Positions 1 to 64,000 of a DNA stretch of 64,000 nucleotides are shown here, in pieces (the stretch's first letter is position 1; every line of letters starts with the position of its first letter). The translations under genes and the position numbers were made by a program. Below the pieces are notes generated by a model that was given only the letters and a program-made list of their open reading frames with translations, had not been told where the DNA came from and did not search any database. Origin of the DNA: Polychytrium aggregatum (lineage: Eukaryota; Chytridiomycota; Chytridiomycetes; Polychytriales); contig NW_026516250.1 of assembly GCF_025602895.1 (NCBI RefSeq), positions 276,006-340,005 on the forward strand, given 5' to 3'.

Positions 1-1760
1 TCCCAAAGCCCGATCTGCCTCCAAAGGACCAGCCATACTTGTTGCCGTCAATGTGCACTGGTCCATCTGCAAGTGGCCTCAGTAACAGCTCGGACGTCAA
101 CTTGACGCTATCTGCCCAGTCACCGCCGGCCGACAGCGACACCGACGGCTACAGTGTCTCCTCTTCCCTCGACGATCCACACTCGACTCTGTCCAGCACC
201 CGATCTGGGCCTCCCACCGACACGCACAAGTTCAAGAGGCGCATCAAGCACATCCAGCCGCAGCACTGGAAGATCAATCTGACCCTGTGGAACTCGATCC
301 AGATCACCAACATCTTTATCGAGTTTTTCCAGCTGGTCTCGTATCCGCTCCGGGATCTCCTGCGCAACGACGCCTTCCAGGAGTATATCACGAATCTGCA
401 GCTCAACGACACATACAGCGACGACGGCGTCATTGCCCTGCTCAACTCTCTGCGCCTGTTCTTTTCGACCCTCTCAAGCGGCGTGCCGTCGCTGGACTAT
501 GCCCTGCTGATGCGCGTTCAGTTTGTCGTGGCGTGGTGGACCATGCTGTTTGCCTGGGTCCTGGTGGTTGTCAGCCGCCTGCTGCTCTGGGCCCTCGCCC
601 GTGGCCAGGAGCCAACCCAACTGGCTGGATGGAGGCTTGGCTGCCGCAAATTTTTGACAGGCACATGGATCCTGTACTTCATTCCGCTTGTCAACCTCTT
701 CTACATGATCCTGCTCAACGCCTTTATCGAGCCGCTGGGCTGTCTGATCAGCAACACTGTGCCGCCCTGGCCGCCACGCACCGACGCAAACCACTCACAG
801 ATGGTCCAGAATCGCCTCGATGCTATCCAGAGCCGTATTGCATACTGCGCCCCGATACACGACAACAGCCCCCCACTCAACACATGGTTCGCCATGTCAG
901 GTTATCTGATGTGCTACACACTGCTGACAATGTTCAGGTAGGTCACGTCGAAGGCAAGACCAGACTTCATGAAAACTGGGGCTGTCGTTGCTGTGGTGCC
1001 TGCCGGGTGATCGATGTTTGTCAAGTCCTTGGCTGGGTCGGTACCGATCTTGCTGCATGTTGGCTCGATATCGAGATACGGCCAGGCTTTGTGCCTACAA
1101 CCCAGCATGGTGAGCTTGCCACGATTGCCGGATAGTACGAGGCGGCTGACGTCAACAATGACTTGCATTGGCATTTCTTGGTCAGGATATCAAACGAGCC
1201 TGACCCCAAGGCCGGCGTCGTGTCCTTCACGCCGCGATCGGAAGGTGTGTTTCGATCATATCCGATCCTCCAGCCTCCTTTCCAGAGCCCACACAGCAAA
1301 TGAGTTCCTTAATCAATGCCGATGCCATGTAGCGGGCCTACTTGCCTGCATGTCATTCGTTCTGATCTCGCCAGACTGACCGAGCCGTATCCCTTGACCC
1401 CGTCCAGTCCTCAACAAGAACGGCTGCTTGACGATCCTGCTGCTGTATACACTGCTGTCGACCCAGGACTTTTCCACAACGAGGGGTGTGCTGGCTGCCC
1501 TGGTTCTCGCCGCCATGATCGCCCACAACATCATCATAGGGTCGTCATACTCGATTATCGCCAACCACATCAAGTCGGGGTGCTACATCCTATGTTGGTG
1601 GATGTCGCTTGTGGTGGTGTACTACACCCATCCAGCCAACGCCGACCTGCTGACCGATGTTGGAACCGGCGCACTTGTTACCGTCATTGCGGGCGGAGCG
1701 ATGCTGATCGCGATTTACTTTGCAATCCTGTGGTGGCTCAACCGCTTGCACTTCCCCTGA
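1..1760 (+). CDS. Multi-pass membrane protein of unknown function, 5' end outside window
   Basis: Three exons fit in frame: 1-937, 1186-1244 and 1408-1760. The donor after ...TMFR is GTAGGT and the acceptor is GGTCAG. The frame is open to base 3 with no convincing ATG before the Met at base 51, so the gene probably begins upstream of the window. The N-terminal ~70 residues are Ser/Thr/Asp-rich and look disordered. Hydrophobic segments follow: one near QFVVAWWTMLFAWVLVVVSR, one near WILYFIPLVNLFYMILL, one at the end of exon 1, and at least four in exon 3 (CLTILLLYTLLS, GVLAALVLAAMIAHNIII, CYILCWWMSLVVVYY, TVIAGGAMLIAIYFAIL). The gene ends at a TGA after LHFP. I see no catalytic or transport motif and do not recognise the family. 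An integral membrane protein is sure, the function is not. Confidence 0.6.
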
Positions 1761-2472
1761 GCTGGCCGAGAAGCGAGACTCCCTGAGACCTGATAATGAA
1801 TGATGGCACATTCCACCAACACAACGTCCTGCATGAGCAACTTGATGTATTGTTGAGTGGCCGGCTGGACTATTGGATGGTTGGACTATTGGATGGTTGA
1901 ATGGTTGAATGGACACAATGCCCTGGAGCTCCGAGAGTGGTCCAGCGTGCGTCAGGCGCAATCTCCTGGACCATCGGCATCCAGCCAACCGTCTGCCGAG
2001 CCCAGCCAACAGCGATCACATGCCTTGTAGACCCACGTCACCAATCACCGACAGGTCATGATGATTATGGGATGATCGGACTGGCATTACACACTTGGCC
2101 GGCCGAGGAATGACGCGCCGTCGATGGATGGGGCTCTTGGACCCACTGAAGGCGGGTGCAGCTTTGTGCCTGCTGTGAATCAGTGCAGCAGTGCGGGAAT
2201 CGAGGGCGTGATGGATAGACACTGTGGATGACATGTGTGTGTGTGCTCCCAGCGATCGAAATCCACACAGGTGCCTCGCTTCAGTTTGTGATCCGGGGGC
2301 CATCGGGTTGAGGCGGATCCGCTCTATTCGTGTGTGCGGGTTCGATGCGGCCGGCCCATTGCTTGTCCAGGCGGACCATTCGAATTTACAGCACTTTTGC
2401 ACTCAGGGTTGTATACATCGCTGGAGCGACAGACGCTGCCGAAAGAAAGTGCGGTGATACTCGAGCAGCAGC
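1761..2472. other. Intergenic region with short repeats
   Basis: No supportable gene. A small direct repeat built on GGACTATTGGATGGTT and GAATGGTT lies at about 1868-1912. The short frames here have no family signal. It presumably holds the 3' end of the membrane-protein gene and the promoter of the channel gene. Confidence 0.4.
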
Positions 2473-5400
2473 ATGGGATACGCGAATCTCACCCACACCG
2501 AGATCCTCGGGCGCATGCGCTTCCTGGAAGAAAGGGTTGCCACGACCTTCAAGGAGATCCAGGAAGATCTCAAGGAGCTCCTCTTCGACTACAGCCGGCT
2601 TGTGAATGAGGAAACACCCGAAGGCAGCGTGAGCAGCAGCCTCGAGTCGTTACCGCCGAACCCACAAGCGATCATCAAGAACAAGCAGCTCACAGAATCC
2701 CCTGCCAAATCAGTGGGAAATCTAAGTATCCCAGGCCATGTACCCAAAGGTGTGCGTCAGTGCCACGACTAATTGAGAGAAGGATGACCCGCTATCCGGC
2801 CAACGCACCCTCCTACATGCCACCGTGAGAGGCGATGCAGAAACTCGACGAACTCCTCACTGACATCACGATGGTCCCTCCTATCGGAACAACAGGGTTG
2901 ATGGTCGAAAGCGAAGGACGGTCCGTACGGCCGCGATGTGAGTGTCTTGGCACGGTCTGGTGGATGTTGCATCTCCGCGTCGATGCAGATCAATGTTTCG
3001 TGGTCGCAGAAACCGCTACTTATTCGTGCTGAATGTGGCCTCCCGTCTCTTGCCACAGCATCATCAACATCGGCTCGGACGCCTTTCGGGTCTTCAATAC
3101 CAATGAAGGCGCATTCACCGCTTGCCAAAGGAGGTAACAACGATTGCGTCGGAGGCCAGTCGCGACGCATATGCGAGATGCATGTGAGATGGAGCTTCCT
3201 CTGCTGATGCGATGTGGTGTCGCTGAATCTGGCTATGATGAATCGCGACGAGGATGTATGGCGACGAGGATGGCAAACAAATTTAGTCGCCACCTCTGAT
3301 TTGGTGAGCTGAGACTCATCGAAACACTTGGATGTTGAACACAGTCGTTATTCCAGAAGGCTCCGAAAGCTCTATTCGGCAGGCGAGTCCTGAGGAACAC
3401 CCCATTCTCAAGGCAATCCACACGCCGCACCCAATTGACTTGGAGAGAGGCGTTATGCCGATACCTGCGTTTCGCATCGACGGCCTCAAGAGCTCTGGGG
3501 CAAACGGAATGGGTAGCCAGCACAGCGTGGCGTCCACCGCCAGCCGCAAAAATCGTGCCGGTATGTAATCGAAACGAGACTGGCTGTTTGTCTACCGCAA
3601 GACACGATTCAGTGGTGCTGTAGTTCTGTCGGGCAAAATGGAGTGGATGGATTCAACCTGTTGCCCACACGAGCGCTCGACCAAGTCAAGTTGTTGATAC
3701 ATTCCTTCGATCTACAACATCAGATGAGCTCAGCAGCATGTCGAGCAGCTCGCTTGCCTATGAGCCGCCGGTGATGTCGAACATGGGGTTTTCACGGCGC
3801 GGAACCGGCATGCGAGGTGAGAGCCGGCGCTCGTTCGATGAGGGCTTGCAAGTGTCAGTGCCTCGGTCTTGGCTGGCTATCCAACAGTTCTTGATGCTAT
3901 GTGCTTTCGCATCTCGTGCCGAGCTTGCTTGGCTGCTGTGCTGCACATGAATCAGTGGAACGACGTGCGCCTCGCTCGACTTGGTGAGGCCGACATGATC
4001 TTCACGGTCTGATGGACTTCCGCTCTCCATCAATTATTCGATATACTCTTTCATCGATCGGTTGCTCCTACCCAGCCTCGATCGTCCACAGCCTGTTTTT
4101 AGCCCCGGTTATCAATGACGTAACAACTCTGACGGCTGGGAATGGAAACTATAATGCGCAGCCGCAAGCCAGCTCCGGGGTGTCGATTGCAAGTGCCGCT
4201 CAGTCGGTCAGCAACATTTACGAGGAGATCAATCGAAACGCCGAGTCGCAGCGAGTGCTGGAGCGAGATGCTCATCACTCACGATCCGTGCGAAGCAGCA
4301 GACATGGAACAATCGACCGGAAATCGATCACAAGCGCCAAAGCGGAGAAATCAAAAGGGCTGCAGACTCCTCGAATCTCGTCATCCCAAGTGGACTCAAG
4401 ACTTTCAAAGGTCAGCTCGATCGACGGCGGATTCAAGGCCTGGGCGAACAGGCTCAAAGACCGACTCGATCACATCTTTGTCAAGGACCAAGACGACCGA
4501 GAGTTTGTTGGAATCGGAGACGACACCCATGCCGATGCTGGAATCGTTCTGCATCCACTCTCGGTCTTCAAGCGGATGTGGAATGCCATGGAAAGCACGG
4601 TCCTGACGCTGCTGATGATTTTACTGCCGTTGTGCCTGGGATACCAAGAGATGGCGGCATATCTTCGACCCTTCATGGCCTTCACAACAGTGTTTTTCCT
4701 CATCGGAATCTTCATCCACATTCGAACGGGATACCTCAGCGGCGGGCGCGTCATCGTCAGCCGGACCAAGATCCTGCGAAAGTACATTCGGACATGGCTC
4801 GCCTTTGACTTTGTCACCATCTTCCCATATGTCTTTGTCGTCGACGGATTATACCCCACATCCGACCCCTCCGCACCTGGGCAGCCGACTAGCCCGAACT
4901 TGATGCTGGCGCGCCTTGTGTGCCTCTTGAATGCCGCTCAGTGCTTCAAGTTTATACTGACTCCTGACGACCACAAAACCACGTTCGCCTCGATCGGAAA
5001 GTACCTGCGCGTCAACTACAACATCAATTCCAACTTTTTTGAATCGCTGCGGGTCATAATTGCCATGGCGATCTACTGGCACTGGTCAAGTTGCATCCGC
5101 AACTTTGTGAATCTGCAAGATTCGACCATATCTGGGACATTCTTTGAGCGATACACATTCGGATTCTACTGCAGCGTCGCCGAGATGCTGTCGGCCGGGT
5201 GAGTCGAGATGCTGCCGTGATGCTGCCGTGATGCTGCCGTGATGCTGCCGTGATGCTGCCGTGATGCTGCCGTGATGCTATCGGCTGGTGGCACGATTGA
5301 ACATATCTCTTACCCGAGACGATGTCGGACGGATGAATGCAGATTCGGAGCGCTTCCTCCAGGGACGCCAAGCGAGCGATGGGTGACCATCTTCAACATG

Positions 5401-6670
5401 ATCTCGAGCTCGATTCTGCTCGCTGTTCTCGTCGGAAACATAAGCTCGGTCATGATTGGACTGGACAGGTATGCGTGTACTCGGCAGAAGAGGAACATTG
5501 TTCATTTTTGTAGAGGGGGGGGGAGAAGAATTGATCAGTCTGAGACAAGGACGATAACGAGGTCTGCGGAGAAGCCCAAGTTGCGCTCGCTCTCCACCTC
5601 GCTCTTCACCTCACTCCCCGTCTCCTGCTTCGCTCCTTGCACCGTACTCATGCCCTGCATCTCTGTCAAAGCTCGGGTCGCAAGTTTCGGGAGAGAATCG
5701 ACGAAGTGAATCAGTACGCGGCATACAAGGGCCTCGATCCAAGTGCAAAGCAGCGGGTGCTCGAGTACTACGAGTTCAAATATACCAACGGCAAGTTCTT
5801 TGACGAAAACACGATTTTGTCGGATCTGAATGCCTCGATTCGAAAGGTGGGCATGCGTATCCGCTCCCAGACCGACCCGCCGATGCACCCGGCCCAAACA
5901 TCAACCATGCTGGAGTGCTAACTCGCACTTGCCTTCATTCTTGTTTCCATGGCGCTCTGTTTGCAGTCCATCTGCCTCCACAACTCACGGCAGCTGATTG
6001 TCAACTTTGCCTTTTTCCGGGATGCCGACGAGACCTTCATCAACTCGGTGGTGACCGCCTTGAGGATCAACCACTTCCTGCCAGGAGACTACGTGATCGA
6101 GGTCGGCACTATTGGGGAAGAAATGTACTTTATCGCCGTGGGCTTTCTCGACGTCATTACGGAGGGAATAGTCCGGGCGCGACTATCGCCTGGACAAATG
6201 TTCGGAGGTAAGTATGGAGAAGGACTTGCGCGGTGAAACGCAGTCATGATGAGCAGCATACGCATGGCTCTTGCTGCAAACCGTAGCAGTAGAATGAGGC
6301 AGATGGCTGTGGGGGGGGGCGAATGGTACTCCCACGGCTTTGGTGATCCGCCCTTGTTCCCACTGATCCCTCGTCTCTGTGGCGACTCTCTCCAGAGATT
6401 GCACTGCTCAAAGGCATGATGCGAAGGACTGCCTCGATACGAGCTGTTACCCCATGCGTCCTCTACAGCCTCAGCAAGTCCGACTTTGACGTCATCCTAC
6501 AGCACCACCCGACCCAGGCCGAAGTCATCCGCAAGATTGCCGAAGAGAGACTCGAGAACTCCAAAGCCGTCGCCGAAATGGAGGAAAAGAAGCGGCGGGA
6601 TGCCGCAGAGCAACTGTCCGAGTCCGAACTTAGCAGCTCGCGGACGTCACAGATCTATGAATCGGAGTGA
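2473..6670 (+). CDS. Cyclic-nucleotide-gated (CNG/HCN-type) ion channel
   Basis: Tetrameric plasma-membrane cation channel opened by cAMP or cGMP. Well-supported exons: ~4100-5198, 5343-5468, 5672-5846, 5967-6207 and 6396-6670. Six membrane segments can be traced from STVLTLLMILLPLCLGYQ onward. The pore loop is rebuilt by splicing at 5198/5343 and reads MLSAGFGALPPGT, a GFG-type filter, followed by S6 (FNMISSSILLAVLVGNISSVM) and a C-linker. The cyclic-nucleotide pocket is complete: the phosphate-binding cassette, split by the last intron, reads FGEIALLKGMMRRTASIRA. The tail is an Arg/Glu-rich coiled coil. S4 (around ARLVCLLNAAQCFKF) has few basic residues, which suggests ligand rather than voltage gating. 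The exon with ATG 2473 (coiled-coil N terminus) and small exons near 3330-3560 and 3740-3830 are tentative. Confidence 0.85.
5206..5280 (+). repeat. 11-bp tandem repeat inside an intron of the channel gene
   Basis: About seven head-to-tail copies of GATGCTGCCGT lie just after the 5' splice site of the intron that splits the pore loop. Confidence 0.9.
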
Positions 6671-7125
6671 AGCCGGGCCCAGAGAGGAGATATGGCTTTG
6701 GCGGGATGGCTGACCGAGACCAGCGCCGTGTGTAGCTAATTGCGGCGACCGACTCGACTGGTCTTTCGCTGGTCGGACTCTACCTTGGCTCTGGTATTTC
6801 GGAGCCTCAGACGTGCCCTCGGCAATAGAAGGAATGTGGGCCATTTTGATGCTCTCGGGAACAGGAGCTGTATGTACAACTGATATTGATATCATGTATC
6901 TGGGCTTCCGGGCAAATGCTTGGATCGCGACAACCGTCGGCTGCCAGTCGGAACAGCTGACAGAACAGTATGCAGGGGATACAGGAAAGCGATGAGCGGG
7001 ATGGAAAGGAGGGGGGTGATATCTCAGTCCCGCAGAAGCAGGGGTGAGACGGCGGGTAAGAGCCTCCGGTTGCTAGGGAGAGCACACCAGCGACTCCAGA
7101 GCCTACAAGCGGTCTGAGCAGCGAC
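6671..7125. other. Intergenic gap between convergent genes
   Basis: The channel gene ends at 6670 (+) and the RWD gene ends at 7126 (-). Nothing else is supportable; the space likely holds both 3' UTRs. Confidence 0.4.
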
Positions 7126-7884
7126 TTAGTCGTCGTCTTCTCTGAATCCAGCCAGGACAGAGTTTTCTTCTTCGTCCTCTTCGACGTCCAGACCCTCCAT
7201 TTCCTTCTGCAGCAGCTCCTCGGTGATATCGGCCGTGATGTCGCCCTCCTGCAAGACGGCCAGATCGGACTTGGCCAGGTTCTTGTCCTTCTCGAAGAGC
7301 TGGCGGCCCGTCCGGGCAGACTTTTTTTGGTTGTTGATGCCCTTTTCTTGGGCCTCCTTGGCAGCCAGTTCGGCCATCTCCTTCAGGAACTTGGCGTTCC
7401 ACTGCTCAAAGACCTGGGGAGTGACCTTCTTGCCTTCGTACCGGGCAGCTTCCTCCTCCTCCTCGCGTCGGATGCGCTCCTCGATCTCTCGCTGGATTCG
7501 CTCGGCTCGCTCGACGACGTAGACCTCGAGGGCTTCCTTGGCCGTCGAATGCATCGTGAAGACCATGGCCATGCCCCGGTACTGCTCCGCCACCTCGGTC
7601 ACCTTGCCCAGGAGCATCGCGCACTCGTCTTCGCTGAGCTCGGTCGGGTCTTCGATCGACAGGAGAGGTAGTTCGTCGGGATAGGTTTCGGTGTAGGTGA
7701 TGTCGAGGTAGAATCGGGTATCACGGGCCGAGCCCTCCACCACCAGCGGCAGGGCCGAGTCGTCGGGAGCGACGAGCAGTCGGAAGTGGGCCGGAGGGCC
7801 TTCGTCGATCTCCTCGAATTCTTCGTAGAAGATGGACCGGAGGGCCTCGAGCTCGTTGGTTTGCTCTTCCTGATGGTCGGTCAT
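7126..7884 (-). CDS. GIR2: RWD-domain protein, Gir2/RWDD1-like
   Basis: Single exon of 252 residues, starting at ATG 7884 (MTDHQEEQTNELEALRSIF). The open frame runs further upstream to 8601, but that part is low-complexity and lacks family signal. The N-terminal ~115 residues form an RWD fold: NELEALRSIFYEEFEE, then ITYTETYPDELPLLSI with the YPxxxP-type motif, then a helical end. A highly charged helix (EIEERIRREEEEEA) and a conserved VTPQVFEQWNAKFLKEM segment follow, then an acidic tail ending EDDD. In yeast Gir2 partners the GTPase Rbg2 and Gcn1, linking translation to the Gcn2 stress pathway. The domain order and length fit that family well. It is divergent to the La-related gene, with about 500 bp between the two start codons. 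Confidence 0.85.
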   Translation of the reverse strand: MTDHQEEQTNELEALRSIFYEEFEEIDEGPPAHFRLLVAPDDSALPLVVEGSARDTRFYLDITYTETYPDELPLLSIEDPTELSEDECAMLLGKVTEVAEQYRGMAMVFTMHSTAKEALEVYVVERAERIQREIEERIRREEEEEAARYEGKKVTPQVFEQWNAKFLKEMAELAAKEAQEKGINNQKKSARTGRQLFEKDKNLAKSDLAVLQEGDITADITEELLQKEMEGLDVEEDEEENSVLAGFREDDD

Positions 7885-8390
7885 GGCGGTCCTGAAGGGC
7901 AGCGAGGAAGGAACGGACGGATGTTGGTGCGGCAGGCGCTTGACGGGGCCTGTGGGATCGAGATCGTCGGCTGGGCAGATGGGCAGGGCTGGGCGATCTG
8001 GGATCAAGCAGGAATCGGAGCGAGGAAAAAACGAGAGCGAGAGCCGCGAACCAAGCCCAGCGCGAATGCCTCGGTCTCGCCGAGAACAGCACCCGTCTCG
8101 TCGAGAAGTGCGACAGAGCACACAGCCGCCAGAGCTGCGTGCATGTCCGGGCGCCCTCTGGCTCATACCGGATTCGAGATCCCGGCAAGGCAGCATTGGT
8201 GCGTCTGGAGGCGGCTCGCCCGGTGCTCGGCGACGCTCTCGGTGTGGCGAGCGGGTTCTGGGATGCTGGACTGCCTGTGGCGCAAGCCGGTGTGACTCCC
8301 ACATGACCGAGATGTCGCGCCACACATCGATCTGCCCACACCGACCCGATCTGCACAACACCACCCCAGCCGGCCCTGCCACGATCAGCC
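7885..8390. promoter_or_regulatory. Shared divergent promoter region (RWD gene / La-related gene)
   Basis: 506 bp between opposed start codons. I see no clear TATA box or named motif. Long frames that cross it on both strands are read-through of GC-rich DNA. Confidence 0.4.
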
Positions 8391-10885
8391 ATGATGTCCT
8401 CCTCCTCAGATCCTGCATATCGCACCACCGAGATTCGGCTTGCGCAGCATATCGAGCGCCTGCTTTCCGACGACGGCTGCCACGTCGACCTCCCTCTGCG
8501 AAAGCTCCTTCTGGGGGACCAGGGCTGTACGTATGCGTCCGAGCAAATCTCACTCGACATTGCCCGAGTGCTTGTCCTGTCCTGCCGGTATGGCCGACCA
8601 CGGCGAAGACGACACGGTCTCAGGCGATTGCAGATGCTTTGACCGGACTGCTGATGTTGATATGCATCTTTTGCGCCACAGGGGTTCCGATCGACTTTCT
8701 GCTCAACACCAAGCGGCTCTCGGGATTTCCCAACGACGACGCTGTCATCGCCAAGGCTCTGCGAGCCCATGCCTCAGCGTCGATAGAGGTTCGGCAGTGC
8801 TGCTGTTGGAGCGACATGTGCCCGATATGAAACACAGCACCGCAAGTGCGAATCAGTTCATGACAAACCAGATAACCAGTCTGGATATGGGCGGATCGTC
8901 CAGTGGAAGCTGAGACTTTGGACTGACCCGCTCGTCCCGTATTGCAAGGTCAACAAGGATGGACGACGGATTCGCCGCAAATCGCCCGCAAACGTCTCCA
9001 AGCTTGCCGAACTCGACAGCCGGACCATATATCTTGTAGGGTCCGTTCCGCATGGTATGCACGATGAGGAACCGACTGCTCTGGTGCTGACATCTCCCAC
9101 GCTCGCTCCCCTGCCTTGCACACATCTGGCTGGTCCAACGGACGATCGAAGGAGCGGCTTCCCCCCAACTCAACCGCCGATGACATTCGTGGGGTTGTGG
9201 CTGCGCTTGTGCCCGTCAGCTCGGTGTGCATTCCATTCGAGGGCCGAAATGGCGCCGATCGGACCCTGGGCAAGTTTGCGTTTGTTCGACTGGAGCGCCA
9301 AGCCGATGTCGCAAACGCTGTCCAGGCTCTCAACAGCTTGACAAAGCTCACGCCCAGGATGGTCAGCAACCAAGCAGCCCTGCCACCAGGTGAGAGGCTG
9401 CTGCGGTGTCTCGACTTGTAAGTCACAGTCCGGGGCTGCTGGTGCACTCGCGCCAGTTGCCTGCTGATCTGTGCGATCCTGAGCCTGAAAATTCGGGAGG
9501 ACTAGATCGCTTGCACTTGGGATGGTCGGCCTTCAGGATAGCTTGAGGCGGTGGTGGTTGGCTTGGCCAGATCGATGATCCTGAGTTGCACCGAGGAGAC
9601 AGTGGATGCTCTGTGCGTCGTGTGAGGCTCTGGGTGCTGATTTGATTAAGGTCTCTGGATACTAATGATCCGATGGCCCATTGTGTCCTCCCGTCACAGT
9701 GCCAGCTGGCGATCCCTGAGCGAAGAGTACCAAGCACTGCTGGAATATAACAAAAATGTACTGCGAGAAACGCTTGAACAACAGATCAACCGGCACGGCC
9801 CTGCGGTGTTCGAACAAGGTGTCGTTGCCGAGTTCACCGGGACGCATTCGCAAACCAATACCAAGACTTTGAAGGTTGGGGGATCTGACGTTGTCGGCGG
9901 GAGGAAGGATGCTGGATATGGAGTTTGGATGAGGGAGCATATTGGATGTGCGCCGCCGCAGTCAACAAACGCAGTCAGCAAACGCAGTCAGCAAACGCAG
10001 TGTAGCCGGAATCTGATGCCAGTTCCGTCATCAACAGCGCATGTTTGAGTCGGTAGCGCCTGTGGCATATTTGGACTGCCGACGATCGAAAGGCAGTGGC
10101 CGGGTAAGTTTGGCATATGCATGTGGGTGGTAATACTGGATGGTGACAGTCGCGATCGCCAAGTATCTCAGCGTTGACTCTGATATGGTGGCGGGGGATT
10201 CGCTTTGCAGGGCCACGTACGATTCAAGACCCCTTATGGCGCTCAGCTTGCCGAACTGTATTTCAAGCGCGAGTCTATAGTGCAAATTCACGGACAAGAT
10301 ATCGGCACCCTCTATTCCAAGGCCAAGCAGAGCATGGCGCATCGCAGCAACCAAGAGCCGGGGCCACAGCACGATCCAGCGGTCCGACCCGACCCGGCTC
10401 TGATCAAGCTCAGGATCATCAGGGGCGACGAAGAGCGGCAGTATTGGAGCCGGATTCAAGGACAGCAGCATGAAAAGTACACCGAACACGACGAAGAACA
10501 GCAGCACGGCGAGGGCGTCGAGTCCATGCGTACTCTCGATGCAGCATCCACGAGTCATGTTGCTGCTGACTCCATCGCAGCGAGAGCAAAGGATGAGGCT
10601 CCCCCCAAAGCAACCCGAGCGGCAAGCACACCCGAGACCATACCCAAAGTCACCAGGCAGAAACGCCACGCAGCAGTGAAGGCGGCGCCAGTGATGCATG
10701 TTCGGTTCGATGCCTCCGAGCCAGAGGACGACAGCGACGGGGATGCAATCGATACGGCGCAGCTCCCGAACCATAGCGACAGCACCAAGCGAAGCCGAGC
10801 CAGCAACGACGACGGGCCAGAGTCAGATGGCGAGGGTGGCGAACGGCCGCTGACCAAACGGGCTCGAAGGGACGACGAGGAATGA
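8391..10885 (+). CDS. LARP7: La-related protein of the LARP7/Pof8 type
   Basis: RNA-binding protein that in other eukaryotes protects the 3' end of 7SK or telomerase RNA. The La motif is joined by splicing 8526 to 8682, giving DQGWVPIDFLLNTKRL, and again 8788 to 8949, giving SIEVNKDGRRIRRKS (the conserved Asp-Gly...Arg-Arg end). An RRM follows near 9130-9390 (LGKFAFVRLERQADVANAVQALNSL). The C-terminal exon from about 10205 starts GHVRFKTPYGAQLAELYF and contains GDEERQYWSRIQ, matching the xRRM signature of LARP7/p65/Pof8, where a G-E-E-x-x-Y-W block closes the domain. A long charged tail ends in a basic KRARRDDEE. Exons between 9000 and 10200 are not fixed. In fungi such as S. pombe this family serves telomerase, so that role is the likeliest here. 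Confidence 0.75.
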
Positions 10886-12592
10886 GGCGAATCGCCACCT
10901 TTGCCCGCTGAGGCAGCATTGCTTTGTTTCTGCAAAGCGGAGACATGGCAGCGCAGGATTGCGCAGCAGAATACATGAAGTATCTTGCGAGAACCCGCAT
11001 GGGAATATCAGGATGGCGCTCCTGGAGCCGCAGCGAGATCCCGCGAACCGATTAACGAGAGCCGCAGGGTCGGCGATTCTGGGCCGTCAGAGTGGACGAG
11101 TGTTGTTCACGCAGAGCCTTCGCCGCCACGAGATCCGCGAGATGAGGATCGATGACGATCTGGGCGTCACGAAGATGCAGCCGCTGTGCCGCTCTGACGG
11201 CACCGGCTCGGACTCGCCTGGAGCGACTGGTGCAGCGCCGGCTGGAAGGTGGTCCTGAGAGCGGCGTTCACATGGCGAAGGCCAACGGCAGCGCCAGCCA
11301 TATCGGAGACAAAGACCCGCCCGTTTCCTATCTCGCCAGCGCTGAATCTCCACCCGATCCGAGTGGCAGCTGTCACGATCATGAGGAGCGCAGGGAGACA
11401 AGCACATGAGCAGGGCGTCCGGGCCCAAGGGCAAGTCACACGGGCGATGCCAATCATGAAGGTTGAGCGAATCAGGACAGACCAAGGCAGCGCAGCGACA
11501 ACATCGGCGACCCACCAGAGCAGCTGCGGCTGCTATCAGGCAGGGCAGTTGTATCTGCTATCAGCCGGCTCTGGGGTGGATGGGCTGCTGCCACCATCGC
11601 ACAGACCGCCGTTGTGCGGACAGGCAGCACGGCCGATGGTGCGGCAAAGGCACAGCAGCGACGGGAATGAAAGCGGCGGTGGCACCGGACTTTCCAGCAA
11701 GGGCAGGTCAGGAGGGGGGGAAAGGATATGGGAAGCCAGGGGCACACGGCAGTAGTGGATTATGCCGTGAGGATGGGCCATCGCAACCCTGCTGAAGCAC
11801 CGAAACCATCCGGCCGTGATGCCGAAACTGCCCAGCCGTGATGCTGAAACCATCCTGCCGCGATGCCGACCGACACAGCTCGGATATCGCACCTTCGGCC
11901 TGGCCGGGACGGGCTCGGGAAATACAGGGTGACACCGCCCACGCGGAGCGCGGGTGCACGGGCGCACAGGGCGGGGGCAGCGCGGCGGAGTGTCGGCCGC
12001 ACGTGAAGGCGGCGGGCGGCCTTGTGGGCGGGACCCGTCCGCTGACCTAATCTGGGCCGCGCTGTCGCCGGACGCCGTTGTGCTTATCGGGCAGGACCGG
12101 AGATTGGCCTCCAGCTCGTGCATGTCCGTCGCCGTCGCTGGCTGGCTGGCTGACTGGCTTATCGGCTGGTCCCGCAATTGTCTCCGGGGAGCGACATCGC
12201 CCCGAAGCGCCGCCGCCTGCAAGCCGCCTATAAAACCTCCCCCCATGCGCAGAGCCCTCGGCGGTCGCACGATCGTCCCAAGTTGCACCCCTTCTGCGTC
12301 GCAGCCAAGCTCTGTCGCGGCTTTTTTTTCAAGAGCCGCTGCTGTCCGCAAGCGCCTCACCGCAATTCCCAGAACCTCACTCTCAAACACCCTGCCCTTG
12401 CGACGGCGCCACCCGCGACGACGCGGATCCCTTTGTCCAGCCGAGCGCTGTTACCCGCCTCTTATCTGTTTCACAAGATAGTCACGCCGGCCTGAAAAAA
12501 AATTCCCACCGGAGCTTTAAATTGCACACGCTCGGCCCCACGCCAACCTCTTGAATTCCATCCACCCGCTCCGTCTCAGTCGACATCCCACA
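10886..12592. promoter_or_regulatory. Long upstream region of ammonium transporter 1
   Basis: 1.7 kb with no convincing gene. Imperfect repeats of GCCGTGATGCCGAAAC occur at 11760-11870. A TATA box (TATAAAA) is at 12229-12235. Four GATA-factor sites of the HGATAR type lie at 12084, 12159, 12462 and 12476. In other fungi AreA/Gln3-type factors use such sites to switch on ammonium and urea uptake under nitrogen limitation; the link here is inferred from the motifs. Confidence 0.55.
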
Positions 12593-14585
12593 ATGTTCGT
12601 GTCGTCGATCACCTCCAACACATCGAGTGCTGTCTACTTTGCACCCACAAACCCGTCCGACACTTCGCCCTTCATCGAAAATGGCTATCCGTCGACGGGT
12701 TTCATTGCCTTGAACTCGGCCCTGGTCTTCCTCATGACCCCCGGTCTCGGCTTCTTCTACTCGGGAATGGCCCGCTCAAAGAACGCCCTCCATCTCATCA
12801 TGGCCTGCTATCTCGCCATCGCCATCGTGACCATCCAGGTGAGCACGGATATGCATGCAGTTGCGTGCGTGTGTGAGTTCCGAGTATGCATGTGGTTGCC
12901 AGTATGCATGCAGTTGCGAAGAACTGACTGCGATGGTGGAGGCTCTGGTGGCTGAATGAGATTGCTGACAAGTCTCGCTGCATCCATTCCATCTCGGTCG
13001 CAATCGTTGCTCTTGCGCACTCGTCAATTCTTCAGTGGGTCCTGTTCGGGTTCAGCCTTGCCTTCTCCGAATCAAGCGGTCCGTTCATCGGCAACTTTGC
13101 ATTCGGAGGCATGACGGGTGTCGGCGCCAACGCTCTCGCCGTTGCTGCACCGAGTGTTCCGGCGGTCGCATTTGCGCTCTATCAGCTCCAGTTCGCAACC
13201 ATCACAGTGGCGCTGATCTTTGGCTCAGTTGCCGAGCGCATCCGACTCCTTCCGGCCATGTTCTTCATCTTCTTCTGGACCTCGCTCATCTATGATCCCG
13301 TTGCCTATTGGACATGGGGTGCTCACGGATGGATCAAGAATATGTCCTGCCTCTCGACGACGGCTGCTTCGGCTGTACCCTGCGGCTACGGCGGCTACGA
13401 CTACGCCGGCGGCGGTCCTGTCCACATCGCCTCTGGCTTCAGCGGTCTTGCCTTTGCAATCTTCCTGGGTAGCCGCAAGCACGTCGAAAACTTCAAGCCA
13501 CACAACATCCTCAACATCTTCCTTGGAACAGCTCTCCTGTGGTTTGGTAAGTGATTTCATGAGCTTGCTGGGTGTAAGAGTAGGTGATGTTCATTCACAT
13601 GTCTCACATCTGTGGTTGCTGTTTACAATCCGGCGTAACTCTTGCACCATCAGGTTGGTTCGGTTTCAATGGAGGCTCCGCCATCTCTGCCACTCCCCGT
13701 GCCGCCATGGCTGCTTTCGTTACGACAGTTGCAGCTTGCGCTGGCGCCATGTCGTGGCTGCTCTACGACTTTGTCAACAACAGAAAGCTCTCTGGCCTTG
13801 GCTTCTGCTCCGGCGCCGTTGCGGCTCTGGTCGGAATCACCCCGTCGTCTGGATTTGTGGCTCCGTGGGCCGCCTTGGTGATCGGAGCCGTCTCCGGTGT
13901 GGTCTGCAACCTGTCGTGCCACATCAAGGTCAAGTTTGGATTCGACGACTCGCTCGATGCGTGGGGTGTCCACGGCGTCGGCGGCTTTGTCGGCAACATC
14001 ATGACGGGAGTGTTTGCACAAGCCTGGATCGCCACACTCGACGGAACATCGATTCCCGGCGGATGGATGGACGGCAACTGGATCCAAGTCGGATACCAGC
14101 TTGCAGGATCAAGTGCGATTGCAGCATACTCGTTTGTTGGCACATACTTGATCCTGTACCTGCTCGACTTGATTCCCGGACTGGACTTCCGACCCACCGA
14201 GGAAGAAGAGAAGAAGGGCGGCGACATTGCGTGTATGGGCGAGACGGCGTATCAGATCCTCGAGGCCGTCGGCATCGACCCATCGCTCCCTGGTCCGTTC
14301 AACAACGTCACGCTCATCCCTGGACCTCTCGTGCCGCTCAAGGAGGAGGATGAGGATCCCACCGAAATCCATGTCCCTTCGCGCCGACAAAGCATCATCG
14401 CCGACCTCTCGAGCACCACTCTGACCAACATCAAGATCGCCGGAGCTGCCCAGCCTGTCGAGGATCTCCACATCACTCGTGACGTTAGTCGCTCGGTCAA
14501 CGATGTCAACCGTGCCATCAACGATCGCCACGTCAACGTCTATGCCGTCTACAACCGTGGTCGAGCCACCTATACTCGCGGATAG
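12593..14585 (+). CDS. Ammonium transporter, AMT/MEP family (copy 1)
   Basis: Trimeric plasma-membrane ammonium permease. Exons 12593-12838, 13036-13546 and 13654-14585; both introns are GT..AG and the frame closes at TAG 14585. The start is ATG 12593 (MFVSSITSNTSS). About eleven membrane segments. The family signature is present as DYAGGGPVHIASGFSGL, which carries the first pore His; the second pore His is in WGVHGVGGFVGN. The His-His pair is that of the AmtB and Mep2 type. The C-terminal tail contains GVDPS-like and ETAYQILEAVGIDPSLPGPF segments, then a Ser/Asp-rich end. It is the first of a tandem pair; most of its sequence, introns included, is almost identical to copy 2. Confidence 0.93.
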
Positions 14586-16022
14586 ACATCTGCCATGGTC
14601 TATCGACTCAGTCCCAGCTGCTTCTGTCCACCCGGCCGCAATCCTCCCCACTATACCGTTCAATCCTCCCGGCATGCCCGTCTCGTCTCCTCGGAGGGTC
14701 TCTCAGACCCTCGCTTTCCGATTGCCACCCGACGCCGACCGCCCGCTGCCCAAGGACGACGGTGGCACTCCATGCGCACATATCGTCGTATCTGCTCCAC
14801 ACTTTGCTTTGATCTACGAGTGCCCCTACCATCATCTGTGAAAGGGTTTTCTCTATCCACACCCGGCCGTGCCGATCCTTTCTCTGCCCGTGTCCTGCGA
14901 AGCACAACCAACAAGCAATCGCACTCCATGCTCTGTGATGAGAGTCACTGCCATTCCTTCACTCTCGTCCAACGCGCATGCGGCTCCTCTGTCCTGTGCC
15001 TCAATCAGTGCGCGGCGACTTTGCTCAAATGTACCGATAGCATTTTCCATTCTCCCACCCACCTCAGTTGTCGACCATTTTGCTTGTCCTCAATGAACTC
15101 TCGCTCACCAAAGCAGCCGCTGCATCACCCGACAATATTATTTTTATTGTGCAGTCACGCACGCTACTCTACGGTAACTTCGGATGTGTTCCTCTCAGTG
15201 TGATGTCTGCCCGAACCAGCGGGTGTTCGGAACGATGGTAGCGGGAAGGGTCCTGAAATTCTGCGTGGCTCTTCAGGGAGCTCGAGTTATGGTTATAGAA
15301 CAGAGATATGGCGAAGTGGGGTTCCATCCGATTGCTGGAGCGCAAATTCAAGATTCCCCGCGCGGAACTCATCGATGCATCTTGACCGAAGCCTCGCTCC
15401 GCGACTACCCGCTTGGCTACCACATCCACCCGAGGGCAGCGCATGCAGGTAGCAGAAAGCTGGCGGTTGGCAGCATGGCAGCCCCGTGGGCGTTATCGGA
15501 GTGGCCGAGCTACAAGGTTTGACTTTCAGCGCAGGAACGATGTCGTTGCTGATTCACGATTTCTAGATCAGCCGCAGAGATACATCGATGGAAGTCGTGT
15601 GATCGGTACAGATCAGCTGCCAGCAAACACTCGTTATCGGCACAAACGGCGACGAGCAGCATGCAGGCACGCCGTCGAATGATTCGCAGCGATGCTGTTC
15701 TCCAAAGAACGAGTCCGACACCTCGATAGCGCCATCTCAACAAACGCTCCTCGGCGAGCTGCTTCGAGCGGGCGGTTTATAAAGCTGGCAATCTGGTTGC
15801 AATGCGGGTGTTGTTTCAGCTGCTGCCAGGCAAGTCACTTCAACTCCCAGCACCAGACCCAGAGTGATCTGTGTTGGCTTTGCAACTCAAAGGTGCCGCA
15901 CCACTCTCAAGCCATCGACATTTGACTCGGTACTGCACCTCATTCGTTGGTGTGGAATCATATACGCTCCAAAGCCTGCCATTGCTCCTGATCCTCGCCA
16001 AGGACCCCCAAAGATACGCAAA
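14586..16022. promoter_or_regulatory. Spacer between the tandem ammonium transporters
   Basis: No gene is supportable in this 1.4 kb stretch. It holds the 3' end of copy 1 and the promoter of copy 2. A TATAAA box lies at 15778-15783 and HGATAR-type sites (read as TTATCG) at 15493 and 15634. Unlike the coding parts, this spacer is not similar to the upstream region of copy 1. Confidence 0.5.
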
Positions 16023-17973
16023 ATGGCAACGACGCTGCTTTCGAAGCAGATCTCCAACGCATCGACATCGTTTTTCTTCTCTGCTACCAACCCGTCCGAG
16101 ACTTCGCCCTTCATCGAGAATGGCTATCCGTCGACGGGTTTCATTGCCTTGAACTCGGCCCTGGTCTTCCTCATGACCCCCGGTCTCGGCTTCTTCTACT
16201 CGGGAATGGCCCGCTCAAAGAATGCCCTCCATCTCATCATGGCCTGCTATCTCGCCATCGCCATCGTGACCATCCAGGTGAGCACGGATATGCATGCAGT
16301 TGCGTGCGTGTGTGAGTTCCGAGTGTGCATGTGGTTGCCAGTATGCATGCAGTTGCGAAGAACTGACTGCGATGGTGGAGGCTCTGGTGGCTGAATGAGA
16401 TTGCTGACAAGTCTCGCTGCATCCATTCCATCTCGGTCGCAATCGTTGCTCTTGCGCACTCGTCAATTCTTCAGTGGGTCCTGTTCGGGTTCAGCCTTGC
16501 CTTCTCCGAATCAAGCGGTCCGTTCATCGGCAACTTTGCATTCGGAGGCATGACGGGTGTCGGCGCCAACGCTCTCGCCGTTGCTGCACCGAGTGTTCCG
16601 GCGGTCGCATTTGCGCTCTATCAGCTCCAGTTCGCAACCATCACAGTGGCGCTGATCTTTGGCTCAGTTGCCGAGCGCATCCGACTCCTTCCGGCCATGT
16701 TCTTCATCTTCTTCTGGACCTCGCTCATCTATGATCCCGTTGCCTATTGGACATGGGGTGCTCATGGATGGATTCGCAACATGGCGTGCTTGAATCTGAC
16801 CTCGCCTTCGAGTGCGCCGTGTGGATACGGCAGTTACGATTATGCTGGCGGCGGTCCCGTCCATGTCGCTTCTGGCTTCAGCGGCCTCGCCTTTGCAATC
16901 TTTCTTGGGAAGCGCAAGAATATCGAAAACATCAAGCCACACAACATCCTCAACGTCTTCCTTGGAACAGCTCTCCTGTGGTTTGGTAAGTGATTTCATG
17001 AGCTTGCTGGGTGTAAGAGTAGGTGATGTTCATTCACATGTCTCACATCTGTGGTTGCTGTTTACAATCCGGCGTAACTCTTGCACCATCAGGTTGGTTC
17101 GGTTTCAATGGAGGCTCCGCCATCTCTGCCACTCCCCGTGCCGCCATGGCTGCTTTCGTTACGACAGTTGCAGCTTGCGCTGGCGCCATGTCGTGGCTGC
17201 TCTACGACTTTGTCAACAACAGAAAGCTCTCTGGCCTTGGCTTCTGCTCCGGCGCCGTTGCGGCTCTGGTCGGAATCACCCCGTCGTCTGGATTTGTGGC
17301 TCCGTGGGCCGCCTTGGTGATCGGAGCCGTCTCCGGTGTGGTCTGCAACCTGTCGTGCCACATCAAGGTCAAGTTTGGATTCGACGACTCGCTCGATGCG
17401 TGGGGTGTCCACGGCGTCGGCGGCTTTGTCGGCAACATCATGACGGGAGTGTTTGCACAAGCCTGGATCGCCACACTCGACGGAACATCGATTCCCGGCG
17501 GATGGATGGACGGCAACTGGATCCAAGTCGGATACCAGCTTGCAGGATCAAGTGCGATTGCAGCATACTCGTTTGTTGGCACATACTTGATCCTGTACCT
17601 GCTCGACTTGATTCCCGGACTGGACTTCCGACCCACCGAGGAAGAAGAGAAGAAGGGCGGCGACATTGCGTGTATGGGCGAGACGGCGTATCAGATCCTC
17701 GAGGCCGTCGGCATCGACCCATCGCTCCCTGGTCCGTTCAACAACGTCACGCTCATCCCCAGGTCCGTGGTCCCCATCACCGAAGAGGATGAGGACGAAG
17801 ATCCAACGGTCATCCTGCCGTCATCGCGAAGGACCAGTGTCATGGCCGAGTCGATCTCCACGACGCGTCTGCCCCAAGCCGTGCCCGAAGCTGCCGATTC
17901 CATGTCTCTGAACAGACATGTGAGCGTCTATGCCGTCTACAACCGAGGCAAGGCGACGTATACCCGCGGATGA
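16023..17973 (+). CDS. Ammonium transporter, AMT/MEP family (copy 2)
   Basis: Exons 16023-16277, 16475-16985 and 17093-17973. The start is ATG 16023 (MATTLLSKQISNAS). Intron positions and pore motifs are the same as copy 1 (DYAGGGPVHVASGFSGL with pore His 1; WGVHGVGGFVGN with pore His 2). The first ~25 residues, an external loop block (MACLNLTSPSSAPCGYGSYD here, against MSCLSTTAASAVPCGYGGYD in copy 1), the segment FLGKRKNIENIKPHN, and the last ~50 residues differ; the rest is almost identical. The two copies may differ in affinity or regulation through their tails. The pattern looks like tandem duplication followed by gene conversion. Confidence 0.93.
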
Positions 17974-18732
17974 GCGATTCTGGCGGGGCACACCAGGATC
18001 TGCAGACCACTGTATCTCCCCTGGCTGGGGTTGTCGGCTTTCCGCACTTTGGCTGTCTTGGGCTCGAGCAAATGCCTCGATCCCAAAACGAAACAGGCAC
18101 ACCCTCTTCGAGCCATGGCTGTCGCTTCTCTGGGCACTGAATATACACCAATCCATCACCCACCACGGCCAACAACAACGCACCACTCACTCTCGCACCC
18201 CGACATTCGTGCTTCTCGACCCGAACATGCATGCCGTCTCCCGAATGCCCCATGCAACCCCGCAGCACGACCCGGTCGCGCACGTGCTTTGCACTACCCA
18301 CCACACTCGCACAGGGACGCGCAGCAGCGGCATGCCGTCCCTTGTTGTGCTGCCACGTTCTGCGTCTGTACGACCGTCTTCTGTGTCGTCTGCACGGCCG
18401 CGTCCGCCATTTTTTTTCTTCGCTGGCCGATGGTGTCCAGCCGCAGACCATAAATACCGGACAGCCCCCCCGATGCCTCTCTGGCCGCCCAAGCCGTGAA
18501 GACTTCGTTGCTTTTCTTCATCGGTTTTCCGTTCGAAAGCACACAACCCCCCCCCAGCGCCATTGATCCGAGTTTCGAATTTAGCTTCGAATTTTGCTTC
18601 GTCCTGCCGCCGTTGTCTGCTTTCTGCCACGCTTCCTGTCTATACTTTTGCATCTTCCACTTTCGTCTCCATCCAAGCGACCTCAACTTTGCTTCCAAAT
18701 CCTAACAACTCAAAAACCCCCACCCCGCTGCC
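17974..18732. promoter_or_regulatory. Intergenic region upstream of the symporter
   Basis: 759 bp without a supportable gene. A TATA-like ATAAATA is at about 18451 and a pyrimidine-rich stretch precedes the ATG. I did not find clear GATA-factor sites in the proximal part. Confidence 0.4.
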
Positions 18733-20280
18733 ATGTCCGATCCCGTGCTCTTGCCGCTGTCGCTGACCCTCAGCATCATCACCTGCATCGTCTTTGGTAT
18801 CTTTGCCGTCCTGGTTGCCAAGCGACGCTATGGCTCTGCCATTCTGCCCTTTACCAGGGGTGGCAAGCCTGCCTCGGACTCGACCCAGGTCACCGAGCTC
18901 ACCGGCGAGGAATTCGTCACGGCCAGAAAGAGTCTGAACCGGTGGACCATTGCCTGGAGTTTCTACGCCAACGCCGTGGGCTGCGGAACGCTCTTCTTCC
19001 CGCCCATGTTCGCCACCCTCCCGGGCAACGGCTACATCGGTCTCATCGCTAACTCGCTCGCCAACGCCTTCCCGGTCCTCTTTGTGGCCTACTTTGGAAA
19101 CCAGATCCGCCAGCGCTTCTCCGAGTCGTGGTCCCTCAGCGACTACACCCTGCGTCGCTTTGGCCGCACCGTCAACATCTTTGTCTTTGCGCTGGTCTTC
19201 TTCAACATGGCTCTGGCTCTCATTGCCGAGTACAGCGCCGTCAGCAGCCTCTATACCTCTGTCCTCGGTGCTGATCCCTACAGCATCGTCTTCATCGTCG
19301 GCATCATCACCATGATCTATACCTACATCGGCGGGCTCTATGTCTCTCTGTGCACGGACCAGTGGCAGTCGATCACGGGAACCGCTCTCTTGGTTATCCT
19401 GATCATCTACGTCGCCATCTCGTTCCGCAGCCCGCTCCCTATTCCTGCCCCGGATGTCATCCAGCCCACGTCCGACGGCTGGGCCCAGCTCTTTGTCATG
19501 CCCGCGGCCGTCTTCACCGGCACCATCTTCTCCGAGGCCACCTGGCAGCGTGCTTGGGCCGCCCGCGACGACAAGGCTCTCCGTAGCGGCGCCAACATTG
19601 CCTTTGTGATCATCTTTGTGGTCATCTCGCTCTTTGCCCTCGGAGGTCTGCTCGTCGCCTGGGCCGGCATGGACATCCCCAACCCCAACTCGGTGCTCTT
19701 CCAGCTCGTCGGGCCCGGCAGCGCCCCGACCTGGGTCACCGTCGTTGTTGTTGTGATGGCCACCGTCATGAACGAGTGTGCCGTCGACAGCATCCAGAAT
19801 GGCCTCGCCGCCTCCATCACCACGACCTTCTTCAAGAACTCAAAGTCCTCGACCTGGAGCCGTGTCCTGATTGTCCTCACCAACATCCCTTGCATGGTCC
19901 TCGGCACCCAGGGCTACTCGCTCAGCGTGCTCTTTGGCATCTCCAACCTGATCACCATCCAGGCCACTCTGCCCATCCTGCTCGGCGCCATCGACGACAA
20001 CGCCAAGTACATCACCGGGGCCAACGTCCTGTTCTCGTCCCTGTTTTCGTTCGTCTCGGTTGCCGTCTACGCCACCATTGCCCAGTCGGGCGACTTTGTC
20101 GGCGGCATGACCAACATCTACGTCAACAACCCGTACATCTGGCAGCCCTACCTCGTGGCCATCGTGTCGTCCCTCGTCGGCATGGTCATCTGGTACGCCA
20201 TCGAGCATCTCTACCGCGCTGTCTTCCGCAAGGGCCACAAGAGCAGTTCCGGCACGACCATCGTCCCCAACGACTCTTAG
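18733..20280 (+). CDS. Sodium:solute symporter family permease (possibly urea/Dur3-like)
   Basis: Single exon of 515 residues from ATG 18733 to TAG 20280. About 13 hydrophobic segments begin with LPLSLTLSIITCIVFGIFAVLV. The SSS-family core is visible: SLNRWTIAWSFYANAVGCGT (TM1), then LSDYTLRRFGRTV, then IYTYIGGLYVSLCTDQWQSI, the conserved Tyr-x-x-x-Gly-Gly...Thr-Asp-x-x-Gln block, then FSEATWQRAWAARDDKALR. In fungi this family mostly includes urea/polyamine (Dur3) carriers; Dur3 proteins are usually longer (>600 residues), so substrate identity is open. Its place right after two ammonium transporters favours a nitrogen compound. Codon use is strongly GC-ending, as in a highly expressed gene. 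Confidence 0.8.
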   Translation: MSDPVLLPLSLTLSIITCIVFGIFAVLVAKRRYGSAILPFTRGGKPASDSTQVTELTGEEFVTARKSLNRWTIAWSFYANAVGCGTLFFPPMFATLPGNGYIGLIANSLANAFPVLFVAYFGNQIRQRFSESWSLSDYTLRRFGRTVNIFVFALVFFNMALALIAEYSAVSSLYTSVLGADPYSIVFIVGIITMIYTYIGGLYVSLCTDQWQSITGTALLVILIIYVAISFRSPLPIPAPDVIQPTSDGWAQLFVMPAAVFTGTIFSEATWQRAWAARDDKALRSGANIAFVIIFVVISLFALGGLLVAWAGMDIPNPNSVLFQLVGPGSAPTWVTVVVVVMATVMNECAVDSIQNGLAASITTTFFKNSKSSTWSRVLIVLTNIPCMVLGTQGYSLSVLFGISNLITIQATLPILLGAIDDNAKYITGANVLFSSLFSFVSVAVYATIAQSGDFVGGMTNIYVNNPYIWQPYLVAIVSSLVGMVIWYAIEHLYRAVFRKGHKSSSGTTIVPNDS

Positions 20281-21268
20281 AGGTTCCACGGCCTTGGTAT
20301 CATAGCTTGCCCACGTCTCTGGCAAGGTGATTCGTTTTGCACACAAGCAATCCGAGGGCCCTCTACTTTTCATAACACGCTTTCCTCCATGTCCATCCGT
20401 CGAGTCTCTTTCTTTCTTTGTCATTCTTTTTCCTTCTCCCCTCCCGTCTCGCCCCGTCTCATGTCGCTTGAGCCCGAAAGGCAGAGGCGGCCAACGCGGC
20501 AGCGCCTTTGGCCAATGCAATGCTCAATACAACCACATGGCGGCGAGCCTTGAACACAATCTCATGTCTGTTGTCGATCCATCTCTTTGAGCCTCATTTG
20601 CCTTTACCAAATCCAATTCAGCAAACAGCCAAACACGAGCATGTCTTTGTTTCCGCTCCGCACAAAAGTGTGCTTCCTCGGTGCCCAGATGGTCGAGCCA
20701 AACGGGTCGCTCGCCGACAGATGGGTGTATTCGCATCCAGGAAAGAGGGAGCAGCCCTGGCTCAGCCGGCACATTCGTTCGGGCGCGATGTATCTGGGAC
20801 GGCTGCTGGAATGGCAGCGGCGATAGTGGTAACGACGGGCTTTCCTTCATTGCCCTTGCCTTTCGTTTTCCTTGGACCCCAGTCGCTCGCATCTTTGACC
20901 GCGCTCTGGCACCAACCAAGAGCACGCCTCCCCTGAACCATATGTCTTGGGCTCCTTGCTGCCCCGGCCTGCAATTACTTTCACTCACCCCTGCCCGGCC
21001 CCAATCCGTCTTGGATCGCCGTCGCATCGATTCCGCAATTCGAACCTGGCCCGGCCATCGCTCGGGACCTCCGGCATTGTCTCGCATACATTCGGGGCAT
21101 CCCCCCGATCCATCCCTCTCGTCCTTTCCCTCCATCCATCGTTTTTTGCGGGCCTCGTCAGCGGTCTTCTAACACCGCCCTCTCATCAACCGGCCGGACC
21201 TTTCTCCCTTCGTGCCAAGCAGCTTGCTCGACCATCGGCCCCCTATCTTTTCTCTCCAGGAAGGTGCA
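20281..21268. other. Intergenic region
   Basis: About 990 bp with no gene I can support. It is pyrimidine-rich after 20380 and again before 21250, and would contain the symporter 3' UTR and the F-box gene promoter. Confidence 0.4.
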
Positions 21269-23642
21269 ATGGCATCCGTTCTCCAGGACTCGCCTCCGCC
21301 AGCACAAGATCCTCCGCCCTTGCAATTCCGTGTGCGGGGCCGCATCTACCCCAACAACCAGTGGATGCTAGGAACGACATTGCATCTCTGTCTCAAGCTA
21401 TTCACAGAGATTGCCGCCGAGCTAGAGGTGCATTTGCACCACTCGGGCTCTGTCCCGAACAATGACAGCGTTGGCAATGACACTGTTGATGGCAGCGACA
21501 ACAGGGCTAATGCCATCCCCAACGGCAACAACACTGACCATTTCGCCCGGTCGCCACCGATACCCCAGCCGGCCGACCCGGTCTCTCGCCTGATGGAGAT
21601 CCAGTATGCTATCGTGGCCATCCAGACCTGCATCCGCAGCAACCGCTTCCAGAACGTCATCTCGGACGACTGGAAGTTCAACCAGCGATGCGAGTTTTCG
21701 ACCGAGCTCGAGAATGCCCTCGTCAGCGACTCTGATGCCGTCCTCCCCAAGATCGCAGATCCCTTGGATGCGGTCGACATTGTGAAATGGTACAAGCTCG
21801 AGCAGCCGCTCCGGCCCATGTTCCTGACAGGGTCGGTTGCTGCTTTGGATGCTCGTGCTGATACCGCCAGCAGCAGCAGCAGCAGCACCAGCAGCACCAG
21901 CAACAGGCGAGCTCGCCTCTGCAAGTCCACGATTGCCCGCACTCTGCCCATCGAAATCCTGCAGCGGATCATGAACCACTTCTCACCAGGAGGAAACCGG
22001 CCGTACTCCTCCGATGTCGTCATCAAGCCCGAGCAGAAGAATCTGGTGGCCTGTGCCCTGGTCAACCGCCACTGGAGCTCGCAGGCGATCCCCATCATCT
22101 GGACAATCCCGCAGCTGACGTCCCTGGAAATGCTCGAAAAGTTCACCATGAGCTGCCTATGCAACTACATGGAGGAGTGCTACGGTAAGCAGCATCGCCT
22201 GGACGAAGACGAGGGACGCTACCAGACCAGAGACAGGGTTTCGGATGGCACGGGCGAGGGACTGTGGGCCGTTTTCATAATCCGGTCGGAATGAAGAAGG
22301 CGATCGTGGTGCACTGGAGGCAGCTCCGGGCTACCGTAATCTTAGATATGCTTCGCAGGGGCTCGATTTGACAACATTGTGCTGACCGATCGCTCTCTGT
22401 CCCGTTCTGCCCTTCTCCTGCGTATCCTTCGCATGGCACCATACCAAATCCACATGGGTTCGGCTGCTCTGGCTGCTCGGTCCAGGCAAACGTCGATCGT
22501 CGCTCACCCGCTATGTGCGCGAGCTCTATGTAACCTACCACTTTGACACCCACGACCGCCTGACCGTCAAGGAGCAATGGTCGGGACTGGAATGCGTGCG
22601 AATGGTCTCCAAGTTCCTTCCCGAGCTGCGGAACGCATCGGTCGACCTCGGCGAAGGCTGCCTGGGCCCGTTGACGTTGCAGAGCCTGCTTTCGTGGTGC
22701 CCCAAGATCAACCAGCTGAGCAATGTCATTGCTGGAGTCGAAACCGTTCTGGCGCCGATGGCTGTTCCTGGATACTTTGGCAACCTGAAAAAGCTCATCA
22801 CGCTCGATCTGGGTGGAACCAAGTATGGGCCGATGATGAAAACAGAGACGGGAAGCATGTTTCTCAAGGCGGTGGCCCACAACGTCGGCGTGAACCTGCG
22901 TGGCATCGACCTTTCCGACTCGCCCCTCACATCCGAGATCCTGTACGAGCTGTGCGGCAACTGCCCCAACCTGCAGGTGATCGACATCAACTCGGTGGTC
23001 GGGCTGTCGCCCGAGTGCCTCGCGATGGTGCCGCGGATGTGCCCCAATCTGGTGGCCTACATCATCTTTCCAAATACCGGCCTGACCACAGAGCACATCG
23101 AGATGCTGTTCCAATCGGCGCCGTATCTGCGCATGATCGATATCGAAAGCGATGCCCTGGATGCCCGACGGGTCTTTGAGGCTATCAAGAAGTACTCCCC
23201 CAAGCTATCAACGATCTCGCTCGGCAGCTGCAAGCTGCAAGAGGAGCGCGACATTATCGAGCTTATCCAGGAGCGTGGACCCAAGCTGATGGACCTGCAG
23301 ATGGGCACGCAAACCATGACCGAGGAGATCTTTGTGGCGCTGGGGCGGTATTGCCCAAACCTCTATAGTCTCGAGCTGCATGCCGACTTTGTCCCGACCG
23401 GCAGCATTTCCTATGGCAGCGGCATCAGCTTCATGGCCAGTGCATGCCCGGATCTCCGGCATCTGAGCGTGCAGGATCACGAGGGCAATGAAGATCTGTT
23501 TCAGCACGTCACCAAGGGCTACCGGAACTGCAACTTTCTCAATCCGGTGCTCGATGCCACGTTCCTGGGATACCCGCGCTTCGATCAGCCGCCCGTGGGT
23601 CTTGTCGGGGACGAGAGCGCCGACAGGATGGATCTGGGCTGA
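21269..23642 (+). CDS. F-box-like / leucine-rich-repeat protein
   Basis: Probable substrate adaptor of an SCF ubiquitin ligase. Exon 1 runs 21269-22184. The start is ATG 21269 (MASVLQDSPPPAQDPPPLQF). A poly-Ser/Thr linker is followed by an F-box-like helix set: RTLPIEILQRIMNHF, then NLVACALVNRHWSSQAIPIIW. The last exon (to TGA 23642) holds about ten irregular LRRs of the cysteine-containing/RNI type, e.g. LRGIDLSDSPLTSEILYELC, CPNLQVIDINSVVGLSPECL, LRMIDIESDALDARRVFEAI, CPNLYSLELHADFVPTGSI. The join between about 22185 and 22510 is unresolved: the reading ARFDNIVLTDRSLSRSALLL and the LRR frame (GPGKRRSSLTRYVREL) are in different frames, so a further short intron or an indel lies there. Confidence 0.7.
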
Positions 23643-24726
23643 TGACTGATTCTGATCGATGGGGGGAGGGTGGCCGACTGGCTGGACAGAGAGAGATGGC
23701 GATGCTGTGTATCTACCACACTTTGCACTGTATTCAGTGGGAAATAGGTCACTTGCCCACAACTCATTTGTCAGCGTAGTCTGTGATGGCATGCGTCCAA
23801 CTATGCCATAGGATATAAATCATATCACTTTGGCAGCCTCCGAGTGAAGACCACCAGTCGCTCTCCGGTCTCCACAATCGACCTGCACACTGGTCTCGGA
23901 GTGCCAGCGGTGAATGGTGCTTTTGGACATGGCCGTCGGGATTGAGGGACGATGGAAGCGCCGCCTCGTTCGACAAATCGATTGCGAGCGAGTTGGGACC
24001 AGCGACCGCCCTTTCATGGGGAAGCACGTTGAGGAGGGGACATGCGGCTGGCCCAAATGGGCAGGGTCGGTCGCAGAGGCGCCGGCTGGACGGCTTGCCG
24101 TTGGCGTTGGCAGCAAAGCCCGGGCAATGTGTGTGCCGGGCGCTGTTGGGCCCAGAGGCGCAGGTCGCCAGGCGCCAGCGGCGATGTTGGTACTGATGCA
24201 GATGCAGATGCAGATGCGGTGCGCCAGCAAGGCAAGGCCGAGGCAAGACCAAGTCAAGACCAAGTTCGCAGCCATGGCGACATCACAGCGCCTTCTTGTG
24301 CAGTCCAACGCCCGCCAAAGTCGCCAATGCCGTCCACTGCCGTCCACTGCCTTCCACTGCCCGCAGGCGTCGGTCACGCCCACTATGGCCAGTGCCTCTG
24401 CCTTGTCCATTCCGCCCAATCCAGCCCGTCTCCCCTGTGCCGATCCCACCGCAGCGAGGCGCCCAGCCTTCCGCGCATACATTCGGCACAGGGCCCGCGC
24501 TGCGCCTGGCTTTGGCGACGTTCCAAGGCGCGCGTTGGCTTGGACCGTCACCACTTCCCACGCGGCGCCGACGCTCGCCTGCTCCCCACCCTGCCGTCCT
24601 TCTTATACCGCCCCTCCATCGGCCGTCCCGCTGAGCATCCCAGCACATTCGGGAACCGCAAACCTTCGCCAGTGCCCTCGCTTGCAACCGCCGCTCCCTC
24701 ACTGACCCCCAGCCGTTCCCTCTATC
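23643..24726. other. Intergenic region containing a transposon remnant
   Basis: Apart from the Fanzor-element remnant at 23813-23935 I see no gene. The part from 24000 to 24726 is compositionally biased and pyrimidine-rich towards the ferritin-like gene. Long frames on both strands overlap each other and lack family signal. Confidence 0.4.
23813..23935 (-). mobile_element. Internally deleted remnant of the Fanzor/Tc1-like transposon
   Basis: About 90 bp matches the left end of the complete element at 48710-48786, including the last ~23 codons of its Fanzor gene (the complement of CTTTGGCAGCCTCCGAGTGA and the block after it). The match then switches directly to the transposase start, encoding SKSTIHRWH as at 52019-52041. 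Everything between, about 3.2 kb, is missing. This shows a second past insertion of the same family. The terminal repeats are not recognisable here. Confidence 0.8.
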
Positions 24727-26369
24727 ATGCGCTCTCTCACCCTGACTTCCTTTGCCGTTGCGTCCGTGTGGGCCTTTGCCCTGGCGGCTCCCTCGCAGCA
24801 GCGTCTGCCCCAGGCCGACCACATCCTTGCTCGCCGCGACTACTCGGCTGTCCCTTCGGTCACCACCACCACCGTTGCCCCCTCGGTCATCACGACAACT
24901 ACCTCTGCTGCTGGCTTTGCTGCCACTTCAACTGTATCTCAAAGCTATAACAGCAACAACAACAACAACAACAACAACAATGGATATGACCAGAAGAAGA
25001 AGGACGAGCAGAAGAAGATTGATGACCAGAAGAAGAAGGACGACCAGAAGAAGATTGATGACCAGAAGAAGATTGATGACCAGAAGAAGATTGATGACCA
25101 GAAGAAGAAGGACGAGCAGAAGAAAATTGATGACCAGAAGAAGAAGGACGAGCAGAAGAAGATTGATGATCAGAAGAAGAAGGACGAACAGAACAAGAAC
25201 CAGTATGGTCAGAACAAGAAGGACGACCAGAACAAGAACCAGAACAAGAACCAGTATGGTCAGAACAAGAAGGACGACCAGAACAAGAACCAGAACAAGA
25301 ACCAGTATGGTCAGAACAAGAAGGGCGAAGATAAAAAGGTCAACTATGTCAGCAAAAAGATCATCTCCAGCGACCAAAGACAGAGTGCCGACGTCTTCTT
25401 CCCTGGCTTCCAGCACCAGGCCAACTCTGGAAAGAACTCGGCCGACCTGTTTGTCCTCAACTTTGCCCTTACTCTGGAGCATCTCGAGAGCGCCTTCTAT
25501 GCGTGAGTAGCTGTCGTCTGCATATTTGCCTTCCAGATTGAGGTGCGCTTTGATCACTGACCGTGTATCCTATGCTATCGCCACTCCTATCCACCGCCAA
25601 CAGGGAGGGCCTGTCCAGATTCAAGAACAAGGACTTTGAGCGTGGAGGCTTCTCCCGCTATATCCGCGACGAAATCAAGATCATTGCCTTTGATGAGTCC
25701 ACCCACGTCACCACCCTGATCAGCGTGATCGAGTCCTCCTTTGGCAAGGGCAAGGCTGTTTCCCCCTGCCGCTTCAACTTTGGTCTCCGTGATGTCAACA
25801 ACTTCCTCGCCATCGCCCAGATCCTTGAGCGCACCGGTGTTCAGGCCTACGATGGCGCCATTCGCTTCATCGAGAACGACGACATCAAGAATGCCGGCGC
25901 TGCCATTGCAACTGTCGAGGGACGCCACTCGTCTTTCCTCAACATCCTTAGCCACCGCCACATCTCCGATGGTCCCTTTGATGCCCCCCTGGGTGTGCGC
26001 TCCGTGACTTCGATTGCTGCGAGCTTCATCGAGAGCTGCCCGTTCGAGTTCCCTGTCCAGCCTTTCGATGTGCTCGAGATCCGCAACATCCGTGTGCGTA
26101 TTAATACCGAAATCGAGTTCCGGGTCAGCGGCTACGGTGCCTCGGACTTTTCTTCCCACTTCTGCGCCATCGTCTACGGACTGAGCCAGAAGCGAGTGGG
26201 CGTCAAGGTCCGCAACAACAGCGTCTTTTGCGATATCCCCACGGACCTGCGCGGCTTCAGCTCGGCCTTCATCTTCCTGGTCAATGCCGATGCCGATGTC
26301 TCCGTCGAGGACGACAGCCACGTTGTTGCCGGACCCACCTCCATCGACATCATCGACTCGATCTACTAA
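24727..26369 (+). CDS. Secreted ferritin-like domain protein (Ferritin_2/Rds1 type) with charged repeats
   Basis: Exons 24727-25502 and 25604-26369. Residues 1-~21 form a signal peptide (MRSLTLTSFAVASVWAFALA). A Thr-rich stretch and poly-Asn lead into ~110 residues of Gln/Lys/Asp repeats: QKKIDD and QKKKDE units, then NQYGQNKKDDQNKNQNK units. The C-terminal half is the ferritin-like fold of the Rds1/desiccation-related family: VLNFALTLEHLESAFYA, split by the intron and followed by EGLSRF; then YIRDEIKIIAFDESTHVTTL; then ERTGVQAYDGAIRFI; then IATVEGRHSSFLNIL. The Glu and Glu-x-x-His residues are those expected for a diiron-type bundle. Fungal relatives are secreted or wall-linked and stress-induced; the reaction is unknown. 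The repeat could bind wall polymers, which is inference. Confidence 0.82.
24985..25330 (+). repeat. In-frame tandem repeats encoding QKKIDD / NQYGQNKKDDQNK units
   Basis: Two successive coding repeat families: 18-bp units (GACCAGAAGAAGATTGAT and variants), then about 54-bp units starting at NQYGQNKKDDQNKNQNK. They keep the reading frame, so copy number can change without breaking the gene. Confidence 0.9.
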
Positions 26370-27065
26370 GGCGCTCTTCCACGACACCTGTGGATCACTG
26401 ATCTCAGAACCCCCACCTCCTGGCATATACGGCCCGCGCTGCTCTTGCTGCTGCTGACGGGACCACCTGAGCCTCGATTTCTCCCTTTTTCTCTTGCGCT
26501 GGTACTCCTTTGCGTCGTAATATGTTCCAGGCAAACGAAACTGACGCCCAGTTCTTGCGGGCTTGCAGACGACCGTGTCCTCCCCACGCCCTTCGCTTCA
26601 TGTGCATCCCACACCACTGCCTTTGTAATATTGTGTATTTCTTCATTCAGTTCTTTCCTTTTGTCGCTGTAAAAGCATGTTTTCGGTTCCATTCTGACTT
26701 GCTGGCAGCCAGGAGGACAATCTCCGGTTGCCAAGTTGTGAATCCCTGTGGGAAAGCAACAATACGACAGGTATCCCAAATGCTTCATAACAGACCGGCA
26801 TCCAGGGTGCGGCTGCTCACTTGCAGAATCAGAGCAGAAGCGGCTCGTTGTGGGTCGCTGTGCTGTGAGGGCTGACGGCTTGGACTGGCTGGCTTGGACT
26901 GGCTGGATTCGATCGGTTGATTCCCGCCAGAGACAGATCGCGGTTGCATTTCCGATCCGGCCCAACCATCGCACTGCTCTGCCCTGCCCAGATACATTGG
27001 CTATCGCTCGCTGCTGTTCTGGGTTGCCATCTTTGCTCATCTGCTACTCTCTGCCTCGCATCGCC
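26370..27065. other. Intergenic region
   Basis: About 700 bp with nothing supportable. Short frames on both strands have no family match. A direct repeat GGCTTGGACTGGCT occurs at 26877-26903. Confidence 0.4.
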
Positions 27066-27789
27066 ATGGCCTCGAAAAAAGCCAAGCGGCCCGATTCAAG
27101 CGATGGCGATCTCGATCGCATCGTCCAGATGATTGAAAGGTGAATCTCCATCCATCAATCATCTCAAACGAGCTCCAGTCGCACGACCGACTCTAACACC
27201 AGTCTATATTCTGCTCAGCGATGCGCCGGCTCGCCCTGCCAACCAGTGCGCACTGCCGCAGTGCAAATCGAAACTGTCGCTGATCGCATCCAAGCCGTGC
27301 GAGTTTTGCAACCGCCAGTTTTGCCCCCCGCATCGGTATGGGCTGCTCTGCAATGTTGGGCAAGCAATCCTTGATCCGCATCGCCCTTACTTCCGTCATC
27401 TCTGCTTATCCGGTTGACCCATTGCCGCACGCCAATGACTGCTGGACATGATCTTGGGCGTCTATAGGCAGCTCCATCCAGACCTCCTTCCCCTTTGGAT
27501 GATGCTGACCCATTCACCATCGACGATCCGTCGCATCATTTCCTAATTTTGATGCGGAATCGCTAGACTCCCCGAGGCACACTCCGAAACGTGCACAAAG
27601 AAACTGCGAGAGCATAGCCGCTCAACCTTTCGATCGGATGCGTTGCGTCATATCGAGCTCTCCAAGCAGGATCCGATCGCCACGAACCGCCTTGGGAGTG
27701 CTGCCAAGGAAAAGGAGGAGCTGCGGCGAAGGCTCAAGAGCAAGATTCAAGTCGCCCGCAAGAGCGCCGGCCGTGAGCGTCAAGAATAA
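27066..27789 (+). CDS. Small AN1-type zinc-finger protein
   Basis: Three short exons, easily missed: 27066-27139, 27219-27335 and 27567-27789 (138 residues). ATG 27066 gives MASKKAKRPDSSDGDLDRIV. The spliced AN1 finger reads QCALPQCKSKLSLIASKPCE, FCNRQFCPPH and, across the last intron, RLPEAHSETC. That supplies the Cys-x4-Cys, Cys-x2-Cys, Cys-x2-His and His-x3-Cys ligands of a two-zinc AN1 fold. The tail is a basic helix (KEKEELRRRLKSKIQVARKS). AN1 proteins of this small class act with the proteasome/Cdc48 in stress responses. All three junctions are GT..AG and keep the frame, which supports the model. Confidence 0.8.
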
Positions 27790-28162
27790 CGAGAAGAATC
27801 GAAGTCGGGGCTGGGGCTGGGGCTGGAGCTGGGGCTGGGGCTGGAGCTGGGGCTGGGGCTGGAGCTGGGGCTGGGGTCGTCGCCTTGCCCTGACTTGCTG
27901 CTGGCGGTTGCAGAATGCCCGCGATGTTGATGCAAAATGCTAGTCCTCCGACAACCCGTGCCAATCTTCGATTCGAAGATACAACGTGAACTCTGAGCAA
28001 TGGCACTTGAAGCGTCCTCGGATCCAATTTTAGACAGCCAAGGAGCATGGAGTCTCTCAATCGGATTGGAGGTCAGCCCTTTGGGGCTGCTGGGCACTCT
28101 GGAGTTACTGAGCAGATTGTATCTGTGGCTAGTCCCGCAGGGATGGTATGAATGAACGAAGT
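27790..28162. repeat. Intergenic region with GGGCTGGAGCTGG repeats
   Basis: A run of GGGGCTGGAGCTGGGGCTG units spans about 27803-27875, directly after the AN1 stop codon. The remaining ~280 bp up to the palindrome arm hold nothing supportable. Confidence 0.7.
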
Positions 28163-31100
28163 CAGGGGCTTGGGGATATGCAAGGGTGCACATGTTGGAT
28201 GGAGATATGCTCCAACGACACGGGAGAAGGAAGAGACGGGACTGCGGAAGCATATTCAAGAGCGAACAGACATATGCTCCTGTTCGCCCGCAGATGTCAC
28301 GGCAGGGTGCGGATGCCATGGCAGGATGTGGTAACAGAGCCAGATGTGTTTATGCACATCAGGCCGTGGAGGTTGTACCAGTTGTGGAGGTCGTACCAGT
28401 TGTGGAGGTCGTATCAGTTGTGGATATCGTACCAGTTGTGGAGGTCGTACCAGTTGTGGAGATCCACAGCCAGACCCGAATATCCATACCGGGGGTGTGG
28501 ATATCCATATGCTCAGGCGGGGGATAGAGGACCTCACACTCGGAGCACAAGCTGCTCAAGGGCCGACACAGTCGCTTTGGTACTTTGAGACGAATGCGAG
28601 GCACCAGCGAGGCAGGAAGCAGCACAGTGAGGCAGGATGCAACCCAGCGAGATGGACAGCAGGGCAACAGGACAATAGACAACAGGACAGCAGGGCAATA
28701 GACAGCAGGGCAACAGGACAGCAGGGCAACAGGGCAGCCAGCCGGCTCGGCGCTCGAGCTGGGTTGGGTCGGTGGCGCACTTCCAATAATGATATATCTG
28801 CGCCACCTCCCCCTCAGCGGCCTTTGCCAGCATTTGCCAGCACTTGCCAGCATTTGCCAGCCTTTGCCAGCCTTTGCCAGCCTTCTGTCCCCATCGAACC
28901 TTTGTCTCCGCAAGTGCCCTCCCTTCCAGGCGTCCGTCCCTGCTGCCAATCCGCTGTTCCGCCAACACCATCACTCTGGTCATCTCTCCTGCCAAATATC
29001 TGTCGGCCAGACGCTCCTGCCAAATTGGTCGTTCTGCCTGGTCCCTGTCGTCCTGGCCATTGTTCTGGTCATTGTTCGGTCATTGTTTTGGTCATTGCTC
29101 CGGTCACTGCTTTGGCCTTGGTTTGACTGCCGTTCCTGTCAACCCCCGCTGCTGCAAGTGTCTTGTTTCCCGGTCACTGGGTCGTCTCCCGCACTGCGTC
29201 TGCTCTCGGACGCCTCCCGTTGCATCCAACCTCTGTCTTGCCTTGCTGTCTTGTCTTGCCGTCTTGCCTTGCTGTCTTGTCACTTGCGCCACCGATTGCC
29301 ATCTGCCATCTGCCATCTGCCATCTGCCATCTGCCATCTGCCATCTGCCATCTGCCATCTGCCATCTGCCATCTGCCATCTGCCATCTGCCATCTGCCAT
29401 CTGCCATCTGCCATCTGCCATCTGCCATCTGCCATCTGCCATCTGCCTGCTCTTCCCCAGCTGCCAATATCCTGCACACTCGATCACCCCTTGTTGCAAT
29501 TATCAAGGCCGCCCACAATTGAATCGTCCCCACTCCCACTCCCACTCCCACTCCCACTCCCACTCCCACTCCCACTCCCACTCCCACTCCCACTCCCACT
29601 CCCATCTGGACCTGAAGGATGCTGATCCCGGCGAGAAAGAGATCGCTGTGCGATACTCATGGCGAACGCCACGACTACTTTTTCGGCTATCGCTCCAGCT
29701 CCGATCTCGACACTGCTCGAGGTCTCAAGAGACTTGTCGTGTCGGTTTTCTATCGTCGCTACGGCGAGCATCTCGCAGTGTTCCTGGACCGCGACTGCCT
29801 CTCTGACGCTGACAGTTGGCAAAGAGTCTTCCTTGAGGAGCTTCCAAACAGCTCGGTGGCCGTCTTCCTCATCAGCAAGGAATCCATGGATATCATGCAG
29901 CAGAACGTTGAGACCAACAAGGAAGACGGTGTTGTCCTCGAGATTGAGCGTGCCCTGCAGCTGAGGGACAGCGGCTCGGATCTCCGGATCTTGCCACTGT
30001 CGATCGCAACATATGACGGGGTAAGTTCGAGGACCGGCATTGTGATGTGAACGATGCCAAGCAGGGCACAATCGCGCGGGCTGCCGATGTTGCTGCCGAT
30101 GTTGCTGCCGATGTTGCTGGCGAGTTGCTGCCGATGCTGTGATTGCACTAATGCTGCTTCGTTTGTTCCTGCTTGGTTTGTTCCTGCATCGCTGCACTAA
30201 TACCCGCCGCCGTACCATGAATGTCCCTGCCCTGCCCCGACTGTTGCTCCTCTACTCCTTAAAATCATACGATCTGCCACGCCTGTCGTCACATCGATAT
30301 CTCTCCGCTCTCATGACCCTGCTCTTGTTCGGAACATTACCGAATCGCCACCGAATCGCTACCGAATCCACCGCCCGCGACCACCCTTCGTTTCCCGCGA
30401 TCCGCGGACCCCTTCATGGCTCTCCATTGACCCATCCAACCACCCGGCTTGATTTGCCGTCACCAACCCACCCGGATCCCTGGCCTGTCTGTTCCTCGGC
30501 CTCTCGGTCCCAGACATCGTACACAATCTTCCATCCTTACAATTACGCCTTCCCAGCCTCCCCAAGGTTCGACAGGCTCAGGCACATTTTCCATCAATTG
30601 AAGCAAATCCAGATGCTCACTCTCCGACCCGACCAGGCGCACAGACGGGTCTACCGCCTGCTGAACCTGCTTCGGCCAATCTCGTCCGCCACCAAGGATG
30701 TTCTGGACCAGCTTCTCAAGCGCCACTTTTGCGACGCCAAGTTTTTTGGCCACATTGACCACCTCGACAGCCTCCTCGAGCAAGTCACTCGGACTGGTCG
30801 AGCAATCATCTCGGGACTGGGCGGTATGGGAAAGTCGGTCCTGGCTCGGCAGTTTCTCCGCTACATGATGGGCACGCTCGAGGTCAGCAACCAGGATTCG
30901 CTTGTGGAGTTCATGGACAGCACTATTGGAACACGGCCGCAGTACTTCAAGTTCTACTGGATCAATTGTGCGACCGAGGCCACCGCTCTGGACGGCCTTA
31001 TCAAGCTGTTCCCGTCCATCAATATCGAGGAGATCAAGCAGCATGCCTCGCACTATTTTGCCAACCAGCATGGATATCTCCTCGTCCTCGACAACATTGA

Positions 31101-31295
31101 CGATATTGACGCCGTCAACTCTGTCTTTGAGCACTCCGAGACCCTTGGGTTCGGAGGCGATGTCATCGTCACCACTAGGCTGTCCTCGATCAGCACTGGG
31201 GCGTTTCTCTCGGCGTTCAGGGCCAAAGTCTCGGACTTTCAGCAGCAACCCATCCGTCTCCTTCCCTGGTCGGACGATCTGACCTACAGCTATAT
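28163..31295 (+). repeat. Left arm of the large inverted repeat
   Basis: 3133 bp that reappear in reverse complement at 36029-39148 (3120 bp). The outer edge is at CAGGGGCTTGGGG and the inner edge at GACCTACAGCTATAT. From the receptor ATG to the inner edge both arms are exactly 1676 bp and encode the same protein. The 13-bp difference lies in the upstream tandem repeats: one 6-mer and one 7-mer copy. A few substitutions sit near the outer edge. Confidence 0.95.
28369..29604 (+). repeat. Cluster of tandem repeats in front of receptor gene A
   Basis: Successive arrays: an 18-mer GTACCAGTTGTGGAGGTC (about 28369-28462), CAGGGCAACAGGA-like units (28660-28740), a 10-mer TTTGCCAGCC (28820-28890), a heptamer TGCCATC (29297-29447, about 21.6 copies) and a hexamer CCCACT (29529-29604). 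The last ends 14 bp before the ATG. No ordinary promoter is visible in this 1.4 kb. Confidence 0.9.
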
Positions 31296-33424
31296 CTTTC
31301 AAAAGTGCAAGATTTTGTCGGAAAGAATCACCCTCGAGACTTCTGTCACCAGACTTCGAAACATTGTCACAAAGCTGGAAGGAAACCCTTTGACCATTCA
31401 GTCTTTCATGTTGTATTATGAGGCGGAGGAGCCTGCTCTGAACGAGCTTGGGTATGCTTTTGATCAAGTGTTCGAACAAAAACATGGACCGAACGAGACA
31501 CAGCGTTCGCTCAGGGTCCTCGTCTCCCTTGCTATGGAGTTCATTCGGAGCCACGGAGACGAAGGGCTGGCAGCGTGCAAGCTCTATGGTGGCCTCTGTC
31601 TCCTTGGCTCTGAAGACATTCCCTTTGACCTGATCAAGCAAGTAGCGGGTACTTTGGGACTAGTTCCAAGAGGTATATACCGTTCACTCGCGTCCACGGC
31701 AACAATACGCCCCCGTGGCTTTCGACTGGATCATGTCCTGACTCTTCTTCTCGACTTCCACTTCAGTGAGTTCCACCTTGCGCAAACTCGTGCAAATCGG
31801 CCTCCTTCGCCAGTCCGCCGACGATTACTACTACACAAGTGCTCTCCAGCAGCGCGCTGCTCGAGAGTACCTTGAGGGGCGTCCGGATCTGGATCTCACT
31901 TCCATCAGCGACGCCGTTGGTCGTGCCTTCGTCTCCAAGATTCAATTCCCATGCGATCGACCAACATTTTCACTCAGTCACCATTTTGATCAGTATCTGC
32001 AGCTCTCGTTTGACCACTGTCGCAATCATCCCTTGTCGTTCGAAGTTGAAATTACCGCAGCCAAACTGGATATCGAAAGAGGCAGATTCAAGGCTGCTTC
32101 AGATCGACTCACCAGACTGTGCGACATCGAGGACGATCTCAACACCTTGGAGGCACAGCGGCGATATGTCAGCATACGGCTCTATCTTGCGCAATCGTGC
32201 ACTGAGCTAAGACAATTTGATTCTGCGCATCGCGCGCTACAGGAGGCTCTGGCTTTCTTCCAAAGCCCTGTTACCTCAGACGAACGCGAGACCCAGGCAC
32301 TCCTCGTTGCCCAGCAGGGACGGACCTACTTGAAAGCCGGGTGCTTCAGCGAGGCGGCTGGTGCTCTGGAGCGGTCCATCCAGATTATTAGCTCAGTCCG
32401 CGACAGTTTTTACTATCAAGATGTTGCCAGCGCTTTGATTCTCCTGGGCGACATTGCAAAGGCTGAGAAACGACCCAAGGATGCTCTGACCCACTACAAC
32501 CGTGTCCTTGAAATCGAACCCAACATCTCCCAGATTCACGACCAATCCTATCTTGCTGACATCCATGTCAATATTGCCGTCATCTCAAGTGCCAATAACA
32601 AGCTCGACACCGCGCACAAGCACTTCCAAAGCTCGATAGCCGTACGTACGCAGCTTCTAGGAACCAGTGTCCATCCCAAGGTAGCTTCGGCCCACTTGCA
32701 GTATGCGGACTGGCTATTTCGCATTGGGTACTTTACCGAGGCGCTGGACAACTACAATCGGGCTTTCGCTATTTTCACGCAAGTATTCGAAACATGCTGT
32801 CTCCCCGAGACAGCATATATTTGTTCTAGAAGATCGCTGGTGCTCATGAAGTCCGGTGCCCCGAAAAGCGCAATCGACGCGATCCAAGAGGCACTCAAGT
32901 TGGCCCAAAAGGTATATGGCCCTTCGTTGCGTGACGCTGAAATCGACACCCTGAAATCCGATGCCAGGAATGCTCTCTCCAGCCTCGGCGGCTCGTTTGA
33001 GGCAGCGTTTAAATCGTACTTGGAAGCATTTCTCCTCTACCCGAACGTCTGCGGACACACGGAAGCAAGTGACGACACAGCACAGGTGCGAAAAGCAAGT
33101 CTGCTATTGTCGGGGGACTGCACGCCCTTGGAAGCGTTACCAGCGCAATCAACTGACGCTGTAGTTTCAGCTTTGATGCGCATGGAGCCGAACGACCTGA
33201 ACTCTCAGCAACCACACGGCAGTGCAGCGATGCGAGATCATGAGACCGGGGTGCCTATGTCGAGCAATGTCTGTGTCGAAAAACAATTCCACGGAGAGGA
33301 ACTCAGTCAAGATGATTTAAAGAGCTTCAAGAACGTCCGGAGCCCCCATCAAACACCAAGCATACTGCTTCCCTCACTCATCGTGCTCGTTCTCTGCATC
33401 ATCCTCGCATTCATCCGATCTTGA
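29619..33424 (+). CDS. NLR-like receptor A: TIR, NB-ARC, TPR, C-terminal membrane anchor
   Basis: Exons 29619-30020, 30514-31672 and 31767-33424, in frame, 1072 residues. TIR, ~residues 17-165: HDYFFGYRSSSDLDTARGLK, then VFLDRDCL, then SSVAVFLISKE, then the helix VVLEIERALQ whose Glu may be the NADase glutamate, then LRILPLS; the third TIR protein nearby supports the 30514 acceptor. NB-ARC: P-loop GLGGMGKS (~235-242), Walker B LLVLDNIDD (~323), GGDVIVTTR, and a GxP-like block EGNPLTIQS. The winged-helix end reads LLRQSADDYYYTSALQQRAA, with no MHD-type His. About seven TPRs follow. The last ~20 residues (SILLPSLIVLVLCIILAFIRS) form a tail anchor. Likely an intracellular innate-immune or self-recognition receptor that oligomerises on ligand; ligand and output are unknown. 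Confidence 0.82.
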
Positions 33425-33565
33425 GCAAGCGGTACTATATTGAACGATAATTGATGCTTGCAAATACACAACGTTCTCCAACCTCGTGAAGCATTGCGTT
33501 AGAGCAGCGCTTGGAGCAGCAACTCTTTGGCTGCCGTGTCATGGCTGTGTAGCCAATGTGCTTGT
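33425..33565. other. Short convergent intergenic gap at the palindrome centre
   Basis: 141 bp between the stop codons of receptor genes A (+) and B (-). Nothing else is seen. Confidence 0.6.
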
Positions 33566-36500
33566 TCACTTTGAATTCTTGGTCAACCCGGACAGTTCCA
33601 ATATTCTGGAATGAACAAATTCTGCGATCGGGTCCTCCAAGTCGCATGAGATATGCAAAAGATCATCCAGGGCGCGGCAATAATGTTTCCGCGCCAAATC
33701 GCACTGATGCTGACATTCGTTGAGAATACCAAGGCTGGTCATTATTCCGGCACGTACAATGTTACTTTTGGAGTCGAAGAAGGCTTCATTGAGATCCAGC
33801 GCTTCTTGAAGGGTCTCTTCGGCCTCGGCATATCGCCCAAGATGAGTAAGCACGGTACCGATGCTGACCAGCGACTCGGCGACGCTGACATGAGCTCTCG
33901 TACCGTAAACTCCAATTTTGATCTCCAAACCTTTCTGGAAGTAATCGAAAGCCTCTTGAAGTCGGTTTTGCTTCATGGAAAGATCGCCCAGCTTGTGAAA
34001 CGACAGCGCGATCAATAAGTCGGTCTTGTCGGGAGAGAGTATGCTCGATATGATCATGGCTTCACCGAGATAACGGGCAGCCCCGTCAATGTCCCCTTGG
34101 ACAGTTGAGACGTCAGCGAGTTTTTGGAGAATCATGAGGATCATAGGATCATTGCGAGTTTGAAACACGGCGAGACCCAGGTCGAGGGAGGCTTCGAGAA
34201 ATGTCTGTGCTTCGCTGTGCTTTCCCAATATATAATGTGCAGACCCCATGGTCATCAGAATATCGACCGTTGTCTCTGAGCCGCCCTCTGGATCCGTAGC
34301 AGTTGTGATGGCGAGAGCCTCCTCGAGCCGGGACAGCGCTTTCTCAACCTGGCCCTCCTTCATGAGAATCGTACCGACTTCGCGCAAAGCCCGCGCCACA
34401 TCTGCATGGACTCGGGTTTCGTGGAGTTTGGTGGCGATTACGACACACTGCTCAAAGTAGGATCGTGCTTCAAGCGAATTCCCCATCTCCGCGGAGACGA
34501 TGCCCAGGTTATTGAGGATGGGGATCAGCATCGGATGAATACGGAATGTGTCCATATTTTGCAGCATTTCGAGCGACTCCAGAAGATATCTTTCAGCCTC
34601 GGCGCTGTTTCCAAGCGCTCTCTCGAGATCTCCCAGATTGTTGAGAGACTGAACAATATCCATGTGTTTCTTATTTGGAAACAAGCGCAGTCGAAGATGG
34701 AGGCATTCTTGGTATTGTTTCTGCGCTTCCTTGAGCCGGCCAAACTGTTTCTCGATGTTGCCGATGTTGTTGTGAATTGTAGCGATGATGGGATGATCCC
34801 GATCCGGGTAGGCGCTGATCCCTTGTTCAAGAGCTTCTTTATAGAGATTAAGAGCGATTTCTCGATGACCCAGTTGCGACTCGACCGCCCCAAAGTTACA
34901 GAGGAGTACGGCCATCAATCGAGCACTGCCTGGCTCTGTGACGCAATCGAGGATGTGTCGTGCTTTGGTAAAGCAATCTTCTGCCTCCTTTAGCTTTCCC
35001 CTGTCGCTGTATATGGAACCAACGTTGATTGTGGACTGGATGATGTCCGCTGTAGCTATTTGATCCCGGATCGTCAAGCGGATGTCCAATGCTTCTGCGA
35101 AGCAAGCCATGGATTCATCGAAGCGTCCAAGAGTGGAGAAAACAGTTCCGAGCGTATTCCGAACCGATGCGTACATGGGGCTGAACTTCGTGCCATAAAA
35201 TAAAAGGCACCGCTCCAAACACACGGAGAGAGCTTCTTGGCTTGACTTGTAGGCACCACGATCGTTCAACACCTCCCCAAATCTCCAGTGAATCCATGCA
35301 TGCATCTCCTTGGTGTAGCGCTCAGGAATAGCTCTTGCTGCATAATAATCAAGGTGGCCGCCAACCACCACGCTTTGAGTGTCCGGAAGGTCGGTGAGAC
35401 CAAATATGACCACTCCAGTATCTTCCTCAGCTTGCTCGAGGTCCAACGCTTCAATACACTTGAGAAAATCGTACGAAGCAGCTTGGATGAGGGAATGCGT
35501 GTAGTAAACATCGTCGGCTCCAAGTCGGAGGAGCCCTCTTTGGCACAGCAGTCGCACGGCCGAAGGAAGAACTGGAGCAAAGAGCGTCAATATTGCACCA
35601 CGGTTTGTATGTGCATGTAAAGAAGATGACGTGCAGAGTATCGATGCTCACCGTCGGTGGATATGCCCAGTCTTTCTCCGAGTTTCTTGATAAGAATGTA
35701 TGGGATGTCGTCAGGACCGAGCAAGCCGATGCTTGCCAGGAGTCGACGGGCAGCTTCCCCGAGCTTCTCTTGAGCAGAAATCGACTCAATAGACAAGCTG
35801 ACGATGGCTTTGAGAGAAGAGCGCTGATCCTGGTCATTTGTGCTCTGATTGAGGAAATTTTGGAAGTTTCGATCAACATCGGAGAGCGATACATCAACGT
35901 TGTCCAAGAGAGTCAAAAGTGTTCCGAGAACAAGAGGGTATCCCTGTATTTTCGATACGATGCGTGAGAGAGTATCCAGATCTTCTTTGGAGTCAAATTT
36001 GCCTTCAGTACGAGAAGACTCGGAGAGAATATAGCTGTAGGTCAGATCGTCCGACCAGGGAAGGAGACGGATGGGTTGCTGCTGAAAGTCCGAGACTTTG
36101 GCCCTGAACGCCGAGAGAAACGCCCCAGTGCTGATCGAGGACAGCCTAGTGGTGACGATGACATCGCCTCCGAACCCAAGGGTCTCGGAGTGCTCAAAGA
36201 CAGAGTTGACGGCGTCAATATCGTCAATGTTGTCGAGGACGAGGAGATATCCATGCTGGTTGGCAAAATAGTGCGAGGCATGCTGCTTGATCTCCTCGAT
36301 ATTGATGGACGGGAACAGCTTGATAAGGCCGTCCAGAGCGGTGGCCTCGGTCGCACAATTGATCCAGTAGAACTTGAAGTACTGCGGCCGTGTTCCAATA
36401 GTGCTGTCCATGAACTCCACAAGCGAATCCTGGTTGCTGACCTCGAGCGTGCCCATCATGTAGCGGAGAAACTGCCGAGCCAGGACCGACTTTCCCATAC

Positions 36501-37705
36501 CGCCCAGTCCCGAGATGATTGCTCGACCAGTCCGAGTGACTTGCTCGAGGAGGCTGTCGAGGTGGTCAATGTGGCCAAAAAACTTGGCGTCGCAAAAGTG
36601 GCGCTTGAGAAGCTGGTCCAGAACATCCTTGGTGGCGGACGAGATTGGCCGAAGCAGGTTCAGCAGGCGGTAGACCCGTCTGTGCGCCTGGTCGGGTCGG
36701 AGAGTGAGCATCTGGATTTGCTTCAATTGATGGAAAATGTGCCTGAGCCTGTCGAACCTTGGGGAGGCTGGGAAGGCGTAATTGTAAGGATGGAAGATTG
36801 TGTACGATGTCTGGGACCGAGAGGCCGAGGAACAGACAGGCCAGGGATCCGGGTGGGTTGGTGACGGCAAATCAAGCCGGGTGGTTGGATGGGTCAATGG
36901 AGAGCCATGAAGGGGTCCGCGGATCGCGGGAAACGAAGGGTGGTCGCGGGCGGTGGATTCGGTAGCGATTCGGTGGCGATTCGGTAATGTTCCGAACAAG
37001 AGCAGGGTCATGAGAGCGGAGAGATATCGATGTGACGACAGGCGTGGCAGATCGTATGATTTTAAGGAGTAGAGGAGCAACAGTCGGGGCAGGGCAGGGA
37101 CATTCATGGTACGGCGGCGGGTATTAGTGCAGCGATGCAGGAACAAACCAAGCAGGAACAAACGAAGCAGCATTAGTGCAATCACAGCATCGGCAGCAAC
37201 TCGCCAGCAACATCGGCAGCAACATCGGCAGCAACATCGGCAGCCCGCGCGATTGTGCCCTGCTTGGCATCGTTCACATCACAATGCCGGTCCTCGAACT
37301 TACCCCGTCATATGTTGCGATCGACAGTGGCAAGATCCGGAGATCCGAGCCGCTGTCCCTCAGCTGCAGGGCACGCTCAATCTCGAGGACAACACCGTCT
37401 TCCTTGTTGGTCTCAACGTTCTGCTGCATGATATCCATGGATTCCTTGCTGATGAGGAAGACGGCCACCGAGCTGTTTGGAAGCTCCTCAAGGAAGACTC
37501 TTTGCCAACTGTCAGCGTCAGAGAGGCAGTCGCGGTCCAGGAACACTGCGAGATGCTCGCCGTAGCGACGATAGAAAACCGACACGACAAGTCTCTTGAG
37601 ACCTCGAGCAGTGTCGAGATCGGAGCTGGAGCGATAGCCGAAAAAGTAGTCGTGGCGTTCGCCATGAGTATCGCACAGCGATCTCTTTCTCGCCGGGATC
37701 AGCAT
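33566..37705 (-). CDS. NLR-like receptor B: TIR, NB-ARC, long TPR domain
   Basis: Exons (minus) 37705-37304, 36810-35652 and 35571-33566, 1188 residues. The TIR and NB-ARC parts up to about residue 394 are identical to receptor A (P-loop GLGGMGKS, Walker B LLVLDNIDD). Past the arm edge it diverges: EGKFDSKEDLDTLSRIVSKI, then QGYPLVLGTLL, then a winged-helix block GLLRLGADDVYYTHSLIQAA that keeps a His at the MHD-like position. Exon 2 has the same length (1159 nt) in both genes, so the ends are homologous but diverged. About 13 kinesin-light-chain-type TPRs follow, e.g. ASVRNTLGTVFSTLGRFDES and INVGSIYSDRGKLKEAEDCF. There is no membrane anchor; it ends LSGLTKNSK. The TPRs are the likely sensing surface. 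Confidence 0.82.
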
Positions 37706-39148
37706 CCTTCAGGTCCAGATGGGAGTGGGAGTGGGAGTGGGAGTGGGAGTGGGAGTGGGAGTGGGAGTGGGAGTGGGAGTGGGAGTGGGGACGATTCAAT
37801 TGTGGGCGGCCTTGATAATTGCAACAAGGGGTGATCGAGTGTGCAGGATATTGGCAGCTGGGGAAGAGCAGGCAGATGGCAGATGGCAGATGGCAGATGG
37901 CAGATGGCAGATGGCAGATGGCAGATGGCAGATGGCAGATGGCAGATGGCAGATGGCAGATGGCAGATGGCAGATGGCAGATGGCAGATGGCAGATGGCA
38001 GATGGCAGATGGCAATCGGTGGCGCAAGTGACAAGACAGCAAGGCAAGACGGCAAGACAAGACAGCAAGGCAAGACAGAGGTTGGATGCAACGGGAGGCG
38101 TCCGAGAGCAGACGCAGTGCGGGAGACGACCCAGTGACCGGGAAACAAGACACTTGCAGCAGCGGGGGTTGACAGGAACGGCAGTCAAACCAAGGCCAAA
38201 GCAGTGACCGGAGCAATGACCAAAACAATGACCGAACAATGACCAGAACAATGGCCAGGACGACAGGGACCAGGCAGAACGACCAATTTGGCAGGAGCGT
38301 CTGGCCGACAGATATTTGGCAGGAGAGATGACCAGAGTGATGGTGTTGGCGGAACAGCGGATTGGCAGCAGGGACGGACGCCTGGAAGGGAGGGCACTTG
38401 CGGAGACAAAGGTTCGATGGGGACAGAAGGCTGGCAAAGGCTGGCAAAGGCTGGCAAATGCTGGCAAGTGCTGGCAAATGCTGGCAAAGGCCGCTGAGGG
38501 GGAGGTGGCGCAGATATATCATTATTGGAAGTGCGCCACCGACCCAACCCAGCTCGAGCGCCGAGCCGGCTGGCTGCCCTGTTGCCCTGCTGTCCTGTTG
38601 CCCTGCTGTCTATTGCCCTGCTGTCCTGTTGTCTATTGTCCTGTTGCCCTGCTGTCCATCTCGCTGGGTTGCATCCTGCCTCACTGTGCTGCTTCCTGCC
38701 TCGCTGGTGCCTCGCATTCGTCTCAAAGTACCAAAGCGACTGTGTCGGCCCTTGAGCAGCTTGTGCTCCGAGTGTGAGGTCCTCTATCCCCCGCCTGAGC
38801 ATATGGATATCCACACCCCCGGTATGGATATTCGGGTCTGGCTGTGGATCTCCACAACTGGTACGACCTCCACAACTGGTACGATATCCACAACTGATAC
38901 GACCTCCACAACTGGTACGACCTCCACAACTGGTACAATCTCCACGGCCTGATGTGCATGAACACATCTGGCTCTGTTACCACGTCCTGCCATGGCATCC
39001 GCACCCTGCCGTGACATCTGCGGGCGAACAGGAGCATATGTCTGTTCGCTCTTGAATATGCTTCCACAGTCCCGTCTCTTCCTTCTCCCGTGTCGTTGGA
39101 GCATATCTCCATCCAACATGTGCACCCTTGCATATCCCCAAGCCCCTG
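36029..39148 (-). repeat. Right arm of the large inverted repeat
   Basis: Reverse complement of 28163-31295. It holds the upstream repeat arrays (heptamer 37871-38014, about 20.6 copies; hexamer 37720-37790), the TIR exon, intron 1, and the NB-ARC part of receptor B. The inner edge is inside the NB-ARC exon and not at a gene boundary. Confidence 0.95.
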
Positions 39149-39698
39149 GTGGCTTTCCTCTCGTTCCATCTAATGTTTTTCCGCCCCATTCCGACCAATA
39201 TTGGCCGCTCTCCTGCCAAATTGGTCGTCCTGCCTGGCCCCTACCGCCCTGGCAGCGCTCCTCCCACTGGACAACTGCTATGGTGCAAGGCGAGACGTAT
39301 TTGTTCCAGATTGGATCATAAAGACGCCAAGGGGGGGGGAGGAGAAACATAACAGAAAGCGTAGAAAGGGTGAGTGGAAATGCTGTTGGGTCGGATGGTG
39401 GCATCCGCAAAGTTTCGGCCCGGAGCCTCGCAGCGACCCCGCATTTCGCCCTTGTGCCTTCGACGGCATTTGAGATGCGATGGTGGAGTGCCCGTTACAT
39501 CGGCCCTGGGAGAACGATGAGCGTCAGTGTCAAGAACAGAGTAAGCAGCAATGGGGATCCGGCCGATCGCCTGGTATCTCAATCCAACCGACGGAGTCTT
39601 GAGGATTCCAACATCCATCCATTATTCTTGTACATACATCGAGTCGTATCGGACCACTTACCGATTCTCCATCGGGAGGCCCTCTTGTTTGTAACTCA
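39149..39698. other. Intergenic gap outside the palindrome
   Basis: 550 bp between the right arm and the third TIR gene; no gene is supportable. There is a poly-G run at about 39334. Part of it may be 3' UTR or a further 3' exon of the TIR gene. Confidence 0.35.
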
Positions 39699-41875
39699 TT
39701 ATCGGAATTGGTACAAAGACTGTATCGTTTTGTTGCTGTTCAGCCGCTTGCGTGTGCTGGCAGCGATGGCCACCTGGGTCGAGATCTTGAACGAAGGTTG
39801 AGCTGGAAACATCGAAAGGTTGAGGGGAATGTCCAGATTCAAGAATTTCAAGAGCTGTCTGTGCTGGATAAGCAACTCGCTTCGACTGCTGCAGTTGAGG
39901 AGGATGAACATGTAATGCTGGAAGCCTGTGCGCGTGATTGCGTAGCCCAGGTCGTGGTACTCGATGTTCGGCGGGATTTTGGCACACTCGACACCGAGCT
40001 GCTGGTAGAACTCAAACTCGTTGCCGTATCGGGTCAGGAGCAAGCCTTGATTGATGTAGTCGTCGTATCCGCGGAAAAAGTTGCGATGGAAGGTGTCCAT
40101 CTTGGTTGCTTCCAAGAAGCTTGTTCTCTCGGGGAAGACCGAGGCGTCGAGAGCATCAAAGATCCAGCTGTACAGTCGGCAGCCCAAGGGAGTGAGTCTC
40201 TCCGCGTTCAGCTCCGACAGATACATGGCCTCCCCAGGAATAAACTGAAACGAAGGGCTCTGTGGAATGGCCACGGGGGCCGGGGTTGGGGGCTGGACAA
40301 CTTCCGGGGCTCGCAGAGGCAGTGGCGGAGGAGTGGCAACTACCGGTGTTGTCTCGGCAGCAGCAGTTGGGGCGGGCGACGCCGGCGGCGCTGCGGCATT
40401 CTGGAGATCAAACGTGTTTGCGTAGATGGTGGCAAGCTGGCTGAGGCAGTTGCTGACCAGCCGGGGAATGCAATTGATGCCCTGGATGGCAAAGATGAAG
40501 GCCATCGTCTCTCGAATGGTGTGCTTCTGAGGACTGTTTGGATGGCAATGTAGCTCATCGGGGAACTGGTCGAGATTGAAGGACCGGAAGAGGGAAATTA
40601 CGTCCCCGGACTCCTCTGCCACAAGGAAGGGAACGATCTCAAGCTTGCCGGTCTTGCACAGGTCGACAGCGAACTCCCACTGTTACGACGAGCCAAGGCA
40701 GTTACCGCATTAGAACTCCTAGCTCGTTCATTCTCCAGCAACCGAGCCAAGCAGCAGTGGGCACCTGTGCATACCCATACTGCTGGTGCAGAACATATTC
40801 CACCCATCGCGGGGAGCAGAGCAGAGCAGAAAATATACGCCGCACATCAGCACTGATTTGGACGCCAGGCCAGACAACAGCCACTCACCTCAAGCAGAAG
40901 GTTGTCGGGCTTGTCGGCGGTCCTGACACGCTCAAGCGCCTGGTCGCTGATGAGCAGAATGGCGATTTTCGAGTTGACGAGGCCACTGAGGAAACCCTGC
41001 TCCCAAGCCTTGCCATAGACGAGACAGTTGACATCGAGATAAACGTGGGGCAGCTTGGGAGCTCCGCCTTTCGTGTATGCCTTTAGACGGTCGGTAAACT
41101 CGGACGACTGAAGGTAGAGTGCCAGCTTTTCGGCGAGGTTGTGCTCGGACGAGACACGGTAGGAAATGAAAAAGTCATGGGCGGTGTAGCCGCTGCGGCA
41201 CTTCCAATCCTTGCGGCTGGTGAAAACCCGAGACAGGGTGCTCTTTTCGTTCTGCGGGGGAACCTTGGGACGGGTTGGGGGCTGCGAGTCGCCTTCAGAC
41301 GCTGGTTCGGGCTGGGGGCTGGGCTGAGGCTCTTGGGCTGTCTCGGAGACAGGGGGGCTGGGGATCGGGGCTTGCGACGGCTCAGGCTTGATAGCGGGTT
41401 GGGAGATGGCACCGGCATCGAGGGCCTGGGGATACGCTTGATCAATAGAATCAGCCGAGCTTGGGAAAGGCACGGATGGACGACCAAACGAGCTCTGCGA
41501 TTGCGTACGACCAAACGAGCCCTGCGATTGCAGACGACCGAATGAACTCTGCGATTGCGGGCGTTCAAACGAGCCCTGCGATTGCGGACGAAACGAACTC
41601 TGCGACTGTAGACGTTCAAGCGAGCCAGCATGCGACAGCGAGCCGTATTGGAGAGGAGCCTGGTCAAAGGTCTCGGCCACGAACTGGGGCTCCTGGACGA
41701 AACTACTGTTGGTGACGGGTTCGCCGAGGAAGCTCTGTTCATAGAAGGTGCTCGAGGAGTACCCGATGGACTCGTCAAAGCTGGGAGGCAGCTCGCTGTG
41801 GCCGTGGGTGGCGAAGTCAGATGCACCACTGGTTGTGGCAGCCGGCGCTGCGGGTGGCTCTCCGTCGCCATCCAT
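39699..41875 (-). CDS. TIR-domain protein with Ser/Gln repeats
   Basis: Exons (minus) 41875-40889 and 40679-39699, joined in phase 0 through GTGAGT...AACAG, 655 residues. Residues ~88-132 are repeats of the form QSQSSFGR/LQSQGSFGR, and a Pro/Glu/Ser-rich linker follows. TIR, ~228-385: YTAHDFFISYRVSSEHNLAE, then PHVYLDVNCLVYGKAWEQGF, then SKIAILLISDQALERV, then across the splice NLLLE/WEFAVDLCKTGKLEIVPF, then FPDELHCHPNSPQKHTIRET. The helix glutamates at the splice junction are candidates for the NADase residue. The C-terminal ~250 residues are unrecognised (e.g. CRLYSWIFDALDASVFPERT, YHDLGYAITRTGFQHYMFIL). There is no nucleotide-binding domain, so it may be an adaptor or effector for the neighbouring receptors; that is inference. 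ATG 41875 is the most likely start unless the UBA exon upstream belongs. Confidence 0.75.
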
Positions 41876-42056
41876 GACGCCCTGTGCCAAGGATCGATGG
41901 TGGCGGAATGGCCAGCGACAGAAGTAGCCAAAAAAAAAAAAAGAGTCACGGAAGCAACCAGATATCAGAGAGGCAGTTGGAAAGCCTAGAGACGACACTG
42001 CAGCCGAAGCAGAGTGATATGCGGGCAAGCCAGAACATATCCATCAACCGCCTTAC

Positions 42057-42178
42057 CGAGAGCAGAAAATCAAGGGCGGTATCGGCGTCGTTGTTGGTCA
42101 GAAGCAGTGTATGTTCAACCTTGGTTCGGGAGAATCCCATGGCCATGAGCCGCTGGGTCGTGGCCTCGATATTCGCTT
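42057..42178 (-). CDS. Possible UBA-domain exon upstream of the TIR gene
   Basis: On the minus strand, between a CACAG acceptor and a GTAAGG donor, the frame reads EANIEATTQRLMAMGFSRTK followed by VEHTLLLTNNDADTALDFLL, a convincing ubiquitin-associated fold (MGF loop, NDxDxALDFLL helix). It could be an upstream exon of the TIR gene, but direct joining to the acceptor at 41882 shifts the frame, so the link is unproven. Confidence 0.45.
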
Positions 42179-43105
42179 CTGTGAGCGGGGTGACAGCAAT
42201 GTCGGTGTCGGTTCGGACAATGGATTAGGTCGGGGAGAGAAACTCTGCAGTGCTGCATTGATGTGGCGAGTCGACGACCAGGCGAGATGGCAGGAAACCA
42301 CAGGCAAGCCAAGCCAGCACCCTGTGCAGGTATGCAGCAGCCGTTACCGGAGGGCATCACTGGCAGTCGGAGGTGGGAGGATCGAGACGGATGATCGAGA
42401 CGGACGATCGAGATGGACAATCGAGATGGATGATCGAGACGGATGATCGAGATGGAGGAAAGCGGCGAGCCAAGGGGCTGAAGCAGGTGGGTCAACCGCC
42501 AGCGGAGCGAAGCCACCTGACCCAGGCCAAGAAGGACCGTTGCTTGGCCGCGCGACGCGCCTGGGGCGCACAGAGTCATGCAAACTCTGTCTGTACGACC
42601 CTGTGCGCGTCGAGCGGTGGCGCCTCCCTTGATTGTGTTTGTGGCCAAGGCGCCCAACTTTGGATCCCAGAGATCGTTGGCAGGCGATGAGCGAGCACAC
42701 CCGCATCCAATGCAAGCGGGCCGGCAACGGTCGAAAGCAATACACATCGTGTTTTGACTGAATACCGGGTATTCAACCATCCATACGAAAACGAAGAAAA
42801 GAAAAGACTATTGGTGTCAAAAATCCAGGGTGCCAGTTGCATTATGGACAAGCTATCGAGACAAAGACTACATGGCGCCGCTGACAGCACGGTAAGTATG
42901 TTGTGCTGTAAGAAAATACAAAGCCGGAAGTGGAGAGGGAGGTTCGTTGACCAATAAATACGGATAGGGGGTTACTCCTCAAGAGGAGGAGGAGGAGGAG
43001 AGAATGCAGTCTACATAGATCGGATATTGAACAAACAACAAAGCAGAAGAAATGGAAGAGAAAAGGATGCTACCACGCAGGAGATCAAAAGAATGCCCGA
43101 TGCGC
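42179..43105. other. Intergenic region with a GATCGAGATGGA minisatellite
   Basis: Imperfect tandem units of GATCGAGACGGAT/GATCGAGATGGA fill about 42380-42456. The rest has no supportable gene; a purine-rich GAGGAGGAGGAG run is at 42976-42990. Confidence 0.6.
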
Positions 43106-46100
43106 TTAGTCTGTCGGCAGGGCCGGAAGCGGCCCGCTCGGAGGAGGACCTTTCAGGGGCGGGATCGTGTAGGAGATGTGGCTGAGGGCTGACAAGATGG
43201 GTGATGCAAAATCGCCGTTCAAGCCCGAAGAGACGGGGGTTGCCGGGAGGGAGCCTGTCAGAGGCTGCTTTTCGTCATAGATAGAGCCGGCCTTGGACGG
43301 AGGTCGGTTGGGATAGGAAAAGGGATGCCGCTCAGTCTCGCTCGGCGTCAACGGGCTCTGGGGCATAGCGGGTTTGTAGATCCGCTCCGGTGCCAGGGGG
43401 CTGCGCGGCGATGTGGCCGATGGAGGGAGGCGTGTCTGAGAGGCGCGGAACGAGGCTTGGCCTCCGCGAGGATGGTTCTGGTTCGCACGAGGAGCGGGAC
43501 TGCCGCGGTGCATCGCCTGGCTGATGCGAGGTAGCTCCTTGGCGAGAGCTCCAAGTGGGAAGATGCCGCTTTCGTTGGTGCGGGTATTATATCCCGTTGC
43601 CCAGCCATCCGGCCAGATATGTCTGTGAGAACAGCGACATTGGTTAAATCACGACAGGCGCAAGGGACTCTGCATGGCAATCGCCGGGGAAGGCGTTGGC
43701 CGCAGTCGCGTGGCCATGGTTTCATCCACGAATGCAGGAACATGCAGGATCAAACGCCCGATTGCCATTTGCCTCTCTCCGAGGCACTGTCCTCCTTCCC
43801 TCCCGTCCCCGCTCCGCGCCATGGGCTGTAGCGCGTACCTGATGGCAATCAAATCGCCTTGATGGATCGATATCTCGTCATCGCGGGTCTTGTCATAGTT
43901 GCGCTGGGCCAAAAGTCGCTTGCCGAGCAGACAGGCCGAGTCTCGCATGGCCGTCGGAGAGACGCCCATCTGAGAGACCGACCGGATCGACTCGTTGCGC
44001 TTGCCAGGGGCCCAGCGACTTTGAACGGCCTCGTGTGTGGCTCCGGGCGGCGTTGCGGGGCGACCAAATGAGGTATTGATGCTCAAATGAGGTTTGGTGC
44101 GCTTGGATGCTGGAGGCATACTATCGGCGGGCCGTGACGGGATGAGCTGCCCCGACGAAGTCTGCAGGTACGGCGTGCTCGACGAGTCAGACCCAATGAG
44201 GGTTGAGCTGACGGCAGGTCGATCCCCGCCGGACGAGCCGTTGCGGTTGTGCCAGTCCGAGTTGGACCGGCGGTGGGAGTTGGCGGCATAGAAGGGACCA
44301 GGCTGCAGCGTCGCTGGTTTGGCCGGCGGTCCGTCTGCACGGAGAGGCATCCGCAGCTCGGGATTGGAGGGAGCGCGCGGTCGACTCACGACATGGACTG
44401 GGGCGAGCGGACCCGAAGACGGAGGCGAGAATAGGATGTTGACTCCGTGAGGGCTGCGAGGACTGGCGGGGCTGTGCGGCTCGCCGGCCGAGCGATGTGA
44501 CCGAGTGGGAGACGAGGGAACAAGCAATGAAGGCAGCGTTGACACCTGGGGCGAGCTGACGGGACGTTGGCCGCGGACGTTGCGTTGGAAATGAAGCAGC
44601 TGGTGAGGCTCGGAGAATCGACGGCGCGAGAGCATATCGCTGCTCGGACCAAATTCGGTGTCCTTGATGGGCGTGATGCGGATATGCGGCTGAGTCCGAT
44701 GCTGTTCAACCCGCTCGGAGCGAGCAGACCGGACAGCAGGAGGCACGCACGTACTCATGGGGTTGTATGTGTGAGGAATCCGCACAGGGAGCTCGACGAC
44801 TCTGCCGCTTTCAAGAACCGACGACGAGGACGACAGTGAAGACGAAGATGACGAAGACGACAGCGATGAAGACGAGGAGGAGGAGGAAGAAGAAGAAGAA
44901 GGAGAAGAGGAAGAAGAAGAAGACGCTGAAAAGACAATCTCGACATCGTGACTGATAGAGACCTGCGCTGTGGAACAGTCAAAGTGGTAGTCGACATCGC
45001 TTGGGCTATCGATGACGACGACCGAGCTGCTTTTGGTTGGGTGGATCGACTGCCCAACTAGACGACTGGTTTCTACCACTTTGTCATGGAGACTGCGTCG
45101 CGTCAGATTGGATACCAAGTTGTGCGTGTCGGCGGACGAATCCAGCAAGTTGTTCACGAGTCGAAATGCACCGAGGATAGCCGTGTCGGGTTGTGCATTG
45201 AAAACATCGTTTTTGCATCGGATATGTTGAGTCCCAAGCGTTGTAAAGGATCAGCGACGGAGCAGGGAGCCAAAGACGCCCCAGATGGGATATGCGAATA
45301 GTAGCAGAGATGGACATACCGGAAAGTGAAATGCTCTCTCCACCTGACAAGAAGAACGAGTTCTGGGTGGCTGGTTGAGGTTGGATGCAGACTGAGAGCA
45401 ACACAGGGACGTGTGGGCTTGTGGTCTGCTTCAACGACCTTCCACATTACGGGCACTGCGAGGACACGCCAATCAAACGGCAAGGATTAGAGCTACGGAT
45501 AGATGCGTCGGCGTGAAACCATGCTTGCCACAGATTCCAGCCGAGTGTGTCCAGGCAGCGCCATTTGTTGATGATGCAGCCAATGGTGATTCTCGCGGTA
45601 GTGGACAGAGTCGTTGGCGAACTTACCACTCGAAAGCGTGCCGCAGAGAGCAGAGGCAGTCGTGGAGTCGCCGATTTCCTTGCGAAAGATTGCGATGGGG
45701 AAGTGCTCGAGCACGGAGAGCGGGACCTTGTTTCCCGCAGCATCGATTCTGGCGCGGCAGTGGTAGTCGATCTCGTAGAATCGGGAGGTGGTGTCGGCAA
45801 AGAGGCGGACGGAAGGCGCGAGATGGTTCACGGGCAGGACGAGCAGGAACGGGGTGTCCCTATGGAGACGAGTTTGGCGCAACAGTCAGGGTGTGTGGGC
45901 AGCAAGCGGCGGCCGACGGAGGGGTAGAATGGCAGCCGCCAAGGTGCGACAGCAGGGCAGAGCCATGGACGATCGTGGGCGATGGTGCACGATGGCGCAC
46001 GATGGTGCATGGTGATGTGGGGTGGGCGTGTCCGACTGCGGGTGGAGCCGTCAAGCCCCATGCAGACAGATATACAACGGCGACCGGGCAGGGTATGCCG

Positions 46101-46478
46101 ACGACAGATGGTCGGATGCAATGCTGTGCGGGATGCTGGGGTACGGTGTGCGATTCATTCACCGTCCGGCCAAACATACCGTGAGTCTTGCATAGCCGAG
46201 CCCAGAAGCGAGAGACTGAGCCGCAGCGGGGTCTGGGCGACAATCTCGACAGCAGCGTCTTTGGGATCGCTGGCATTGGTGATGGTCTTGACGAGCTCGA
46301 TGCAGATGGTGATCGAGTCCTGAGAAGCCTCATACCAGGGCTGCGAGGTTGCCCAGGCATGGAAGCCCTTGGGTCGCAAGCGCAGGATGCCCTGCAGCTC
46401 GGATGAAACCAAGGCCGAAGTCTGGGCAACCCGGACGGTGTATGCGGGTGGAAGGATCCACTCGCACAACGGAGACAT
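43106..46478 (-). CDS. Arrestin-like adaptor with a C-terminal SH3 domain
   Basis: Minus-strand multi-exon gene. Starting at ATG 46478, exon 1 (to 46180) has an arrestin-N-like start (VSSELQGILRLRPKGFHAW). It joins through GTATGT...CATAG to 45859 (DTPFLLVLPVNHLAPSVRLF, IDYHCRARIDAAGNKVPLSV), the strand pattern of fungal arrestins. Small exons near 45600-45310 (FFLSGGESISLSG) lead to a long exon ending about 43850 with arrestin-C features (VSISHDVEIVFSA), then a Ser-rich disordered region. The SH3 domain is split by an intron: LLAQRNYDKTRDDEISIHQG, then, after GTACGC...CACAG, HIWPDGWATGYNTRTNESGI and FPLGAL. The proline-rich end stops at 43106. Fungal arrestins (ARTs) link membrane cargo to ubiquitin ligases; an SH3 in place of PPxY motifs is unusual. 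Middle exon edges are uncertain. Confidence 0.68.
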
Positions 46479-48630
46479 TGGGTACGAAGCGGGCTCGAAG
46501 CGGGCTCGATGCGACTTGTGGCGGCGGGCTGGGTCGAGAGTCGAGGCGCTGCCGACGTGGGGGATGAACCGAAATTGCCGGCTGATCAGGGAAGCTGGAG
46601 GAGGATGGGCTGGCAGGGCAGACGAAGAAGCGAGAGCAGAGAGCTGAACGCAGAGCTAAACAGACAGCGGATGGACAGACAGGACAACCGACGCCGAGGG
46701 AACGAACCCGGAGGCCTGGCTGTCGACTGGGGGGGGGATTGCGGGAGCAGATGGCCAAGGCAGGCCGAGGGTGGTTGAGATTTAAAGGGCGAAGGCGGAT
46801 GGATGGGAGCCAAGTTCAGCGCCCCACCGACCGCCGCCACAGGACCACGAGATGGTCCCAGCCAGAGGCCTCCTTGGCCGCGGATCAGGGCCATGGATCG
46901 GTCTTTGCCATTTTCCGCGAGGGGCGCTGTGCCGCTGTCGCTGTTGCTGTCGGTGGATGGCATTGGGAAGTATCCGAGCGCCGGTGTCGATTGCGCATGG
47001 GAAAGCAGCCACCATCGGAATCGTTAGGCCATCGGAGTCGTCGGACCGTCGTAAGCATTGGACTTGCCAACTTTTGCACTTGCCCCGAATCGAGCAATCA
47101 CGGCACCTGATCCACCACAGACACTGCACATCACAGAAACTGAGCGTCGCGGTCGCAGAGTGCAGTGCAGTGCAGCTGTGCACAGTACACACGGTGGCAA
47201 GGCTGCCCAGCCTCCAGAGTCGCACCGGGCGCGCAAGTGTGGCGTGTGTGTTACGCCGGGGGCGCACCGCGTGGGCTGTTTCGCCTGAACTGGCGCGCAC
47301 AAGCGCAGCCCGACTGTCTATGTGATCCCTGCGGGTCGGTGGGGGAATAGCCGCTGGCTGGCTGACCAGGCCCCATGTCGATAGCTCTCGCCGGCGATTG
47401 TTATTGATTGTCGCTTGTCTTGACGGAATACCCTCCACCGGGTGTGGTTCTGCTGCTGCGGTCGCAGCTGCCATCGGTCCCGGGATAGCATCCATCGCTG
47501 CATCGAATGGCCCTGCAGCGGACGCCGGCCCCAATTGCACACCCGTGCGCGGCGGGTCGGCTCGGGGGCTGCCGCCGGCTGTCAGCGCCGGCTGTCAGCG
47601 CCGGCTGTCAGTGCCGGTGCCGGTGCTTCTGCTTGTGCCATGCTGCACATTTCCGGTGCTTGGCCGTCGCCGCCTCCTTCCCCCTGTCCCAGCCGACTCG
47701 CACTCCTGTGCGGCCGGGGGGGGGTCTCCTGTGTTTCTGAGACCAGCCGGCCAGGAGAGCCGGGATATCCGTGCCGAAGCGCATCTCGTCCTGTCGCTGC
47801 CGCCGCCGCCGCCGCCGCGAGCAGCCCGCCTGTCGACAGCGACGCCTGCATGTCCATGAGCCTGGCGAGCACATATCCAGGACGCGGGACCTGCAACGTA
47901 ACGCTGACAGCAAAGAGCGGATGGGCATCCTGTGCGGCACTTTTTCCACACCGGCCATGGCTGCCCAGACGACGGGCCAATGCATCACGAACAACACTTG
48001 GTCTCGGAGGGTGACAGCTGCAGGAGAGAGGCCATCTGCCATCGGGCCGAGTCCAGGGATATATCTGCCACCCAACCGAGTCCAGGGAGACGCTGCCATC
48101 GGGTCTCTTGCACTTGGCCCGAGCAGCCTTGCAAGACTCGTAACGACATCCTGCGGGTCGCCGATCTATCCTGCGGATCCGCTCGCCGGTCCTGTCCATC
48201 GCATGCTCGGCTGCAATCGCCCCTGTCGCATGGCTCGCCGATCGTCTGCTTGGACAGTCATCTGCCTCGGCCGTGTCCATCCCGTCTTGCGGTGGCCGAG
48301 ACACCAGTGTCTTTCTGCTTGCCAGCCGCTGGCCGGGTCAGTCCCCGCCCCCGGCCTGCATCCCAATCTGCCATCGCACCAGAGACCATGTGAGCAGCAC
48401 TCGGCCAAGACTGCAGACGCAAGCGTCCTCGTGGGGCAATCTGGTCCCCAATTCGCCTTGGCTGGTCCACCGACTCGCTGTTCCATTATCCCGTTGCGTG
48501 CCTATCTGCCCTCTCGGGCTCTCGAGCAGCCTGGCTGATTCTCCTCTCCGTTACGCCTGTCTGCCTTGGTGCACTTTGCCGGTTCGCTGTCGGTGTTGTC
48601 CGCGTTCCTGCCCCTTACACTTTATTCAGA
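46479..48630. other. 2.1 kb intergenic region, GC-rich
   Basis: No frame here shows a family motif or consistent splice structure, and the long frames on opposite strands overlap. A triplicated GCCGGCTGTCAGC unit lies at about 47575-47612 and GTGCA repeats at 47160-47180. It holds the promoter of the arrestin-like gene and the left flank of the transposon. Confidence 0.4.
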
Positions 48631-48644
48631 AAAAAAACGGGACA
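48631..48644 (+). repeat. Left terminal inverted repeat of the Fanzor transposon
   Basis: AAAAAAACGGGACA, matched by the reverse complement of 52119-52132 with one mismatch. It lies 72 bp beyond the Fanzor stop codon. Confidence 0.8.
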
Positions 48645-48716
48645 ACATAGCCGTTTCCATGAACATGTAGTATGTGCTGTGCTTGCGTCAAGCAAAGCCA
48701 CAAGAAATAAAACAGA

Positions 48717-51080
48717 TCACTTTGGCAGCCTCCGAGTGAAGACCGCTGGTCGCTCTCCGGTCTCCACAATCGACCTGCACACTGTGATCATGTTGCGCGC
48801 CGCATTGACGTCGCGATTCCACACTGTCTGGCAGCTGGGATTCTTGCAGCTCCTGACAAAGTGGGAATTCGCAACACTGGGCGCATCGAGTCCTTCCAAC
48901 CGAACTGGCTCCAGGCACTTGGAGCACACTTGCGAGGTGTTGAACTCGTTCGTCGAGGCCACCTTGACGCTTCCATGAGGGTGATTGGGACGGCGTCGGT
49001 GGTGCTCGAATTGCTCAAAGTACCGCTGCCTCCGAGGGCTGGATGCATAGCCCTTGCCTTGTCGCCATGACGCATTGCCAAAGGCGATCACCACATCGGT
49101 CCGTATCGGGGCGTGCTTCAGGACGGCCTTGCACATCTTGTCAACGGCCACTTGGCGCCTCCTGTGGCCCGTGAATCGATGGTGACGGGCCTTCTTGCCA
49201 AGGTGGAAGTCGAGCTGCACTCGCAGCTCCGGTCGCAGGACATGGGTGAGATGGACCTTGAAGGCCTCCGAGGACGACACCTTGGGCGAGGGGGTGGTCG
49301 CCATCCAGGTCTCGATGCTGAGTCGATACTTCATGGTGTTGTGCCACCTGGTGTTGGACGTATGGCCACACATGTGCTGATAGTGGCCATTGGAGAACGA
49401 GACCACCTCGTCTTGGTGGCCCGGTGCTTGGATGACCGCCGTGAAGATGGAGCCGACTCCAGGATCGATGCCAATCCAAGTGGTGCGATCGGGGTCTGGG
49501 TCGCCGATGTGGGCCTGGATGCGCTGCTCGGCAGTCGGAGGAGGCTCGGAGGTCTCGGTGTGATCGGTTCGAGGCAGAAACTTGACGAGGCCGATGGTGC
49601 ATCCAATGCCATCGGTGCTGATCTCGTAGTTGAACAGCTTCTTGTTCACGTCCCGCTCTTGGAAGAGGGAACTACGCAGCTTGAAGCAACTGCGCCAGAG
49701 ACGATCCTGGTTGTTGATGCCGTCCTCACCTTCTTCCTTGAGCATGTCCCGGGTGAGTTCAAGGCGCTTCTTTGGACCCAGGAGATTCCAGAGAGTGACG
49801 GTGTCAATCTTGACATACTTGGCCCTTGCAGTGCATAGAGGAACTATCGTGCACACGGCCGGAGGAGTGTCGACGGCGAGCTGCTTGAGTGCCCAGTTGA
49901 TCCTGGAAGCCAGCTTGTTGATCTTGGCCTTGGTGGTGCCGAGCTCAGACTTGGCGTTGGTGAACCTCTTGTCGTCGGAGGGAATGCCTTGGGCAGTGAG
50001 CTCGTCCAGCTTGGCCTGGCGCTGCAGCTCGGTGACTCGGAGGGCGGGCATGTCGGAGTCGATCCACTTGTGGACATTGTCGACCATCTTGTCTCGGGCG
50101 AGGATTCCCACATGGTGTGAGAGGCGATGGAGGGCCCGGAAGCGGTCCTGGTCGTTGCTGTACCGAAACTCGTCCAGGACGTGGCCAAAGTCTGGATAGA
50201 GGAACTCGAGATCGGCCTTGGGTGGTGTCTGCCCTGGTTTCTCGAAGAGCTCGAGACAGGCCTCGATGGCTTCGTGCTTATGCTTGTTGGCTGGGAAGAC
50301 GGTAGCGCAGAAGCGACGAAGGAGTCGCCAGTAGGCCAGGTCGAGGTGGGTGGTGCAGTTGGTGGCATAGGCATTGACAGCCAGTGTGAGAAGCTGACTG
50401 TGAGCACCATCAGGCAGACGAGGGGCCGGAGGCAGGTCTGCGTGCCGAGTGGTCTGGTAGTCGCGAAAGGAAGCGACCAGATGCTCGTTGTATTTTTTGG
50501 TATCCCTGGCCGTCGAGAGGGCATCGGCCTCGACAATCGTGAAGCATTGGCGGATGAAAGCAGGGGTGGACTTGGAGATGACGGGGACGGGAAGATCCTG
50601 CTCGGTGCACCTCAGGATGTGCAGGTTGAGCAGCCTGGATGCCTCGAACTGGATCTGGGTCATGGCCTCGACGGTGGCCTGGATCTTGTCGCGGAGAGCG
50701 GGATTGAGACAACAGCCATCCATCGTCTGCTTGAAGCAGCTGAACTGAGGGGCGGATGACCTTCCATCCACGAGTGGGACGACAGAACTCTTGAGGGGCC
50801 GGTATTTGGGACACTTGCTAGTGTTGCAACGTTCGTGATCGGTGCCATCGCACTGGCGACATCGCTTGCCAGTACTCGAGGAAGTAGATGGACCAGGCTC
50901 GGTGGGATCGACATCCATTGGATCTGCAGAAGCAGTGGTGGTGAGCGACGGAGCAACAGACGACCAAGCATGCGTGGGATCAGAATACGAACCAGAGACA
51001 GGCTCCGACTGTGACTTGGCTTTCTTGGGCCTGGGTGGCCGAGGCTGGTCATCACCGGCACCCTTACGCTTCGGAGGCAT
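48717..51080 (-). CDS. Fanzor (eukaryotic TnpB-like, OMEGA) RNA-guided nuclease
   Basis: Uninterrupted frame of 787 residues starting at ATG 51080. Basic, Pro-rich N terminus resembling a nuclear localisation signal (MPPKRKG...PPRPKKAKS). A zinc-knuckle-like cluster lies at ~74-90 (CRQCDGTDHERCNTSKC). A long helical part follows. RuvC-I is WIGIDPGVGSIFTAV with Asp539. The RuvC-II region reads TDVVIAFGNASWRQGKG (662-677) and lacks the usual TnpB Glu at its normal place, as reported for Fanzors with a rearranged site. The zinc ribbon has Cys719/722 (NTSQVCSKC) and Cys745/750 (SCKNPSC), and RuvC-III is NRDVNAARN with Asp757. Family members cut DNA under guidance of an RNA encoded beside or over the 3' end of the gene. 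The frame is full length and carries all other motifs, so the protein may be active. Confidence 0.9.
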   Translation of the reverse strand: MPPKRKGAGDDQPRPPRPKKAKSQSEPVSGSYSDPTHAWSSVAPSLTTTASADPMDVDPTEPGPSTSSSTGKRCRQCDGTDHERCNTSKCPKYRPLKSSVVPLVDGRSSAPQFSCFKQTMDGCCLNPALRDKIQATVEAMTQIQFEASRLLNLHILRCTEQDLPVPVISKSTPAFIRQCFTIVEADALSTARDTKKYNEHLVASFRDYQTTRHADLPPAPRLPDGAHSQLLTLAVNAYATNCTTHLDLAYWRLLRRFCATVFPANKHKHEAIEACLELFEKPGQTPPKADLEFLYPDFGHVLDEFRYSNDQDRFRALHRLSHHVGILARDKMVDNVHKWIDSDMPALRVTELQRQAKLDELTAQGIPSDDKRFTNAKSELGTTKAKINKLASRINWALKQLAVDTPPAVCTIVPLCTARAKYVKIDTVTLWNLLGPKKRLELTRDMLKEEGEDGINNQDRLWRSCFKLRSSLFQERDVNKKLFNYEISTDGIGCTIGLVKFLPRTDHTETSEPPPTAEQRIQAHIGDPDPDRTTWIGIDPGVGSIFTAVIQAPGHQDEVVSFSNGHYQHMCGHTSNTRWHNTMKYRLSIETWMATTPSPKVSSSEAFKVHLTHVLRPELRVQLDFHLGKKARHHRFTGHRRRQVAVDKMCKAVLKHAPIRTDVVIAFGNASWRQGKGYASSPRRQRYFEQFEHHRRRPNHPHGSVKVASTNEFNTSQVCSKCLEPVRLEGLDAPSVANSHFVRSCKNPSCQTVWNRDVNAARNMITVCRSIVETGERPAVFTRRLPK

Positions 51081-51208
51081 GGGGGCAGAGGATGCTGGAT
51101 GCCTGCCAGTGGTACTGGTCAGAGCAGAGACTTTTTTTATCGTACAATAGCGCGATGATCAGATCAAGGTGAGATGAGGGAAGAAAGCAGCAGGACGAAG
51201 GTGTGGCA

Positions 51209-51215
51209 TTTATAC
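51209..51215 (-). promoter_or_regulatory. TATA box of the Fanzor gene
   Basis: TATAAAT on the minus strand, about 130 bp before the Fanzor ATG and inside the transposon, so the nuclease seems to have its own promoter. Confidence 0.55.
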
Positions 51216-51330
51216 CCGGAGCAGGAGCCCGTCTGCGCGGGCTGGTTGGGGAAGTGACCCTGTTCAAAAATCGCCGAGAGGTTCAAGCCAGGGATGTGAA
51301 CGCGAAAACGGCGGCTTGATTGGAGGGAAC

Positions 51331-52044
51331 TCAACCCCAAATCGGTGGGGACTCAACCCCAAAGAAGTTCTCGATGGGATTGAAGTCGGGCGAGGCAGGT
51401 GGGGTGAAGATCACTGACCATCCTCGGCGCTCGATGCAGTCCAGGACAGCCATTGTCTTGTGCATGCTGACATTGTCCATCACAACCACAGAGTCGTCTG
51501 GGAAGGCCGCTCGCTCAAAGAACTCGACCATCGAGTGTGTCTTGAATGATGTGGGGATGTACATGCGATGCAGCACACCAGAGTGGTTGATGGCAAATGC
51601 AGCTGAGACAGACTTGTGTTTCATGTGATTGCGCTGGCGAAGCGGAGCACCCTTCGGTGAGTATCCGTAGAGAGGGAAAATGGATTTCCTGATCCCCGTC
51701 TCATCGACAAAAACGAATCGTCGTGGGTCGATGGAGCGGACCTGGTCCCTGAACTGTGCCACTCGCTCATCCAGTCGCTTGGACTTGTAGAGGTGTGTTG
51801 CCCTCTTGTGTGAGAGACCTGCTCGCTGGATGGCAGTGTGGCAGAGTGAGAGTGATACTTTCCTCTGGAGGATGGACTCGAGCTTGCATCGCAACACAGG
51901 ACCAGTCTGCAACGGGTCCTGTTCAATCAGGGTGCGAATGACTGGACATGCCTGCTCGAAGATAGTGGATCTGCGAGCTGGGACCCGGGATGGGTCATCC
52001 AGCTTGCATCCTCGGTGCCATCGATGGATGGTGCTCTTGGACAC
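51331..52044 (-). pseudogene. DD34E (Tc1/mariner-like) transposase, probably inactive
   Basis: Cut-and-paste transposase. A helix-turn-helix end (VSKSTIHRWHRGCKLDD), then a second DNA-binding helix (LSLCHTAIQRAGLSHKRATH). All three catalytic residues are present: Asp in FVFVDETG, Asp in VVMDNVSMH, and Glu in SPDFNPIENFF, with exactly 34 residues between the last two. Signs of decay: the frame opens only at GTG 52044 with an in-frame TGA a few codons upstream, so the N terminus is missing; and it ends after GVESPPIWG, 9 residues past ENFF, where a 14-bp direct repeat (ACTCAACCCCAAA) marks a rearrangement. In the remnant at 23.9 kb the same SKSTIHRWH is preceded by ATG. Confidence 0.8.
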
Positions 52045-52118
52045 ACTGGCGAATGGTCATGGCCAGCGCGCGATAACATTGGGTAACAAAATATTCGATG
52101 AATGGTCAAAAACCCGGG

Positions 52119-52132
52119 TGTCCCGTTTTTTA
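52119..52132 (-). repeat. Right terminal inverted repeat of the Fanzor transposon
   Basis: TGTCCCGTTTTTTA, whose complement matches 48631-48644 at 13 of 14 positions. Confidence 0.8.
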
Positions 52133-52384
52133 TTGGATCGCCCTTATTCTGCTTGTCTCGCTGCCTGCCCGTTGCAAGCCTGCTCTGGCGCTGCTCTCTT
52201 CATCGCTGCCCCACCCGGCCTTACAATAAAATCCTTCTCTCTCTCTGCCGGAGCATCCAGTCTCGCCGCCTCTTCGCAGAACCCTGCTCTCGGATCCCAG
52301 TCCCGCTCGCATCCCAAAGCCGTCGTCGTCGACAAGCCCTCCCTCCACCTCGCCTCATCGCCCCGCCACGCCGCCTTCCTCGCT

Positions 52385-55300
52385 ATGAATCGAGACCGCA
52401 CCCTGGACTATATCCAGAGAAAGGGCTCGCTGGCCTCATTGGAGAGCACCGACTCGCAGGCCACCATGGCCCTGGGCTTCCATGCCCCGACACCGTTAAG
52501 GGTCAACACTCACTACAGCACCTCTTATCAATCGAACCCGCTGCTTTCGCCGCCGCTCGGTGGGCCGACGTCGCCCCGGACCGTCCACAACAGCCCGGCG
52601 CTGACTCACCTTCGCCAGGACACTCCTTTGCTCCCAGGCGATGATTTCCAGCTGGACCGGCCTCTGCAGCCCAAGGTCATGGCCGCCCATCACTCGCTTT
52701 CTGCCCGCAAAATCATCTTCCAGACCACCCAGCCGCGAAGCCTGTCGCCTTCGCAGCCCACGTCGTATGCTCGCCTCATGATGAATGCCTCCTACGGTGG
52801 CCAAGTGTCGTTCGCCCTCAACCGCAGGGAAACCAAGCTGGGTCGCAAGGAAGACAACCACATCGTCCTGACCTGCGCCAAAATCAGCAAATACCACGCC
52901 GTCATCCGCCGGGACGACGAGGACAGGTGAGGCACGCTGTCCTGCTTGCATCTGCCCTTCTCTCTTCTCTCTTTCTCCCTGTTTTCCCGCTCCACTCTCT
53001 GTTCCAAGACCGGTGGCTATTTTTCTTGCGCTCGCGCTCGAATTTATGGAGTTTGCCCTTTGCTGGCTGTCTCCCGCTCTCGACGGGTGACCTTCGTCAT
53101 CAGTCTCCCACTCATGTTGCGGCTTTCAGTGCCGATCCCTGCAATGCGAGTCGCTGGCAGTATGGGCTTGGGGCTGGTTCGCAGTGGGGGGGGGGTAGAG
53201 GCGCAATTCCTTGGCCGGATGCTGTTGGCTTGGCTCGCCGGACATGTCGCTTGAATGCCGTTGCATTCGCCAACGTGCCGCTCCATTTGCTGGCGGGCGT
53301 CTCTGCGTCCGGACTCTCCGATAGCCCCGCCTCGGCCATGCTGCTCATTTGCGAGACGGGCTCTGGGCCATGCTGGGCTCTGCACCCTTTCCTTCTTGTG
53401 CATACTCTGACACTATTCTCGGCTTGTTGCTCGTCGACACTGGCTCGTCTCTGTCGTTCGTCCCTATCGACTGCCGCTCGGCCAACTGCCCCAGCCCTCC
53501 CACGTACTATATCAAAGACAACATGTCCGCAAACGGACTCCGCATCAACGACTCAACCATCGAGCCGGGCGAGTTCTACCGACTCGCCGACGACGATGTC
53601 ATCAAGCTCGGCACCATCACCCTGCGTCTCCAGTACGCATCCATCGACGACGGCACTCCCACCACCTCGCCGTCCAAGCGCACTCCCCGTCCCACCTCCG
53701 GCAACGCCGAAAAGTTCCTTCGCCTCGTCACCATCCTGCCCTTTGAGCAGCGCTACGAAGACAGCGTCACCATCCGGGCCGAGCTCGAAGCCGACGGCGA
53801 TCCCGACTTCAAGCGCGTCGACCAAGTGACCGATATTGGCACCCTGCGCGAGGACTATGAGAAGCTGCGTCTGGCCTACAAACTCTCCCAGCTGTCCTTC
53901 AAGATGGACATTACCGAGCTGCTGGCTCGATCCCTCGACCTGATCTTTGAGATCCTGGCCGTTGACCGCGGAGTCGTGCTTCTGGTCGATCAGGCCACGG
54001 GCATCCTGAGCACCCAGTTCGTCAAACTGCGCGAGGGCAAGGCCGACGACTCGCAAGAGATTCTCATGAGCTCCACCATCATCCGCAAGGTCTACTACAC
54101 CCGCACCTGCCTCATCACTTCGGACGCATACGAGGATCCCCTTCTCGGCAAGACAGCTCGGTACGGCCAAATGCGCAGTGTCATCTGCGTACCACTCATT
54201 GCCCGCAACAAGGTGAGAGTCATGTTGCTTGCGACAATGGCGGTACCATGCGATTCGAGCGAGTGGAGGATCTGCATCTGCATGGATTGATGCCGCAGAA
54301 TGCGGATGCCTCAATTCGCATATCCACTCACTCACTCACTCACTCACTCACTCACTCACTCACTCACTCACTCACTCACTCACTCACTCACTCACTCACT
54401 CACTCATGTCCAGGTCCACGGCATCTTGCATCTCGATTCCAAGGATCGCATCAACTCCTTTTCCAGCAAAGACCTGTCGCTAGTCAAGACCATCAGCAAC
54501 CACACCGCCATGGCCATCGAGAACAGCATCCTCATCAAAGAGGTCGAGCAAAAGGCCCGCATCACCGAGCAGCTATCTCGCTTCCTGGCGCCTCACGTTG
54601 TCGATCGCATGGTCAACCGCTCCGACATTTCGCGCAGCGGAGGCCGCGAGCTTGTCGGGACGATCGTCTTTGTGGATATCCGTGGATTCACCCACCTGAG
54701 CGAAACCTGCGAGCCCAGCGAAGTGGTCAGCCTGCTCAACGACTATTTTGAACGGGTGGGTAGTGTAGGCACTGTCGATCCAGTCCAGCCAGGCTATCGG
54801 AGATCTGGCCCGGACAGCTGCATGAACCACTTTGCCGACGCGAGCTCAAGAGCAGAACGGGCCCTGGTCGCCATGAACTTGCCTCTCCACACCTCGATTG
54901 ACGACTGCTAACACCACGCTTCTGTCGTTCAGCTGGTCAGGATCGTGTTCAAATACGAGGGCGTTGTCGACAAGTACATCGGCGATGCCCTCATGGCTGT
55001 CTTTGGAACGCTCGAGGGTGAAGTCGATGCAGAGTACCGCAGCGTTGCGGCAGGCATCGAGTTTGTCAAGGCCATCGACGTCATGAGCGAAGAGCGCCAG
55101 CGCATCGGCAAGGCACCCATCTCGATCGGCGTTGGAATCAACACAGGTACGCAGAAACCGGGACACCAAACCGACATTCTCGGCGTAGTCTCGGAGGACC
55201 AGTGGCTGTGATATGAGATGCCTCGCTGCCTCGTCCTCCTGTCTTGTTTGTCTGCCAGCGTGCATGTCGACGTCACCCGTAGCCACCCTCCACGATCCTC

Positions 55301-55563
55301 GCTGACTGTTCTCGCTCACAGGCGAAATCCTTGCTGGATTCATTGGCTGCTCTCAGCGCCTCGAATACACCTGTATTGGCGACGCCGTCAACACGTCGTC
55401 GCGGATCTGCGATAGCGCAAAGTCTGGCCAAGTGCTCATCAGCGAGACTACCTATGAATTTGTCAAGGACAGGATCGAGTGCAGGCCCATCGGCTCGCAG
55501 CACTTCAAGGGCAAAACCAGGGAGGTCATGATCTATGAAGCTGTCCGCGTTCTCAATGAGTGA
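52385..55563 (+). CDS. FHA-GAF-class III adenylyl/guanylyl cyclase
   Basis: Exons 52385-52926, 53495-54212, 54414-54755, 54933-55146 and 55322-55563, all GT..AG and in phase. The start is ATG 52385 (MNRDRTLDYIQRKGSL). A Ser/Pro-rich N terminus is followed by an FHA domain: FALNRRETKLGRKEDNHIVL, then KISKYHAVIRR, then across the splice YYIKDNMSANGLRIND. It has the Gly-Arg, Ser-x-x-His and Asn-Gly residues that read phosphothreonine. A GAF domain spans LARSLDLIFEILAVDRGVVL to DLSLVKTISNHTAMAIENSI. The cyclase core has metal Asp in GTIVFVDIRGFTHLSE, Lys and Asp in VDKYIGDALMAVFG, and YTCIGDAVNTSSRI. The Lys plus Thr/Cys pattern favours ATP, thus cAMP, but this is not certain. The layout resembles bacterial GAF cyclases more than fungal Cyr1. 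It may make the ligand for the CNG channel. Confidence 0.88.
54326..54406 (+). repeat. (CTCA)n microsatellite next to a 3' splice site
   Basis: About 20 copies of CTCA, ending 7 bp before the CAG acceptor of the third cyclase exon; it takes the place of the polypyrimidine tract. Confidence 0.9.
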
Positions 55564-55845
55564 CGTGTCTGACGAACCAACTAAGCGACGCGGCTCTGCA
55601 AGCAAGCAACCTGGACTGCGTGCCGCCAAGCTGCCGCTTCAAGGAACAACTTGAAAAGCACACTCTGCCAGTGTATGCGCGTATCGAACTGGACAGATGC
55701 GTCCGATGACACCTATGGTTGAACGGACGTCTCGCCCCCGATATCTCCTGGACGTCACTTTTCATGATCTCCACTTCTGCTTCATTATCTTTTGCTCCCC
55801 CCCCACTTTTACTTTACTTCTTTTTGGGCCTGCAAGGGTTGGTTT

Positions 55846-55878
<33 letters not shown>

Positions 55879-57187
55879 TTCTTTGTTGTGTCGCTTCGAG
55901 CCAGGATGAGACGGTCTACCATTCGATTTGCATTCCGAAACACCTTCGTTATCATCCCACGATCATCAGCATCATTATCACTGCTCTGCATATTAGTGTA
56001 TCTGTCTTCCTTTTATGTGTCCATGCCCTGCTTGTCACCATCCGGAAGGATGATCCTTCCCTCTGCCGATGCTAGGTCTGCATTCATACCCGCCTCTGTT
56101 TCCCTCCTTCTCTCCCTCCCCCCCGACATGGAAATTCCTCGTTTGACGGAGGTGTGCCGATTCACCTTTTATTTATCGAGCGTGCACTCATGCCACTGCC
56201 GCCGCAGACATGTGCACACGCCCGCTTTTTACCATCCAGAGCGCGGCTCATCATGTTCAAGCATCGGCATCTGGATGCCCGTGTTGGTGCACAAGTCTGC
56301 GTCTGGCAAGTCAGTCGCCCAGCTTCTCAAGACCGACCACCCTTGTCGACACACACCCTTGGATTCCCCAATGCATATGGCACCGTTCTCGGCCTCCCTC
56401 TACATTACTTTTGGCGACAGGTGGCCCTTTTGCCTGTCTAACCTTGCATTCGTGGCTGCCACGGTGCCCACCTCCTTCCCGTTGCTCGGCCTTGATCTTG
56501 GCCTTGATCTTGGCCTTGATCTTGGCCTTGATCTTGGCCTTGATCTTGGGCTGCCTTCTGTCTCTAATTTATTCGGGCGGTGGTTTCTTTCAACCCTTGA
56601 CCTTGTCTGCCTTTACCGCCGCCGCCGCCGCCCCCTTTACCCTGCACTCCAAGCTAGACGCCATCGAGCCCTTTGGCAAGATGTTGCCCCCCATAGACGC
56701 TTTTGTTCTCCCGCTTTTCCTACTTCTTTCTTCGCCTTGTCGTCAGTTGCTACGTTCCTGTTATCGGCGACGCCTTTGTCATCTCAACACTCTCCTTGTA
56801 CCCCCTCGACCTTTTTCATTCTTCGCCTTGGCTTCATGTTTACGACCTTTGCGATCTGCGTTTGCCATACTTTCAGTGCCGTCAAGCGTTCCATCCCGCA
56901 CTTTCCGCCACCGGCAGACATAATGTCTGGCTCGCTCCGTCCTTTGAGTACATGGCACCCACTGGTGCTGCATTTGCCGCGATGCCCTCCTTGGTCTTGT
57001 ATCTGGACCACAGGCCATTTCTCCTGTGTATGTGAGCGGCGCTGCGATTGGATATGAAATACAGACAGACTCCCTTCCTCAAGATCGCGAGAGTGGACAG
57101 GACTCTGGGAGTCGTCTATTGTGTCTCAGATCGAAGCACACACTCTTGCACCCATACATACATGCAAGCGCGCGAGTCCGCCGCAGA
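55564..57187. other. 1.6 kb pyrimidine-rich intergenic region with repeats
   Basis: Contains (CTTT)n at 55851-55876 and about five copies of CTTGATCTTGGC at 56491-56549. The strand is rich in C and T over most of its length, which opens long meaningless frames. No gene is supportable. It lies between the 3' ends of the cyclase and the QTRT2-like gene. Confidence 0.5.
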
Positions 57188-58450
57188 TCAGGACTTGTGC
57201 TCAAACTGCGAGAGATACTCGCCCAGAGTCCCGTCCTGGATCGCTGCCCGGACCTTGCTGAAAAAGTGGTTAAACTGCCACAGGTTGTGCGAGTTCAGGA
57301 GGGCATGCGGCAGCATATCCTTGACCTTGAACAAGTGATTGATGTACGCCCGATGGTACGGCCGGGTGCAGACGGGGCATCCGCAGTTCGAGACCATGAC
57401 GGTCTGATCGTGGACCCATTTTTGCGGATCGGACTTCATATCCATGGTCTCGGGCGTGTTCTCGGAGAGCCGGAGGGCGATTCCGTCCTCGGCAAGCTTG
57501 CAGACCCAGTTGCTGTCAAAGAGATCAACGCCCTCGCGGATGCCGACCAGGAGTTGCTCGAGCGACGAGACGCCGTAGCAGATCCGGGGCTTGGTCTCGG
57601 TCAGATGGCCGATCGTCTGGCGCAGACTCTGCTGGAAGGTCGGGAGGTCCGTGCGAGCCAAGAACGGCAGCACGTAGCCCGAAAGGTCGTTGTCAAAGAG
57701 CTGGATCGTCTTGGATGCTGCGCGGGCTCGTTCGTCCATGTCGCTGCCGCCATCGACGACGCCAAAGATGCACAGGCTCGCTGCGGCCAGGCTCTTGGCT
57801 TTTTCCTTGATCACCATGTCGAGATAGCCCAGGTTGCGGTCGACCTTGCTCTTGGTGCGCGTGCCCGGCTGCTCGGCCTCAAAGTCAAAGAGACTCACGA
57901 GAATGTCAGGCTTGAGGACCGTTGCAGCCTGGATGTAGTCCTTGGGCGAGACCTTGTAGTTCACGCCGCCGATGCGGCCAAAGATGAACTTGTTCCGGAT
58001 CGAGCCCACACGCTCGGAACAGGCCCCAATGTCGGCCAGGTCGGCAATGAGGATCGGGTTGATCGAGTTCTTCTCGTCAAGGGCCATGTACGAGGCGAGT
58101 GAGTCGAAGCGGTTCGAGAAGCGGGACACCCGGGCCGGGTCGAAGCTGATCACTGGTGGCCGCGGGAAGCCCGGCGAGAACATGGGCAGAAAGTCCTCCA
58201 TGGCCACCGTCATGCCGATCGAGTCGGGCTGCGTGGGCTGGCCCGACTCGGAGGCGCCCACGGCCGAGGCAGCCGAGCCTGCGATCTGGAGTGCAGGCAG
58301 ATGGGTGTTGATCAAGTGCGGGACGGCTCCGAGGCGGTTGTAGTAGAGCAGCGCCGGTGTCGCAAGCGAAGCACCCGACGATGTCTGCAGGCGGCCGACC
58401 CGGACCGAGTGCTTTGATGTGGTGGTGGCGACAAACTCGATGTGCGACAT
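57188..58450 (-). CDS. QTRT2: Queuine tRNA-ribosyltransferase accessory subunit 2-like (TGT family)
   Basis: 420 residues, single exon from ATG 58450 (MSHIEFVATTTSKHSVRVGR). TGT-family marks: an N-terminal TPALLYYNRLGAVPHL block; GVSSLEQLLVGIREGVDLFDS; and the zinc site near the C terminus, with Cys-x-Cys-x2-Cys in NCGCPVCTRPYHRAYINHLF and the distant His in LLNSHNLWQF. The residues that form the catalytic guanine site in QTRT1 are not kept (GVDLFDSNWVCK where catalytic subunits have an extended Asp-Cys-Pro-Thr-type stretch). This matches the non-catalytic partner QTRT2/QTRTD1. With QTRT1 it inserts queuine at position 34 of tRNAs with a GUN anticodon. The frame continues upstream to 59245, but only as antisense of the next gene. 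Confidence 0.85.
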   Translation of the reverse strand: MSHIEFVATTTSKHSVRVGRLQTSSGASLATPALLYYNRLGAVPHLINTHLPALQIAGSAASAVGASESGQPTQPDSIGMTVAMEDFLPMFSPGFPRPPVISFDPARVSRFSNRFDSLASYMALDEKNSINPILIADLADIGACSERVGSIRNKFIFGRIGGVNYKVSPKDYIQAATVLKPDILVSLFDFEAEQPGTRTKSKVDRNLGYLDMVIKEKAKSLAAASLCIFGVVDGGSDMDERARAASKTIQLFDNDLSGYVLPFLARTDLPTFQQSLRQTIGHLTETKPRICYGVSSLEQLLVGIREGVDLFDSNWVCKLAEDGIALRLSENTPETMDMKSDPQKWVHDQTVMVSNCGCPVCTRPYHRAYINHLFKVKDMLPHALLNSHNLWQFNHFFSKVRAAIQDGTLGEYLSQFEHKS

Positions 58451-58867
58451 GTGCAGCGGCTCGACGGGCGTGGAATCAGGACTGGTCTGGGATACGATCA
58501 GGGAGATGGCCCAGGTGCTGATCAGGGCGATGAGTCGAAGATCTGGAAGGCGATCCAGCGAGAGCCCGCCGAGAGCGTGCCGAGAGCATGCCGAGAGCGT
58601 GCCGAGAGCATGCCGAGAGCGTCGGAGCTTTTGCGTTTCGGCTCGGCCAGATCGCGGCTCTGATGCTCTCTCTTCGTCTGCCTCCTCGCTCGGCCCGACA
58701 TCCAAGCTCGCTGCATGCGCCTGAACCTGCTGGCCGCTCGGGCATCTCGAACCTGCATCGCAACTGCACCCAGACGCCTTGGTCCAACACAGACGCTCGC
58801 CCTCCATCGACCTGCGTCCTCGGCCGGCCCTCGTCCGATCCGCTTGTTCCCGATCTGCTCGACCCAC
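58451..58867. promoter_or_regulatory. Divergent promoter of the two tRNA-modification genes
   Basis: 417 bp between opposed ATGs. It holds a short array of GAGAGC(G/A)TGCC units at about 58560-58622. No TATA box stands out. Confidence 0.5.
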
Positions 58868-61566
58868 ATGTCTCAAAAGCCGCCGATCGTCGTCATCGTT
58901 GGAACAACAGGCGTCGGCAAGACGTTGCTGTCCCTCCAACTGGCCGAGCGGCTCAACGGCGAGGTCATCAGTGCCGACTCGATGCAGGTTTACAAGGGCC
59001 TGGACGTCATCACCAACAAGGCCACCCAGTCGGAGCGGTCGCAGGTGCCCCACCACATCATCGATTTCTTGGACCCTCTCGAGGAGTATTCTGTCGGCGA
59101 TTTCGAGAGGGACGCCCTCGAAGCTGTAAGTGCAGCACCACAAGCTTACCCAGCGATTCGCTTGAGCTGCTCTTGTCGTTGCCATGACCCCGTCGGTTCT
59201 CACTGGCGCAAATCCGTCACCGCTATCGGCCCCAGATCGAAGCAATCCATGCCCGCGACAAGGTGCCTATTATTGTCGGTGGAACCAACTATTACATTCA
59301 GTCGCTGCTCTGGAATCGCTCACTGGTTGGCTCAGACTCGTCGCTGACCTCCGAGGGCATCACCACTGAGATTGGCAAACTAGTCCCGCATGCCTCGATC
59401 GACAAAGCGCTCTTGAAGCAGGTGGCAGCTGCGATTGCGGCTCTGGAGCCCAAGGGAAAGCGACTCGTATACCCCGACGATGAAGAGCTTCCAAAGGATG
59501 TTGATGGATACAAAGTGTTGCAGACCGTCGACCCCTGTGAGTGGCAAAAGGAATGGCCGCAGCGCTGGCATCGACAGCGTCCCAAGATGCAAGGGTGTCT
59601 GTTTCGGAACAATAGCGCTTACAGCCAACTGTTTCTGGTATATCTGCTGTGGGGCAAATCGAACGACGTCGGCATCGGTGCTGGAAGTGATGGCCCAGCG
59701 ATGGCACCAAAACGATACCCGCAAGATCCTGCGGAGCCTCGAGGTACACACCGCACTCTGTTCGGGAGATGGACTGCTGCTGAGTGCATGTGTCGATGTC
59801 AAGTACGGCTCACCAGCGGACACTGCCAGGTTTACTATACCACAGGCAAACGACACAGTGACATCATCATTGCACAGAACAGCGACGACAGCGGACGCAG
59901 TCTGCGGTAAGCGATTTGGACCGACAGGCCTTTCAGGCATTGTGGATGTGCACTGAAGATCCCCAAATGAGCGACTGCCCCCCCCCACCGGATCTTGTCG
60001 GCGTGTGTCTGCAGGCTGTATATGAATTCCGCCACAATTGGGTCGATATCCGAGCCAACAACGCATGATCACCGACCCGCTCATTGTTCCGCCGGTCTAA
60101 TCTTGTCCGTGTAGATTTCGCGCGTGCGTATTCTGGATCTACGGCGAGCATGAGCAGCTGGCGCCTCGGCTGGATGATCGTGTCGACGAGATGATCAAGG
60201 TTCGATCGACTTGGCTGAGTACACGCATCGCCCGGGCTGGACGAGCACATGATGGCAGCGGTGCTGACAGAGATCGATTCCACACCCTGGCTCGCACCGA
60301 GCGCCTCTAACCATGCACACCAAACATTGTGTCGGGGACGGACTCGCTCCTATCCAGCTAGGACTGTTTGACGAGCTGAACACGCTGTTCGGACTTGCCC
60401 AGCAGAAGTTGGGCGGCAAAGTCGACTATTCGCGCGGGATATTCCAGGCAATAGGTATGCACCATGCGCCGTTGTGCAAGATCGTGAATTCAGTGCATGG
60501 TTGAGCTCCGTTGCTGCATGGGCCATGAGGATGGGGCGGCCCAGTTCTGGCATCTGACTGTGTCATAATCTGGGATCCAGGATATAAGGAATTCGATCCC
60601 TATCTCACAGCACTACACTGCGACCCACCGGAGGAGCCGCACGAGCTCGAACGACTCAAGACCAAAGGGATCGTGGAAATGAAACAAGCCACTCGACGCT
60701 ATGCTCGCAAGCAAATCACCTGGATCAAGAACAAACTTGCGCCTGTGTGCTTGAAGGAAATGGCGTTCCGGGATTCAACCGAGGCGTCTGGACAGGCCGC
60801 GGAAGCCACAGACATGGCATTCTATATCCTCGACGGCAGCGGTGCGTATTTCGCCATCCCAGAGCTCCGTTAGTCCAGAGCAGCACACAGCCTCTCCCAA
60901 TACTGGGGCACCTCGATCGAAATGCTGCCACTCTTGCTGATTGGTCCTTTGCTTTCCCGCGCCACCGCATCGCTCAAATCGACTCTCCACATGGATTTCT
61001 TGGGAACGCAGATTTGAAGGAGTGGCCAAGGAGCGTCGGCGATAAGGGCCTGTCGCTTTGCGATGGTGCGTATGATGACGCTTGTTTGGGATGGGGACTC
61101 GATCGCCTCAACGCCAGGGATGCGCACTGATTGGCCCTGAATTCCGGCCACTCCTCGGGCCCCGATCTGGAAATACTTTTCTGACAATCAAACTTCTCTC
61201 TCAGACTTTATCAACAAGAACGTCGCGCACGATCCGGCCAAACAGAGCCCGACAGCGCTGGCCGTGATCGCAACGCTGCCGCAGCAGACGGCGGAACTCT
61301 CGGGCTGGACAAAGCGGAGCTGCCCGCTCTGTCTCGACAGCAACAACGAGCCCAGGGTGTTCAACGGACCGAAGGAGTGGGATGTGCACATCCACAGCCG
61401 CAACCACAAGCGCAACGTCGGGCTTGCGAGAGAGCGTGGGGACGACGACGATGTGCAGGCCGTGATGGGACAGCCGATGCGGAAACGTGGCGGATCGCCT
61501 GTGGAGGACGCAAGTGCTGCGTCGACGGCGCCGAAACGAGGTCGATCCGACGCCGATGCCCAATAG
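58868..61566 (+). CDS. MOD5: tRNA dimethylallyltransferase (isopentenyl transferase, MOD5/TRIT1)
   Basis: Adds the isopentenyl group to A37 of tRNAs that read UNN codons. ATG 58868. The first exons are 58868-59125, 59236-59536 and 59688-59743; more small exons lie in 60050-60850 and the last is ~61204-61566. Motifs: P-loop VVIVGTTGVGKTLLSLQLAE; then EVISADSMQVYKGLDVITNK; then VPHHIIDFLDPLEEYSVGDF; then IIVGGTNYYIQSLLW; then, after splicing, AQRWHQNDTRKILRSLE; then LGGKVDYSRGIFQAIGYKEF; then MKQATRRYARKQITWIKNKL. The C terminus has the matrin-type C2H2 finger typical of eukaryotic members: Cys-x2-Cys in RSCPLCLDSNNEP and His-x5-His in VHIHSRNHKRN. It is divergent to QTRT2, so both genes modify the tRNA anticodon loop. 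Confidence 0.9.
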
Positions 61567-61884
61567 ACGCCCCAAATGATCCCGGCGACCAGCTGGCTCT
61601 CCTATCGCTGCCGTGTCCGGCTTGACCACCGCTCGCCTGGGATCTTGCCATCACCACTCACGATGTTCCCACGGCGCGGTGGCGCAGATCATGGCAGCGA
61701 CGGCCTGTGATTGGCTGGCCGGCCCGGCGCCAAGCCCTGGGCCACCAGCCGTGGGGGAAATCCAACGACGATATCAACGATCTCGCCGTCCCGACCGTCG
61801 CAACGGAGCCTGCGTTCGCCCCTGACTCTCGATCTGACGGATCTTGTCTTCTTCTCGATCTGCCGAATCCCATCTGCCGCCGCC

Positions 61885-63072
61885 ATGTCCAGCAGTGTCC
61901 AAGTCGCCATCGCAGCCGAGCCCGAGTTCACCACCGATCCCTGTCTGACTTGCGATCTGCCATGCCGGCTCCATCCCCAGCTGCCCGAATCGCTCGCCAA
62001 AACCATCTCGGATGAGCCTATGGATGGCTCGGTCAAGCCCTACAAGCGCCACATTCTTATTCGGACGGGCAAGGGCACCCAGTGGGAGGAGCGGCTCGAG
62101 GAGGTGCCTGATCATTTGGCCACCCTCATCCAAGACGCCATCAACGCTCACCGCGACTCGATCGGATACCGCACCATCGTCACGGCCGTCGAGGAATCGG
62201 ACGACTGGCATCCGGAAGGCACCGAAGGCACCGACATGATCGTCTTGCCGGACATGCTGCGTGTCTCCGACATCACCACTGGAAACGTCCACGCCATCAC
62301 AACCGAGCTCTTCAAGCCCACGCCGGCCGAGGAAGGCAGCGAGAATGCTGCCGTGCAGCATCTGCAGGCCAAGACGAAGCCCTTGACCCACAAGGCCGTC
62401 GTTCTGGTGTGTGTGCACAAGAAGCGAGACAAGCGCTGTGGTGTTGCTGGTCCCATGCTCATCCAAGAATTCCAGCGAGTCCTGGCCTCCGAGGGTCTCA
62501 CCGACGATGTCCTGGTTCTCGGCGCCAGCCACTTTGGAGGTAAGGACGATACGCCGTTTCCTCGATGCTCTGGCCCAAGCCTCCAAGTCTGCAATCTCCA
62601 CAGCGAGAACGTTGAGTCGCGGAGGTAGCAGCGTTGTCATCGCCATCGCTGTCTCAGGAGAAATCGAAGCGGTAGTCGAAGCCTTTGGCGCAACATCAAC
62701 CACAGCCTCCACCGTGAACGCCGCTTGGATCTGAGCAACCAAACTGTTGCTGCGAGGACAGCCCGTTACTTTGATCGGCTCTGAATCGATCAAATGACAT
62801 CGTGCTGACGCCCAAAACTCACATCTATACTTGCAGGACACAAGTTTGCCGGCAACATCATCATCTACCAGAACGGAACCGGCATCTGGTATGGCCGCGT
62901 GAACACCTGCCATGTGCAGAACATTGTCGACAAGACCATCAAGGAGGGCAAGGTCTTCAAGGAGCTGTGGAGGGGACAGATCAACGGCACCGATGCTCGG
63001 AAGCAACAGGGCTGGCTTGGATATGGCGTCGGCGTCCTCAAGAACACAATCGGCGGCATCTTCAAGTCCTGA
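61885..63072 (+). CDS. Apd1/Aim32-like thioredoxin-fold Fe-S protein (sucrase/ferredoxin-like)
   Basis: Exons 61885-62539 and 62836-63072. ATG 61885 (MSSSVQVAIAAEPEFTTDPC). An N-terminal Cys-rich stretch (CLTCDLPC) and a thioredoxin-like core are followed by the family signature LVCVHKKRDKRCGVAGPMLI, with the two cluster cysteines. Across the splice comes LGASHFGGHKFAGNIIIYQN, with the two His ligands spaced as in yeast Apd1, then GTGIWYGRVNTCHVQNIV. Yeast Apd1 binds a [2Fe-2S] cluster through Cys and His and affects redox-drug and copper tolerance. The exact substrate is unknown for the family. Confidence 0.85.
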
Positions 63073-63177
63073 ATGGCATTGCTGGCACCCAGACAAATAG
63101 CATCGCTGGCACCGGGCAAGCTGTCAGCTTGCCGTCCAATAAATTGCGTCTGTGAGATCCGGTGCCGTCGTCCAGCA

Positions 63178-64000
63178 ATGGGTGCATCGACTGAAGTGCG
63201 CGAGCGCCCCCGTTTCCTCGGCTGCATTGATCTCCTCTGCGCCAGAAAGGCCCCGCTCGTCTCCACCCCTGCCGTCGATCTTTTCGCCTCCAGTAGGATT
63301 CCATTGGCTCTGCCCCTCGTCGATTGCCATGCGCACCTCTACCCGCCCAACTTCGAGAGTGACGAAATCGATGCGATCGTGCTGCAGGCCGAGCGCGACC
63401 AAGTCTCGGCCATCGTTGTTGTCCCAGAGTTCCCGGACGACATCCAGACCGTGCAGATGCTGGCCAAGAAGAACGCCGTGATCCACGCTGCAGTCGGACT
63501 CCATCCTGTCCAGAAGGGCCCGCTGCCGACGCTCACCGAAGCCCCAATCGCACCGCATCAGCCGCGATCCATCCAGCTGTCCGAGTTTGCGTTTCTGGAG
63601 GCCCTCGACTTTTCGGCGCTGTCGAGGGTCGTCTGCATCGGCGAGTGTGGCCTGGACTACTCGCCCCACATCTTGAACACCCTCCTTCCGATCGCATCGG
63701 TCGAGCAGCAGAAAGAGGTCCAGGCGGCAGTCTTCCAGAAGCACATTGATTTGGCAAAGTCGCAGGTCGCTGCCCCCTCAACATCCACTCGCGGTCTGCG
63801 GGTCACTATGCTGTCGACATGGTCATCCAGAACAACGTCGCTGCGTCGTCGCTGCTGCATGCCTTTGACGGCAAGCCGTCGCATGCGCTGCAAGCATGCT
63901 CGCACGGCGCCTTCTTTTCGGTCGCTCCCATCGTCGTTCGCCTCCGCCGCATCTGCAGAAGCTGGTCAAGGAGCTGCCGCTGACCAACCTGGTGCTCGAG
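63178..64000 (+). CDS. TatD-family metal-dependent nuclease, cut by window end, with apparent frameshifts
   Basis: ATG 63178 (MGASTEVRERPRFLGC), then LPLVDCHAHLYPP with the His-x-His metal motif, AAVGLHPVQKG, and VVCIGECGLDYS with a metal Glu. After AKSQVAAP (63770) the homologous sequence LNIHSRSAGHYAVDMVIQNN and SLLHAFDGKPSHALQACSHG continues one frame over. A second shift near 63939 is needed to read PPPHLQKLVKELPLTNLVLE up to the window edge. Both would be cured by one extra base each. Either this copy is decaying or the assembly lost bases, the first one in a C run. TatD enzymes are Mg-dependent 3'-5' DNases or related hydrolases. The 3' end lies outside the window. Confidence 0.75.
   Translation, partial: MGASTEVRERPRFLGCIDLLCARKAPLVSTPAVDLFASSRIPLALPLVDCHAHLYPPNFESDEIDAIVLQAERDQVSAIVVVPEFPDDIQTVQMLAKKNAVIHAAVGLHPVQKGPLPTLTEAPIAPHQPRSIQLSEFAFLEALDFSALSRVVCIGECGLDYSPHILNTLLPIASVEQQKEVQAAVFQKHIDLAKSQVAAPSTSTRGLRVTMLSTWSSRTTSLRRRCCMPLTASRRMRCKHARTAPSFRSLPSSFASAASAEAGQGAAADQPGAR

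Follow-up and report, generated by a model that had tools for sequence, protein, structure and literature searches.

In sensor/helper pairs of NLRs, one partner carries a degenerate signaling domain, and in the palindromes of primate Y chromosomes the two arms are homogenized by gene conversion. Among fungi, TIR domains have been reported in NLRs of Chytridiomycota (Wojciechowski et al., 2022, PMC9815663), and Dyrka et al. (2014, PMC4986451), as far as the accessible text goes, gave no NLR matches in the chytrids that they analyzed. From the portions of these two sources considered here, the TIR-NB-ARC-TPR protein class is already known. Head-to-head NLR pairs appear rare in Sordariales, accounting for 13 of 225 two-gene clusters in the accessible part of PMC12258605, in which the term "tail-to-tail" has 0 occurrences. 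The locus described here, from the chytrid Polychytrium aggregatum, holds two such receptor genes whose front halves lie in the arms of a palindrome and whose back halves fill its center. It is best read as a chimeric receptor pair, in which a front half was copied in inverted orientation and the arms have since been converted, and we put the probability of this reading at roughly 60%.

Structure of the Palindromic Locus

The window is a stretch of 64,000 nt (276006-340005) at the very end of its contig, which is 340,005 bp long; the assembly comprises 418 contigs and totals 64.7 Mb. An earlier note on this DNA described inverted arms at 28163-31295 and 36029-39148, and these coordinates hold. 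The arms contain exact inverted blocks of 1761 nt (29535-31295 against 36029-37789) and 1278 nt (28163-29440 against 37871-39148), and over their full length they align at 99.46% identity in BLASTN, with 4 mismatches and 13 gaps. This likeness is far above chance, and the palindrome is real. Below, wL and wR denote the left and right arms of the window haplotype, and hL and hR those of haplotype 2.

28163..31295, plus strand: left arm, with a 1456 bp upstream region, the TIR exon, a 493-bp intron and the start of the NB-ARC exon
36029..39148, minus strand: right arm, an inverted copy of the left arm; base by base, 4 substitutions and 13 gap columns
31296..36028, no strand: single-copy center of 4733 bp, in equal orientation on both haplotype contigs
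28163..28372, no strand: outermost 210 bp on the left side, mirrored at 38939-39148, holding all 5 left/right substitution sites of either haplotype
29297..29447, plus strand: 7-mer array, copies in wL/wR/hL/hR 21/20/19/19
29529-29604: hexamer array, copies in wL/wR/hL/hR 12/11/13/13

From the receptor ATG (29619 on the left, 37705 on the right) to the inner edge of the arm there are 1677 bp, intron included, with 0 differences in 4 of 4 arms; the equality of length and protein put forward earlier is thus borne out, at one base more than the 1676 bp first given. The inner edge falls within the NB-ARC domain rather than where NB-ARC meets TPR, and the part that is not shared therefore consists of the remainder of NB-ARC, which we take to be the ARC2/winged helix, together with the TPR region. 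The center had been described as two different TPR ends, tail to tail; they are different and so arranged (gene L ends at 33424 and gene R at 33566, with stop codons 141 bp apart), and the description has to be widened to include ARC2/winged helix. The inner junction lies in the codon that directly follows a segment aligned to the DYI-like motif of most family members. No microhomology was seen outside either arm edge in the four-arm alignment.

The palindrome is also present on the contig of the second haplotype (C168), at 466632-469756 and 474490-477614. Window positions 13637-52048 match this contig in one alignment (99.28%) that is uninterrupted across arms and center, and therefore flanks and center are co-oriented on both haplotypes; a DNA search with the center returned two locations, each on the plus strand, and the palindrome junctions are identical in both. 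Substitutions between the haplotypes number 37/14442 in the left flank, 1/3119 in the left arm, 1/4733 in the center, 5/3113 in the right arm and 79/12897 in the right flank, 65 of the latter at 49-51 kb. The sole substitution of the center (33250) is synonymous in gene L, the L protein of haplotype 2 is identical, and all three R exons match letter for letter.

Several other features of the window were observed along the way. A Fanzor/TnpB-like gene (48717-51080, minus strand; PF07282, E=4.3e-9; 787 aa) is open in both haplotypes, and its alleles differ at 68/2364 bases, with 33 nonsynonymous and 26 synonymous codons, making it a divergence island amid otherwise nearly identical haplotypes. 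Its 3' end is overlapped by the second copy of a 118-bp direct repeat (23776-23892 and 48667-48784; 86%). Adjoining the right arm, a frame at 40847-41875 (minus strand) ends in a TIR-like stretch that retains the glutamate and is 36% identical to the receptor TIR (E=1.8e-6; no Pfam match). A 1.7-kb direct duplication lies at 12647-14320 and 16086-17759 (97% identity).

Two Intact Receptor-like Genes

Both genes are intact and encode putative TIR-NB-ARC-TPR receptors that belong to a large family.

29619..33424, plus strand: gene L, 1072 aa; exons 29619-30020, 30514-31672 and 31767-33424; TIR, NB-ARC and TPR
33566..37705, minus strand: gene R, 1188 aa; exons 37705-37304, 36810-35652 and 35571-33566; TIR, NB-ARC and TPR
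29619..30020, plus strand: TIR exon common to L and R (mirror 37304-37705)
31296..33424, plus strand: L-specific ARC2/winged helix and TPR; nearest relative in trees is the minus-strand gene of the C46 pair
33566..36028, minus strand: R-specific ARC2/winged helix and long TPR array

In Pfam, the NB-ARC domain scores 27.7 bits in L and 32.0 bits in R, both above the curated cut-off of 23.5, and the C-terminal TPR_12 scores 83.1 and 226.1 bits, respectively. The N-terminal domain is likely a TIR, although it remains below the formal cut-off (TIR_2, E=0.0015, 19.4 bits against 28). Its predicted model has a mean pLDDT of 62.4, and the top PDB match of this model is the TIR-APAZ of SPARTA (E=7.3e-3; none reach 0.001 or better), with other TIR chains ranking lower in the list, mixed with unrelated folds. 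Glu108 is invariant in 11/11 aligned homologues, and a sequence search of solved structures with the TIR exon gave no relevant match.

A public protein model (P0001, 961 aa) equals gene L residue for residue to about residue 959 and then stops earlier. The C-terminus of L that it lacks includes a strongly hydrophobic stretch of 19 residues (33361-33421, plus strand; mean Kyte-Doolittle 3.03), possibly a tail anchor. P0001 was obtained among 44 protein matches, which are headed by six P. aggregatum proteins (P0001-P0006) and continue with proteins of 21-31% identity; among these 44, neither the locus in another species or isolate nor gene R itself is found.

One Front Half on Two Unrelated Back Halves

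The front part (NB, about 250 aa) is 100% identical between L and R, and the back part (ARC2, 127 aa) is 26% identical. Elsewhere in the family, front and back identities co-vary, and among 325 paralogue pairs the two differ by 14 points at most. After 12 sequences were added, the 703 pairs, which include allelic and near-duplicate ones, gave a largest front-minus-back gap of 33 points, and the top pairs all involve C42. At that locus (C42:101510; L066, L077), the front half is about 70% and the back half about 37-39% identical to the same relatives, and it is possible that it represents an older chimera.

The distance between the back halves of L and R exceeds that of each to many paralogues. 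With the ARC2 part and TPR head, the AU test rejects both a tree in which L and R are back-half sisters (p=0.009) and one in which back halves group by locus (p=0.003). The back halves are, on these sequence trees, deep and non-sister lineages of the family. The divergence of the sensor ends noted earlier is thus large, while the implied descent from a recent common gene finds no support in the AU test. Non-sister back halves mean that the copied front half came to sit on an unrelated, already different partner, and since the identity spans the 493-bp intron and upstream DNA, it reflects copied DNA and not protein constraint. A DNA search of the genome with the front half returned 4 full-length matches, all within the two palindrome copies, and the further loci that had been envisaged, with the same N-terminal half and other TPR ends, did not appear in it.

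A plausible sequence of events would begin with a 3.1-kb block, comprising upstream region, TIR and start of NB-ARC, being set in inverted orientation before a different ARC2-TPR half that had diverged long ago. We infer that this probably happened through repair copying from the neighboring inverted gene, with joining at a conserved NB-ARC motif, and the DYI-like motif at the junction is plausible as a suitable site for such homology-guided repair. The outcome would be two convergent genes with one signaling half and two unrelated sensing halves. Thereafter, one or more conversion events would have passed sequence between the arms, leaving the TIR/NB-ARC halves identical. The center would not be open to this process because its L and R ends have no DNA similarity.

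Linked Pairs in the Receptor Family

The genome, both haplotypes together, holds 81 NB-ARC matches. Those less than 40 kb apart are the palindrome (on both contigs), a pair on contig C46 and two in-frame-split genes (C101, C50), leaving the palindrome and C46 as the only pairs within that distance. Near-identical family copies on four further contigs (C222, C339, C70, C312) lie about 7.7-8.0 kb from the contig start, perhaps at shared chromosome ends.

The C46 genes (285384, minus strand, and 288535, plus strand; region C46:281200-292800; L056, L067, L068) stand head to head, and this pair occurs once in the assembly. The minus-strand gene retains the TIR glutamate, and its partner has a TIR without the Glu region and a 1015-aa TPR-bearing frame. 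In back-half trees, L joins the minus-strand gene with support of 99.6/100 (19 sequences), 99.4/99 (23 sequences, without 5 near-duplicates and C146_143k, in which the TPR head was not found) and 0.951 in FastTree, long branches being a worry for this placement. The minus-strand gene is also the best non-allelic match of the L TPR exon (118.7 bits, next 109.0; 79 of 169 candidates scored), but by raw score it is not first for the L ARC2 part (77.5 against 90.1 bits). A corresponding clade of R with the plus-strand gene is not settled: support is 73/77 with 19 sequences and 0.144 in FastTree, in the 23-sequence tree R pairs with C397_360k (18/53), within a larger group that includes the plus-strand gene (92/51), and many matches to the R TPR exon are better than this gene (130.2 bits against a best of 183). 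In front-half trees, the C46 partners cluster with each other (84/79 and 84/85); a grouping of the palindrome front half with the minus-strand gene is just rejected (p=0.049), and with the plus-strand gene it is not (p=0.24).

Both L-type genes found here therefore lie in opposite-strand pairs, and the other family matches are without a neighbor inside 40 kb, which suggests, post hoc, that the L-type may be a pair partner. L and R are themselves two linked NLRs in opposite orientation, tail to tail. Their TIR domains are identical, and it is the C46 pair in which one partner has a degenerate signaling domain. From their sequences, one may hypothesize that the identical front halves let L and R assemble or signal together, working as a pair.

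Probable Exchange between the Arms

The sites at which left and right arms differ by substitution, in either haplotype, are confined to the outer 210 bp (5/5, at 28238-28372), 1.2 kb or more upstream of the receptor ATG. The right arm of haplotype 2 alone differs at 28238, left differs from right in both haplotypes at 28245, and the right arm of the window haplotype alone differs at 28327, 28351 and 28372. The chance of finding 5/5 sites there is 1.4e-6 if they are independent and uniform, and 3.0e-4 if they represent three events; three of the five fall within 45 bp, unique to one arm, and may be one event. One further site, 28937, has T,T in the arms of the window haplotype and C,C in those of haplotype 2, a pattern that needs arm-to-arm transfer or recurrent mutation. 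Both repeat arrays are equal between the arms of haplotype 2 (19/19 and 13/13) and unequal in the window haplotype (21/20 and 12/11), where the two length differences sit inside the arm and not at its edge.

States shared within a molecule (one SNP and, in haplotype 2, two arrays; few sites) and residual substitutions near the edge both argue for arm-to-arm conversion, probably after the haplotypes split. Against this, 28937 is the sole SNP of the diagnostic pattern, repeat arrays mutate fast, the window arms are unequal at both arrays, and the haplotypes are so nearly identical here that the arms are perhaps just young. With such small numbers, conversion is likely but not proven from these sequence patterns, and the earlier proposal that it keeps the TIR/NB-ARC halves alike has partial support.

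Youth of the arms is the substance of the next explanation, namely that a one-off recent inverted duplication formed the chimeric gene and no conversion followed. The low local divergence of the haplotypes (1/4733 in the center), the abrupt inner edge and the mostly small array differences between L and R would agree with it, but it would have to attribute the pattern at 28937 to recurrent mutation, and it does not account for haplotype 2 arms that match each other at two arrays, unlike both window arms, or for substitution sites limited to the outer edge. We consider it a real but minor possibility. An extension of the preferred reading, in which conversion would enforce the common TIR/NB part, joint assembly or signaling would thereby always be open to both receptors, the ARC2-TPR sensors would diverge freely, and the L-type would be a pair-specific partner, in C46 as well, is a tentative proposal of about the same standing.

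An assembly artefact, either a false palindrome or over-polished arms, is very improbable. Polishing can homogenize near-identical arms, but the junctions are identical on two separately assembled contigs (both from one assembly), arms within one contig differ with states that partition by contig, two open and spliced receptor genes result, and the public protein model tracks gene L over the left junction.

Inverted repeats around a unique center can recombine in principle, and 3.1-kb arms flanking 4.7 kb might do so, but the two-state shuffle inferred in the earlier note, whereby the flip changes which receptor is made, can be set aside as the main reading and has next to no credence, because the other orientation of 31296-36028 is absent from both haplotype contigs (one orientation, 2/2), and because 1456 bp of upstream DNA and everything to the junction lie within the arms, so that a flip recreates the same two proteins behind the same upstream DNA and would alter only sequence outside the arms. 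Such flips may occur, silent for the proteins.

Comparison with Known Systems

Taken together, the evidence favors a chimeric pair with converted arms, and its parts can be set beside several described systems. As in primate Y palindromes, the two arms of a molecule resemble each other more than one would expect, and their differences are kept at the arm edge. The palindrome here differs in that its arms hold only half of each gene, and thus conversion would hold one half identical and leave the other free. Sensor/helper pairs are resembled most by C46, with one intact TIR and a partner without the Glu region; if the reading of L and R is correct, the C46 pair, with its degenerate partner, would be a natural counterpart to compare.

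In domain order, L and R are like the fungal TIR-NB-ARC-TPR NLRs in the accessible parts of PMC4986451 and PMC9815663, with a likely N-terminal TIR, NB-ARC and C-terminal TPR. P. aggregatum is a chytrid with 81 NB-ARC matches, in contrast to the chytrids without NLR matches of Dyrka et al. (PMC4986451, as far as its accessible text goes). In the incompletely covered literature on fungal NLRs, a description of an NLR pair with a common palindromic front half was not met, and we do not claim its absence. The head-to-head pairs of plants and of Sordariales (PMC12258605, accessible part) are likewise two linked NLRs in opposite orientation, but the genes of the palindrome are arranged tail to tail and carry one and the same intact front half. 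If correct, this would extend the logic of paired NLRs to a chytrid, at a great distance from both plants and Sordariales. Exchange of sequence would have shaped the receptors here as it has the HET-NACHT-WD40 genes of Podospora (PMC4986451, accessible part), likewise fungal NLRs, whose repeats evolve in concert; there it is the sensor repeats that are exchanged, and here it is the front half that is common. Ultimately, a common half in the arms with the sensors in the center would, if true, be a simple genomic way to combine the same signaling with changing sensing.
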